A stretch of 37,754 nucleotides of DNA from Omnitrophica bacterium GWA2_41_15 (GTDB lineage: Bacteria > Omnitrophota > Gorgyraeia > Gygaellales > UBA12090), in the NCBI GenBank assembly GCA_919902675.1, contig CAKKRH010000043.1, forward strand, positions 1 to 37,754. The letters are read 5' to 3'. Within the stretch, counting starts at the first letter, position 1; each line of letters opens with the position of its first letter. The notes below the pieces were generated by a model. It was given only the letters and a program-made list of their open reading frames with translations. It did no database searches and was not told the DNA's origin. Of this stretch, positions 1 to 37,754 are shown piece after piece. Position numbers and translations under genes: made by a program.

Positions 1-1018
1 TTTCCAATTTGGCGATATTGTGGGCCACATCGTAGATTAAATCCATCCCCATCTTCTGCCAGGACATATTGAACACCTTTTCAAAGGCCTGACGGGCCAG
101 ATGCATCAAGCATTGACGGTTATTCCAGGCGTAGTTGGCTGCCGCGCGCATCGCCCCCAGGTAGCGCTTGGCCTCGGGTGAATTTACCGGAGCACAGGCC
201 AGCTGTCTATCCGGGATGTTAATTCCATATTTTCCCGGACAGGAGAGCATGCTCTTAACATAATCATCGCAGATTTGATAGCCGAAACCCCGCGAGCCGG
301 AGTGAATCATCAAGGTAACCTGGCCTTCTTCCAAGCCAAAGGCATCCGCGGTATCCGCGTCGTAAACCCGGTCAATAACCTGCACCTCTAAAAAATGATT
401 CCCGCTTCCCAGGGTTCCGGATTGGGCCTTGCCCCTTTCATACGCTTTTTCCGAAACCGCGTCCGGGTCAGCCCCGGCAATCGCCCCCTTTTCCTCAGTC
501 GCCTCCAGGTCCTCAGCCGTGCCGTAACCTTTAGACACCGCCCAGCCCGAACCTTTAAGCATTATCTGCTTCTCTTCTTTTTCGCTGGCCCGGATTTCTC
601 CTTTTGAACCCAGGCCGGAAGGAACAAAATTAAAAAGTTTTATTGCCAGCTCTTCAATTTTATCTTTTACTTCTTCATATCGCAGGTTTGTCCTTACTAA
701 CCTGACTCCGCAGTTGATGTCGTAGCCTACTCCTCCGGGTGAAATTACTCCGTCATTTTCAATATCAGTAGCGGCGACTCCTCCAATCGGAAAACCAAAA
801 CCCCAATGGATATCCGGCATAGCCAAAGAGGCATTGACGATTCCCGGTAAAAAGGCTACATTGGCCACCTGCTCCAGGGCCTTGTCTTTACGGATATCGG
901 TTAAAAGCTTTTCATCAGCGTAGATAATGCCGTCTACCCGCATTCCGGTTCGCGCGCTCTTAGGAAGCCTAAAGCGGTAATCGTCTATTTTTTCCAATTG
1001 TTCCCAAATTTCAGACAT
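1..1018 (-). CDS. rtcB: RNA-splicing ligase RtcB (3' end beyond window)
   Basis: GTP-dependent RNA ligase that joins 2',3'-cyclic phosphate or 3'-phosphate ends to 5'-OH ends in tRNA repair and splicing. My translation from the ATG at 1018 begins MSEIWEQLEKIDDYRFRLPK and carries the family signatures PDIHWGFGFPIGG, GGVGYDINCGVR (metal-binding Cys), GSGNHFLE (metal-binding His) and HSGSRGFGYQ. About 339 codons are visible; the rest of the roughly 480-residue protein, with the guanylylated histidine, lies left of the window. It follows archease after a 35-nt gap, the usual partner arrangement. The family call is secure; only completeness is unknown. Confidence 0.95.
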   Translation of the reverse strand, partial: MSEIWEQLEKIDDYRFRLPKSARTGMRVDGIIYADEKLLTDIRKDKALEQVANVAFLPGIVNASLAMPDIHWGFGFPIGGVAATDIENDGVISPGGVGYDINCGVRLVRTNLRYEEVKDKIEELAIKLFNFVPSGLGSKGEIRASEKEEKQIMLKGSGWAVSKGYGTAEDLEATEEKGAIAGADPDAVSEKAYERGKAQSGTLGSGNHFLEVQVIDRVYDADTADAFGLEEGQVTLMIHSGSRGFGYQICDDYVKSMLSCPGKYGINIPDRQLACAPVNSPEAKRYLGAMRAAANYAWNNRQCLMHLARQAFEKVFNMSWQKMGMDLIYDVAHNIAKLE

Positions 1019-1053
1019 ATTCTTATTTTCTTATATCGCGTAGTTCCGCGATT

Positions 1054-1464
1054 TCAGACATCAAAAATCACCCTTGCCGTGTAACCGCTCTTGGTTTTCT
1101 TAAATCCCAACTCGTGATAAGTAACCGCCTTGATCTCGGTTTTTATCTTATTATAGGACAGCTTTTGCCCAAAGGCAATGGCTTTGATTATTTTGTCATT
1201 CAATTCTCTTATGACAAATTCACCAAAGACTATCTGTTTTACGCTGTAAAGATAATTTAATTCAGAAAGCCACTCCTGAAGCAATTCATCATAGCCCGGA
1301 GCGTGTTTAATAATCTTAACTTTTTTAAGGGATTTAATGCCGGAGGTGTCCGCGATAATCTCAAACATCGCCTTCGCGGAATTGATAAAAATATCTTCTG
1401 GGGTTTTCCCCCGGACATCTATACCGATATCCGCGGTATGCCCGAAAATCCGGTAAGGTTTCAT
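1054..1464 (-). CDS. Archease, RtcB cofactor
   Basis: Small metal-binding protein that speeds RtcB guanylylation and turnover. At 136 residues it has normal family length. It shows the N-terminal HTADIGI motif with the metal-binding Asp, the central YDELLQEWLSELNYL helix, and the C-terminal hydrophobic strand ending in an Asp (ARVIFDV) that is part of the metal site. It is directly upstream of rtcB, so the two are probably one transcript. The start lies only 31 nt after the 3' end of tRNA-Lys, with no obvious separate promoter between them. The Shine-Dalgarno sequence is weak. Confidence 0.93.
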   Translation of the reverse strand: MKPYRIFGHTADIGIDVRGKTPEDIFINSAKAMFEIIADTSGIKSLKKVKIIKHAPGYDELLQEWLSELNYLYSVKQIVFGEFVIRELNDKIIKAIAFGQKLSYNKIKTEIKAVTYHELGFKKTKSGYTARVIFDV

Positions 1465-1495
1465 TTGAAGAAAACACTTTTAGGGGAAGAAAAAA

Positions 1496-1568
1496 TGGGC
1501 CATGTAGGAGTCGAACCTACGACCTTGACATTAAGAGTGTCCTGCTCTGCCAATTGAGCTAATGGCCC
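1496..1568 (-). tRNA. tRNA-Lys (anticodon CTT)
   Basis: Full cloverleaf read on the minus strand: acceptor GGGCCAT pairs with ATGGCCC plus discriminator A; D arm GCTC/GAGC; anticodon loop CTCTTAA gives anticodon CTT; T arm GTAGG-TTCGACT-CCTAC. Length is 73 nt and CCA is not encoded. The outermost anticodon-stem pair is a G-A mismatch, the other four pair. It lies just upstream of archease and rtcB on the same strand. Confidence 0.95.
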
Positions 1569-1709
1569 TTATATCATATACCTAACTTATTTTCAAATAG
1601 TTGCGAAGTTGCTGTTTCACATTACCAACTGCGAAACAAATGTTTGCCTAAAGCCGTAGAATTGAAAGTTAATTATATCTGCTTTTAAGACTGCTGACAA
1701 GAAAGATTT

Positions 1710-1985
1710 TTAAAGTTTTCTTATAAACGCCCTGACGGCATTATGGTCACCGACAAAAGCTATATTTATGACCCCGCTTTCCAACTTAAAGATTATCCGG
1801 TTGCAAATATCTATTCGGATCTCCCAATAGTTTTTACAAATCTTTTTCAGGCCCAGGCCTTCGGGCTTCCGGCGGCTTTCCAAGAAAGAGAGAAAATCAT
1901 CTATCGCCGATACGGCCTTCCTTTGAGCCGGAATATCCAGTTTCTTAAAAGAGCGGTCGTATGAACTAAGATAATTTATAACCAC
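1710..1985 (-). CDS. RelE/ParE-type toxin
   Basis: A 91-residue protein starting at GTG 1985, 2 nt after the upstream antitoxin stop. The pattern YDRSFKKLD...KAVSAIDDFL...GLGLKKI..NYWEIRI..CNRIIFKLESGVINIAFVGDHNAVRAFIRKL matches the RelE/ParE fold: two N-terminal helices, then a sheet with the WEIRI strand and a C-terminal catalytic or binding strand. RelE members cut mRNA on the ribosome and ParE members poison gyrase; the sequence alone does not say which. The two genes are tightly coupled, as expected for a toxin-antitoxin operon. Confidence 0.8.
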   Translation of the reverse strand: MVINYLSSYDRSFKKLDIPAQRKAVSAIDDFLSFLESRRKPEGLGLKKICKNYWEIRIDICNRIIFKLESGVINIAFVGDHNAVRAFIRKL

Positions 1986-1987
1986 GG

Positions 1988-2290
1988 CTATTCACCGTTC
2001 ATCAGCCTACGGGAGTGCGATTTAGCCTGTTTTATATCCCGGTAACTCTTATACGCGCCTTCTTTTAACTGCTTATTTACCAGCTTATCAAATTCTCTCC
2101 ATTCGCTATCGCTCAAAGAGCCCTCTTTCCCGGCGCCTTTAACTACCATATGCCTCAAGATAACACTATCGCCTTGCGGCTTAAACTCAATCAAATCCCC
2201 CGGCCGTATGCGCGCGGCCTTTCTTACCGCGTTCGGTATGGTAACCGTGCCTCTTTCAGAAACCACCGCCATACTCTTCATTCCAATCAT
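1988..2290 (-). CDS. AbrB/MazE-type antitoxin
   Basis: A 100-residue protein with a SpoVT/AbrB swapped-hairpin DNA-binding domain in the first 50 residues: SERGTVTIPNAVRKAARIRPGDLIEFKPQGDSVIL. The C-terminal half (SDSEWREFDKLVNKQLKEGAYKSYRD) is charged and helical and probably wraps the toxin. I chose the ATG at 2290 because AAGGAGGA lies 7 nt before it; an ATG at 2317 would put this ribosome site inside the gene. It is the first gene of the toxin-antitoxin operon and likely represses its own promoter at 2347-2374. Confidence 0.82.
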   Translation of the reverse strand: MIGMKSMAVVSERGTVTIPNAVRKAARIRPGDLIEFKPQGDSVILRHMVVKGAGKEGSLSDSEWREFDKLVNKQLKEGAYKSYRDIKQAKSHSRRLMNGE

Positions 2291-2346
2291 AACACCATCC
2301 TCCTTACATAATGACAATTATCTGCATTACCGTATTTCTGTAAGTA

Positions 2347-2374
2347 AGTATAACATATAAAACAATTTTGTCAA
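2347..2374 (-). promoter_or_regulatory. Sigma70-type promoter of the toxin-antitoxin operon
   Basis: On the minus strand a perfect TTGACA (2369-2374) is followed by 16 nt and TATACT (2347-2352). The antitoxin ATG at 2290 lies about 55 nt downstream, leaving room for the leader with its AAGGAGG site. Confidence 0.75.
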
Positions 2375-2669
2375 TATTGCAAAAAGGGCTTGTCATTTTT
2401 TATATTTGATATTCTTTCATATTTTTGGGCTATAGCTAATTACTTGCATTAATGAATTTCCCTGCCTGTATTTTGGCGTTAAAGGCCAGTCTATTGGCCG
2501 CAAACCAACAAAACCATAGTGTCTTACCGGGTTTAAAATTATAGGCCTCAAAAGCCTTAAAATGGCATTCTTTTTCGGGACGGAGCAAACGTGAGGTGGG
2601 GTAAAAAATGGTTAAATTGCTATTGCAGTAACTGTGAAGAAGCTAACGCTTCCAATCAAAAGTATAAAA
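2375..2669. other. Gene-free stretch upstream of the toxin-antitoxin promoter
   Basis: I see no convincing reading frame in about 300 nt. It holds a small hairpin at 2639-2652 (GAAGC-TAAC-GCTTC) just after the stop of the 2670 gene; read on the minus strand it contains GCGTTAG, the core motif of integron attC sites, but no partner arm is visible. A second inverted repeat, GGCC..GGCC, lies near 2485-2500. Confidence 0.5.
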
Positions 2670-2999
2670 TCAGGCAACTACCCAATAATTATTGGAAAGA
2701 AAGCACTCTAGCTCTTTAGATGCACGTTCAAACTGTCGTTGCATTTCAGCATCATCTAATCCCTTCAACCTTAAATTTTCCAATCTAAGTTTGATTATAT
2801 CCCTTTGAGTAATTAGCCCATACCCCTTTATCGTTGTCTGCCAATTCGGGACGCCCCATATCGCTTCCTCTCCACCCACTAATTCACCAGATAGACATTT
2901 ATCTAAATCCTGGTTTATTCTATCAAGTGCTCTTATGAAATTTTCGTAAGTAAAATCATGTTCTTTCAAAATATATGGAGACATATTAGTATTCATCAT
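2670..2999 (-). CDS. Hypothetical protein, 109 residues
   Basis: I do not recognise a family. The protein is soluble, mixed-charge and probably helical in its C-terminal half (RDIIKLRLENLRL...DDAEMQRQFERASKELECFL). The middle part has GGEEAIWGVPNWQT. I chose the ATG at 2999 because GGAAGGCGAGG lies just before it; an in-frame ATG at 3014 has no ribosome site. It starts about 20 nt after the stop of the membrane protein gene at 3022, so the two are likely one operon. Confidence 0.6.
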   Translation of the reverse strand: MMNTNMSPYILKEHDFTYENFIRALDRINQDLDKCLSGELVGGEEAIWGVPNWQTTIKGYGLITQRDIIKLRLENLRLKGLDDAEMQRQFERASKELECFLSNNYWVVA

Positions 3000-3021
3000 C
3001 CCCTCGCCTTCCATGTGGTTT

Positions 3022-3624
3022 TTAGTTAAAAACTTCTTTATATGCTTTGCTAATATTTCTTTCCCTTCTTAAAGATTCTTTCTCATCTGAGCTTGAGCTA
3101 AAATCTTGAAGATTAGATTTTTCAAACCGGAGAAGATTTGAAGCCACCTCTTTAACATCTTCACTTATTCCGATATATCTAAAGATTACAGTTTCGTCAA
3201 GAACTCCTGCCTCAGACAAACCATGATAAGCTAAACTGTATTCTTTCTTCCTACATTGTTTAATATATATCAGCAAAGCTTCAGCAATAATACTTTTTTC
3301 TTCTACTGTTGGCTTCTGAATTTTTAGCATTTTGTATATTTTGAAAAAACGCTTTAGCCTTTCCTTTTCACTCTTCAAAAAAGAGCCATAAAAACTCAGC
3401 GCTAAGAAGCAGGGAACAATAAGAAGAACAATAGTATGATTGACTTTCCATAAAAGTATAAGCCCAGCGACAAGAAAACTGAATGAAAAAATATTTATTA
3501 GTAAAACTGAGATTGGCTTATTAAGAATGACAGGTCTATTTAAGGATGGCCCGTTTGCATGTGTTGCATACCACTGCAAAATAAGAATTCCAACACCTGT
3601 AAAGATTATCCCCAAGATTAACAT
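3022..3624 (-). CDS. Hypothetical membrane protein, 200 residues
   Basis: No family recognised. The first residues form one membrane segment (LILGIIFTGVGILILQWY), followed by two more around residues 37-57 (VLLINIFSFSFLVAGLILLW) and 63-80 (HTIVLLIVPCFLALSFYG). The remaining roughly 115 residues are a charged cytoplasmic-type tail ending in a Ser/Glu-rich stretch (SSSSDEKESLRRE). The start is supported by a run of eight G about 6 nt upstream. It is followed closely by the 2670 gene. Confidence 0.65.
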   Translation of the reverse strand: MLILGIIFTGVGILILQWYATHANGPSLNRPVILNKPISVLLINIFSFSFLVAGLILLWKVNHTIVLLIVPCFLALSFYGSFLKSEKERLKRFFKIYKMLKIQKPTVEEKSIIAEALLIYIKQCRKKEYSLAYHGLSEAGVLDETVIFRYIGISEDVKEVASNLLRFEKSNLQDFSSSSDEKESLRRERNISKAYKEVFN

Positions 3625-3627
3625 GTT

Positions 3628-3676
3628 CTTGCCCCCCCCTAATTATACTTGCTCCCTAAAGTAAAAGGGGGGCAAG
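3628..3676. repeat. Perfect 10-bp inverted repeat around a -10 box
   Basis: CTTGCCCCCC (3628-3637) and GGGGGGCAAG (3667-3676) are exact inverted copies with a 29-nt spacer. The spacer holds, on the minus strand, a TATAAT box a few bases upstream of the G-run ribosome site of the 3022-3624 gene. It could be an operator or cruciform site. No clear -35 box is seen. Confidence 0.5.
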
Positions 3677-3685
3677 CGTTTTTAA

Positions 3686-3779
3686 GTCTAACGCCCAACT
3701 ATTAGGTAAAAGCGAAAGACCGCCTGCCCCGAAAGCACCGAAGTGCTCCGAAACATAGTCCTTTCCTCCTAATAGTTGG
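3686..3779 (-). repeat. Palindrome with an attC-like core, possible integron cassette boundary
   Basis: Read on the minus strand, a perfect 12-bp inverted repeat CCAACTATTAGG...CCTAATAGTTGG (3768-3779 and 3695-3706) encloses 61 nt that themselves contain a GCAC-CGAA-GTGC hairpin. It is followed directly by GCGTTAGAC, a perfect GTTRRRY core at 3686-3692. Position (3' of a gene) and orientation match the two better attC sites in this window. The opposite RYYYAAC core is not clear, so this could be an ordinary hairpin. Confidence 0.35.
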
Positions 3780-3863
3780 TTTTTGGAATAGGAAAGCTGT
3801 GTTCCTATTATTTTATTTGAACCTTATTTTAAAATGCCTCCCTTGTTGTTAACCACCAATCGT

Positions 3864-4553
3864 TTATATTTTATTATAAAGAGCCATTCTTGAATTTATT
3901 TTTTTCTTTAATAGCCCTGCTCCCATTAGACCAAGAATAAATAAAAGAAACGATGGGGGCTCAGGAACGGCATTCAACGTAATATCCCCATCACGGACAG
4001 CCCATGCAAATGCTTCAGGAACACGTCTATCAGCAGTTGCCTGATATCCGCTTACAGTCCAATCATCAGGACCACCTTTGAACCGAAAAGCCCAATCAAA
4101 AGTAGGGTCAACAAATTCAGTGCTTGACCGATACCAATATGGTTGCACATTAACAAACAGTCCCATATTAGGAGATAAATCCTTAGCCACATTATTAAGC
4201 CCTATGTAATACAGGATTCCCATTTCGCTTCCAGCATGCCAACCACCTTCTTCTAAAAAGGTTTTAGGCAGACGCCAATCGTTATAAACTATGCTTGTCC
4301 GGAGATCGGTGTATTCCAGTGCATCAGCCCATGTTAAAGCATCTTCATGAGTTAAGCCTCCATTGGTATTGTATCCGTAAAGGGCATCGTCATATCCAGC
4401 TGTATTAGCATAGTTAGCATCTTGAAGCCAAGTAAGATTCTGCACGTCGTCATAAATCAAACCATACCCTCTGTCAATAAGTGCGGCATAGCAAGTAGTG
4501 CGCAACAAGAATATAGCCAAAGATGCAAAAATTATTTTTAATGGCCTGTTCAT
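3864..4553 (-). CDS. Exported protein with PEP-CTERM sorting signal (DUF1566-like)
   Basis: A 229-residue secreted protein. It begins with a signal peptide (NRPLKIIFASLAIFLLRTTCYA), has a body resembling the DUF1566/Lcl C-terminal domain (YDDVQNLTWLQDANY..., WADAL..., DWRLPK, WYRSSTE, WAVRDGD), and ends in a PEP-CTERM tripartite tail: VPEPPS, a hydrophobic segment (FLLFILGLMGAGLL) and basic KKK. Such proteins are handled by exosortase and placed in the envelope or exopolysaccharide; no exosortase is in the window. The ATG at 4553 was chosen because GGAGGAGAAGAA stands directly before it. Cargo function is unknown. Confidence 0.8.
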   Translation of the reverse strand: MNRPLKIIFASLAIFLLRTTCYAALIDRGYGLIYDDVQNLTWLQDANYANTAGYDDALYGYNTNGGLTHEDALTWADALEYTDLRTSIVYNDWRLPKTFLEEGGWHAGSEMGILYYIGLNNVAKDLSPNMGLFVNVQPYWYRSSTEFVDPTFDWAFRFKGGPDDWTVSGYQATADRRVPEAFAWAVRDGDITLNAVPEPPSFLLFILGLMGAGLLKKKINSRMALYNKI

Positions 4554-4605
4554 TTCTTCTCCTCCTTTTTGTCTACAAGCAAACCCCAAAGACTTAATTT
4601 ATCTT

Positions 4606-5346
4606 TCATATTGAATCAAACGGTTTTTGATATCTCTGTTTATAGAATTCTTTTATCTCGAGGGAAACATTTGGCTCATCTTTAACACTACTCCAAGTCA
4701 CATCTATTTTCGTTCCGTTTTCATCATATACATAACATTCATAAATCCCTTTTCTACCCTTTGGAACCATAAATCTCCCCAAAGGCTGTAAAAGCTTTCT
4801 TCTTAATTTTTCAGGAAAATTTGTATGCCTAGCCTTATCTAAATTCTTACCCAAAACCTCTTCTGATATTATAAACCCCTCAACACATCTTCCCTTATAC
4901 TTAAGCAAAGCATTCTTAGCTTTCAGGAGTAAATCCTCTAAGCCATCGTAAATTATGCACGAATGTCCTAATTTTATGTCCATAATTTGAGATAGTGTAT
5001 TATTTAGCTCTGTATCCCTTTCCGCATCAGGGCGACTTCTGATAAAGACAATTATTTCTTTCTTAACGATTTTATCATTAACTGCCGTTTTGTATTCCTT
5101 AAGAGTTGGCTCAGAATGCTTTCTATCAAATATGCCCAAATAGACATCACTCTTTAATACCCAATCTTCAGTAATCTGTGTAACGCTTTCTTTTCTACCT
5201 GATAAATCATGCTCAAAGATTTTAGCAATAAATAATTTGGGCAATAGTTTGTCTTCTTGATTGATGAAATTCCTTAGAGCGATTCTTTCAGCCTGCAGCT
5301 CATCTTGCTTTGAACTTATAAATACAATCTTCTTTTGAGAATTCAT
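4606..5346 (-). CDS. DUF4062-domain protein
   Basis: A 246-residue cytosolic protein. The N-terminal 100 residues match DUF4062: VFISSKQDELQAERIALRNFI, then a predicted Rossmann/TIR-like core with SDVYLGIFDRKHSEPTLKEY, and IIVFIRSR. This domain occurs in STAND NTPases and other defence or signalling proteins, and is distantly TIR-like. The C-terminal 90 residues (GRFMVPKGRKGIYECYVYDENGTKIDVTW) are not recognised. Its own promoter lies at 5371-5398. A defence role is plausible from the domain and the accessory neighbourhood but is not shown. Confidence 0.65.
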   Translation of the reverse strand: MNSQKKIVFISSKQDELQAERIALRNFINQEDKLLPKLFIAKIFEHDLSGRKESVTQITEDWVLKSDVYLGIFDRKHSEPTLKEYKTAVNDKIVKKEIIVFIRSRPDAERDTELNNTLSQIMDIKLGHSCIIYDGLEDLLLKAKNALLKYKGRCVEGFIISEEVLGKNLDKARHTNFPEKLRRKLLQPLGRFMVPKGRKGIYECYVYDENGTKIDVTWSSVKDEPNVSLEIKEFYKQRYQKPFDSI

Positions 5347-5370
5347 CTCCTACCCCTTTATATTGAGTTT

Positions 5371-5398
5371 ATTATACCACTGCGCTTTTTATCTACAA
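5371..5398 (-). promoter_or_regulatory. Sigma70-type promoter of the DUF4062 gene
   Basis: On the minus strand TTGTAG (5393-5398), 16 nt, TATAAT (5371-5376); the gene starts 25 nt further on. The upstream stretch 5399-5576 has no gene that I can see. Confidence 0.65.
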
Positions 5399-5576
5399 GC
5401 GAAGTTCAAAGGCTTAGTTTTACTCTCTGAGGGTGCTTCGGGGGATACCTAGTGGGTGTGTTTTGCGAAAGTGCCAAAAATCTGACCCAACTCCACATCA
5501 AATAGCGTAACAGCATACTAAATGATACCAACAACAAAAATCCCCAAACCTTGTGAGTTTAGGGACCAATTTCAAA

Positions 5577-5650
5577 TGCGCCTGGCAGGAGTTGAACCTG
5601 CAACATCTTGCTCCGAAGGCAAGCGCTCTATCCAATTGAGCTACAGGCGC
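5577..5650 (-). tRNA. tRNA-Arg (anticodon TCG)
   Basis: Complete cloverleaf on the minus strand: acceptor GCGCCTG/CAGGCGC plus discriminator A, D arm GCTC/GAGC, anticodon stem CTTGC/GCAAG with loop CTTCGGA (anticodon TCG), T arm GCAGG-TTCAACT-CCTGC. It reads CGA codons, with wobble. Length is 74 nt and CCA is not encoded. Confidence 0.95.
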
Positions 5651-5687
5651 AGGATTTAAAAACCATCTCAAAACTTATCAAATTTGT

Positions 5688-5725
5688 TCCGAAGACTGGT
5701 GCCCTATCCGTTGGGCTACGGGCGC
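5688..5725 (-). pseudogene. Broken tRNA-Arg: 5' half only
   Basis: On the minus strand the sequence begins GCGCCCGTAGCCC, has a D arm GCCC/GGGC, and continues CCAGT-CTTCGGA, that is positions 1-38 of a second tRNA-Arg(TCG). After the anticodon loop the similarity stops: no matching ACTGG, T arm or acceptor 3' strand follows. It lies 37 nt upstream of the intact tRNA-Arg but differs from it at many positions, so it is not a recent tandem copy. Confidence 0.75.
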
Positions 5726-5730
5726 AGGTT

Positions 5731-5767
5731 AGTTAACAGTTGACAGTTGACAGTTGACAGTTGACAG
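5731..5767. repeat. Tandem 7-nt repeat (AGTTGAC)
   Basis: Four consecutive copies of the word CAGTTGA with one degenerate copy at the left end. Related words (AACCGTCAACCG, AACTGTCAACTG) occur near 6553-6576 and 12484-12520, so this is one of several short-word repeat families in the gaps of this region. Confidence 0.75.
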
Positions 5768-5786
5768 AAAAAATAGATTTAGCGCG

Positions 5787-6512
5787 CTAGGCGACGATTT
5801 CGCACTTAGGGCCTAAGATTTCTTTTATCCGGAGCAATCTTTCTTTATCCGGCGGCCTGACCCAGCTTTCCGCGGTGGAGCGCGCCGGAATGTTTAGCTG
5901 GATTTTATCCGGGTTTATCTTTTCCACTGCCTGCTTAAACTTGTAGGCATAATCCAGGCTGTCGTTAACATCCCTTACCAGCATTATCTCTAAAAATATC
6001 TTGCCCTTAAATTCTTTCCTTAAGGCAATCAAACCCTGGATTATGTCTTCAATCTTTATATCCGCAAGCGGGCGGTCAATCTGCTCAAAAATATCCTGGG
6101 TAACCGCGTCTAAAGAAGGAATTATCACATCCGCCTCCAGGACGTCTAAACGGGCCTCTATTTTAGAAAAAAGTGAAGAGTTGGTTATTAAAACCAGCGG
6201 GATGCGGGTAAGGAGCTTTTTGATTTGGGCGATTAGTTTTGAGATGTCTATATTAAGAGTCGGCTCGCCAAATCCGCAAAGGCTGATATATTCAGGAGGA
6301 TTAAGTTTATACTCCGCGCTCTCCAGGTATCCCTTAAACTCAGTCAGAATATCCTGAATATCCAGATAGGCCTTACGCTCTTTAATCTTATCCGCGGTCT
6401 TGCCTAACTGGCAGTAGACACAGTCAAAAGAACAGACCTTAAGCGGGGTAAGGCTTATTCCTAAAGATAACCCCAAACGCCTGGATTTTACCGGACCATA
6501 GATATAACGCAT
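5787..6512 (-). CDS. Radical SAM protein (COG0731-like)
   Basis: A 241-residue iron-sulfur enzyme. The radical SAM cluster motif is CSFDCVYC near residue 27, a CxxxCxxC spacing. The GGEP-type SAM-binding motif appears as CGFGEPTLN. Later strands PLVLITNSSLF, ADVIIPSLDA, FLEIMLVRDVNDS and DKIQLNIPARS fit the TIM-barrel core of the family named after wyosine synthase Tyw1, in which bacterial members are uncharacterised. There is no extra SPASM cluster. It is separated from the genes to its right by a terminator and a palindromic element, so it is probably its own unit. Confidence 0.82.
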   Translation of the reverse strand: MRYIYGPVKSRRLGLSLGISLTPLKVCSFDCVYCQLGKTADKIKERKAYLDIQDILTEFKGYLESAEYKLNPPEYISLCGFGEPTLNIDISKLIAQIKKLLTRIPLVLITNSSLFSKIEARLDVLEADVIIPSLDAVTQDIFEQIDRPLADIKIEDIIQGLIALRKEFKGKIFLEIMLVRDVNDSLDYAYKFKQAVEKINPDKIQLNIPARSTAESWVRPPDKERLLRIKEILGPKCEIVA

Positions 6513-6607
6513 AATATTAGAAAAATAGTCTTAAAACTGAAAGCTTTTTATTCTTCTTATCTGTCAACCGTGAACTGCTTGCCCTGAGCGAAAGCGAAGG
6601 GTGAACT

Positions 6608-6658
6608 AAAAAAAACCCGCACATATTCCCAAGAAGACACTCCGGAATAGATGCGGGG
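6608..6658 (-). terminator. Intrinsic terminator ahead of the radical SAM gene
   Basis: On the minus strand CCCGCATCTATTCC (6644-6657) pairs with GGAATATGTGCGGG (6616-6629, 12 of 14 positions) and is followed at once by eight T (6608-6615). It would end transcripts coming from the glycogen-binding protein gene at 6874 and its upstream operon. Confidence 0.85.
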
Positions 6659-6664
6659 AATCCC

Positions 6665-6850
6665 TTAACCCGGAATTTGCAATATGATTTCGGCAAAATG
6701 TCTCTAAATCCTTGCCAATACTGCGTTATGCTCGCAAAAGTGTCCTCGGCGTATCGCACCGGATACGCCTGCGGTACTTTTGCTCGCATGCCTTGTCTTG
6801 TCAAGGATTTAGGCCATTTTTCTCGAAACCTATCGCAAAATCCGGGTTTA
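6665..6850. repeat. 186-nt palindromic element, full-length copy
   Basis: The whole stretch is nearly self-complementary. The left end TTAACCCGGAATTTGCAATA matches the reverse complement of the right end TAAACCCGGATTTTGCGATA; the next block ends CTAAATCCTTG on both sides; inner arms GCAAAAGT and GGCGTATC also pair. A shortened relative lies at 22114-22180. Open frames across it have no protein-like features. It resembles a MITE or REP/BIME-type element; no transposase is nearby. Confidence 0.75.
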
Positions 6851-6873
6851 AAGATACATCAAAAAATAAGGTT

Positions 6874-7164
6874 TTATTTAACTACCAGGACGCTGTTAGC
6901 GCTTCCTAAATTATTCGCGGCTGTTTCTTTGCAGTTCGGGTCGTTAATCCAGGAACCGTCCACCACAAATTTGTACTCGTATCTGCCGGGATCAAGGTTT
7001 ATCTTAACCGCCCAGTTACCTTTAGCGTCCTTCTTAGCCGAAAGAAAACCGGCATCCCAATTATTAAAGCTTCCCGCTAAGCACACCCTTTTGGCCGAAG
7101 GAGCGGCATACTTAAAAGCCACCGCCTTCTTTGCTGCTGGTTTTTTTATAGCTTTCTTTATCAT
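6874..7164 (-). CDS. Stand-alone glycogen-binding (CBM48/AMPK-beta-like) protein
   Basis: A 96-residue protein. After a short Lys/Ala-rich N-terminus (IKKAIKKPAAKKA) a single CBM48-type domain fills the rest: CLAGSFNNWD, NWAVKINLDPGRYEYKFVVDGSWI and a final SVLVV strand, matching the alpha-glucan-binding fold of AMPK beta and branching-enzyme N-terminal domains. No catalytic domain is attached. GGAGG lies 7 nt before the ATG. It probably binds glycogen or a related glucan; glgA is about 11 kb away in the same orientation. The function as a free domain is unknown. Confidence 0.8.
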   Translation of the reverse strand: MIKKAIKKPAAKKAVAFKYAAPSAKRVCLAGSFNNWDAGFLSAKKDAKGNWAVKINLDPGRYEYKFVVDGSWINDPNCKETAANNLGSANSVLVVK

Positions 7165-7265
7165 TTCAAGCCTCCTTTAATTAACCCCACTATCAACAGG
7201 CAAAAGTGGAGTAAAATCAGATGCCTTAATCTTACATAACCTATTATAACAATTAAAGATACGGC

Positions 7266-7331
7266 TGTCAAGTAAAATCTGCCTCTGGCGCTTAGATTTT
7301 ACTTGATTCTGAAGCTCTGCGAAGAATCTTA
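7266..7331. repeat. Two-hairpin dispersed repeat, copy A
   Basis: A perfect 11-bp stem AAGTAAAATCT/AGATTTTACTT with a 13-nt loop is followed by a 6-bp stem GATTCT/AGAATC. A second copy at 22938-23002 has the first 47 nt identical and differs only slightly afterwards. Both copies lie just 3' of a minus-strand gene (stop codons at 7348 and 23048). Confidence 0.8.
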
Positions 7332-7347
7332 AGTAAAAACTAAAACC

Positions 7348-7827
7348 TTAGCCGTATTTTATCCGGACCCAATCACCGACATAATGGGTAATCACTATAA
7401 CTATCAAGGCGATGCATAAATGTTCTATGACTACTTTATACGGATTTGTTTTTTGCTCTTTGGCCATAAGAAAGCTGAACAGGGCCAATACTGCCAATCC
7501 CCAGGCCACACTGACCACGATCGCCTTCTCCAGAGAAAAAAGCAGAACCGGAATAATAAACATCAGGGTAAAAATTAATTTGGCTAGAAAAGTAAATATG
7601 GTTGATTCCCATATTTCTTTCTCAGTGTGTTTATTTTCCGATTCTTCGGAGATATGTATCCCCAGCGCGTCCGAGAAGGCATCGGCTACCGCCAGGGTCA
7701 GTATCCCGCCGATGACTACCGGCTTGGAATGGGTTCCGGAATCTAAACCCACGATTAACCCCAAAGTAGTAATTATCCCGGAGTTAAGGCCAAAGCTGAG
7801 CCCTATTTTTAGCGAATGTTTTATCAT
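7348..7827 (-). CDS. VIT1/CCC1-like membrane protein
   Basis: A 159-residue integral membrane protein with about five segments. The N-terminal GLSFGLNSGIITTLGLIVGL and GGILTLAVADAFSDALGIHISEESE match the first and second helices of the VIT/CCC1 iron or manganese transporter family, including the conserved small/acidic positions. Three hydrophobic segments follow (LIFTLMFIIPVLLF, AIVVSVAWGLAVLALFSFLM, IALIVIVITHYVG). It follows the beta-CASP gene by 13 nt. Metal specificity cannot be told. Confidence 0.75.
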   Translation of the reverse strand: MIKHSLKIGLSFGLNSGIITTLGLIVGLDSGTHSKPVVIGGILTLAVADAFSDALGIHISEESENKHTEKEIWESTIFTFLAKLIFTLMFIIPVLLFSLEKAIVVSVAWGLAVLALFSFLMAKEQKTNPYKVVIEHLCIALIVIVITHYVGDWVRIKYG

Positions 7828-7840
7828 AAGGTCCGGATTT

Positions 7841-9241
7841 TTACTCTAAAGCTACCGTCTCAAATTTCTTAGGTATATATGGCCTGAGGCCCTTTGCCTT
7901 CAGCTCTAAACTCAAGGCCTCGGATTGATCCATATCGCCGTGGACTATAAAAATTTTCTTCAGGCGGCCTTGAGTTTTTAAGGCGTAATCAACCAGCTCA
8001 TTCTTGTCAGCGTGGGCGCTGAAGGCGTTAATTACTTCTACCTCGCACCTTAGCTCAAAACTCTCCCCGAATATCTTTACCCGCTTATGCCTTTCCACTA
8101 TCCTCTTTCCCAGGGTATTCCTGGCCATATAGCCGACTACAACTATGGTATTACGTTCATCCTTAATATTGTTTCTTAAATGATGCAGAATCCTCCCGGA
8201 TTCGCACATCCCGGAGGTAGAGATAATAATCATCGGCTCTTTGTTAAAATTAAGCTGTTTTGATTCCTCGCTGGTGCGGACATAATGGATAGATTTTATC
8301 CCGAAGATATCGGCGTTTTTCGCTAAGAGCGCCTGGGCTTGAGCATCAAAAACCTCGCTGTTATTTAAAAACACATCCGTGATATTACAGGCCAGCGGGC
8401 TGTCCACATATATAGGAATAGGCCTGATCTTTTTTTCTTTGAGCAGGCGCCCCAGATAATAAACCACCTCCTGGACGCGCTCCAGGGCAAAAGAAGGAAT
8501 AATCACCTTTCCTCCCCGGGAGGCGGTCCGGTTGATGACCTCGGCAAATTTATTTTTGGCATCTTCTATCGGGCTGTGCAGGCGGCCTCCGTAGGTGCTC
8601 TCGATAATCAAATAGTCCACATCCTTTAAGATATCCGGGTCCCGCAACAAAGGGATATTACAACGGCCCAAATCCACCGCGTAGGCAATTTTTAAGGCCT
8701 CTGCGGAATCTTTCTTTATTTCAAAAAACGGCACGGCTGAACCTAAAATATGCCCGGCATCATAAAAAGCGCAGGAAATCTTAGGGGTAAGTTTAAATTG
8801 TTTATAATAATCCAACCCCCGGATGCTTTTCAAAGACTTACGGGCATCTTCCACGGTATAAAGCGGCTTACGTAAAGGCAGGCCCCGGCGAAGATTTATC
8901 TTATTCACAAATTTAATATCTTCTTCCTGAATCTTGGCGCTGTCCAAAAGCATCAGCTGGCAGAGCTCTTTAGTGGGCCTGGTAACAAAGATTTTTCCGC
9001 TAAATCCGCTTTTTACCAGATTAGGCAGATTGCCGCAATGGTCAATATGGCTGTGAGAAAGAACCAGGGCGTCCACCTGAAAAGGGTTAAAACAAAAATT
9101 GGAATTAACCTGGTAGAATTCTTCCCGGTGACCCTGAAACAGGCCGCAGTCAATAACTACCCTCTCCCTATCGGATTCAATTAAGTGCATTGAGCCGGTA
9201 ACCGTGCGCGTCCCGCCGCAGAAAGTAATGTTTACGCTCAT
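7841..9241 (-). CDS. Metallo-beta-lactamase/beta-CASP RNA-processing nuclease
   Basis: A 466-residue nuclease of the COG1236 (YSH1/CPSF73-like) group. The zinc motif SHSHIDHCGNLP is present, preceded by the first-strand signature CGGTRTVTGS. Later motifs are DAGHILGSA, the STYGGR motif, the beta-CASP segment (VIIPSFALERVQEV), ISTSGMCESGRILHHL, and FSAHADKNEL at the C-terminus. Such proteins cut RNA in bacteria and archaea. Its ATG overlaps the trpF stop in an ATGA, so it is translated with the trp genes. Confidence 0.88.
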   Translation of the reverse strand: MSVNITFCGGTRTVTGSMHLIESDRERVVIDCGLFQGHREEFYQVNSNFCFNPFQVDALVLSHSHIDHCGNLPNLVKSGFSGKIFVTRPTKELCQLMLLDSAKIQEEDIKFVNKINLRRGLPLRKPLYTVEDARKSLKSIRGLDYYKQFKLTPKISCAFYDAGHILGSAVPFFEIKKDSAEALKIAYAVDLGRCNIPLLRDPDILKDVDYLIIESTYGGRLHSPIEDAKNKFAEVINRTASRGGKVIIPSFALERVQEVVYYLGRLLKEKKIRPIPIYVDSPLACNITDVFLNNSEVFDAQAQALLAKNADIFGIKSIHYVRTSEESKQLNFNKEPMIIISTSGMCESGRILHHLRNNIKDERNTIVVVGYMARNTLGKRIVERHKRVKIFGESFELRCEVEVINAFSAHADKNELVDYALKTQGRLKKIFIVHGDMDQSEALSLELKAKGLRPYIPKKFETVALE

Positions 9242-9849
9242 AGTGACCTCGCTTTATCTATAAAATCCCGGAGTAATTTTTTATCTTTAATTCCCGGTTT
9301 CGCCTCTACCCCACCGGAAACATCCACCCAATCTGCTCGCGCGGCCTTAATAGCGCGAATGATATTTTTCGGATTCAATCCCCCGGAGAGAAAAAACGGC
9401 TTAGATGTTTTTAGGCCTTTCAAGATATCCCAGTTAAAGTTACTGCCGGTGCCGCCGAAAGAATCTTTTTTAAAGGTATCAAACAAATAATAATCCACCG
9501 GATATTTCTCAATATCTTTCAGGCTATCCTCATTTTTTATCCTGAAGGCCTTGATAATCTTATACTTATTAAATTTCCGGCAGAAATCCGGGGTTTCATC
9601 GCCGTGGAATTGAAGCATATCCAAACCGCAAAGCCGGGCAGTGTTTTTAACCAAATCCGGATCAGCGTTTACAAAAACCCCGATTTTTTTTATTTTTTTG
9701 TTCAGTTGAGATATTATTTTTTGGGCGGCCTGCGGAAGGATATAACGAGAGCTTTTAGGATAGAAGACAAAACCCAGGGCATCTGCCCCTAAGCTTTGCG
9801 CGGCCAAGGCATCGGTAAGATTAGTTATCCCGCAGATTTTTACCTTCAC
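9238..9849 (-). CDS. trpF: Phosphoribosylanthranilate isomerase
   Basis: Converts N-(5-phosphoribosyl)anthranilate to CdRP in tryptophan synthesis. The core begins VKVKICGITNLTDALAA with the catalytic Cys in KICGI. Further motifs are GADALGFVFYPKSSRY, LDMLQFHGDE, the general-acid Asp in DYYLFDTF, FLSGGLNP and DVSGGVEA. From the GTG at 9849 the protein has 203 residues, the family norm. An upstream start at 9927 is open but its extra 26 residues come from a repeat (9850-9925) and would overlap trpC by 20 nt. The stop overlaps the beta-CASP start. Confidence 0.9.
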   Translation of the reverse strand: MKVKICGITNLTDALAAQSLGADALGFVFYPKSSRYILPQAAQKIISQLNKKIKKIGVFVNADPDLVKNTARLCGLDMLQFHGDETPDFCRKFNKYKIIKAFRIKNEDSLKDIEKYPVDYYLFDTFKKDSFGGTGSNFNWDILKGLKTSKPFFLSGGLNPKNIIRAIKAARADWVDVSGGVEAKPGIKDKKLLRDFIDKARSL

Positions 9850-9925
9850 CCTGCTAGAGACAACCCCGCCAAAGGCGGGGTGTCCAGATGTCCTTGGTGT
9901 TTTGTTTCTAACGGGGTTTACCACC
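9850..9925. repeat. Repeat with hairpin at the trpC/trpF junction
   Basis: Holds a perfect hairpin CCCCGCC-AAA-GGCGGGG (9864-9880) and a second GGGGTT word at 9913-9918 complementary to AACCCC at 9862-9867. On the minus strand it is open through trpF's frame and reads NPVRNKTPRTSGHPAFGGV; its AAACCCCGTTAG end provides the last residues and stop of trpC. The word pattern looks like a dispersed repeat that can be translated, similar in principle to palindromic elements found inside Rickettsia genes. Only one copy is in the window. Confidence 0.55.
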
Positions 9926-10768
9926 ACTTTTTTTGCCTGATTTGGCAGGAGTTTTTTTGACTACTTTTTTTACGGCAGAACCGTTAACTATATCGCTGAA
10001 TTTCTTCTTTATATCTTCGGCTTTCATCAAGGCGGAGCCAATCAAAAGGGCGTTCACCTTTAGCTTCTGGTATTTTAAATAATCACGGTGAGTCTTAATC
10101 GCGGATTCGGCGACTACGATTCTATCTTCAGGAATATATTTTATCAGGGAGTCTGCTGTTTTTTTGTCTATTTCCAAGGTGTGCAGGTTCCGGCTGTTCA
10201 AGCCGATAATTTCCGCGCCCTGATCCAGGGCGTATTTCAGGTCATCTAAGCTATTCACCTCGACCAGGCAATCCAACTCCAGCCTTTTAGCCAAAGCCAG
10301 AAACTCCGACAACCTTCCCTCTCTAAGCAGTTCGGCAATCAAAAGCACGGCATCGGCTCCGAAAAATTTGGATTCGTAGAGCTGATAGGGCTCAAAGATA
10401 AAATCCTTTCTCAGAATAGGAAGCTCTGAGATTTTACGCGCCTGCTTTAAGTAGGCGATTTTACCGGAAAAATATTTCTCTTCGGTAAGAATGGAAATGG
10501 CGCCGGCTCCGGCGTTTTGATAGAGACGGGCAATCTGCAGCAGGTCAAAATCCTCTCTTAGGAACTCCTGAGAGGGAGAAGTCCTCTTAATCTCGGCGAT
10601 TATATTTAGCTTCCCGGCCTGGCTGATATTGGCTTTAAAAGGCCGCCAGATCCGCGGCTCCTCTAATTTCAGGCGCAATTCTTCTTCGGGATAATGCCGT
10701 TTTGTTTCTTTAATGGCTTTGTGTTTTTCCGAAACCACTTCTTTTAAAAAATCCGCGTATTCTGTCAT
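9908..10768 (-). CDS. trpC: Indole-3-glycerol phosphate synthase
   Basis: Closes the indole ring from CdRP. Motifs: IIAEIKRTSPSQ (catalytic Lys), GAGAISILTEEKYFSG, ILRKDFIFEPYQ, GADAVLLIAELL, LVEVNSLDDL, GLNSRNLHTLEID and VAESAIKT, then the LLIGSALMKAEDI phosphate site. The normal enzyme ends near residue 260. This one has a further Lys-rich tail (KKVVKKTPAKSGKKSGGKPR) whose last codons and stop lie in the junction repeat, so the tail may be an addition. It follows trpD by 2 nt. Confidence 0.93.
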   Translation of the reverse strand: MTEYADFLKEVVSEKHKAIKETKRHYPEEELRLKLEEPRIWRPFKANISQAGKLNIIAEIKRTSPSQEFLREDFDLLQIARLYQNAGAGAISILTEEKYFSGKIAYLKQARKISELPILRKDFIFEPYQLYESKFFGADAVLLIAELLREGRLSEFLALAKRLELDCLVEVNSLDDLKYALDQGAEIIGLNSRNLHTLEIDKKTADSLIKYIPEDRIVVAESAIKTHRDYLKYQKLKVNALLIGSALMKAEDIKKKFSDIVNGSAVKKVVKKTPAKSGKKSGGKPR

Positions 10769-10770
10769 TT

Positions 10771-11784
10771 TTACCTGTTGTTGGTAACGCGTCTTAATTC
10801 TTCCAATTTTCTTAGGGCCGAGCCGGAATCAATGGACTGGCGGGCTAATTCTATACCCTCTTTGATTGAGCCGGCCTTATCCGCGGTATAAATAGCACAG
10901 CCGGAATTAAGCAGGACGATATCTCTTTTGGGCCCTTTTTTCCCCTGGAGAAGTTCTAAGGTAATCCGGGCGTTGTCCCGGGCATTGCCGCCCTCTAAAT
11001 CCTTAAGCCGGGATTTTTTAATTCCGAAATCAGAGGGGCTGATTTTATAAGAGCGCAGTTTCTTATTCTTTAGCTCGCATATTTTAGTAAAAGTGGTGGT
11101 GGTGATTTCATCTAAGCCGTCTAAACCGTGAACAACCAAACCGTGCTTAACCCCCAGATTAGCCAGGACCTTAGCTAAAACAGTCAATAACTTCTGGTCA
11201 TAGACGCCCAACAGCTGATGGGTGGCCAAGGCCGGATTGGTTAAAGGACCCAGGAGGTTAAAGATGGTGCGCAGGCCTAATTCCTTACGCACCCCGGCGG
11301 CGTATTTCATTGCCGGATGCAGGCTCTGGGCGAAAAGAAATCCAATACCTACGGTCCTTAAACATTCCTCAACCTTTTTTTCGGCGATATTGATATTTAC
11401 CCCTAAGGCCTCCAGCAGGTCAGCGCTTCCGCATAAACTGGAGACCGCGCGGTTTCCGTGTTTAGCCACCACCAGGCCGCATCCGGCGGCCACCAAGGCT
11501 GAAATAGTGGAAATATTAAAGGTATGTTTGATATCCCCTCCGGTGCCGCAGGTATCCAAAACAACATCTTCTTTAATATTTATTTTTTTGACAAGCTCGC
11601 GCATGGCCAAGGCTGCTCCGGTAATCTCTTGCGCGGTTTCACCTTTCATCCGCAGGGCAATTAAAAAAGCGGATATCAGCGCCGGGCTCAACCTGCCTCG
11701 CATTATCTCTTCAAACGCGGATTGCATCTGAATCCGGGTAAGATCGTTTTTGCCAATTAAGGTGCTGAGAGCTTCTTTTATCAT
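10771..11784 (-). CDS. trpD: Anthranilate phosphoribosyltransferase
   Basis: Adds phosphoribosyl to anthranilate. The glycine-rich PRPP site is DTCGTGGDIKHTFNIST; KHGNRAVSS and GVRKELGLRTIFNLLGPLTNPA are the other hallmark segments, with VVHGLDGLDEIT near the Mg site. At 337 residues it has family length. The ATG at 11784 is preceded by GAGGGGAA; an in-frame ATG at 11814 has no such site. It is followed by trpC with a 2-nt gap. Confidence 0.95.
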   Translation of the reverse strand: MIKEALSTLIGKNDLTRIQMQSAFEEIMRGRLSPALISAFLIALRMKGETAQEITGAALAMRELVKKINIKEDVVLDTCGTGGDIKHTFNISTISALVAAGCGLVVAKHGNRAVSSLCGSADLLEALGVNINIAEKKVEECLRTVGIGFLFAQSLHPAMKYAAGVRKELGLRTIFNLLGPLTNPALATHQLLGVYDQKLLTVLAKVLANLGVKHGLVVHGLDGLDEITTTTFTKICELKNKKLRSYKISPSDFGIKKSRLKDLEGGNARDNARITLELLQGKKGPKRDIVLLNSGCAIYTADKAGSIKEGIELARQSIDSGSALRKLEELRRVTNNR

Positions 11785-11824
11785 TTCCCCTCGCTTCGCT
11801 CGGGCGCGGAACAATGCTGAACTC

Positions 11825-11877
11825 TACGCAGAACCACGCGCAATACAAGTTGTGCGTAGTTCCGCGTAGTTCTGCGA
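11825..11877. repeat. Imperfect hairpin with GCGTAGTTCCGCG words
   Basis: Sits in the gap between trpG and trpD. CTACGCAGAACCACGCGCA on the left pairs with TGTGCGTAGTTCCGCGTAG on the right at about 15 of 19 positions. The 13-nt word GCGTAGTTCCGCG (11854-11866) recurs exactly at 1038-1050, in the gap between archease and rtcB. Confidence 0.6.
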
Positions 11878-11893
11878 TTACTGGTTTATTTTA

Positions 11894-12457
11894 TTAACTT
11901 TTCAGGAAATTCCTCAAGATGTCTTTACCGGACTTGGTAAGAATAGACTCAGGATGAAACTGCACCCCGAACAAAGGATACTCCTTATGCTCTAGGCCCA
12001 TAATCTCACCCTCCCTGGTCCGGGCAGTTATCTCTAAGCAATCCGGCAGGGATTTTTTTTCTACCAGCAGGGAATGATAGCGGGTAGCCACAAAAGGGTT
12101 GGGTATGTTTTTGAAAATACCTTTAGAGTTGTGATAGATAAGCGAGGTCTTTCCATGCATCAGCCTTTTAGCCGGGATAACTTTTCCCCCGTAAACCTCG
12201 CCGATACACTGATGGCCAAGACATACACCTAATAGCGGAACCTTGCCGGCAAACTCACCGATTAACTCCTTGGATATGCCGGCCTCAGCTGGCGTGCCCG
12301 GTCCGGGCGAAATCACAATTCTTTCCGGCCTAAGAGCCTTTATCTTTTTAAGGGTGATCTTATCGTTGCGGAAAACTTTGAGATTCTCGCCCAATTCACC
12401 CAGATATTGCACCAAGTTGTAGGTAAAGGAGTCGTAGTTATCAATCATTAAAATCAC
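11894..12457 (-). CDS. trpG: Glutamine amidotransferase of anthranilate/aminodeoxychorismate synthase
   Basis: Supplies ammonia from glutamine for anthranilate (TrpG) or 4-amino-4-deoxychorismate (PabA). Class I triad: Cys in [14 protein letters not shown], His and Glu in [11 protein letters not shown]-terminal [20 protein letters not shown] and [13 protein letters not shown] are typical. At 187 residues it is of family length. The GTG at 12457 has GAGG 6 nt upstream. Its position ahead of trpD supports TrpG, but a shared PabA role is common. No trpE is in the window. Confidence 0.9.
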
Positions 12458-12520
12458 TGCAAACCTCGTTTTGCCTTCAGCTTTTAACCGTCAACCGTCA
12501 GCTGAGAACTGTCAACTGCT

Positions 12521-13783
12521 TTATTCCCTATCCCTCCAGACCCTGGCTCCTAACTTTTGCAATTTTAATTCCATATTTTCGTAGCCGCGGTCAAGGTGGT
12601 AAATGCGGGAAATCTCGGTCCTGCCTTTAGCCACCAGCCCGGCTAAAACTAAGGCCGCCGAAGCCCTGAGGTCCGAGGCCATCACCGGAGCTCCGGACAA
12701 TAACTTTTTGCCTTCGATAATCGCGTGCGGGCCTTCGCGCATAATATTTGCCCCCATCCGGTTAAGCTCAGCCACATGCATAAACCTGTCCGGGTAGATT
12801 TTCTCGGTAAACACGCTTACTCCCGGGGTTACGCTCATCAACGACATCATCTGGGCCTGCATATCCGTGGGAAAACAGGGATAAGGCAGGGTGGTGACAT
12901 TCACCGGTTTTAGGCTTTTGCGCGGCCTAACTCTTAATCCTCCGTCGACGTCTTCAATCCTAACCCCGCAATCGCTAAGCTTATCCAAGACTGCCGCTAA
13001 GTGCTCTTTAAACGCTCCCTTAATGACACAGTCGCCTTTGGTGATAGCTGCCGCCAAAACAAGCGTGCCGGCCTCAATGCGGTCCGGAATTACCTGATAG
13101 TCGGTTCCGTGCAAGTGGCGCACCCCTTCTATTTCAATACAAGGTGTGCCCTGGCCCCGGATTTTAGCTCCCATCTTGTTTAAAAAGTTGGCTAAATCCA
13201 CTACCTCAGGCTCGCAGGCCGCTGATTCAATCACGGTTTTACCCTTAGCCAACACCGCCGCCATCATCACATTGTCCGTAGCCAGGACCGATGAACCAAA
13301 GGCTCCCCCCAGATACATATTCCCCCCGGAAAGGTGTTTGGCCTCAACCACCACATAGCCGCCCTGGATATCTACCTTGGCCCCCAAAGCCTGGATTCCC
13401 TTAATATGCAAATCCACCGGCCTCACCCCGATGATACAGCCTCCGGGAAGAGAAACCTTGGCTTTCCTAAACCTTCCCAAAAGCGGCCCCAGCACGCAAA
13501 ATGACGCCCGCATAGTAGAAACTAATTTATAATCAGCGGTGTGGCTTTTCAGATTCTTGGCCTCGACGGTTACCTCGCCGTTAGAAAATTCGGCGGAGGC
13601 TCCCAGGGAGCGCAATATCTTGATCATAGTAGACACATCCCTGAGATTAGGCACATTCTTAATCCGGCAGCGCTCGTTAGTCAGGAGACAGGCCGCTAAA
13701 AGAGGCAGTACCGAGTTCTTGGCCCCGCTTACCGTAACTGTCCCTTTCAGGGGAATCCCACCTTCAATTACCAACTTTTCCAT
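12521..13783 (-). CDS. murA: UDP-N-acetylglucosamine 1-carboxyvinyltransferase
   Basis: First committed enzyme of peptidoglycan synthesis: transfers enolpyruvate from PEP to UDP-GlcNAc. The active-site loop SLPGGCIIGVRPVDLH has Cys at residue 116, so a fosfomycin-sensitive type is expected. SGAKNSVLPLLAACLL (substrate Lys and Asn), PDRIEAGTL and YPDRFMHVAELNRMGA are also present. 420 residues is the normal length. It overlaps the end of prmC by 20 nt, with GAGGAAAT just before its ATG. Confidence 0.96.
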   Translation of the reverse strand: MEKLVIEGGIPLKGTVTVSGAKNSVLPLLAACLLTNERCRIKNVPNLRDVSTMIKILRSLGASAEFSNGEVTVEAKNLKSHTADYKLVSTMRASFCVLGPLLGRFRKAKVSLPGGCIIGVRPVDLHIKGIQALGAKVDIQGGYVVVEAKHLSGGNMYLGGAFGSSVLATDNVMMAAVLAKGKTVIESAACEPEVVDLANFLNKMGAKIRGQGTPCIEIEGVRHLHGTDYQVIPDRIEAGTLVLAAAITKGDCVIKGAFKEHLAAVLDKLSDCGVRIEDVDGGLRVRPRKSLKPVNVTTLPYPCFPTDMQAQMMSLMSVTPGVSVFTEKIYPDRFMHVAELNRMGANIMREGPHAIIEGKKLLSGAPVMASDLRASAALVLAGLVAKGRTEISRIYHLDRGYENMELKLQKLGARVWRDRE

Positions 13784-14570
13784 ATTTCCTCATTATCATC
13801 ACTCTTTCTATCCCCGAATAATCCTTGATTATCTCATCAAGGATAAAATCGTTACTTAAGGAAGCTATTTTTTCGATATTCTCGCGCTGGCCGAAACCTA
13901 TTTCCAGGAAAAGCAGGCCTTCTTTGTTCAAGAAATTGCCGGCCTCGGCTATTATACGCCGGTAAAAATCCAAACCATCCTCTCCCCCATCCAAAGCCAT
14001 TCTCGGCTCATAGGCAAGCTCTTTCTGTAAACCGTTGATGTCACCGGAACGGATGTAAGGAGGATTAGAGATAATTATATCATAATTCCTTAAGCGATTA
14101 TTAAGATTATTTTTCTTGAAAACTGAAAACAGATCGCTCTGAATAAAATTTATATTTTTATCAGCGGAATTCATGAGTGCATTTTCTTTTGCTAAGCTCA
14201 AAGCCTCAAGTGACAGATCCAGCGCGTCAATCTGAGCCTCCGGCAAGAACTTAGCCAAACTCACCACTATACAGCCTGAACCTGTGCCTATATCAAGTAT
14301 CTTCATCTGACCGGCGGCTGATTTTAAGACCATCTCCACCAAAATTTCCGTCTCCGGACGGGGAATAAGCACCCTCTCATCCACCTGAAACGTCAACCCA
14401 AAAAACTCCGTCTCGCCCAGTATATACTGCAAAGGCACCCCTTGAGAGCGTAAAGATAAAGCCTCGGATAACTTTTTAGCTTGCGCGGCATTTAAAGACC
14501 ACTCTTGGCTATACAAGACGCTTCGGGAACAGCTAAGTATCGAACTAAGCAAAATCTCTTTCTCGGTCAT
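13764..14570 (-). CDS. prmC: Peptide chain release factor N5-glutamine methyltransferase
   Basis: Methylates the glutamine of the GGQ motif of release factors. The N-terminal helical domain is followed by the SAM fold: ILDIGTGSGCIVVSLA (motif I), VDERVLIPRPETEILVE, and the substrate-binding IISNPPYIRSGD (NPPY). Length 268. It begins 4 nt after prfA, whose product is its substrate, and overlaps murA at the 3' end. Confidence 0.95.
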   Translation of the reverse strand: MTEKEILLSSILSCSRSVLYSQEWSLNAAQAKKLSEALSLRSQGVPLQYILGETEFFGLTFQVDERVLIPRPETEILVEMVLKSAAGQMKILDIGTGSGCIVVSLAKFLPEAQIDALDLSLEALSLAKENALMNSADKNINFIQSDLFSVFKKNNLNNRLRNYDIIISNPPYIRSGDINGLQKELAYEPRMALDGGEDGLDFYRRIIAEAGNFLNKEGLLFLEIGFGQRENIEKIASLSNDFILDEIIKDYSGIERVMIMRKYGKVGN

Positions 14571-14574
14571 ATTT

Positions 14575-15642
14575 TTAAGTCGCGGCGCCGCGTTTGGCTT
14601 CTTCCGCTGCCGAGAGCGCGCTCACAAACTCGTCAAGTTCACCCTCTAAAACACTCTCTAATTGATACACGGTCAGCCCGACGCGGTGGTCGGTTACCCG
14701 GCGGTCCGGATAATTATAGGTGCGGATTTTCTCACTGCGGTCTCCGGTGCCAATCTGCGAGCGGCGCTCCTGGGTAACCTTAGCCAATTCATCCTGGCGC
14801 ATTTTATCCAGGATCCTGGTCTTTAACACCCTTAAGGCCTTATTCCTGTTCTTTAACTGCGAACGTTCATCCTGACAAGTTACCACCGTTGCCGTAGGCA
14901 GATGGGTAATCCTTACCGCCGAATCCGTGGTGTTTACCGATTGTCCCCCTGGGCCCGAAGACCTGAAGACATCAATTTTTAAATCCTTGGGGTCAATGAC
15001 TATATCCACATCCTTGGCCTCCATCATCACCGCTACAGTAGCGGTTGAGGTATGGATTCGCCCCGAGGCCTCGGTTGCCGGCACCCGCTGGACCCGGTGC
15101 ACCCCGGACTCATACTTAAATCCTTTATAGGCGCCTTTTCCTTTAACTGAAAAGATTGCCTCTTTAAAGCCTCCTACTTCCGTAAGATTCCCGGACATCA
15201 TTTCTACATCCCACTTATGATTCAGGGCGTATTTGTTGTACATCCTAAAGAGATTTCCCACAAAGATACCGGCTTCATCCCCTCCGGTTCCGGCCCGGAT
15301 TTCAACTATGACATCCCGGTTTTCTTCCGTATCCTCCCCCTGAAGGAGTTTTTTTAATTCTCCTTCAAGATTAGTTATCTTTTCCCTTAATTCCGGGATT
15401 TCTTTTTTAACCAACAGCCCAAATTCCGCGTCCGCGGATTCATTCCCGGCCATTTCTTCAAGCTCTTTTAATTCTCCCGACAAGGTTTTAAACCGGCGGT
15501 ATTTATTAACCGCCTCCCCAATATCAGAGAACTCCTTGGCCAATTTCTGATATTGGTTTTTATCCTGGATAAGAACCGGGTCAGCCAGCTTATGCTCCAG
15601 CTCGGCATAACGCTTTTCTATATTTTCTAATTTCTCAAACAT
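14575..15642 (-). CDS. prfA: Peptide chain release factor 1
   Basis: Recognises UAG and UAA stop codons and triggers peptide release. The recognition motif PAT is in HRVQRVPATEASGRIHTST, which marks RF1 rather than RF2 (SPF). The catalytic GGQ is in SSGPGGQSVNTTDSAVRITH. 355 residues, normal length. The N-terminal coiled-coil domain (LENIEKRYAELEHKL) is present. It is followed by prmC, which modifies its GGQ. Confidence 0.97.
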   Translation of the reverse strand: MFEKLENIEKRYAELEHKLADPVLIQDKNQYQKLAKEFSDIGEAVNKYRRFKTLSGELKELEEMAGNESADAEFGLLVKKEIPELREKITNLEGELKKLLQGEDTEENRDVIVEIRAGTGGDEAGIFVGNLFRMYNKYALNHKWDVEMMSGNLTEVGGFKEAIFSVKGKGAYKGFKYESGVHRVQRVPATEASGRIHTSTATVAVMMEAKDVDIVIDPKDLKIDVFRSSGPGGQSVNTTDSAVRITHLPTATVVTCQDERSQLKNRNKALRVLKTRILDKMRQDELAKVTQERRSQIGTGDRSEKIRTYNYPDRRVTDHRVGLTVYQLESVLEGELDEFVSALSAAEEAKRGAAT

Positions 15643-15702
15643 ATTGTCTTAACGGATAACACAGGTATAGAGTAATTAGGAAAACTATACGCTATACGCT
15701 AA

Positions 15703-15900
15703 TTATTTCTTGTATTTCTTTATAAATTTATCCACCCTTCCGGCTGAATCAATAAGTTTTTGCTTTCCGGTATAAAAGGGATGGCACTTGGAACAAATTT
15801 CCACCCGGATATTCGGCTTGGTGGAACGGGTATGGATAACCTCGCCGCAGGCGCAGATAATGGTTGAATCCTGATACTTGGGATGAATTCCTTCTTTCAT
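15703..15900 (-). CDS. rpmE: 50S ribosomal protein L31, zinc-binding type
   Basis: A 65-residue ribosomal protein. KEGIHPKY at the start, [12 protein letters not shown] and [15 protein letters not shown] give the CxC and CxxC zinc pairs of the C+ form. The ATG at 15900 follows AAGGAGGAAAGAAAA, the best ribosome site; an upstream in-frame start at 15927 lacks one. It lies in the conserved rho-rpmE-prfA-prmC order. Confidence 0.96.
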
Positions 15901-15964
15901 TTTTCTTTCCTCCTTAATGAGCCCCACCTGACGAGCGAGGCGAATTAATCCCGAAGCGCGCGAA

Positions 15965-15985
15965 GTAAATTTCGCGGAAATTTAC
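15965..15985. repeat. Perfect 9-bp hairpin between rho and rpmE
   Basis: GTAAATTTC and GAAATTTAC flank a 3-nt loop, 55 nt after the rho stop. There is no T run, so it is not a typical intrinsic terminator; it may be an RNA-processing or stability signal within the operon. Confidence 0.5.
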
Positions 15986-16039
15986 GAGCGTTTACGCAAG
16001 GGATAACCTTTAAAATTAGATTAACACGAAAATATACAC

Positions 16040-17296
16040 TTACCTGTTCATACTGCCTAAGAACTCAGTATTGGACTTGGTCTTACCGAGCTTTTCAATC
16101 AAAAGCTCCATTGCCTCCACATTATTTAATTCATTCAGCACCTTGCGCAGAATCCAGACCTTATTCAACTCATCCGGCTTAAGCAGAAGCTCTTCATGCC
16201 GGGTATTTGAACGTTTAATCTCTATCGCCGGATATATTCTTCTTTGAAAGAGATTGCGGTCAAGCTGAATCTCCATATTGCCGGTTCCTTTGAACTCCTC
16301 AAAAATAACCTCGTCCATACGGCTGCCGGTATCAACAAGGGCGGTAGCGATTATGGTCAAGCTTCCTCCCTCATCAACAGCCCTGGCCGCCCCGAAAAAA
16401 CGTTTGGGCTTCTGCAAGGCGTTGGCATCAACTCCTCCGGAGAGAATCTTTCCGCTGTGGGGAATAACCGAGTTATATGCCCGGGCAAGCCTGGTGATAC
16501 TGTCTAAAAGGATCACCACATCCTTCTTGTGCTCAATTAAACGCTTGGCCTTCTCAAGCACCACTTCAGCTACCTGGACATGGCGCTCCGGCGGTTCGTC
16601 GAAAGTTGAGGAAATCACCTCACCCTTAACCAAGCGCTGCATCTCGGTTACCTCTTCCGGACGTTCATCAATCAAAAGAACAATCAAAATCACATCCGGA
16701 TTATTCTGCATAACGGAATTGGCTATCTTCTGCAGAAGCACGGTCTTGCCGCTGTAAGGAGGAGCCACAATCAAACCGCGCTGGCCCTTACCGATAGGGG
16801 CAAGCAAATCCATAATCCGCATCGAAACCTCATTGGGGCTGATCTCTAAGACAAACCTGTCGTGAGGATAGACGGGGGTAAGATTATCAAAAAGCACCTT
16901 TTCCTTAAGGCCTTCGGGATTTTCAAAATTCACCGCCTCAACCTTAAGCAGGGCGAAATATTTCTCGCCTTCCTTGGGCGGACGAATCTGGCCGCTTACC
17001 GTATCGCCGGTGCGCATATCAAACTTGCGAATCTGAGAAGGAGAAACATAGATGTCATCGGGACAAGGCAGATAATTATAATTTGGCGAACGCAGGAAAC
17101 CAAAGCCCTCCGAAAGAATCTCCAGGACCCCCTCTCCGAACATTAACCCGTCTTTTTCCGCCTGGGCCTGGAGGATCTTAAAAATAAGGTCTTGCTTCCT
17201 TATTCCGCTTAAGCCGTTGACGTTCAATTCTTTGGCCAGCTTATTCAACTCCGTGATTTTCATTTCTTTTAAATTTACGATGTTTACTTTTTCCAT
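16040..17296 (-). CDS. rho: Transcription termination factor Rho
   Basis: Hexameric RNA helicase that ends transcription. The N-terminal Rho_N helices ([17 protein letters not shown], residues 10-26) are followed by the cold-shock RNA-binding domain ([22 protein letters not shown], about residues 65-86) and the ATPase with Walker A APPYSGKT (178-185), a Walker B strand ending [13 protein letters not shown], and the Q-loop/R-loop region SGGVDANAL. 418 residues matches the family. The start overlaps coaE by 13 nt and has AAGGAGAA upstream. Confidence 0.97.
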
Positions 17297-17907
17297 ATAC
17301 TTATTCTCCTTGGAAGCTTACTTATCCCGCTCGTCAGGCCGGGGACGTGAGGCAAAATGCCTTTACCGCCAGCCGCGATGTCTTTAAAAACTTCCTCTAC
17401 CTGCTTTCTTGTCTGTTGTAACGAACCGTTATTATCTATTATAAAATCCGCCAGGCGAGTCTTCTCCTTCAAAGGCATCTGCAGTTTTATCCTTTTTAAA
17501 GACTCAGCCCTGGATAGGCCTAAACCATTCTCCGATCGCTTTAACTGTTTCTTAAGGCCGGATTTTACCACTATCAGGTAATCGCATTTTTTGTGAAATC
17601 CACTTTCAATCAAAAGCGGAGCGTCAACCACAATCAATCTTTTGGTTTTATTCTCCTTGATCTTTCGCGAAATCTCTTTCTTGACTATAGGATGGATCAG
17701 CCCGCAGAGCTTATCCAGGGATTTTTTGTCGTCGAAAACAAAACCGCCTATTTTAGCCCTGGCCTTGCGTCCGATTAAGCCATGGACTATCTTATCTGCG
17801 TTAATGACATAAGCCCCCAGCTCTTTAAGCATCCTGCTTACGGTGGTCTTGCCGGTAGACAGGCTTCCGGTTACGCCGATAATTAAAGGCCTTTTGTTAA
17901 GAGGCAT
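17284..17907 (-). CDS. coaE: Dephospho-CoA kinase
   Basis: Last step of coenzyme A synthesis: phosphorylates the 3'-OH of dephospho-CoA. The N-terminus [19 protein letters not shown] holds the P-loop [18 protein letters not shown] and [11 protein letters not shown] are the other family motifs. I chose the ATG at 17907 (207 residues, normal); the open frame continues upstream to 17988 but would overlap glgA. The ribosome site is weak, so coupling to glgA (16-nt gap) is likely. Confidence 0.93.
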
Positions 17908-17923
17908 ACGCGAACACAATATA

Positions 17924-19312
17924 TCAATCCGATAACCCCTGATAGAGCTTAAGATACTCTTTGGCTGAGCGTTCCCAGGAGAAATCATAAGTAAACGCCC
18001 TCTTGACTAACTTGAGCCATCGCTTCTTATCTTCATACGCGAAGACCGACCTCTTGACCGCGTAGGTGAATGACCTCAAGCTGTAATCCTTGAAGACAAA
18101 ACCATTATCTTCGGAAATCGTATCGCTAAGCCCACCGGTTTTAAAAACCAGGGGAATCGTTCCGTATTTTAAGGCAATCATCTGGCCTAAACCGCAGGGC
18201 TCATAATAAGAAGGCATCAGGAAAATATCCGCGGCCGCGTAAATCTTATGCGCCAGGGGATCGTTGAAATCAAAACACAGGCTCAGATTACGCGGATACT
18301 TTTTAACCATATCTTTTAAAAGATTATGATACTTGGCGTCTCCGTCTCCTAAGACTATCATCTGAACGCGCGAACGCTCGATCAGCTCCTCCAGACCTTG
18401 AGTAACCAGGTCTAAACCTTTCTGCGTAACCAGCCGGCTGACCATCCCTAATAAAGGCACATCTGCTCTGACCGATAAACCGCGTTCTTCCTGAAGCAGT
18501 TTCTTATTGGCGTATTTATCCTCTAAATTAAGCGGAGAATATTTCTTATAAATATACCGGTCCTGGGCGGGATCCCAAACCTTATAATCCAGGCCGTTGA
18601 TTATGCCGAAAAGGTATTTTTTTCTTTGGTGAAGAAGCCCTTCCAGCCCGCAGCCGAATTCCTTGGTCTGAATTTCTTTTGAGTAGGCAAGGCTTACCGT
18701 GCTTAAGCTATCGCTGAAAATAAGCCCGCCTTTTAAGAAGTTAACCTTACCATAAAATTCTAATCCCTCGATTTTAAACAAAGACCAGTCTAATCCTAAT
18801 TTGGGGTATTTCTCTTTATTAAAAACTCCCTGATACGCTAAGTTATGGATAGTGAATACGGTTTTAATATGTTTATAAAATTTATTTTTGGAATAGACTG
18901 TCTTTAGATATACCGGAATGAGCCCGGCCTGCCAATCGTGGCAGTGGATGACATCCGGCCTAAAATTTATCTCAGGTAATATCTCTAAAGCCCGACGGCA
19001 GAAAAAAGAAAATCTCTCTAAGTTATCCGGGTAATCTCCGTTTTTATCTCCATAAAGCCCCTCGCGGTTAAAATAGGCGTCATTTTTTATAAAATACACT
19101 TGCGCGTTCTTTCCAATTTTCGTTACTTCTATATCCGAACCAATAGCACGTGATACGGTTTGCGAGAGACGAGCTGGTTTGTACTTTGGAATAACTACCC
19201 TTACCTCCAGCCCCAATTCTTCAAGCGCCAGAGGAAGCGCGCCCACCACATCAGCCAGCCCCCCGGTCTTGGCAAAAGGCACCATCTCGCTGGCACATAT
19301 AAGAATTTTCAT
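17924..19312 (-). CDS. glgA: Glycogen (starch) synthase
   Basis: GT5 glucosyltransferase that extends alpha-1,4-glucan from ADP-glucose. Nucleotide-sugar site KTGGL at residues 15-19 in SEMVPFAKTGGLADVVGALP; HCHDWQAGLIPVYL, TIHNLAYQGVF and GIINGLDYKVWDP are typical, and the C-terminal donor site is MPSYYEPCGLGQMIALKYG. 462 residues. It points to a carbon store; the small glycogen-binding protein at 6874 may act on the same polymer. Confidence 0.94.
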   Translation of the reverse strand: MKILICASEMVPFAKTGGLADVVGALPLALEELGLEVRVVIPKYKPARLSQTVSRAIGSDIEVTKIGKNAQVYFIKNDAYFNREGLYGDKNGDYPDNLERFSFFCRRALEILPEINFRPDVIHCHDWQAGLIPVYLKTVYSKNKFYKHIKTVFTIHNLAYQGVFNKEKYPKLGLDWSLFKIEGLEFYGKVNFLKGGLIFSDSLSTVSLAYSKEIQTKEFGCGLEGLLHQRKKYLFGIINGLDYKVWDPAQDRYIYKKYSPLNLEDKYANKKLLQEERGLSVRADVPLLGMVSRLVTQKGLDLVTQGLEELIERSRVQMIVLGDGDAKYHNLLKDMVKKYPRNLSLCFDFNDPLAHKIYAAADIFLMPSYYEPCGLGQMIALKYGTIPLVFKTGGLSDTISEDNGFVFKDYSLRSFTYAVKRSVFAYEDKKRWLKLVKRAFTYDFSWERSAKEYLKLYQGLSD

Positions 19313-19320
19313 CTGTCTCT

Positions 19321-19480
19321 CATACTAAAAGTCATAATGACTAATGACGAAATCAGAATAACGGATGAATGTCTAATGTTTCAATGACCAAATGTCGAAT
19401 TTTTTATTAAATTATTTGGCATTTAAGTCATTAGGCATTTGTCATTTATTCGGGATTCGTAATTAGTAATTCGTCATTTA
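19321..19480. repeat. Short-word degenerate repeat between polA and glgA
   Basis: Fills the gap with variants of GACGAAT, AATGTCTAATG and GGCATTTAAGTCATT. The 18-nt word at 19443-19460 (CATTTATTCGGGATTCGT) recurs as an exact inverted copy at 26698-26715. No gene is present. Confidence 0.65.
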
Positions 19481-19484
19481 TGTT

Positions 19485-22040
19485 TTACTTTACAAGTTCC
19501 ATTTCCTGCCAATTCTTTCCCTTTTTTATATTCACCTTTACCGGCACATCCAATTTATGGACATTCTCCATTTTGTCCCTGACTAAGCCGGATACCGCGT
19601 CAAACTCCGCCTCCGGAACCTCAAAAACCAATTCATCATGAATCTGCATAATCAACTTGGCCTTTAATTTCATCTGGGATAAAACCTGATGGATATTGAC
19701 CATTGCTAATTTTATCAGGTCAGCGGCTGAACCCTGAATAGGCGAATTTACCGCCTGGCGTTCGGCGAAGCTGCGCAGAGAGCTGTTTTTATTGTTTATC
19801 TCGGGAAGATGCCTTCTTCGGCCTAAAATTGTCGTGACAAATCCGGTATCTTTAGCCAGGGCTATCTGGCTGGCGATAAATTTATTCACCTTAGGGTAGC
19901 GCAGGAAGTAATTATCAATAAAATCTTGCGCCACGTTTACGGGTATCTCCAGGTCCTTGGCCAAACCAAAACTGCCCATCCCATAGACAATGCCGAAGTT
20001 TATCCTCTTGGCAGTCTCACGCATCTCATCGCTTACCAGGCTCTCTTCAACTCCAAATATAAGTCCGGCGGTCCACTTATGAATGTCCCGGTCCTCGCCA
20101 AAGGCGCGAATCAAGGCCTCATCTCCGGAAAAATGCGCCAGGACCCTCAGTTCAATCTGAGAATAGTCCGCCGAGATAAGCAGGTTGTTTTCTTCAGCGA
20201 TAAAAGCCTTACGGATATCGCGGGCGATTTCACCCCGGACAGGAATATTCTGAAGGTTAGGATTATTTGAAGAAAGCCGCCCTGTTTCTGTGCCGGTCTG
20301 GTCAAAGACCGCGTGTATCCTCCTGGTCTTGGGGTCAATCAATAAGGGCAGGCTGTCTATATAGGTGCTTTTTAACTTGGTCAGCTGGCGGTATTCCAAA
20401 AGGAGAAGGGGTAAGCCGTGCTTTTTGGAAAGCTTACGCAAGACCTCTTCATCGGTGGAAAGCCCGGTCTTGGTCTTTTTAATCACCGGAAGTTTTAACC
20501 TCTCAAAGAGTACATTGGCTAACTGCTTGGGTGAATTTATATTAAACTCCTGCCCTGAATTTAAAGCATAAATTTCCTGAACCAGTTGAGTAAGCCTCAC
20601 CCGCAGCTCAACTGATAAAAGTTCAAGCGCCCGGACATCTATCTTTACGCCGCTGGCCTGCATATCCATAAGCACGCCTATGAGGGGTATCTCCAGCTCA
20701 TAAAGAAGATTATTCAGAGAATATGCTCCTATTTTTTCTCTTAAGACAGGGCTGATCCTGATGATAACATCTAATGCCTGCTCCGGGCTTATCCGGCCCG
20801 GCTGATACCTGCGCTCTAAATACTTATAAGCCAGCTCAACCAAATCAAAGTTGGCGAGTGAAGGCTCTAAAAGATACGCCGCCAGCATGGTATCAAAATA
20901 TAATCCGTTAAGCTCAATACCGTTCTGAGAGAGAAAAATCCCGGCCTCTTTCAGGTTATGGCTTATCTTTTTTATTTTTGAATCAGAAAATATTCTCCTT
21001 AGCTCCTGATCATCTATGGCTAAAGAATAAAACTCCGCGCCCCAGGCGAAATATACCCTGGACTCCTCCCTGGCGGCCACAAAGATAAGCCCTTCAGGGC
21101 ATTTTTTAACCTGTTCCAGAACTTCTTTCTTCCTTAAAGAATTTTCCAGCGGCGCTGCTTGAGCCGGGGCATTTATTTCTTTCTCCGGAGATAGAGGTAA
21201 GGTTTTAAGCAGACTGTTAAATTCCAGCTTTTTAAACAGGGAAAAAAGTTTTTCGTAATCCGGTTCTTTGCGCTTAAGTTTTTCCGGGTCGGGATCCAGC
21301 GGAATATCCGCCTCCAGCCGGAACAATTCATAACTTAAACGAATATTCTCAATATTCTTAAGCAAAGACTCCCTTAAAGAAGCGGATTTTAGTTTCGCTA
21401 AATTATTAATCAGGTTATCCACGCCGCCGAATTCTTTAATTAAGGCTGTCGCTGTCTTTTCCCCCACGCCTTTAACCCCCGGGATATTATCTGATGTATC
21501 ACCCATCAATGAGAAAATATCAATTAACCTTTTAGGCTCCAGTCCGTATTTAAGGACGACCGCCTCATTATCGTACCACACTTCCTTCTTAGGCTCAAAA
21601 ACCTTCACCCGTTCATCCACTAACTGCAGAAGGTCCTTATCGGAACTCACAATCACCGTATCCCAGGAATTCTCTCTGGCAATTCGAGCGAAACTGGCAA
21701 TCAGGTCATCCGCCTCATATCCGGCCAACTCCGATACGGTAATGTTATAGGCTGAAACCGTTTCTTTAATAAGATCCATCTGGGCGGATAATCCCTGGGG
21801 CGCGGGGGGACGCTGGATTTTATATTCTTTATATTTTTTCTGGCGGAAGGTCTCCCGCGAGACATCAAAACAACAGACTATATACTCGGGCGCGTCTTTT
21901 AGAATTTTATTTAAGATACTCACAAAACCAAACACCGCTCCCGTGGGCTGGCCATAGGATGTGGAAAAGTTCGAAAGGGCGTAATAAGCCCGGTAGCATA
22001 GGCCTGAACCGTCAATAAGATATAGCCTGGGATTTGACAT
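19485..22040 (-). CDS. polA: DNA polymerase I
   Basis: Repair and Okazaki-fragment polymerase, 851 residues. The 5' nuclease domain takes the first ~290 residues (LIDGSGLCYRAYYAL, GYEADDLIAS, SLMGDTSDNIPGVKGVGEKTA). The polymerase motifs are intact: A DYSQIELRVLAHFSGD, B RETAKRINFGIVYGMGSFGLA, C IMQIHDELVFEVP. In the middle, the 3'-5' exonuclease domain keeps its fold (SHNLKEAGIFL, FDTMLAAYLLEPS) but lacks the DxE of motif I (the region reads FVAAREESRVYFAW) and the Asp after NLK, so proofreading is probably lost, as in Taq polymerase. Confidence 0.96.
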   Translation of the reverse strand: MSNPRLYLIDGSGLCYRAYYALSNFSTSYGQPTGAVFGFVSILNKILKDAPEYIVCCFDVSRETFRQKKYKEYKIQRPPAPQGLSAQMDLIKETVSAYNITVSELAGYEADDLIASFARIARENSWDTVIVSSDKDLLQLVDERVKVFEPKKEVWYDNEAVVLKYGLEPKRLIDIFSLMGDTSDNIPGVKGVGEKTATALIKEFGGVDNLINNLAKLKSASLRESLLKNIENIRLSYELFRLEADIPLDPDPEKLKRKEPDYEKLFSLFKKLEFNSLLKTLPLSPEKEINAPAQAAPLENSLRKKEVLEQVKKCPEGLIFVAAREESRVYFAWGAEFYSLAIDDQELRRIFSDSKIKKISHNLKEAGIFLSQNGIELNGLYFDTMLAAYLLEPSLANFDLVELAYKYLERRYQPGRISPEQALDVIIRISPVLREKIGAYSLNNLLYELEIPLIGVLMDMQASGVKIDVRALELLSVELRVRLTQLVQEIYALNSGQEFNINSPKQLANVLFERLKLPVIKKTKTGLSTDEEVLRKLSKKHGLPLLLLEYRQLTKLKSTYIDSLPLLIDPKTRRIHAVFDQTGTETGRLSSNNPNLQNIPVRGEIARDIRKAFIAEENNLLISADYSQIELRVLAHFSGDEALIRAFGEDRDIHKWTAGLIFGVEESLVSDEMRETAKRINFGIVYGMGSFGLAKDLEIPVNVAQDFIDNYFLRYPKVNKFIASQIALAKDTGFVTTILGRRRHLPEINNKNSSLRSFAERQAVNSPIQGSAADLIKLAMVNIHQVLSQMKLKAKLIMQIHDELVFEVPEAEFDAVSGLVRDKMENVHKLDVPVKVNIKKGKNWQEMELVK

Positions 22041-22113
22041 ACAGAAGAGAAAAACTGAACTTTCCCGCTTTTCGAATCTTTATTAGATATTAGGCTTTAT
22101 GAGGAAATTTTGG

Positions 22114-22180
22114 TTTAACCCGGATTTTGCAATAGGTTTCGAGAAAAATGGCCTAAATCATATCGCAAATTACGGGTTTA
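22114..22180. repeat. Palindromic element, shortened copy
   Basis: Begins TTTAACCCGGATTTTGCAAT, contains the arm GGTTTCGAGAAAAATGGCCTA found in the right arm of the 6665-6850 element, and ends ATCGCAAATTACGGGTTTA, an inverted copy of the start. The central part of the large element is missing. Its last three bases supply the TAA stop of the TPR gene (22178-22180). Confidence 0.7.
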
Positions 22181-22927
22181 TAGAAGCAGCTTGCTCAGAG
22201 TAGCATCCAGCAGGTTGTTTACTTGACTGTCTTGGGGGTCCAACTCTTTGGCTTCCATATACATCTTCAAGGCGTTAAGATAATCTTTATCCTGATAGAA
22301 GGCATTTCCTTCGCTTAGATGCCTCTGGAGGCGTGATTCTTTATCACTTATCGTCGCGCGCTTAAATGAGGAAATTTCTTTCTTAAGGCTGGAGGCCTCA
22401 ACTTCGATATAGCTGTCCATCACCTCAGGAATAACCATGCCAATTTCATAGACCCGGCTTTTTGCCTCCTGGACCGCCGGATTATTTTTATTGCCCAGCT
22501 CTATGAATTTCAGCCAATACTTAGCCGCCAGTAGGAAATTGCCGTCTTTCTCAGACAAAAGAGCCAGGCGCGAATAGGCCTCTATGCTTTCAGGCTCAAT
22601 ACTCACGGCTTTCAATAGGCATTCTGAGGCAATCTCAAACTCTCCCATCATCTCATACACCGAGCCCAAATCATTATAAAGATGGGCTGAGGCCGGGTCT
22701 ATAGCGGATGCCTTCTGGTAAAATCCCAAGGCATCATTAAGCATGCCAGATTCCTGGGCAGAGTGGCCTTGTCTATGAAATTCAACCGCTTCCTCTTTGA
22801 GTAAATGAGCGCAAAAGGCAGGGGCACTGATGAGCGAAAATAATAGAATTAATATTACGCGTTTAATGTTACCGGAAGAACACCTTTCTGGATGGGTCAT
22901 TTGACGTATATCAATAGAATAATACAC
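22178..22927 (-). CDS. Exported TPR-repeat protein
   Basis: A 249-residue protein. Residues 22-40 are a signal sequence or anchor (KRVILILLFSLISAPAFCA). About three TPR units follow (HRQGHSAQESGMLNDALGFYQKAS, AHLYNDLGSVYEMMGEFEIA, AYSRLALLSEKDGNFLLAA), then a helical linker and a final TPR (GNAFYQDKDYLNALKMYMEAKELDP). It is likely a periplasmic or membrane scaffold. The exact function is unknown. The stop is provided by the repeat at 22114-22180. Alternative starts exist among the first 20 residues. Confidence 0.75.
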   Translation of the reverse strand: MYYSIDIRQMTHPERCSSGNIKRVILILLFSLISAPAFCAHLLKEEAVEFHRQGHSAQESGMLNDALGFYQKASAIDPASAHLYNDLGSVYEMMGEFEIASECLLKAVSIEPESIEAYSRLALLSEKDGNFLLAAKYWLKFIELGNKNNPAVQEAKSRVYEIGMVIPEVMDSYIEVEASSLKKEISSFKRATISDKESRLQRHLSEGNAFYQDKDYLNALKMYMEAKELDPQDSQVNNLLDATLSKLLL

Positions 22928-22937
22928 AAAATATTAT

Positions 22938-23002
22938 TGTCAAGTAAAATCTGCCTCTGGCGCTTAGATTTTACTTGATTCTGAGCTATGCGAAGAATCT
23001 TA
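22938..23002. repeat. Two-hairpin dispersed repeat, copy B
   Basis: Nearly identical to 7266-7331: the first 47 nt match exactly, including the 11-bp AAGTAAAATCT stem; the second hairpin GATTCT/AGAATC is kept with a slightly changed loop. After it, part of the loop word (AATCTGCCTCTGGC) is repeated once more near 23010-23024. Confidence 0.8.
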
Positions 23003-23047
23003 TCAAGAGAATCTGCCTCTGGCTGCCGGCAGGCAGGGCTTCGCGGT

Positions 23048-25228
23048 TTAAAATAGAGGCGGCAGAGTCAACGCGGGATGCTTAACCTTTTCTAAGAACA
23101 GCATCAGCTCCTCGGAAGTGGTAGCGATTGTCTCATCGGCAATCTTTTCAAGCAGGTCCGGCTCGCCGATTTCCTGGACCCTCTTTATCAGCTTCTCGCC
23201 CAAGAGTTCTTTAAGTTCCTTGGGCATCCAGATTAATCTTCTTAAGCCTCCGTCAGCTGAGATAAATTTCTTGCTGGTAAGATAGATTTTACCCACCCCC
23301 AAGAAACCCGGAGTCTGTATGCCGCCCCCGACCGAACCGGCCAGAGTGGTAAAGGTCATTCCGCAGGGGGTCATTCCGGAGAAATCCCGGTGTACAATCA
23401 TTATCCCGTTAGCCTCCGGGATAACCGCCATAATGCACTCAAAACATCCGCAGGAAGTGGAAGGATTATTGACGATAGAATACATCGAGAACCTTTCCAA
23501 CGTGCGGTTGGAACGCAGGCTCACGTAGGCGTTGACCGAGGCCCACTCGCCGTTTACCGGGTCAAGGCATTCTCCTTTGGGAATAGGTTTATTACCACCT
23601 GAAGGGGCAATCTCATAGGCGGCCTTGGTATCCAGCCAGGAGTAGGCTCCGCATAAGCCCACCTTCTCCGGGGTAATCACGCAGATATGGTTAGGAGCGA
23701 AGGACTGGCAGAGTTCGCAGGAATAAAAGGTGTCCACGCTCTCATCGGTCATCCCGCCTAGGCGCTCGTCGCGCTCGGCATAGACCTGCCTGGCCTTGAT
23801 TAATTCCCTCTGCACGTCCTCTTCTTTGGTAAAAATGGTTATTTGAACCTTATCGGCAATCGCCCCGAATTCTTCATGGATCATCGCGTGCAAAACTATG
23901 CCTAAATGCTTGACCCTGAGGCCCTTGGCAAAGGCGTCCTTACTGATACGGATCCAGTTCATATCTCTTTGCCCGATATGCATTACCCCCATGCAATAAT
24001 TAAAAAAGCGGTGCAGTTGACGTTCAAGTATTGGCTCAAAATCCTTTTGCAGTTTGCGTCCGGCCACCTCAATCAAAATCCCCAAGGGCAGGGATTTTAC
24101 TTTCTCCGGCAGTTGATCGATGTCCGGGCCGACCAGCTCTATCTTACCGTCCTCTATCTGAGAAGAATCCCGCATCGAAATAAGCTCAAAGGCCTGAGAG
24201 GACTTCCCGCCGAACTCGCAGTAAAGCTGTTCCCGCCGGACCCTCTCTCCTTCAAAGGCCGCGCCATAGAGAACCGGTATGGGAATTTTGGAAACCTTAA
24301 CCCTGACCCCCCTAACCTCTATACAACGGGGAACAATCTTTTTGTAGTCAAACTCTTTGACTAAGGCCTCGTAAGTGGTAATGCCTGAGGGCTTAATCTC
24401 TGGGATATCGGTATCGGCAATAATCGGAAAACCCATATTAATTGCCCCGGCGCCGGTAGCGTATTTCAAATCATCCACCAAACCCAGGGTTAAGCCAAAG
24501 GCGAAAACCCGCTCCTTGGTATAAAGCAGGCACTTCTTACCTTGTCCGGCCTTAAGGCCGCCGAAAGTCATGGCCGAACGAATAGCCCAGTTTAGAGGAT
24601 AAATCGCGCTAATGGTATCCCTTCCGTAAGGGACAATGTAATTGTCCCAACCCATTTCAACCCCGGATTCCTTAAGTTGGTCAATTATGGAACGGCCCCC
24701 TGATGAGCTTCCCACAAAAATCAGGATATTTCTCTCCTGCAGCTGTCTGACTACACTCACCGCGATTTCGTTAGTAGGGGCAGCTCCCAGAATAGCGGCA
24801 AAGCCGGGCATTCTTCCGTCAACCAGCTGGATGCCCAGGGATCTCAGGATAGTATCGGTAAAAAAACCATTACAGTCGGTCTGGGGCTCCTGCTTATAAA
24901 GATAACGCAAGACGGTAATTATTTCTTCGCATAGAAGGGTAGCAATTCCGGCATCCAAAGCGTCTCCCAGATAAGGCAGCCAAAGCTTCTCCTTAGGCTC
25001 AAGAGGGAGAAGGCCTTTGGCATAATTAAAAACATTACCCGCCTCTTTTAAGGTCTTTACCTCAAGCCCCAATAAGGCATTAGCCATAGGTAAGAAAAAA
25101 GCGGTCTCGGGAAAACCGATTCTTGCGTCCGGCCCATGCTCTTTTAAAGCCTTATTCAGAAATTCCTCAGCCTCTCTGGCAATAACCCTCGCGCCCCTTA
25201 TCGCGGCAGCCGCAACTATTTTTGACAT
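23048..25228 (-). CDS. acsB: Acetyl-CoA synthase, bacterial type (AcsB/CdhC)
   Basis: Central enzyme of the Wood-Ljungdahl pathway: joins CO, a methyl group from the corrinoid protein and CoA. At 726 residues it is the bacterial form with the N-terminal domain that contacts CO dehydrogenase. The A-cluster ligands are visible: C504, C507, C516 and C526 in SCELCQSFAPNHICVITPEK...LC, and the Cys-Gly-Cys at 593-595 (TSCGCFEC) that binds the distal nickel. The spacings agree with the Moorella enzyme. It is the last gene of the cooC-cooS-ferredoxin-oxidoreductase series. No corrinoid protein gene (acsC, acsD) is next to it. Confidence 0.95.
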   Translation of the reverse strand: MSKIVAAAAIRGARVIAREAEEFLNKALKEHGPDARIGFPETAFFLPMANALLGLEVKTLKEAGNVFNYAKGLLPLEPKEKLWLPYLGDALDAGIATLLCEEIITVLRYLYKQEPQTDCNGFFTDTILRSLGIQLVDGRMPGFAAILGAAPTNEIAVSVVRQLQERNILIFVGSSSGGRSIIDQLKESGVEMGWDNYIVPYGRDTISAIYPLNWAIRSAMTFGGLKAGQGKKCLLYTKERVFAFGLTLGLVDDLKYATGAGAINMGFPIIADTDIPEIKPSGITTYEALVKEFDYKKIVPRCIEVRGVRVKVSKIPIPVLYGAAFEGERVRREQLYCEFGGKSSQAFELISMRDSSQIEDGKIELVGPDIDQLPEKVKSLPLGILIEVAGRKLQKDFEPILERQLHRFFNYCMGVMHIGQRDMNWIRISKDAFAKGLRVKHLGIVLHAMIHEEFGAIADKVQITIFTKEEDVQRELIKARQVYAERDERLGGMTDESVDTFYSCELCQSFAPNHICVITPEKVGLCGAYSWLDTKAAYEIAPSGGNKPIPKGECLDPVNGEWASVNAYVSLRSNRTLERFSMYSIVNNPSTSCGCFECIMAVIPEANGIMIVHRDFSGMTPCGMTFTTLAGSVGGGIQTPGFLGVGKIYLTSKKFISADGGLRRLIWMPKELKELLGEKLIKRVQEIGEPDLLEKIADETIATTSEELMLFLEKVKHPALTLPPLF

Positions 25229-25249
25229 CTCTAGAATCCCTCCTAAATT

Positions 25250-25397
25250 ATAGAAACTCTAAATCCCAAACTCTAAACCCTAAACAAATCATAAATCCAA
25301 AACAATAAATTCAAAACAATATATGACTATCATCTTGGTTTTGAGTTTTGGGTTTGAAGCATTTGGGTTTATTTAGAATTTAGGGTTTATTGTTTAG
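25250..25397. repeat. Self-complementary TTTAGGGTTT-type repeat upstream of acsB
   Basis: The left part consists of AAACTCTAAACCCTAAAC-type words, the right part of their inverted forms (TTTTGAGTTTTGGGTTTGAA, TTTAGAATTTAGGGTTTATT). The gap of about 170 nt could fold into one long imperfect hairpin. No gene is present; its relation to acsB expression is unknown. Confidence 0.6.
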
Positions 25398-25400
25398 GCT

Positions 25401-26660
25401 TTATATGTATACTTCTTCTTTATCGTATTGAAGATCCTTGGTGAAAGCGAAATTAAAATCCGGACGCGGCAATTTATCCTTGATGCCGGAAACATCCACC
25501 TTCAGCCTGGCCAGCTTAAGCAGTATGCCAATATTCTCTATTCTCTTAACGAACACCGCCCCCTTGACGACGTTGTTTTTTAAAACAATCTTTCGGTAAA
25601 TGTCCTGCTGGGCATCTTTAAAGACTATTTCCTCGAAGCCGTCCTGGGGCCTGGTTATCCCGAAGGAAATCACCGGCAGGCCGAAGAACTCAACCGAATT
25701 CATCCCCACCGAACCCGGATATTTTTTATTTGGTTCACCGAGAATACTGCCGGCGGCAATCAAGCCCTGCTCAATCGCGTTCGGCCAAAGGGCATTGACC
25801 GCTGTCTTCTCTAATATAGGGTCATAGCTCTGGGCGATATCTCCGGCGGCGTAAATATTGGGAATATTGGTCCGCATATACTCATCAACCAGGATCCCTT
25901 CTTCAAACTTTATCCCGGAATCTTCTGCCAGTTCAATATTCGGCTTGACCCCTTTTCCCACCACCACAATGGATGAGGCAATCACCTTTCCGGAATCTAA
26001 TTTCACTGCCTTGCAGTCGCCTTCTCCGATAATCTCCTGAGCCTCTGAGCCGCTGACTATCTCAATTCCGTTTTCAACCAAACGCCGTTTACACATCCCG
26101 GCGGACTCTTTATCCAAAATCTGGGAGAGGATTTGGGGAGACTTAACTATTACCTTGACCTCTATTTTTCTCTTTTTCAGGCCGTAGGCGGCCTTAAGGC
26201 CGATCAGCCCTCCGCCTAAAACGCAGGCGGCCTGGGTAATTGGAAGCAGTTCCAGCATCCCCTTGGCATCAGAAATAGTGCGAAAGCCAAAAACCCCTTT
26301 TTTATGGATGCCTTTTATCTCAGGTAATTTAGGAGAGGCTCCGCAGGCTAAAACCAAATAATCATAATCAAGCCTGGTCTTATCCTCCAGTACTACCTGA
26401 TTTTTTTTAGGCTCAATCCTGCCTGCCTTTTTGTTTAAAAGCAGTTCAATATCATTTTCGGAGTAGAATTTTTTGGGCTTATAGACTAATTTGTCTTCTT
26501 TGATATCTCCAGCCAGATAATAAGAAATCAAACAGCGGTTATAACCGGTGTAGTCCTCCTTAGAAAGGATAGTTATCTTTATCTCTTTATCTTTCTTACG
26601 TAAGGCCTCGGCGCAGGATATCCCTGCCGCGGAATTACCTATAATAATAACTCGTTTCAT
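25401..26660 (-). CDS. FAD/NAD(P)-dependent oxidoreductase of a CODH cluster (FNOR)
   Basis: A 419-residue pyridine-nucleotide disulfide-type reductase. FAD-binding GNSAAGISCAEAL at the N-terminus, NAD(P) motif VLGGGLIGLKAAYGL in the middle, and the second FAD motif NIYAAGDIAQ. The redox Cys pair of disulfide reductases is absent. It stands next to a CooF-like ferredoxin and CooS; in Carboxydothermus and others the CooS-CooF-FNOR set is thought to move electrons between CO oxidation and NAD(P). That role here is inferred from the neighbourhood. Confidence 0.82.
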   Translation of the reverse strand: MKRVIIIGNSAAGISCAEALRKKDKEIKITILSKEDYTGYNRCLISYYLAGDIKEDKLVYKPKKFYSENDIELLLNKKAGRIEPKKNQVVLEDKTRLDYDYLVLACGASPKLPEIKGIHKKGVFGFRTISDAKGMLELLPITQAACVLGGGLIGLKAAYGLKKRKIEVKVIVKSPQILSQILDKESAGMCKRRLVENGIEIVSGSEAQEIIGEGDCKAVKLDSGKVIASSIVVVGKGVKPNIELAEDSGIKFEEGILVDEYMRTNIPNIYAAGDIAQSYDPILEKTAVNALWPNAIEQGLIAAGSILGEPNKKYPGSVGMNSVEFFGLPVISFGITRPQDGFEEIVFKDAQQDIYRKIVLKNNVVKGAVFVKRIENIGILLKLARLKVDVSGIKDKLPRPDFNFAFTKDLQYDKEEVYI

Positions 26661-26669
26661 AATCGAACC

Positions 26670-26765
26670 TATTGAGATTAATGCCGAATTTTTAATGACG
26701 AATCCCGAATAAATGTCTAATTAGGCATTAAGTCATTTGAAAATTCATTCGCCATTCGAGCTTCG
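26670..26765. repeat. Short-word degenerate repeat, inverted relative of 19321-19480
   Basis: Words TTAATGACGAAT, AATGTCTAATTAGGCATTAA and CATTCGCCATTCG. The 18 nt at 26698-26715 (ACGAATCCCGAATAAATG) are the exact reverse complement of 19443-19460. Confidence 0.65.
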
Positions 26766-26768
26766 TCA

Positions 26769-27215
26769 TTAGACATTTATCGCTTTTTCCTCTACATAAA
26801 TGATTGCCTTGGTCGGACAATTCTTGGCGCAGCGGGGATCTTTAATATCCGCGCAGAGGTCGCACCTGACCGACTTGGAATCCCGGAAATCAGGCCGGAC
26901 CGCCCCATAAGGACAGACCATAATACACATCCAACAGCCCACGCATTTTTCCTTGTCAAAAAGCAGGCCTTCCTTGGGATCATATCTCAGGGCCGAAGCA
27001 ATACAGGCACTCACGCAAGGATGGTCCTTACAATGCCGGCAGGCCATCGGATAATTCTCATCCTGACCCGCGTAGACCCTGACCGAAGGAAGCGCCGCGT
27101 TATCTTCTAAGATAGCAGTATACAAATCCTTGGACGGCGAATGGCCTATGGCGCAGACAATCTCGCAAGTCTTGCAGGCAGTGCATTTCTTGGCGTCGTA
27201 ATAAAGCTTCTTCAT
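26769..27215 (-). CDS. CooF-like polyferredoxin
   Basis: A 148-residue electron carrier with four [4Fe-4S] cysteine sets: CTACKTCEIVC, CRHCKDHPCVSAC, CVGCWMCIMVCPYG and CDLCADIKDPRCAKNC. This is the HycB/CooF/DMSO-reductase-B type of ferredoxin. Lying directly after cooS and before an FAD/NAD(P) reductase, it probably carries electrons between CO dehydrogenase and that reductase. Confidence 0.9.
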   Translation of the reverse strand: MKKLYYDAKKCTACKTCEIVCAIGHSPSKDLYTAILEDNAALPSVRVYAGQDENYPMACRHCKDHPCVSACIASALRYDPKEGLLFDKEKCVGCWMCIMVCPYGAVRPDFRDSKSVRCDLCADIKDPRCAKNCPTKAIIYVEEKAINV

Positions 27216-27270
27216 GGCGGATAGCGGATAGCGGATAGCGGATAGAAAAGTTATACGCTAAACGCTATAC
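27216..27270. repeat. Tandem GGATAGC and ACGCTATACGCT repeat
   Basis: Four copies of GGATAGC followed by TATACGCTAAACGCTATACG. A similar word, ACTATACGCTATACGCTAAT, occurs near 15684-15704 between prfA and rpmE. Sits between cooS and the ferredoxin gene. Confidence 0.7.
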
Positions 27271-27274
27271 GCTG

Positions 27275-29182
27275 TTATTGGTACATCATCGGTTTAAGGT
27301 TCAGGGTCTTTCGCTTAGAGTCCAGATGCTCAATTATAATCTTGGCCATTTTAAGCGGGTCTATTTCAAAGGCCCACTTTCCGCCGGTTAACTCCTCAAC
27401 CTCTTTAGTGACATAATTGGTCATATTTTTAGAGCCGTATACCGGATAAGGCTGGCCAAATACCACCAATGCCCCGGAGGCCACGAAATACCATCCGATA
27501 GCAATGGCCTTCTCAGACATCCACTCCGGAGCCACTCCGGCAACCGGCAACTCATCCAGACCCACGCCTAAGCCTCCGGCGCCGACTATCTCACAGCAGG
27601 CAGTCAGAATCCGGGAATTATCCACGCAGGGCCCCATATGTAAAATCGGAGGGCATCCTACCGCCTCGCATATTTCCTGAAGGCCCTTACCGCAGTATTT
27701 AAAAGCGGTCTCAGGGGTAAGCAGGCCTTCCTTGCCGCAGGCAGTGGCGGCACAGCCGGTCTGGACCACCAGGACATCGTTCTTAAGCAGTTCCTTGATT
27801 AACTTGATATGGGTTTCACCGCTTTGCATCTTGGGATTGTCGCAACCGACTACCCCCACCACACCCCTGATCCTGCCCATTGCCACCCCGTCGTTAAGCG
27901 GCTTATAGGTAGATAAGGTTTTACCTCCCAGCATCTCAAAGATATATTCGGTGGTGAATCCGGAAACCAGGGTTTCCACGGCCTTAGGAATATGGATTTT
28001 TTCCTGGTTACGATTGGGATAATTTTCAATTGCCGCGCGAATCAGTTTTTTAGCGATTTCATAGCCCTGCTCTTCCTTAAACTCGACATATTCACTGCCC
28101 GGAAAATGGGCCCGGGGGCTGGTGGAAATTACCTTGGTGTGGAAATTTCCGGCGATATTCGGCAGGGAGGGCATAACGCACTGCAGGTCAACTATGAGCA
28201 TCTCAACCACCCCGGTAATCAAGGCCAGCTCCTGCTGTAAGAAATTACCGGCGACCGGGACCCCCCGCCGAATCAGGACCTCTAAAGCCGTACAGCAAAC
28301 CCCGGCCACGGTTATCCCGGAAGCGCCCTTGGCCTTAGCCAGCTTTATCAATTCCGGGTCGCTGGCGGCCTGGGCAATCATATCGGATAAGACCGGCACA
28401 TGGCCGTGGACCAGAATATTCACCTGGTCGTATTTTAAAACCCCTAAGTTAGCCCGGGAATCAAGCGGACGGGGAGAGCGAAATAAAATATCAGTTAATT
28501 CTGTGGCAATCATTGAACCGCCCCAGCCGTCGCTTAAGGCCACCCGCATACCGTGGCGCATCAGGGAACGGTAGTCATTATCCACCCCCATATTAGTCCG
28601 GGCCAGGGCCTCAACCACCTCCCGGTCAATACCCCGGGGCATAATCCCCAGTTTTCTCCACATCTCTTTGGTCTTTTTGGGGGCGCGCTGAATAAGGACC
28701 AACTCTCCCTCCTGCTGTCCGTATTCGGCAAAAATCCGGTCGGCTAAATCCACGGCAATATCCTGAAGACTCCTGCCCTCAACCTTGACCCCGTATTCCT
28801 GGGCCAGGACTTTAAGCTTAGACTCATCGGTAATCTGATACCCCGGGGCCTTGCCCTGGGCGGCAAGCTTAAAGGCCTTGGTGAGTTCCCTTCCGTGGTC
28901 GTTGTGACAGGCGCTTCCGGCGGTAATATGGCGCAGGAGATTACGCGCGGCAATCACATCCGCGTCAGCTCCGCAGACGCCAAGCTTAGGGCCATTAGGA
29001 TTAAAGGGGTCGATCCTACAAGGGCCCATGTTACAATTCTTACAGCAAATTCCCAATAATCCGAATCCGCAGTGGGGCTGTTGTAACAGTTCTCTATCCC
29101 AGACAGTCTGAATACCTAAATCTTCAGCCACCTGACGCATTTCACGGGTGGCGCTATCTCCATAAAATTTATTTTCAGCCAT
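27275..29182 (-). CDS. cooS: Ni,Fe carbon monoxide dehydrogenase, CooS type
   Basis: Interconverts CO and CO2. 635 residues. The cysteines C38, C46, C47, C50, C55 and C70 (HCGFGLLGICCKNCNMGPC...GVC) supply the D and B clusters at nearly the same positions as in Carboxydothermus CooS. C-cluster ligands are all present: HGHVPVL, GVCCTALE, LQCVMPS, GCDNPK, GCAATACGKEG and GPCVDNSR. It belongs to the monofunctional CooS branch by length and by its neighbours cooC and ferredoxin, yet acsB is three genes away, so it may feed CO to AcsB or work separately with the FAD reductase. Confidence 0.96.
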   Translation of the reverse strand: MAENKFYGDSATREMRQVAEDLGIQTVWDRELLQQPHCGFGLLGICCKNCNMGPCRIDPFNPNGPKLGVCGADADVIAARNLLRHITAGSACHNDHGRELTKAFKLAAQGKAPGYQITDESKLKVLAQEYGVKVEGRSLQDIAVDLADRIFAEYGQQEGELVLIQRAPKKTKEMWRKLGIMPRGIDREVVEALARTNMGVDNDYRSLMRHGMRVALSDGWGGSMIATELTDILFRSPRPLDSRANLGVLKYDQVNILVHGHVPVLSDMIAQAASDPELIKLAKAKGASGITVAGVCCTALEVLIRRGVPVAGNFLQQELALITGVVEMLIVDLQCVMPSLPNIAGNFHTKVISTSPRAHFPGSEYVEFKEEQGYEIAKKLIRAAIENYPNRNQEKIHIPKAVETLVSGFTTEYIFEMLGGKTLSTYKPLNDGVAMGRIRGVVGVVGCDNPKMQSGETHIKLIKELLKNDVLVVQTGCAATACGKEGLLTPETAFKYCGKGLQEICEAVGCPPILHMGPCVDNSRILTACCEIVGAGGLGVGLDELPVAGVAPEWMSEKAIAIGWYFVASGALVVFGQPYPVYGSKNMTNYVTKEVEELTGGKWAFEIDPLKMAKIIIEHLDSKRKTLNLKPMMYQ

Positions 29183-29203
29183 TACTCACCTCCATTGCGG
29201 CCG

Positions 29204-29983
29204 TTAATTACGCGCTTTTTCCGGCGCGCTGTTTAAGCGGCTGGCAAGCTTATCATAAATATTTTCAAATTCCTTACGGGAACTTATGTCAAAAACGAAC
29301 CTTCCTCTTGAGCCTTCCAGGGTCCGGTTAAAACTTATACTGCCGATAAGTTCATCCTTTAAAGAAGCCTGAATAAAATCAAAGTCGGAGGGGTTTTTTA
29401 TTTTATTTCCGATAAAAAATATTTTCGTTAATCCTAAGCCTTCAGCCAATTCCTTAATATGTCTGGCTGTCTGGAGGCTGGTTTCCGAGGGCTCAACCGA
29501 AATCAAAAAAACATCCACCCCGCGGGCGGTAGCCCTTCCCAAGTGCTCGGAGCCGGCGGCCATATCCAAAATTACCACCTCATCCTGCCTTAAGACCAGG
29601 TGCCCGACTAATGAACGCACAAAGGTATTCTCCGGGCAAAGGCAGCCCCCTTGAGGCTTATCCACCCTGCCCATCACAATCAGGCGGATACCTTTATCCT
29701 GAGGACAGAACTTTTCCGGGATGTCGTCTACCTTGGGATTAATCTGAAAGAACCCTTGGGGATTAGCGGGATCTACGCCGGTGCGCTCAAAAATGAGATC
29801 CTTCATTTTACTGATAGGCTTAATCTCATTATACGCGGGAAAATCTAAAGCCAGGCCTAAGCTTATATCCGGATCACAATCCAGCGCTATTACCGACTTA
29901 TTTTTTTCAACTAATATCTTTATTAAACCCGCGGCAATGGTGGTCTTACCTGACCCACCTTTACCGCTTATGGCAATCTTCAT
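29204..29983 (-). CDS. cooC: CO dehydrogenase nickel-insertion ATPase CooC
   Basis: A MinD-type ATPase that matures the C-cluster. The deviant Walker A is SGKGGSGKTT at residues 6-15; ALDCDPD and VVILDMAAGSEHLGR are the Walker A' and B regions. The CLC pair in GGCLCPEN is the dimer metal site known from Carboxydothermus CooC1. 259 residues. It lies 21 nt upstream of cooS, its client. Confidence 0.93.
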   Translation of the reverse strand: MKIAISGKGGSGKTTIAAGLIKILVEKNKSVIALDCDPDISLGLALDFPAYNEIKPISKMKDLIFERTGVDPANPQGFFQINPKVDDIPEKFCPQDKGIRLIVMGRVDKPQGGCLCPENTFVRSLVGHLVLRQDEVVILDMAAGSEHLGRATARGVDVFLISVEPSETSLQTARHIKELAEGLGLTKIFFIGNKIKNPSDFDFIQASLKDELIGSISFNRTLEGSRGRFVFDISSRKEFENIYDKLASRLNSAPEKARN

Positions 29984-30004
29984 AGTAAACGCGCAAGCAA
30001 TCTT

Positions 30005-30064
30005 TTAACTCTACAAACTCTATAAACTCTATAAACTCTATAAACTCTATAAACTCAATGAACT
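30005..30064. repeat. Tandem CTCTATAAA repeat
   Basis: About six copies of AACTCTATAA in the gap between metF and cooC. No gene, no clear hairpin. Confidence 0.75.
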
Positions 30065-30934
30065 CTATAAACCCGCGGCATCCAAAACCTTGGGCACTAA
30101 TTTATCCCAGCCGATAGGCATAATATGTATGCCCTGGCACATCGGCTTAAGCTCTTTAATCAAACGGGAGGCAATCTCAATTGACTGGGCCTGTTTATCT
30201 TTGGTATCCCGCATTTCATTAATCAGATTATCCGGCACGGAAATTCCGGCTACATTCTCATTCATATATTTAGCCATCCCCGCTGACTTCAGCAAGACTA
30301 TCCCGGCAATAACCGCGGTCTTAAGATGCTTGGTTTTGGAGAGAAAGTTTTCGAAACTCTTGAGATCATACACTGCCTGGGTCTGAAAAAACTCCGCTCC
30401 CGCCTCTATCTTTTTCTCCATCTTCATAATCTGCGGCTCCAAAGGATCCGAGCCGGGATTAACCACCGCCCCAACGCAGAATTTCGGCAAAACGCCTTCT
30501 AATTTTTTCCCGGCCATATCCAGCCCCTGTTCCAGGCGGCGGATCACCTGGATAAGCTGGACCGAGTCAATATCAAAAACTGCCTTGGCGTGAGGATGGT
30601 CCCCTAATTTAGGATGATCTCCGGTCAAGGCCAGGATATTCTCAATTCCAAAATTGGCCGCGGAGAGGATATCCGATTGCAGGGCCAGGCGGTTGCGGTC
30701 CCGGCAGGTAACCTGATACACCGGCTCAAAACCTTTTTCCTTAAGCCGGATGCTTACCGCCAGAGAACCCAGGCGCATCACTGAACTCTGTAAATCAGTA
30801 ACATTGATCGCGTCCACCCTGCCCCGCACTAATTCCGCGTCTTCTAAGATGTGTCCGGACTCTATTCCTTTGGGAGGGCCGACTTCGCTGGTAAGGATAA
30901 ACTTTCCCGTCTGAATTTTTTCTTTAAAGGTCAT
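30065..30934 (-). CDS. metF: Methylenetetrahydrofolate reductase
   Basis: Reduces 5,10-methylene-THF to 5-methyl-THF, the methyl donor for the acetyl-CoA pathway. 289 residues of FAD-binding TIM-barrel type: TSEVGPPKGI, DAINVTDLQSSVMRLGSLA, PVYQVTCRDRNRLALQSD, ILALTGDHPKLGDHP, AGAEFFQTQAVYDL. It sits after folD with a 68-nt gap. The zinc protein MetV, the usual partner in acetogens, is not adjacent. Confidence 0.93.
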   Translation of the reverse strand: MTFKEKIQTGKFILTSEVGPPKGIESGHILEDAELVRGRVDAINVTDLQSSVMRLGSLAVSIRLKEKGFEPVYQVTCRDRNRLALQSDILSAANFGIENILALTGDHPKLGDHPHAKAVFDIDSVQLIQVIRRLEQGLDMAGKKLEGVLPKFCVGAVVNPGSDPLEPQIMKMEKKIEAGAEFFQTQAVYDLKSFENFLSKTKHLKTAVIAGIVLLKSAGMAKYMNENVAGISVPDNLINEMRDTKDKQAQSIEIASRLIKELKPMCQGIHIMPIGWDKLVPKVLDAAGL

Positions 30935-31002
30935 CTTGTCTCCGTGTTGTAAATTATGAGTGCTAAGTTATAACTTATAATTTATCACTTGTAACTTGTA
31001 AC

Positions 31003-31866
31003 CTATAGCTTATACTGCAGTTTAGCCGCCTCCACCACATTGCGCATCAGCATAGTTACGGTCAAAGGGCCTACTCCTCCGGGCACCGGAGTAATCCAGG
31101 AAGCCCGCTTAGAGGCCTCTTCAAACTCTATATCGCCGACTATTCTTTCATTTACTCTGTTTATCCCCACATCCACCACAATGGCTCCCTCTTTAATCCA
31201 TTCGCCTTTGATTAAGTTTGCCCGGCCTACCGCGACCACCAGGACCTCAGCCTTTTGGACATGCTCCCGGGTTAGGCCCCGCTCACCGGTAGCGATATGA
31301 CAAACAGTAGTTGTGGCGAACTGCTCCAATAAAAGCAGGCTCAAGGGCTTTCCCACTATCTCGCTGTGTCCGACTATCACTGCTTCTTTTGCGCGCAGAT
31401 TGACTCCGGTTGAACGCAATAACTCCATCACGCTGTTGGCGGTACAGGGAATAAATTTGGCCCGGCCGAAGAAAAGTTTACCTAAGTTTTCCGGATGCAT
31501 GCCTTCGGCGTCCTTAAAGGGTAAGATGTGCCGGGGAACTAAACGCGAATCAATATGGCCTGGTAAAGGCATCTGGATGAAAACAGCCGAAGTATCTTTA
31601 TCGCTATTGAGTGAATCCAGAAAAGAAAAAAACTTATCCTGAGGTATATCCTGGGGGAGCTTATGATGGCGGTATTCTATATCCAGCTCGGCGGCGCATT
31701 TTATCTGGGATTTAAAGTAAACCTCAGCCGCCGGGTTATCCCCAATCTGCACCCCGGCCAAAACCGGGCTTTTGCCGGATGCGGACTTTAGCAAAGCGAC
31801 TTCTTTTTTTATCTCTTCTTTTATCTTTAAGGCAAGAGGCTTGCCTTCCAAAAGCTTAGCGCTCAT
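31003..31866 (-). CDS. folD: Methylenetetrahydrofolate dehydrogenase (FolD), cyclohydrolase Lys replaced
   Basis: 287 residues. The substrate signature GDNPAAEVYFKSQIKCA aligns with E. coli SQIYVASKRKAC; the Tyr is Y50 but position 54, the catalytic lysine of cyclohydrolase activity, is Q (codon CAG). IQMPLPGHI keeps the conserved Gln, and KDVDG reads KDAEG. The NAD(P) site VIVGHSEIVGKPLSLLL is intact, as is the C-terminal PVPGGVGPLTVTML. It therefore probably keeps dehydrogenase but not cyclohydrolase activity. It overlaps fchA by 4 nt (ATGA), and fchA encodes the missing step. Confidence 0.93.
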   Translation of the reverse strand: MSAKLLEGKPLALKIKEEIKKEVALLKSASGKSPVLAGVQIGDNPAAEVYFKSQIKCAAELDIEYRHHKLPQDIPQDKFFSFLDSLNSDKDTSAVFIQMPLPGHIDSRLVPRHILPFKDAEGMHPENLGKLFFGRAKFIPCTANSVMELLRSTGVNLRAKEAVIVGHSEIVGKPLSLLLLEQFATTTVCHIATGERGLTREHVQKAEVLVVAVGRANLIKGEWIKEGAIVVDVGINRVNERIVGDIEFEEASKRASWITPVPGGVGPLTVTMLMRNVVEAAKLQYKL

Positions 31867-32414
31867 TTAAATCTATATTTTAGATCGGTGATTGTTTTTT
31901 TGGTCTGGGAGATAAAGCCTTTATCCTTGATAAGCGGAAGATTAATTATAACATTAAATATCGCGGATTTAAAGCAAGATTTTAATAATTCTTCACCCAC
32001 GCGCACATCGCTGATTAAATACTTATTGGCGATCTTCTTTAAGAGCGGGCAAAGCCCGTATCCCTTCGACGCTAAAACACCTATTTCAAGCGGGACCCGG
32101 GTTGAGGCAATCAGGTTTTTCTGATAAACATCTTCTTTGGCCAGGCGGCTGTTAAAAACCTTTTGATAGGCCCGAACATCCAAATCCACCAAAGACAAAA
32201 ATCTCCCGCGCAAATACTCAGTCTCCTTTAAGGCGGATTTTATCTTTGGCTCCACATCTTTATACTTTTCTTTGCCGACGGTAAAATTACAGGCCATACT
32301 TAACAGCGCGCACCCCAGAGCCCCGGTCAAGGCCGCCGCCGACCCCCCTCCGGGAGCGGGCTTTTTAGCCGCCAAATCATCCAAGTAGGTTTTAAGGGAG
32401 TTGTCTTTATACAT
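31863..32414 (-). CDS. fchA: Methenyltetrahydrofolate cyclohydrolase FchA
   Basis: 183 residues of the formimidoyl-THF cyclodeaminase/cyclohydrolase family: KKPAPGGGSAAALTGALGCALLSMACNFTVG is the glycine-rich substrate-binding start, then a helical bundle with VDLDVRAYQKVFN and ISDVRVGEELLKSCF. It hydrolyses 5,10-methenyl-THF to 10-formyl-THF or the reverse. ATG 32414 has GGTGA about 8 nt upstream; TTG 32423 is a weaker choice. It lies directly beside the integron insert that separates it from fhs. Confidence 0.88.
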   Translation of the reverse strand: MYKDNSLKTYLDDLAAKKPAPGGGSAAALTGALGCALLSMACNFTVGKEKYKDVEPKIKSALKETEYLRGRFLSLVDLDVRAYQKVFNSRLAKEDVYQKNLIASTRVPLEIGVLASKGYGLCPLLKKIANKYLISDVRVGEELLKSCFKSAIFNVIINLPLIKDKGFISQTKKTITDLKYRFK

Positions 32415-32485
32415 ATAAATCAATCACCAAATTCAGCCGCCTTATGGAGCGGCGAAGCCGCGAAACAAGATCAACTACTAATATC

Positions 32486-32543
32486 CAATAACCACAAAAT
32501 TAAGGCGTGGCCATAGGCCATCGCCTTCAACGTATTGTTAAAA
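32486..32543 (-). repeat. attC-type recombination site 2 (58 nt)
   Basis: On the minus strand it starts TTTTAAC (R'', 32537-32543), continues AATACGTTG, forms a stem AAGGCGATGGCC/GGCCACGCCTT with loop TAT and one unpaired base in the 5' arm, and ends GTTATTG (R', 32486-32492). Order, length, AAC/GTT triplets and the extrahelical base match integron attC sites such as those of aadA cassettes. It lies immediately 3' of the DUF2442 gene. R' deviates from GTTRRRY at two positions. Confidence 0.72.
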
Positions 32544-32545
32544 AT

Positions 32546-32806
32546 TTATTTATATGTTAATGGATAATTTTCAGGATTTTCTAAAATTTCTGTGGTTAAA
32601 TCTACATCTAATTTTGGCCAGTATAAATGATGACCGCGTATTAACTCCACATCAGTGATTGATGATATTTTCGCGTCTTTAAACCATGGATATTCGTTAA
32701 AGGAAAGGAAATATTCCTTACCTTTCAAGTATATCCAAAATCCGTGCTCAGAAATGTTAGTTATTTCTGGCTTTAAGATGTTCTTTCCATTTTTTAATAA
32801 TTTCAT
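32546..32806 (-). CDS. DUF2442 protein
   Basis: An 86-residue protein with the DUF2442 pattern: NISEHGFWIYLKGKEYFLSFNEYPWFKDA, then a VELIRGHHLYWPKLDVDLTTE end. The ATG at 32806 has AAAGG upstream; an in-frame ATG at 32824 is possible. It overlaps the DUF4160 gene by about 50 nt in another frame. DUF4160/DUF2442 pairs are common on mobile regions and resemble toxin-antitoxin modules, but no activity is established. Confidence 0.8.
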   Translation of the reverse strand: MKLLKNGKNILKPEITNISEHGFWIYLKGKEYFLSFNEYPWFKDAKISSITDVELIRGHHLYWPKLDVDLTTEILENPENYPLTYK

Positions 32807-33005
32807 TTTTGCGCCTTTCAACAATTTTTTGCAAAGAATTTAATTGTTTCGAGGAAAACCCCGAATAATTTACTAATGCGGTAGTGGGTTCCAACCAAAA
32901 TTTTGCTTCTCCTTCGGGAGAAATAATATGCACATGTATTCTGTTTTCTTCTTTTGAGAAAAAATGAAATCTGTAGTTTCCTATTTTAAATACTGTTGGG
33001 CTCAA
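32757..33005 (-). CDS. DUF4160 protein
   Basis: An 82-residue protein: TVFKIGNYRFHFFSKEENRIHVHIISPEGEAKFWLEP, then the helical RKNEIIKKWKEHL end, fitting DUF4160. It starts with TTG at 33005, supported by AGGAGG 10 nt upstream; a TATAAT box lies just before that. It is translated together with the overlapping DUF2442 gene. Confidence 0.8.
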   Translation of the reverse strand: MSPTVFKIGNYRFHFFSKEENRIHVHIISPEGEAKFWLEPTTALVNYSGFSSKQLNSLQKIVERRKNEIIKKWKEHLKARNN

Positions 33006-33167
33006 AGCTTATTGCCTCCTTTTAAAATTATAACATAATTATTTATGAATTTTACTTATTTTTTATTCATTTCTTTTACTCTGAAGATTCCTTTTAAATT
33101 TACTTGCAACTACATTATATTCAATGCCTTACGCGGAAACGACACTATTTAGTTCAGGTTGGAATTC

Positions 33168-34364
33168 TTACTTTTTTCTGAAAACAACGATACGATTGGA
33201 ATTAGTGCCACGCTCGTTATTTTTTATACCCCAACAATTTGATGTTTTGGTGAATTGCTGAGTATTAATCAATACATACTCAGGCACTAAACCAACCTCG
33301 CGGCCCGCCTTCAACACTTCTAATTCTAGACGAATAGTTCCTTTCCTGACTTCGCCTACTTCGAAAGCAATTAATCCGTCAGGTTTTAAGATGCGGTGTA
33401 ATTCTAAAAGCACGGATTTCATTCGCTCCGTCCAATCTGCTACAGAACGAATCTTCCACATTAAAGAAGCATCAACTGAACTTATAGAAAACCACATTCT
33501 GAGCCAATTGTCTTGAAGATAATCAACGGCGTCTAAAAAAGGCGGAGACGTGACAACTAAATCAACAGAATCTGAATCTATCTGTGGAATATAATCTGCT
33601 GATGCCACAAATAAAATAGGCGCATGTTCGGAATAATCCCTTGGCAATGCATCTTTCAGTAAAGCTTTTGTCTTTTTCCAGATTAGCTCACGCGTATTCC
33701 GATATTCCGGTCTCTGATTTAATTTTAAATTGATCTTTCGCTGACGCTCAACTGAGACGGCTTGATTAGGCGGGAGTGTATAGACGGAAAAGAAGCCAGG
33801 CGAATGGCCGGAAAGCCTACTGATCACCACCATATCAATCCACTCATCAATCGAATCCAAAAGATTCAATTCTCGTCGGTGCGCGAAATATCGCTTCCAT
33901 GACTCAATCTCTCGAAGCGTGTCAGGATGATAGAATTCAAGTAATCCTGTATTCTTAGGCTCTTCGTCTCCTAAAACAACAGAATCTAATCTTTTCTTAA
34001 TACACGCAATAGGGGGAGGACATAGCCTCGCCTTAGCAAGTTTTAGGCAAACAGGATTGATGTCGCTTCCTATAACAGAACAGCTATGCATCCTAGCCTG
34101 TACCAATGTAGTGCCGCGCCCTAGAAAGGGATCATAAACAACACTTCCTTTCTTTGTATAACGTGAAAGAAAATAATCAGGAAGCTGCGGCTTATAGCAA
34201 GCTCGGTAGGAGACTTCGTGGATAGAGTGACAATCCCGCTGTTTAGAAGTCCAATACTCTCCAGCGTGGACAGGAACTACACCACCCTCAAATTCATATT
34301 CCTCCACTCTATCGAGTGCCGTGGTTTCTGCGGAATCAAATAGTAAAGCTTGTATGTGTGCCAT
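33168..34364 (-). CDS. DNA methyltransferase of a type II system (N4-C or N6-A)
   Basis: A 398-residue SAM-dependent DNA methylase. SAM motif YDPFLGRGTTLVQA near residue 76, followed by VIGSDINPVCLKLA, and the catalytic TSPPFLDAVDYLQDNW near residue 286; S/T-PP-F is more common in N4-cytosine enzymes. Final FEVGEVRKGT and the C-terminal strand fit the N4/N6 family PF01555. It overlaps the upstream nuclease-like gene by 29 nt. GC content and intergenic style differ from the Wood-Ljungdahl genes on both sides. The target sequence is not predictable. Confidence 0.82.
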   Translation of the reverse strand: MAHIQALLFDSAETTALDRVEEYEFEGGVVPVHAGEYWTSKQRDCHSIHEVSYRACYKPQLPDYFLSRYTKKGSVVYDPFLGRGTTLVQARMHSCSVIGSDINPVCLKLAKARLCPPPIACIKKRLDSVVLGDEEPKNTGLLEFYHPDTLREIESWKRYFAHRRELNLLDSIDEWIDMVVISRLSGHSPGFFSVYTLPPNQAVSVERQRKINLKLNQRPEYRNTRELIWKKTKALLKDALPRDYSEHAPILFVASADYIPQIDSDSVDLVVTSPPFLDAVDYLQDNWLRMWFSISSVDASLMWKIRSVADWTERMKSVLLELHRILKPDGLIAFEVGEVRKGTIRLELEVLKAGREVGLVPEYVLINTQQFTKTSNCWGIKNNERGTNSNRIVVFRKK

Positions 34365-34926
34365 ATGACAAAATTTTATGGTTAACGGATGCCTCTAGTC
34401 GAACGCTCACAGATGTAGTGGGCTCTAGGAAATCGAGTCGAATATGTTCTACAATAACTACATCGCCTTTTTTGTGATATAAAACAGTAAGGAGTAAATG
34501 GTGTATTGGGCTTTTAAATTCTTTTCGTATTTTTTCCGACGAAGAAGTCAATACTCGACGATTTGAATCATTCGGATTCCAGTCACTTGTCGCTTTCACC
34601 TCAAGAGGAATGCGCAGTCTAGTTTTCTTCTGCGTAAGAACTCGGTCAGGGTAGCCTGCACCAGAGCACTTTCCAAGGTCAAATTTCAACATTTTATCAG
34701 AGAGAATCGGCAAAGTCTTATCCTCGACCTGATTTCCTATACTTTGATTTGAACTGTGAGGCCGAAGCGAACATCGTAATCCGATAATGCTTCCACTATT
34801 TACCGCTTGGCGAATATCAGACTTAATTTTCGTAATAAGTTTCGGTGGCCATGCATTTACGAGTTCAATATGGGGAATTTCTTCCCAAACGAGCAGGTCT
34901 TTATAGTAGTTTTTTAGCGTAGCCAT
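34336..34926 (-). CDS. Predicted type II restriction endonuclease
   Basis: A 196-residue protein with a candidate PD-(D/E)xK site: the Asp in GYPDRVL and, 15 residues on, LEVKAT, with a basic strand between them. The N-terminal part has SIIGLRCSLRPHS. Its 3' end overlaps the DNA methyltransferase gene, the usual form of a restriction-modification pair. I do not recognise a named enzyme. The ribosome site is weak. Confidence 0.62.
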   Translation of the reverse strand: MATLKNYYKDLLVWEEIPHIELVNAWPPKLITKIKSDIRQAVNSGSIIGLRCSLRPHSSNQSIGNQVEDKTLPILSDKMLKFDLGKCSGAGYPDRVLTQKKTRLRIPLEVKATSDWNPNDSNRRVLTSSSEKIRKEFKSPIHHLLLTVLYHKKGDVVIVEHIRLDFLEPTTSVSVRLEASVNHKILSYGTHTSFTI

Positions 34927-34982
34927 TTTACATATTTTTTCGTTTTATTTCCACGGGGCGGGAAAGTGGTTTGTTTTATTTT

Positions 34983-35042
34983 ACCCAACGCCTGAAATAA
35001 GCCGCGCCGCTATGCGGCGGCGGCTTCATTGTGTTGTTATAG
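34983..35042 (-). repeat. attC-type recombination site 1 (60 nt)
   Basis: On the minus strand it starts CTATAAC (R'', 35036-35042), then AACACAATG, a stem AAGCCGCCGCCGC/GCGGCGCGGCTT with one unpaired base in the 5' arm, TATTTCAGGC, and ends GTTGGGT (R', 34983-34989), a perfect GTTRRRY. The pattern is close to class-type attC sites (CAAGCCG...CGGCTT...GCGTTRGRY). It lies 3' of the 35127-36080 gene and before the restriction gene, as a cassette boundary should. Confidence 0.8.
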
Positions 35043-35126
35043 TCTCATTTATTTATACTTTTATGAATATCTCTGATTCTTCCCTTTGGATTGAAATTTT
35101 ATAGCTGAATCTATTTTTCTATTTTT

Positions 35127-36080
35127 TCAGCCGTTATATTTGTAAATTTTCCCAGTTTGATTATTCCGAATTGTACAGGCTTTCTTTTTATACGAATATG
35201 TAAAAAATATTTCAGAATTAATAATAGCTTCTCTTAAAGCTTTCGTATTTCTTTTATAAAATCCCCTAACACTCCAGAAGGTTATTACAAAAGAACTTAA
35301 AAGCCAAAAAATTATTTGATTATTTATAAGAACAAAAGGCAATAAGACCACGGTGCCTATATATCCTACAATACTTATATAATTATTACGAGGATTGAGC
35401 GGATTAGAAAATACGAAGGTTAATCCAACTATAGGAATAGCAAAAAACAGATAATAATTTTTTAAAATTAAAGCAAAAATAATAGCAATAGATAATATAA
35501 TCCAAGGAATTATTGCAAGTATTAAAAGCAATATCTTAACAAACCTAGTGTTAATAAACGTTGCAGCTTCTGTTGCTGCTGAATATTCTATACCAATTGT
35601 ATATTCATTTTTATGAACCGCATCTTTCAACTTTTGAAAAGAATCAAATGGAAAACCTGATATTTCTGAGACGTATTCTAATTTATTTAGTTTACTTAGC
35701 TTTACTTCTATTTTACTTATTGAATCAGAATAATAATTATTTCTAAATGCTTCATTATTTGAATTTTGTTTAATAGGAAAAATCAAGATTAATATAAAAT
35801 ACCAAAATGACTCAATTATTATTAATAATGGAGAAAATATACCGAGAAGCCAGAGCAACAATAGTAAGTAACCAATAACTGTAATAGCACCAAAAACCCA
35901 CCAAGTCAATCCATGTACAGGTGTGTTTGGATTGTAGAGAGTACTAACAAATAAGATTAGCAACAATCCTAAAAATAATAACGAAATATCAACCGATAAA
36001 TATTCTAATGGTTTTGATTCTCTCCATGATTTTTTGAATTGTTTAACTGTTTTATCAAAAGAATATTTGAATCTATTCAT
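35127..36080 (-). CDS. Hypothetical membrane protein, first cassette gene
   Basis: 317 residues, strongly AT-rich and unlike its neighbours in codon use. At least six membrane segments: YLSVDISLLFLGLLLILFVSTL, WWVFGAITVIGYLLLLLWLL, FSPLLIIIESFWYFILILIF, ILLLILAIIPWIILSIAIIF, YYLFFAIPIVGLTFVF and GYIGTVVLLPFVLI, with a hydrophilic stretch around residues 115-175. No family recognised. It is the gene nearest to the promoter pair and the recombinase stump, which fits a first-position integron cassette. Confidence 0.65.
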   Translation of the reverse strand: MNRFKYSFDKTVKQFKKSWRESKPLEYLSVDISLLFLGLLLILFVSTLYNPNTPVHGLTWWVFGAITVIGYLLLLLWLLGIFSPLLIIIESFWYFILILIFPIKQNSNNEAFRNNYYSDSISKIEVKLSKLNKLEYVSEISGFPFDSFQKLKDAVHKNEYTIGIEYSAATEAATFINTRFVKILLLILAIIPWIILSIAIIFALILKNYYLFFAIPIVGLTFVFSNPLNPRNNYISIVGYIGTVVLLPFVLINNQIIFWLLSSFVITFWSVRGFYKRNTKALREAIINSEIFFTYSYKKKACTIRNNQTGKIYKYNG

Positions 36081-36152
36081 ATTAATTTATCATTTTATAA
36101 CATATAATATACGAGTTCGCTTTTTGTGGCAGTTTGCAGTACCCTGAAGCTA

Positions 36153-36180
36153 AGTATAGCATACCAACCAAAGATTTCAA
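36153..36180 (-). promoter_or_regulatory. Leftward promoter, possible cassette promoter (Pc)
   Basis: On the minus strand TTGAAA (36175-36180), 16 nt, then TATACT (36153-36158) preceded by TGC, an extended -10. It points into the cassette genes. Confidence 0.65.
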
Positions 36181-36191
36181 CACGCTTTTAT

Positions 36192-36219
36192 TTGACATAT
36201 TTTACATTTTACCTATAAT
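36192..36219 (+). promoter_or_regulatory. Rightward promoter of the recombinase remnant (Pint-like)
   Basis: Perfect consensus TTGACA (36192-36197), 16 nt, TATAAT (36214-36219), pointing at the 36273 stump. Its -35 box lies only 11 nt from that of the leftward promoter, so the two are back to back. Confidence 0.7.
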
Positions 36220-36272
36220 AGCGTAAAATACGAATTCGCTTTTTATGAGTTTTTGTACTTTTTAAGGTTATA

Positions 36273-36380
36273 ATGCTTAAGGGTATCTTAGCTGACTTTC
36301 AGGAATTCCTTACTTCACGCGGGGGGCTTGCCGATGAAAAGCATGCCCCGTTCTACGCGCGCCGGGTAAGTAAGTTTTGA
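36273..36380 (+). pseudogene. N-terminal stump of an integron-integrase-like tyrosine recombinase
   Basis: ATG at 36273 opens 35 codons ending at TGA 36378: MLKGILADFQEF, then LTSRGGLADEKHAPFYARRV. The spacing of F..FL, EKHAPFYARRVSKF matches the first helices of the SAM-like core-binding domain seen at the N-terminus of environmental IntI/XerC proteins. Nothing recognisable of the catalytic domain (R..HxxR..Y) follows before fhs. It is the only plus-strand gene trace in the window. The match is by eye and short, so confidence is moderate. Confidence 0.5.
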
Positions 36381-36447
36381 GGGATTCTCTGGTAACTGGT
36401 TACCGGTTTCCCCGGCCTGTTTCGCTTTACCGGGGCAGGCTGGTTTC
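36381..36447. other. Hairpin-rich gap at the 3' end of fhs
   Basis: Contains GGTAAC-TG-GTTACC (36391-36404) and CCCCGG...CCGGGG (36410-36435). They may end fhs transcription on the minus strand or be what remains at the edge of the integron; no T run follows. Confidence 0.4.
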
Positions 36448-37754
36448 TCACGATAATCCTACAATGTTTCCCTTTTTGTCAATATCCATCCGTAAAAGCG
36501 CGGGTTTTGAGGGCAGGCCGGGCATGGTCTGCATCTTGCCGCATAAGGGATAAAGAAAACCGGCGCCGACCGAGGCCCGGATGTCCCGCACCGGCAGGAT
36601 AAATCCCTCCGGCCTTCCTTTTAGATTCGGGTCGTGGGACAAAGAGAGATGGCTCTTGGCCATACATATAGGAAGCTTATCGTAGCCTAACTGGCTAAAC
36701 TTGGCTATTTTTTCTTCAGCTATAGGCTCATACTCCACATCCTTGGCCCCGTAAACCTTGGTGGCAATAGTCCTTATCTTATCTTTAATCGGCATATCCA
36801 GAGGATATAAAAACTTGAAATTATTTTTTTCTTTTGCCGCGCTGACTACCGCCTTGGCCAAGGCTATCGCCCCCTTAGAACCCTTGGCCCATACCTCGCT
36901 GACAAAACAGCCGCTGGCTCCGGCAGAAATTGCCTTTTTCTTCACTAATTCAATCTCTCTATCAGTATCAGTGGCAAATCTATTCAGCGCCACAATGCAG
37001 GGAAGTCCGAATAAGCGCACATTTTCAATCTGCTTCTCTAAATTACATATCCCGGCGCTCACCGCCTCTAAATCTTCGGCAACTAAACCTTGTTCCAGAG
37101 GCTTACCGGCAACCACATTAAATCTTCCGGAGTGCATCTTTAAGGCCCGGACGGTTGAAACCATCACCACCGCGTCCGGCTTAAGACCGGAATAACGGCA
37201 TTTTATGTCAAAGAATTTTTCCGCGCCTAAATCCGTGCCGAATCCCGCCTCAGTAACCACAAAATCGGCCAGACGCAGGGCAATCTGATCCGCGATAATT
37301 GAGCTGTTACCATGGGCAATATTTCCAAACGGGCCGGCATGGACCATCACCGGACTATGCTCTAAAGTCTGAATCAGATTGGGTTTAATCGCGTCTTTCA
37401 ATAAGATGCACATACTCCCGGCCAGGCCCAACTGATCCGCGGTTACCGGTTTTCCCGAGAAGTCTTCCGCAACCACCATCCGGCCTAAGCGTTTACGCAA
37501 ATCAGCTAAACCGGTAGTTAAAGCGAGTATAGCCATTACCTCAGAGGCAACCGCGATATCAAAACCGGTATCCCGGCTTATGCCGTCATCTTTACCTCCC
37601 AGGCCAATCTTGATATTGCGCAAGAACCTGTCCGACACATCCAATACCCTTCTTAAATAAATCTTTTCCGGATTTATGTTTAGAGGATTACCTTTAAGAA
37701 TATAATTATCCAAGAAGGCGCAGGCCAAATTATTAGCCATCCCCACGGCATGGA
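36448..37754 (-). CDS. fhs: Formate-tetrahydrofolate ligase (5' end beyond window)
   Basis: ATP-dependent formation of 10-formyl-THF from formate, the entry step of the methyl branch. About 435 of the usual ~557 residues are visible; the frame runs off the right edge, so the N-terminus with the ATP-binding P-loop is not seen. Recognisable parts: HAVGMANNLACAFLDNYI, PVTADQLGLAGSMCILLKDA, GPFGNIAHGNSSIIADQIAL, VVTEAGFGTDLGAEKFFDI, LFGLPCIVALNRFATDTD, and the C-terminal VGAGFLYPLCGKMQTMPGLP. fchA, the next pathway gene, is 4 kb away across the integron. Confidence 0.96.
   Translation of the reverse strand, partial: HAVGMANNLACAFLDNYILKGNPLNINPEKIYLRRVLDVSDRFLRNIKIGLGGKDDGISRDTGFDIAVASEVMAILALTTGLADLRKRLGRMVVAEDFSGKPVTADQLGLAGSMCILLKDAIKPNLIQTLEHSPVMVHAGPFGNIAHGNSSIIADQIALRLADFVVTEAGFGTDLGAEKFFDIKCRYSGLKPDAVVMVSTVRALKMHSGRFNVVAGKPLEQGLVAEDLEAVSAGICNLEKQIENVRLFGLPCIVALNRFATDTDREIELVKKKAISAGASGCFVSEVWAKGSKGAIALAKAVVSAAKEKNNFKFLYPLDMPIKDKIRTIATKVYGAKDVEYEPIAEEKIAKFSQLGYDKLPICMAKSHLSLSHDPNLKGRPEGFILPVRDIRASVGAGFLYPLCGKMQTMPGLPSKPALLRMDIDKKGNIVGLS

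Follow-up and report, generated by a model that had tools for sequence, protein, structure and literature searches.

What kind of element separates fhs from fchA in the Wood-Ljungdahl gene set of an Omnitrophota bacterium, and how did it come to lie there? We examined this locus in the window, by which we mean the whole stretch of 37,754 nucleotides that was analysed; it is contig C43 of a MAG (G000) of 1.74 Mb that is 80% complete. On the minus strand the gene order is fhs, insert, fchA, folD, metF, cooC and cooS, with tandem CTATAAACT-type repeats between cooC and metF (window 30000-30070). An initial annotation had described the insert as a fossil integron inside this gene set, and the analysis supports that core reading, with every part that had been listed found at or near its proposed place. 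The extent that it had given, 32415-36447, stands in part. The insert proper spans about 32415-36383, and 36386-36447 is a spacer that is also present in the empty site of G001. The parts and their order, which are observed directly, are listed below from fhs to fchA.

36448-37752, minus strand: fhs (formate-tetrahydrofolate ligase), left flank, continuing past the window end; 96.5% identity with G001
36386-36447, minus strand: palindromic repeat-like spacer 3' of the fhs stop, outside the integron; missing in G002
36367-36383, minus strand: fchA 5' end, left copy (CCCTCAAAACTTACTTA), joined to the intI stump; the full version in G002 is 44 bp
36273-36377, plus strand: intI stump, the first 35 codons of an integron integrase and then a stop (tblastn with IntI of the phylum); same breakpoint in G002
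36228-36244, minus strand: AAAAAGCGAATTCGTAT, intI-proximal copy; a second, diverged copy overlaps attI
36192-36219, plus strand: PintI, TTGACA-16-TATAAT, by consensus match only (12/12 positions)
36180-36153, minus strand: Pc, TTGAAA-16-TATACT with TG, by consensus match (10/12) and alignment with G137
36098-36118, minus strand: attI, GAACTCGTATATTATATG{{bar}}TTA, the bar marking the presumed crossover; matches attI at eleven loci with intact intI
35127-36080, minus strand: cassette 1, a 317-aa membrane protein without family (profile searches without match)
34983-35041, minus strand: attC 1, covariance model 35.3 bits, E = 3.9e-6; folding z about -4
34336-34926, minus strand: cassette 2, gene 1, 196 aa, putative restriction endonuclease (PLEVKAT motif by eye; adjoins the methyltransferase)
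33168-34364, minus strand: cassette 2, gene 2, type II DNA methyltransferase (Pfam N6_N4_Mtase, E = 1e-16; PADLOC MTase_II, E = 3e-133)
33126-33151, minus strand: right half of a decayed attC, by eye; common to G002
32757-33005, minus strand: cassette 3, gene 1, DUF4160 (E = 1e-15; 95% identity in G002)
32546-32824, minus strand: cassette 3, gene 2, DUF2442 (E = 7e-14; 98% identity in G002)
32486-32542, minus strand: attC 2, covariance model 26.1 bits, E = 6.2e-4, a weak match; the G002 counterpart was also found
32418-32462, minus strand: right half of a third attC, directly 5' of fchA, by eye; resembles a G006 attC at L239:215-288
31863-32414, minus strand: fchA, right flank, with its own ATG start (FTCD_C, E = 5e-47)

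The recombinase trace proposed for the plus strand was located at 36273-36380, which translates to MLKGILADFQEFLTSRGGLADEKHAPFYARRVSKF and a stop. The N-terminus of six intact Omnitrophota IntI proteins matches this stump (identity 43-59%; lowest E = 3.5e-6 in tblastn), and 6/6 of these proteins match better here than anywhere else in the window. Apart from Xer genes, a whole-genome IntI search recovered the stump in G000 and its positional equivalent in G002; one Xer protein extracted from G000 gave no match at the stump, and the 35-aa peptide is not recognised by Pfam or NCBIfam. The functional intI with an IntI-specific domain that characterises a complete integron is lacking: 35 codons are left, and no IntI above the TIGR02249 cut-off was found in G000 or in eight other genomes of the family (MAGs 64-94% complete). 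Since intI is reduced to a stump and no recombinase is made from it, any later site-specific gain or loss of cassettes at this place would have depended on an IntI supplied in trans.

Next to the stump, the two divergent promoters that had been proposed were found as an opposed PintI and Pc. Promoter-like sites in total are no more numerous than expected by chance (15 observed, 15.2 expected), so the case for these promoters rests on the perfect PintI consensus, on position and on conservation with intact integrons, the region between intI and attI aligning with its counterparts in the intact integrons of G137 and G022. As in a complete integron, attI lies beside intI, here the stump, and Pc is predicted to read into the array, divergent from intI. 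Eleven loci whose intI is intact have the attI sequence (consensus AAGTTCGTATATTAATTGTTA) just 5' of cassette 1 of their array, and the attI at L129 has the same TATATTATATGTTA variant as the window. The loss of Pc in G002 appears to have occurred by deletion between the two AAAAAGCGAATTCGTAT copies.

To describe the attC-type sites that had been placed between the minus-strand genes, we used a covariance model (R1). It was built from 22 aligned sites, out of a collection taken from arrays beside intact intI of the phylum together with one class 1 site; the window and its genus contributed no site. In the alignment 94% of cells are paired, and the covariation score is 0.437, as compared with 0.143 for shuffled and at most 0.085 for slid alignments. 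As a positive control, R1 found 6/6 class 1 attC sites in two plasmid integrons, one of these sites having been in the training set. In the window it matches 34983-35041 and 32486-32542 on the minus strand, which is the gene strand, so that both sites lie 3' of cassette genes in the same orientation, as in a complete integron; the next-best match has an E value of about 2. The initial annotation had staked its reading on model hits at 32486-32543 and 34983-35042, and R1 matches both. Each of the two sites also folds far better than shuffles, on either strand. An Rfam scan gave no attC match. A first home-made attC scorer recovered class 1 sites and placed none in the window above threshold; its core-site filter was too strict, and it was replaced by the covariance model.

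The cargo consists of ordinary cassette types. Cassette 2 is probably a restriction-modification pair, judging from its gene content: the DNA methyltransferase that defines a type II system is present, and searches of Pfam, NCBIfam, PADLOC and PDB sequences gave nothing for the adjoining 196-aa protein. Cassette 3 carries a DUF4160/DUF2442 pair which, by family assignment alone, is of a kind known from toxin-antitoxin cassettes; its gene 1 product scores 17 bits in the DhiT toxin family against a curated cut-off of 100, and a DhiT-type pair was not recognised. The earlier suggestion that cassette promoters help to drive fchA is unsupported, because the search for sigma-70-like sites gave none on that strand, the minus strand, from about 33.7 kb to fchA (about 1.3 kb). 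An extended -10 5' of DUF4160 may conceivably act as a promoter.

Taken together with its cargo, the insert might be read as a defence or toxin-antitoxin island in which hairpins resemble attC by chance, as genes of this type are found in such islands. That reading is scarcely credible when set against attC E values of 4e-6 and 6e-4, as compared with about 2 for noise, the right orientation 3' of genes, and an intI stump and attI in the same insert. In IntegronFinder usage a CALIN is an attC cluster lacking an integron integrase (PMC9024848), and the window agrees in having the minimum of two attC sites within 4 kb of each other (34983 and 32542, 2.4 kb) and no neighbouring functional intI; it differs by an attI, a Pc, a PintI and a stump of intI, none of which belongs to that definition. 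Under the definition the element counts as a CALIN with attI; its anatomy is that of an integron whose integrase is dead. An ordinary CALIN would have arisen if IntI had inserted cassettes singly at a secondary site, here the fhs-fchA junction, without a platform of its own. The array formally fits the definition, and CALINs remote from the main integron are common, for example in about half of Xanthomonas genomes (PMC12444791), but cassette insertion cannot supply what is seen 5' of cassette 1, a correctly ordered and spaced set of intI stump, PintI, Pc and attI, and we regard this origin as improbable.

The junction was also compared among relatives. Distant relatives with the same genes in the same order and no attC sites had been named as evidence that would speak against an integron; the relatives instead show fhs beside fchA. 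The two genes adjoin or overlap in G001 and in six genomes at a greater distance, G012, G013, G014, G019, G033 and G034, which bears out the proposal that the insert splits an operon. G002, of the same genus, agrees with the window in its intI breakpoint, in having an attI and in the DUF cassette, whose proteins are 95-98% identical and whose attC is also present; it lacks the membrane and restriction-modification cassettes as well as Pc, and has a nucleotidyltransferase-like gene 5' of fchA. On each side of its insert lies a 44-bp copy of the fchA 5' end, the two forming direct repeats with 89% identity, and the left copy in the window (36367-36383) is shorter; both the common breakpoint and the direct repeats are direct observations. 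Direct repeats are not a general rule around arrays without intI. The window and G002 diverge directly after the attI core GTT, a split that fits site-specific exchange and post-dates the shared truncation of intI, and from this we infer an integrase in trans. At the left border of the DUF cassette, the sequence common to the window and G002 extends 13 bases past the crossover, so this border must be the product of a plain deletion.

The G001 junction is empty, and the start of fchA is fused there to a window-like left flank at the duplicated stretch; the region with the ATG start that other genera have is missing. It looks like a deletion scar, and deletion between two fchA copies is more parsimonious than an insert that was never present. 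Possibly G001 never carried the insert, a reading against which the fusion of fchA to a window-type flank and the missing ATG start region both speak; a tree of the three congeners leaves the history of G001 undecided (informative sites 79, 86 and 133). At this empty site the palindromic repeat-like element (window 36386-36447) forms the N-terminus of the fchA reading frame. In G006, from another genus of the same family, what comes after fhs at L086:6012-7279 (G006:C10) is about 1.1 kb of unrelated inserted DNA and next a truncated fchA 5' piece at the contig end, with full-length fchA on a separate contig, L069 (G006:C18); fchA may thus be a place where insertions recur.

A CALIN lies at the uvrC 5' end in L237 (G002:C43; 1921-1956 and 4704-4739), with a second uvrC 5' copy on its far side; that copy (36 bp, 86%) stands beside a run of N, and the pattern is as at fchA. 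The region 5' of aroC has similar flanks and differing content in L263 (G000:C1) and L262 (G001:C29), with an apparent toxin-antitoxin pair in G000, including an XRE-type regulator by eye, and an attI and one cassette with a half attC in G001.

Two further readings must be weighed against this comparison. The data come from MAGs, and the contigs of G002 and G006 have gaps or ends near the site, which might suggest an assembly or binning artefact. Both flanks and the insert, however, lie on a single 37.8 kb contig, and an independent congener MAG has the identical intI breakpoint and DUF cassette, so that an artefact seems very improbable. A fully dead fossil is a serious competitor, to which we give somewhat less than an even chance: the array would have arrived complete, and the later differences between species would reflect deletion and decay, with no IntI in trans. 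A family in which IntI was not detected, the half attC sites, the Pc loss in G002 and the deletion-like border 5' of the DUF cassette all agree with such a history. Deletions would, however, land only by chance at the attI core GTT, exactly where the window and G002 part.

We consider it highly probable that the element is an integron platform which lacks a working integrase and landed in fchA, with some probable cassette exchange in trans and probable decay since. A segment running from intI codon 35 through PintI, Pc and attI into the array would have entered the fchA 5' end in an ancestor of the genus. The event would have duplicated about 44 bp of that end next to fhs and left fchA itself intact at the opposite border. 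Cassette exchange after landing would have been served by IntI in trans, as two species share the truncated intI and differ in cassettes, and some such exchange probably did occur. The landing of a truncated-intI platform in the fchA 5' end fits the element better than the decay of an integron at its birthplace. The array is probably frozen and decaying now, because no intact IntI is found in the family today. For the same reason it is by comparison that we infer activity in trans; the means by which the segment was duplicated or relocated, and the sequence of gains and losses, are inferred as well. Counting against this explanation are the nine family genomes without intact IntI, the weak attC 2, the two half attC sites, the DUF cassette border that points to at least one plain deletion, and the unsettled congener tree.

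Integrons had been thought unusual in such a lineage, and the survey of the phylum does not agree: IntI above the cut-off is encoded in 18/384 sampled Omnitrophota genomes, and attC sites at E <= 0.001 occur in 44/237. Word searches of the open-licence literature found no paper on integrons in Omnitrophota, and the name Omnitrophota is absent from the integron papers that were searched for it. Copies of attI without adjacent intI were observed at L242:3105-3265 (G137:C107), L323/L324 (G307:C87, C110), L297/L298 (G001:C29, C38) and L238/L239 (G006:C18, C23), in G138 (C3, C11, C12 and C17), where no intI was found in a genome 95% complete, and further in G278, G288 and G272. Among 22 such copies, two of whose regions were originally fetched for their attC sites, an attC lies within 2 kb downstream on the attI strand in 16, upstream in two and on the opposite strand in one. 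In G137, identity between the copy and the region that flanks the resident intI is 98.8% over 161 bp; the two G307 copies reach 86% over 165 bp and 80% over 154 bp with the corresponding region. With up to 3 mismatches, the attI pattern gave 43 matches in 28 chosen genomes and 12 for a reversed control, so single loose matches are unreliable. Platforms of attI without intI are thus dispersed in several Omnitrophota genomes and are mostly followed by attC cassettes; the window, as judged from its sequence, is a member of this class in which an intI stump has been retained. In the G006 array at L239 (G006:C18), repeated fragments at 825-4326 resemble by eye the end of a REP-associated (IS200-like) transposase gene, and they break up the cassettes and attC sites.

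Known systems resemble the window in part. The sedentary chromosomal integron beside ilvD in Xanthomonas (PMC12444791) likewise has a broken intI with attI and cassettes kept, and its array is stabilised near a core metabolic gene with cassettes that vary by species; its intI, however, lies at one ancestral place, whereas the window has a 35-codon stump fused into the fchA 5' end, a duplicated fchA 5' end and a family without remaining IntI. Intact Omnitrophota integrons (G137, G022, G250, G307 and others) share with the window the attI sequence, the divergent intI, the Pc region and the attC type, and differ in that the window has a truncated intI and a short, degenerate array. The platforms at G137:C107 and G307:C87/C110 also have attI and its upstream region without functional intI, with attC cassettes after the attI of C107 and C87 (the C110 contig stops 160 bp past attI); unlike the window, they have an intact intI elsewhere in the genome, and the copies are without recognised intI codons.

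Tentatively, and with more doubt than confidence, we propose that attI-Pc modules of Omnitrophota are copied elsewhere without intI and serve as satellite landing platforms filled in trans by a resident or visiting IntI, the window being such a satellite that split a Wood-Ljungdahl operon and kept exchanging cassettes after truncation of its intI. The wider set of intI-less attI platforms is more surprising than the window itself and is contrary to the usual descriptions, in which integrons typically have one attI, close to intI (PMC9024848; PMC9668308). Outside class 1, attI sites are poorly described, and IntegronFinder does not search for them (PMC9024848). The fchA locus provides a small natural series of a core carbon-fixation operon that is occupied, differently occupied or apparently healed. 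If true, the presence of several intI-less attI sites per genome in this phylum would alter the reading of integrase-less arrays, and such multi-copy sites would set the integrase apart from its landing sites.

Follow-up and report, generated by a model that had tools for sequence, protein, structure and literature searches.

The locus raises the question of whether two short hairpins, at positions 34983-35042 and 32486-32543 of the window (the whole stretch of 37,754 nucleotides that was analysed), are genuine attC sites, and what kind of element they belonged to. A preliminary description had proposed both as attC sites. From the evidence given below, it is highly probable that the two hairpins are genuine attCs closing two cassettes in a degenerate, integrase-less chromosomal integron of Candidatus Omnitrophota. 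Integrase-less integrons are already known among gene-capturing elements; for Omnitrophota, no published account of integrons was found in the part of the literature that was covered. The element sits between the genes for FTHFS (36448-37746) and FTCD (31863-32423).

Structure and strand of the two attC sites

The first site, attC1 (34983..35042), has its functional top strand on the minus strand. Read from 35042 to 34983, this strand is CTATAACAACACAATGAAGCCGCCGCCGCATAGCGGCGCGGCTTATTTCAGGCGTTGGGT, in the order of R''-like TATAACAA, L'' arm, ATA loop, L' arm and R' GTTGGGT (34989-34983), with the crossover at 34989^34988. The R' box matches GTTRRRY perfectly, and the coordinates and the perfect core given in the preliminary description are correct. 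The R'' box, CTATAAC, is a poor fit to the consensus RYYYAAC (5/7). The second site, attC2 (32486..32543, minus strand, crossover at 32492^32491), has the architecture of attC1 and a degenerate R' box, GTTATTG, which fits GTTRRRY poorly; it stands as an attC, with the reservation that this box is non-consensus. The AAC/GTT cores are found in both sites. Because the surrounding genes lie on the minus strand, this strand is taken as the attC top strand and the plus strand as the recombining bottom strand.

Folding of the bottom strands as DNA had been proposed as a check. The attC1 bottom strand folds at -17.7 kcal/mol (z -4.06; none of 200 dinucleotide shuffles was as stable), and in its minimum-energy fold R'' and R' are paired and one base is bulged six pairs from the base of the L stem. 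For attC2 the energy is -12.0 (z -4.55 against dinucleotide shuffles); folded alone, its R boxes are unpaired in the energy minimum. The bottom strand of the attC2 orthologue in the congener G002 (L042 3213-3264) forms an R stem of all 7 bp and carries the same bulge, and a bulge at the place equivalent to that of attC1 is seen in the bottom-strand folds of both this orthologue and the aadA1 attC. When attC1, attC2, the G002 site and four class 1 integron attCs were aligned, the extra base fell in one column (23) in all seven, and 92.2% of the cells of the aligned structure pair, more than in all 500 shuffles and all slid registers. The claim that both sites keep the extra base in the same arm is therefore borne out by the shared column.

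The bulge common to attC1 and attC2 corresponds to the second extrahelical base of known attC sites. Both extrahelical positions (columns 16 and 23 of alignment A2) are unpaired and lie on the R''-L'' arm, the arm on which extrahelical bases are defined and have been shown to set strand choice (Bouvier et al., 2009; PMC2727003). The earlier argument that such bases guide the strand choice of IntI is thus sound. The single extra base that had been placed in the 5' arm is there on the minus strand, which is the 3' arm on the plus strand; that there are two extrahelical bases had been missed. On the bottom strand the first of them is C in attC1 and attC2 and G in most attC sites. In VCR assays, a change from G to C at this base caused a mere 2.7-fold loss of integration (Bouvier et al., 2009; PMC2727003).

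Covariance scoring, which had likewise been suggested, gave a strand-specific answer. Model R2 was trained on 22 attCs, all from outside the window's genus, taken from class 1 integron plasmid cassettes and from the neighbourhood of integron integrases in Omnitrophota and other phyla; the way these models were built makes their E-values approximate. Under R2, attC1 scored 39.9 bits (E 1.1e-6) and attC2 23.1 bits (E 0.0055 in 59 kb), both on the minus strand only. Taken alone attC2 is marginal, since the same score corresponds to E 0.16 genome-wide; its G002 orthologue scored 24.4 bits. In the 59 kb searched there were no other matches at E<=10 than these three, and the best isolated background matches across ten whole genomes reached 16-17 bits. 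With another model, R1, in which some training sites are reverse-oriented, attC1 scored 47.8 bits on the minus strand versus 23 on the plus strand. In 275 kb of sequence from Omnitrophota loci, almost all of them surrounding IntI, R2 returned 54 array-oriented sites and one reverse-strand echo, and the recovered attCs had the expected orientation wherever the IntI strand was checked.

It had also been suggested that further copies might be found elsewhere in the genome. There are none in the assembly, where attC1 and attC2 are the sole R2 matches at E<=10 over the whole 1.74 Mb, and copies are present in relatives. A search of the same genome with an Omnitrophota-type attC motif gave one match, which is not an attC. 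No Rfam family reached its gathering score at attC1, and weak sub-threshold matches to sRNAs there were dismissed as chance.

That the hairpins are intrinsic terminators or dispersed palindromes (REP- or MITE-like) resembling attC by chance is extremely improbable: their G+C-rich stems do lie just 3' of ORFs and in a terminator scan the attC1 stem is picked up on both strands, but the T-run is poor, the covariance score falls on one strand only, known attCs are matched in the extra base, in the R boxes and at the G^TT edges, attC1 shares sequence with plasmid attCs, other copies are lacking in the genome, and the adjoining intI remnant and attI homologue would have to be coincidence. Both readings were rejected on the strand-specific score and the context. 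With scores above background and the bulge kept, the earlier preference for true attCs over terminators is upheld.

Remnant of intI, attI platform and cassettes

Three parts of the element had escaped the preliminary description, namely a remnant of intI, the attI platform and the cassette boundaries. The remnant (36273..36380, plus strand) consists of the first 35 codons of a long-form integron integrase followed by a stop. Its 35-codon open stretch, MLKGILADFQEFLTSRGGLADEKHAPFYARRVSKF, is 80.6% identical over 31 amino acids to the N-terminus of the intact IntI of G076, another member of Omnitrophota (E 3e-19 among 92 integrases). The intI of G002 is truncated to the same stretch with the same end point. 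Next to the remnant is the region of attI and the intI promoter (36081..36272, with no strand assigned), in which the attI crossover lies at 36101^36100 (ATATG^TTAT on the minus strand); this junction is common to the window, G002 and G076. Over 316 bp, positions 36065-36376 are 72% identical to the attI-intI platform of the intact integron of G076 (E 5e-51).

Two promoters are predicted in this region. TTGACA-16-TATAAT at 36192..36219 (plus strand) is probably PintI, as judged from a consensus match only (12/12), and is conserved in G076. TTGAAA-16-TATACT at 36153..36180 (minus strand; 10/12 consensus) is a possible Pc, from which the cassettes might have been expressed; by eye, G076 has a similar motif at the same place, but the case for Pc is weak, since the total count of the promoter scan equals the shuffle mean. 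The region also carries two TACGARTTCG palindrome repeats (36110..36250, plus strand; starts at 36110 and 36229, 119 bp apart). The pair and its spacing recur in the intact integrons of G076 and G090 (L148 8906/9025; L149 16/134), and at about 119 bp apart it spans the attI-intI region in broken and intact integrons alike. Accessory IntI sites or the operator of a regulator are possible roles of these repeats.

All cassette edges are at G^TT (36100, 34989/34988 and 32492), and all ORFs lie on the minus strand and are oriented away from intI. Cassette 1 (34989..36100, minus strand, 1112 bp), bounded by the attI and attC1 crossovers, carries attC1 and an ORF for a 317-aa membrane protein (35127-36080), for which no close relative was found among 367 other genomes of the phylum. 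Cassette 2 (32492..34988, minus strand, 2497 bp), bounded by the attC1 and attC2 crossovers, carries attC2 and four ORFs. One of them (33168..34364, minus strand) encodes a Type II DNA methyltransferase (PADLOC MTase_II, E 3e-133; Pfam N6_N4_Mtase). It is overlapped by a putative cognate restriction endonuclease gene (34336..34926, minus strand), whose product has GYPDRVL...IPLEVKAT, read by eye as PD-(D/E)XK, and has no match in Pfam, PADLOC, NCBIfam or PDB. A hypothetical gene upstream of an Acetobacter methyltransferase was considered as a relative and is not homologous to it. The other two ORFs form a DUF4160 and DUF2442 pair (32546..33005, minus strand; Pfam E 1e-15 and 7e-14), a candidate toxin-antitoxin module (DhiT-like); the NCBIfam match to DhiT is weak and far below the cut-off. 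In G002, the DUF pair and the orthologous attC are present without the methyltransferase and restriction-modification genes. For this reason, cassette 2 probably arose when two earlier cassettes were fused, with decay of the inner attC.

While an integrase was present, IntI would have recombined the folded bottom (plus) strand of each attC with double-stranded attI at 36101^36100. By this step every cassette would have been joined at G^TT, its gene pointing away from intI. Later, the local intI was cut to its first 35 codons. Since intI is truncated, the array should now be fixed, unless an integrase acts in trans.

Integrase search and history of the locus

The assembly of the window's genome (1.74 Mb in 58 contigs) is 80% complete, and an intact IntI gene is absent from it. 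Its only two proteins of the phage integrase family are both short and XerC/XerD-like. No integron integrase above the TIGR02249 cut-off was found in any of nine genomes (this one and eight sampled members of its family), and 18 of 384 genomes in the Omnitrophota sample (about 5%) pass the integron-integrase cut-off. Clusters of attC with no detectable intI nearby occur in the family in G001 (C42), G002 (C43), G006 (C18 and C23) and G005 (C63). Those of G001 (L189 9609-10262) and G002 (L190 2473-3684) both lie near uvrC; they have one 135-aa cassette ORF in common and differ in their toxin-antitoxin-like neighbours.

At the same locus, the two congeners differ from the window. G002 has a different array with a differing attI-proximal cassette. 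It also holds a half attC (L042 2558-2630), of which the 5' arm matches an Omnitrophota attC, TAACAACGCACTACACCTGACTGTTACC, and the 3' arm is replaced. In G001 the element is absent. The FTCD gene of G001 is without the start codon that the window's genome, G002 and G006 have in common, and is joined in frame to intergenic sequence that lies upstream (L041 2942-3040); the left border CTCAAAACTTACTT and the FTCD codons CTTAAAACCTACTT are combined in a hybrid junction. Because the shared start codon is missing, a deletion scar, apparently formed between these two 14-bp repeats, fits better, and the view of G001 as an empty pre-insertion state was set aside on account of the missing start and the hybrid junction.

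The intI truncation is common to the window's genome and G002, and is therefore older than their split. Given that the two share the truncation but differ in their attI-proximal cassettes, either differential loss or an integrase in trans is needed. It is unlikely that the platform is still functional in trans, with an IntI from the missing 20% of the genome or from a population neighbour moving cassettes. The differing cassettes would be expected from such activity, and attI and attC1 look intact; however, differential loss from a longer ancestral array accounts for the difference from G002 without new insertion, IntI is found in none of the nine sampled family members, and the fused-looking cassette 2 and degenerate attC2 suggest decay. 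Action in trans is kept in play because of G076, where a further attI-like region (L201, G076:C3 about 41970-42091) is accompanied by at least three attCs and lacks an intI beside it, the intact intI of that genome being on another contig.

Kinship of attC1 and significance of the locus

The preliminary description had read the two sites as structure conserved without sequence. Structure is indeed conserved, and so is sequence: over 56-59 bases, attC1 has 83-86% identity to the plasmid attCs that follow aac(6')-IIa and catB3 (E between 5e-8 and 4e-9 in 7.3 Gb). For attC2, nothing meaningful was found among plasmids. The catB3 attC has been assigned to a Xanthomonadales-like type, found almost only there (Ghaly et al., 2021; PMC8352920). 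One may ask, then, if attC1 is not a site native to Omnitrophota and marks a cassette newly arrived from another phylum, which we consider conceivable though doubtful. Its identity to the catB3 attC (82%) exceeds that to any of about 41 sampled Omnitrophota sites (best 65%), and the near confinement of the type to Xanthomonadales (PMC8352920) speaks for arrival across phyla. On the other hand, convergence is possible for a site of 60 bp, the compact form of attC1 is also seen in one Omnitrophota site (L152:13944), and the gene of cassette 1 has no nucleotide match to any plasmid. A wider proposal is quite unlikely, namely that the locus is an integrase-free attI array usable in trans, where a single IntI, as in G076, or the integrases of neighbours would act on several Omnitrophota platforms per lineage, and cassettes with resistance-type attCs would be exchanged across phyla.

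We return to the preferred reading of a degenerate, integrase-less integron, which can be placed among known systems. The sedentary chromosomal integrons of Omnitrophota (G076/L148, JADHWR010000050.1) resemble it in the divergent intI and array, the attI/PintI region, the attC orientation and the N-terminus of the long-form IntI, but here intI ends after 35 codons and just two attCs are left. Having two attCs and no intact integrase, the locus falls within CALIN, clusters of at least two attCs lacking an integron integrase (IntegronFinder; PMC9024848). Unlike a CALIN, it retains attI and the intI remnant, so that its origin from a local integron is visible; of the features of a complete integron, attI next to intI is present and an intact intI is absent. 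The attCs of class 1 resistance cassettes (catB3, aac(6')-IIa and aadA1) share with these sites the 60-nt form and the extrahelical positions; they differ from them in the first extrahelical base, which is C instead of G here on the bottom strand, and the cassette genes here are not resistance genes.

These results add integrons to Omnitrophota, complete in about 5% of the sampled genomes and decayed or integrase-less in the family of the window. The locus is an integron caught in the middle of decay, with congeners that have a different array (G002) or have apparently lost it (G001). That an uncultured phylum contains a clinical-type attC is relevant to the question of where cassettes of the resistance type circulate. 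With a putative restriction-modification system and a candidate toxin-antitoxin module, the cargo is defence-like, in agreement with the idea of such arrays as carriers of genes for defence and stabilisation.
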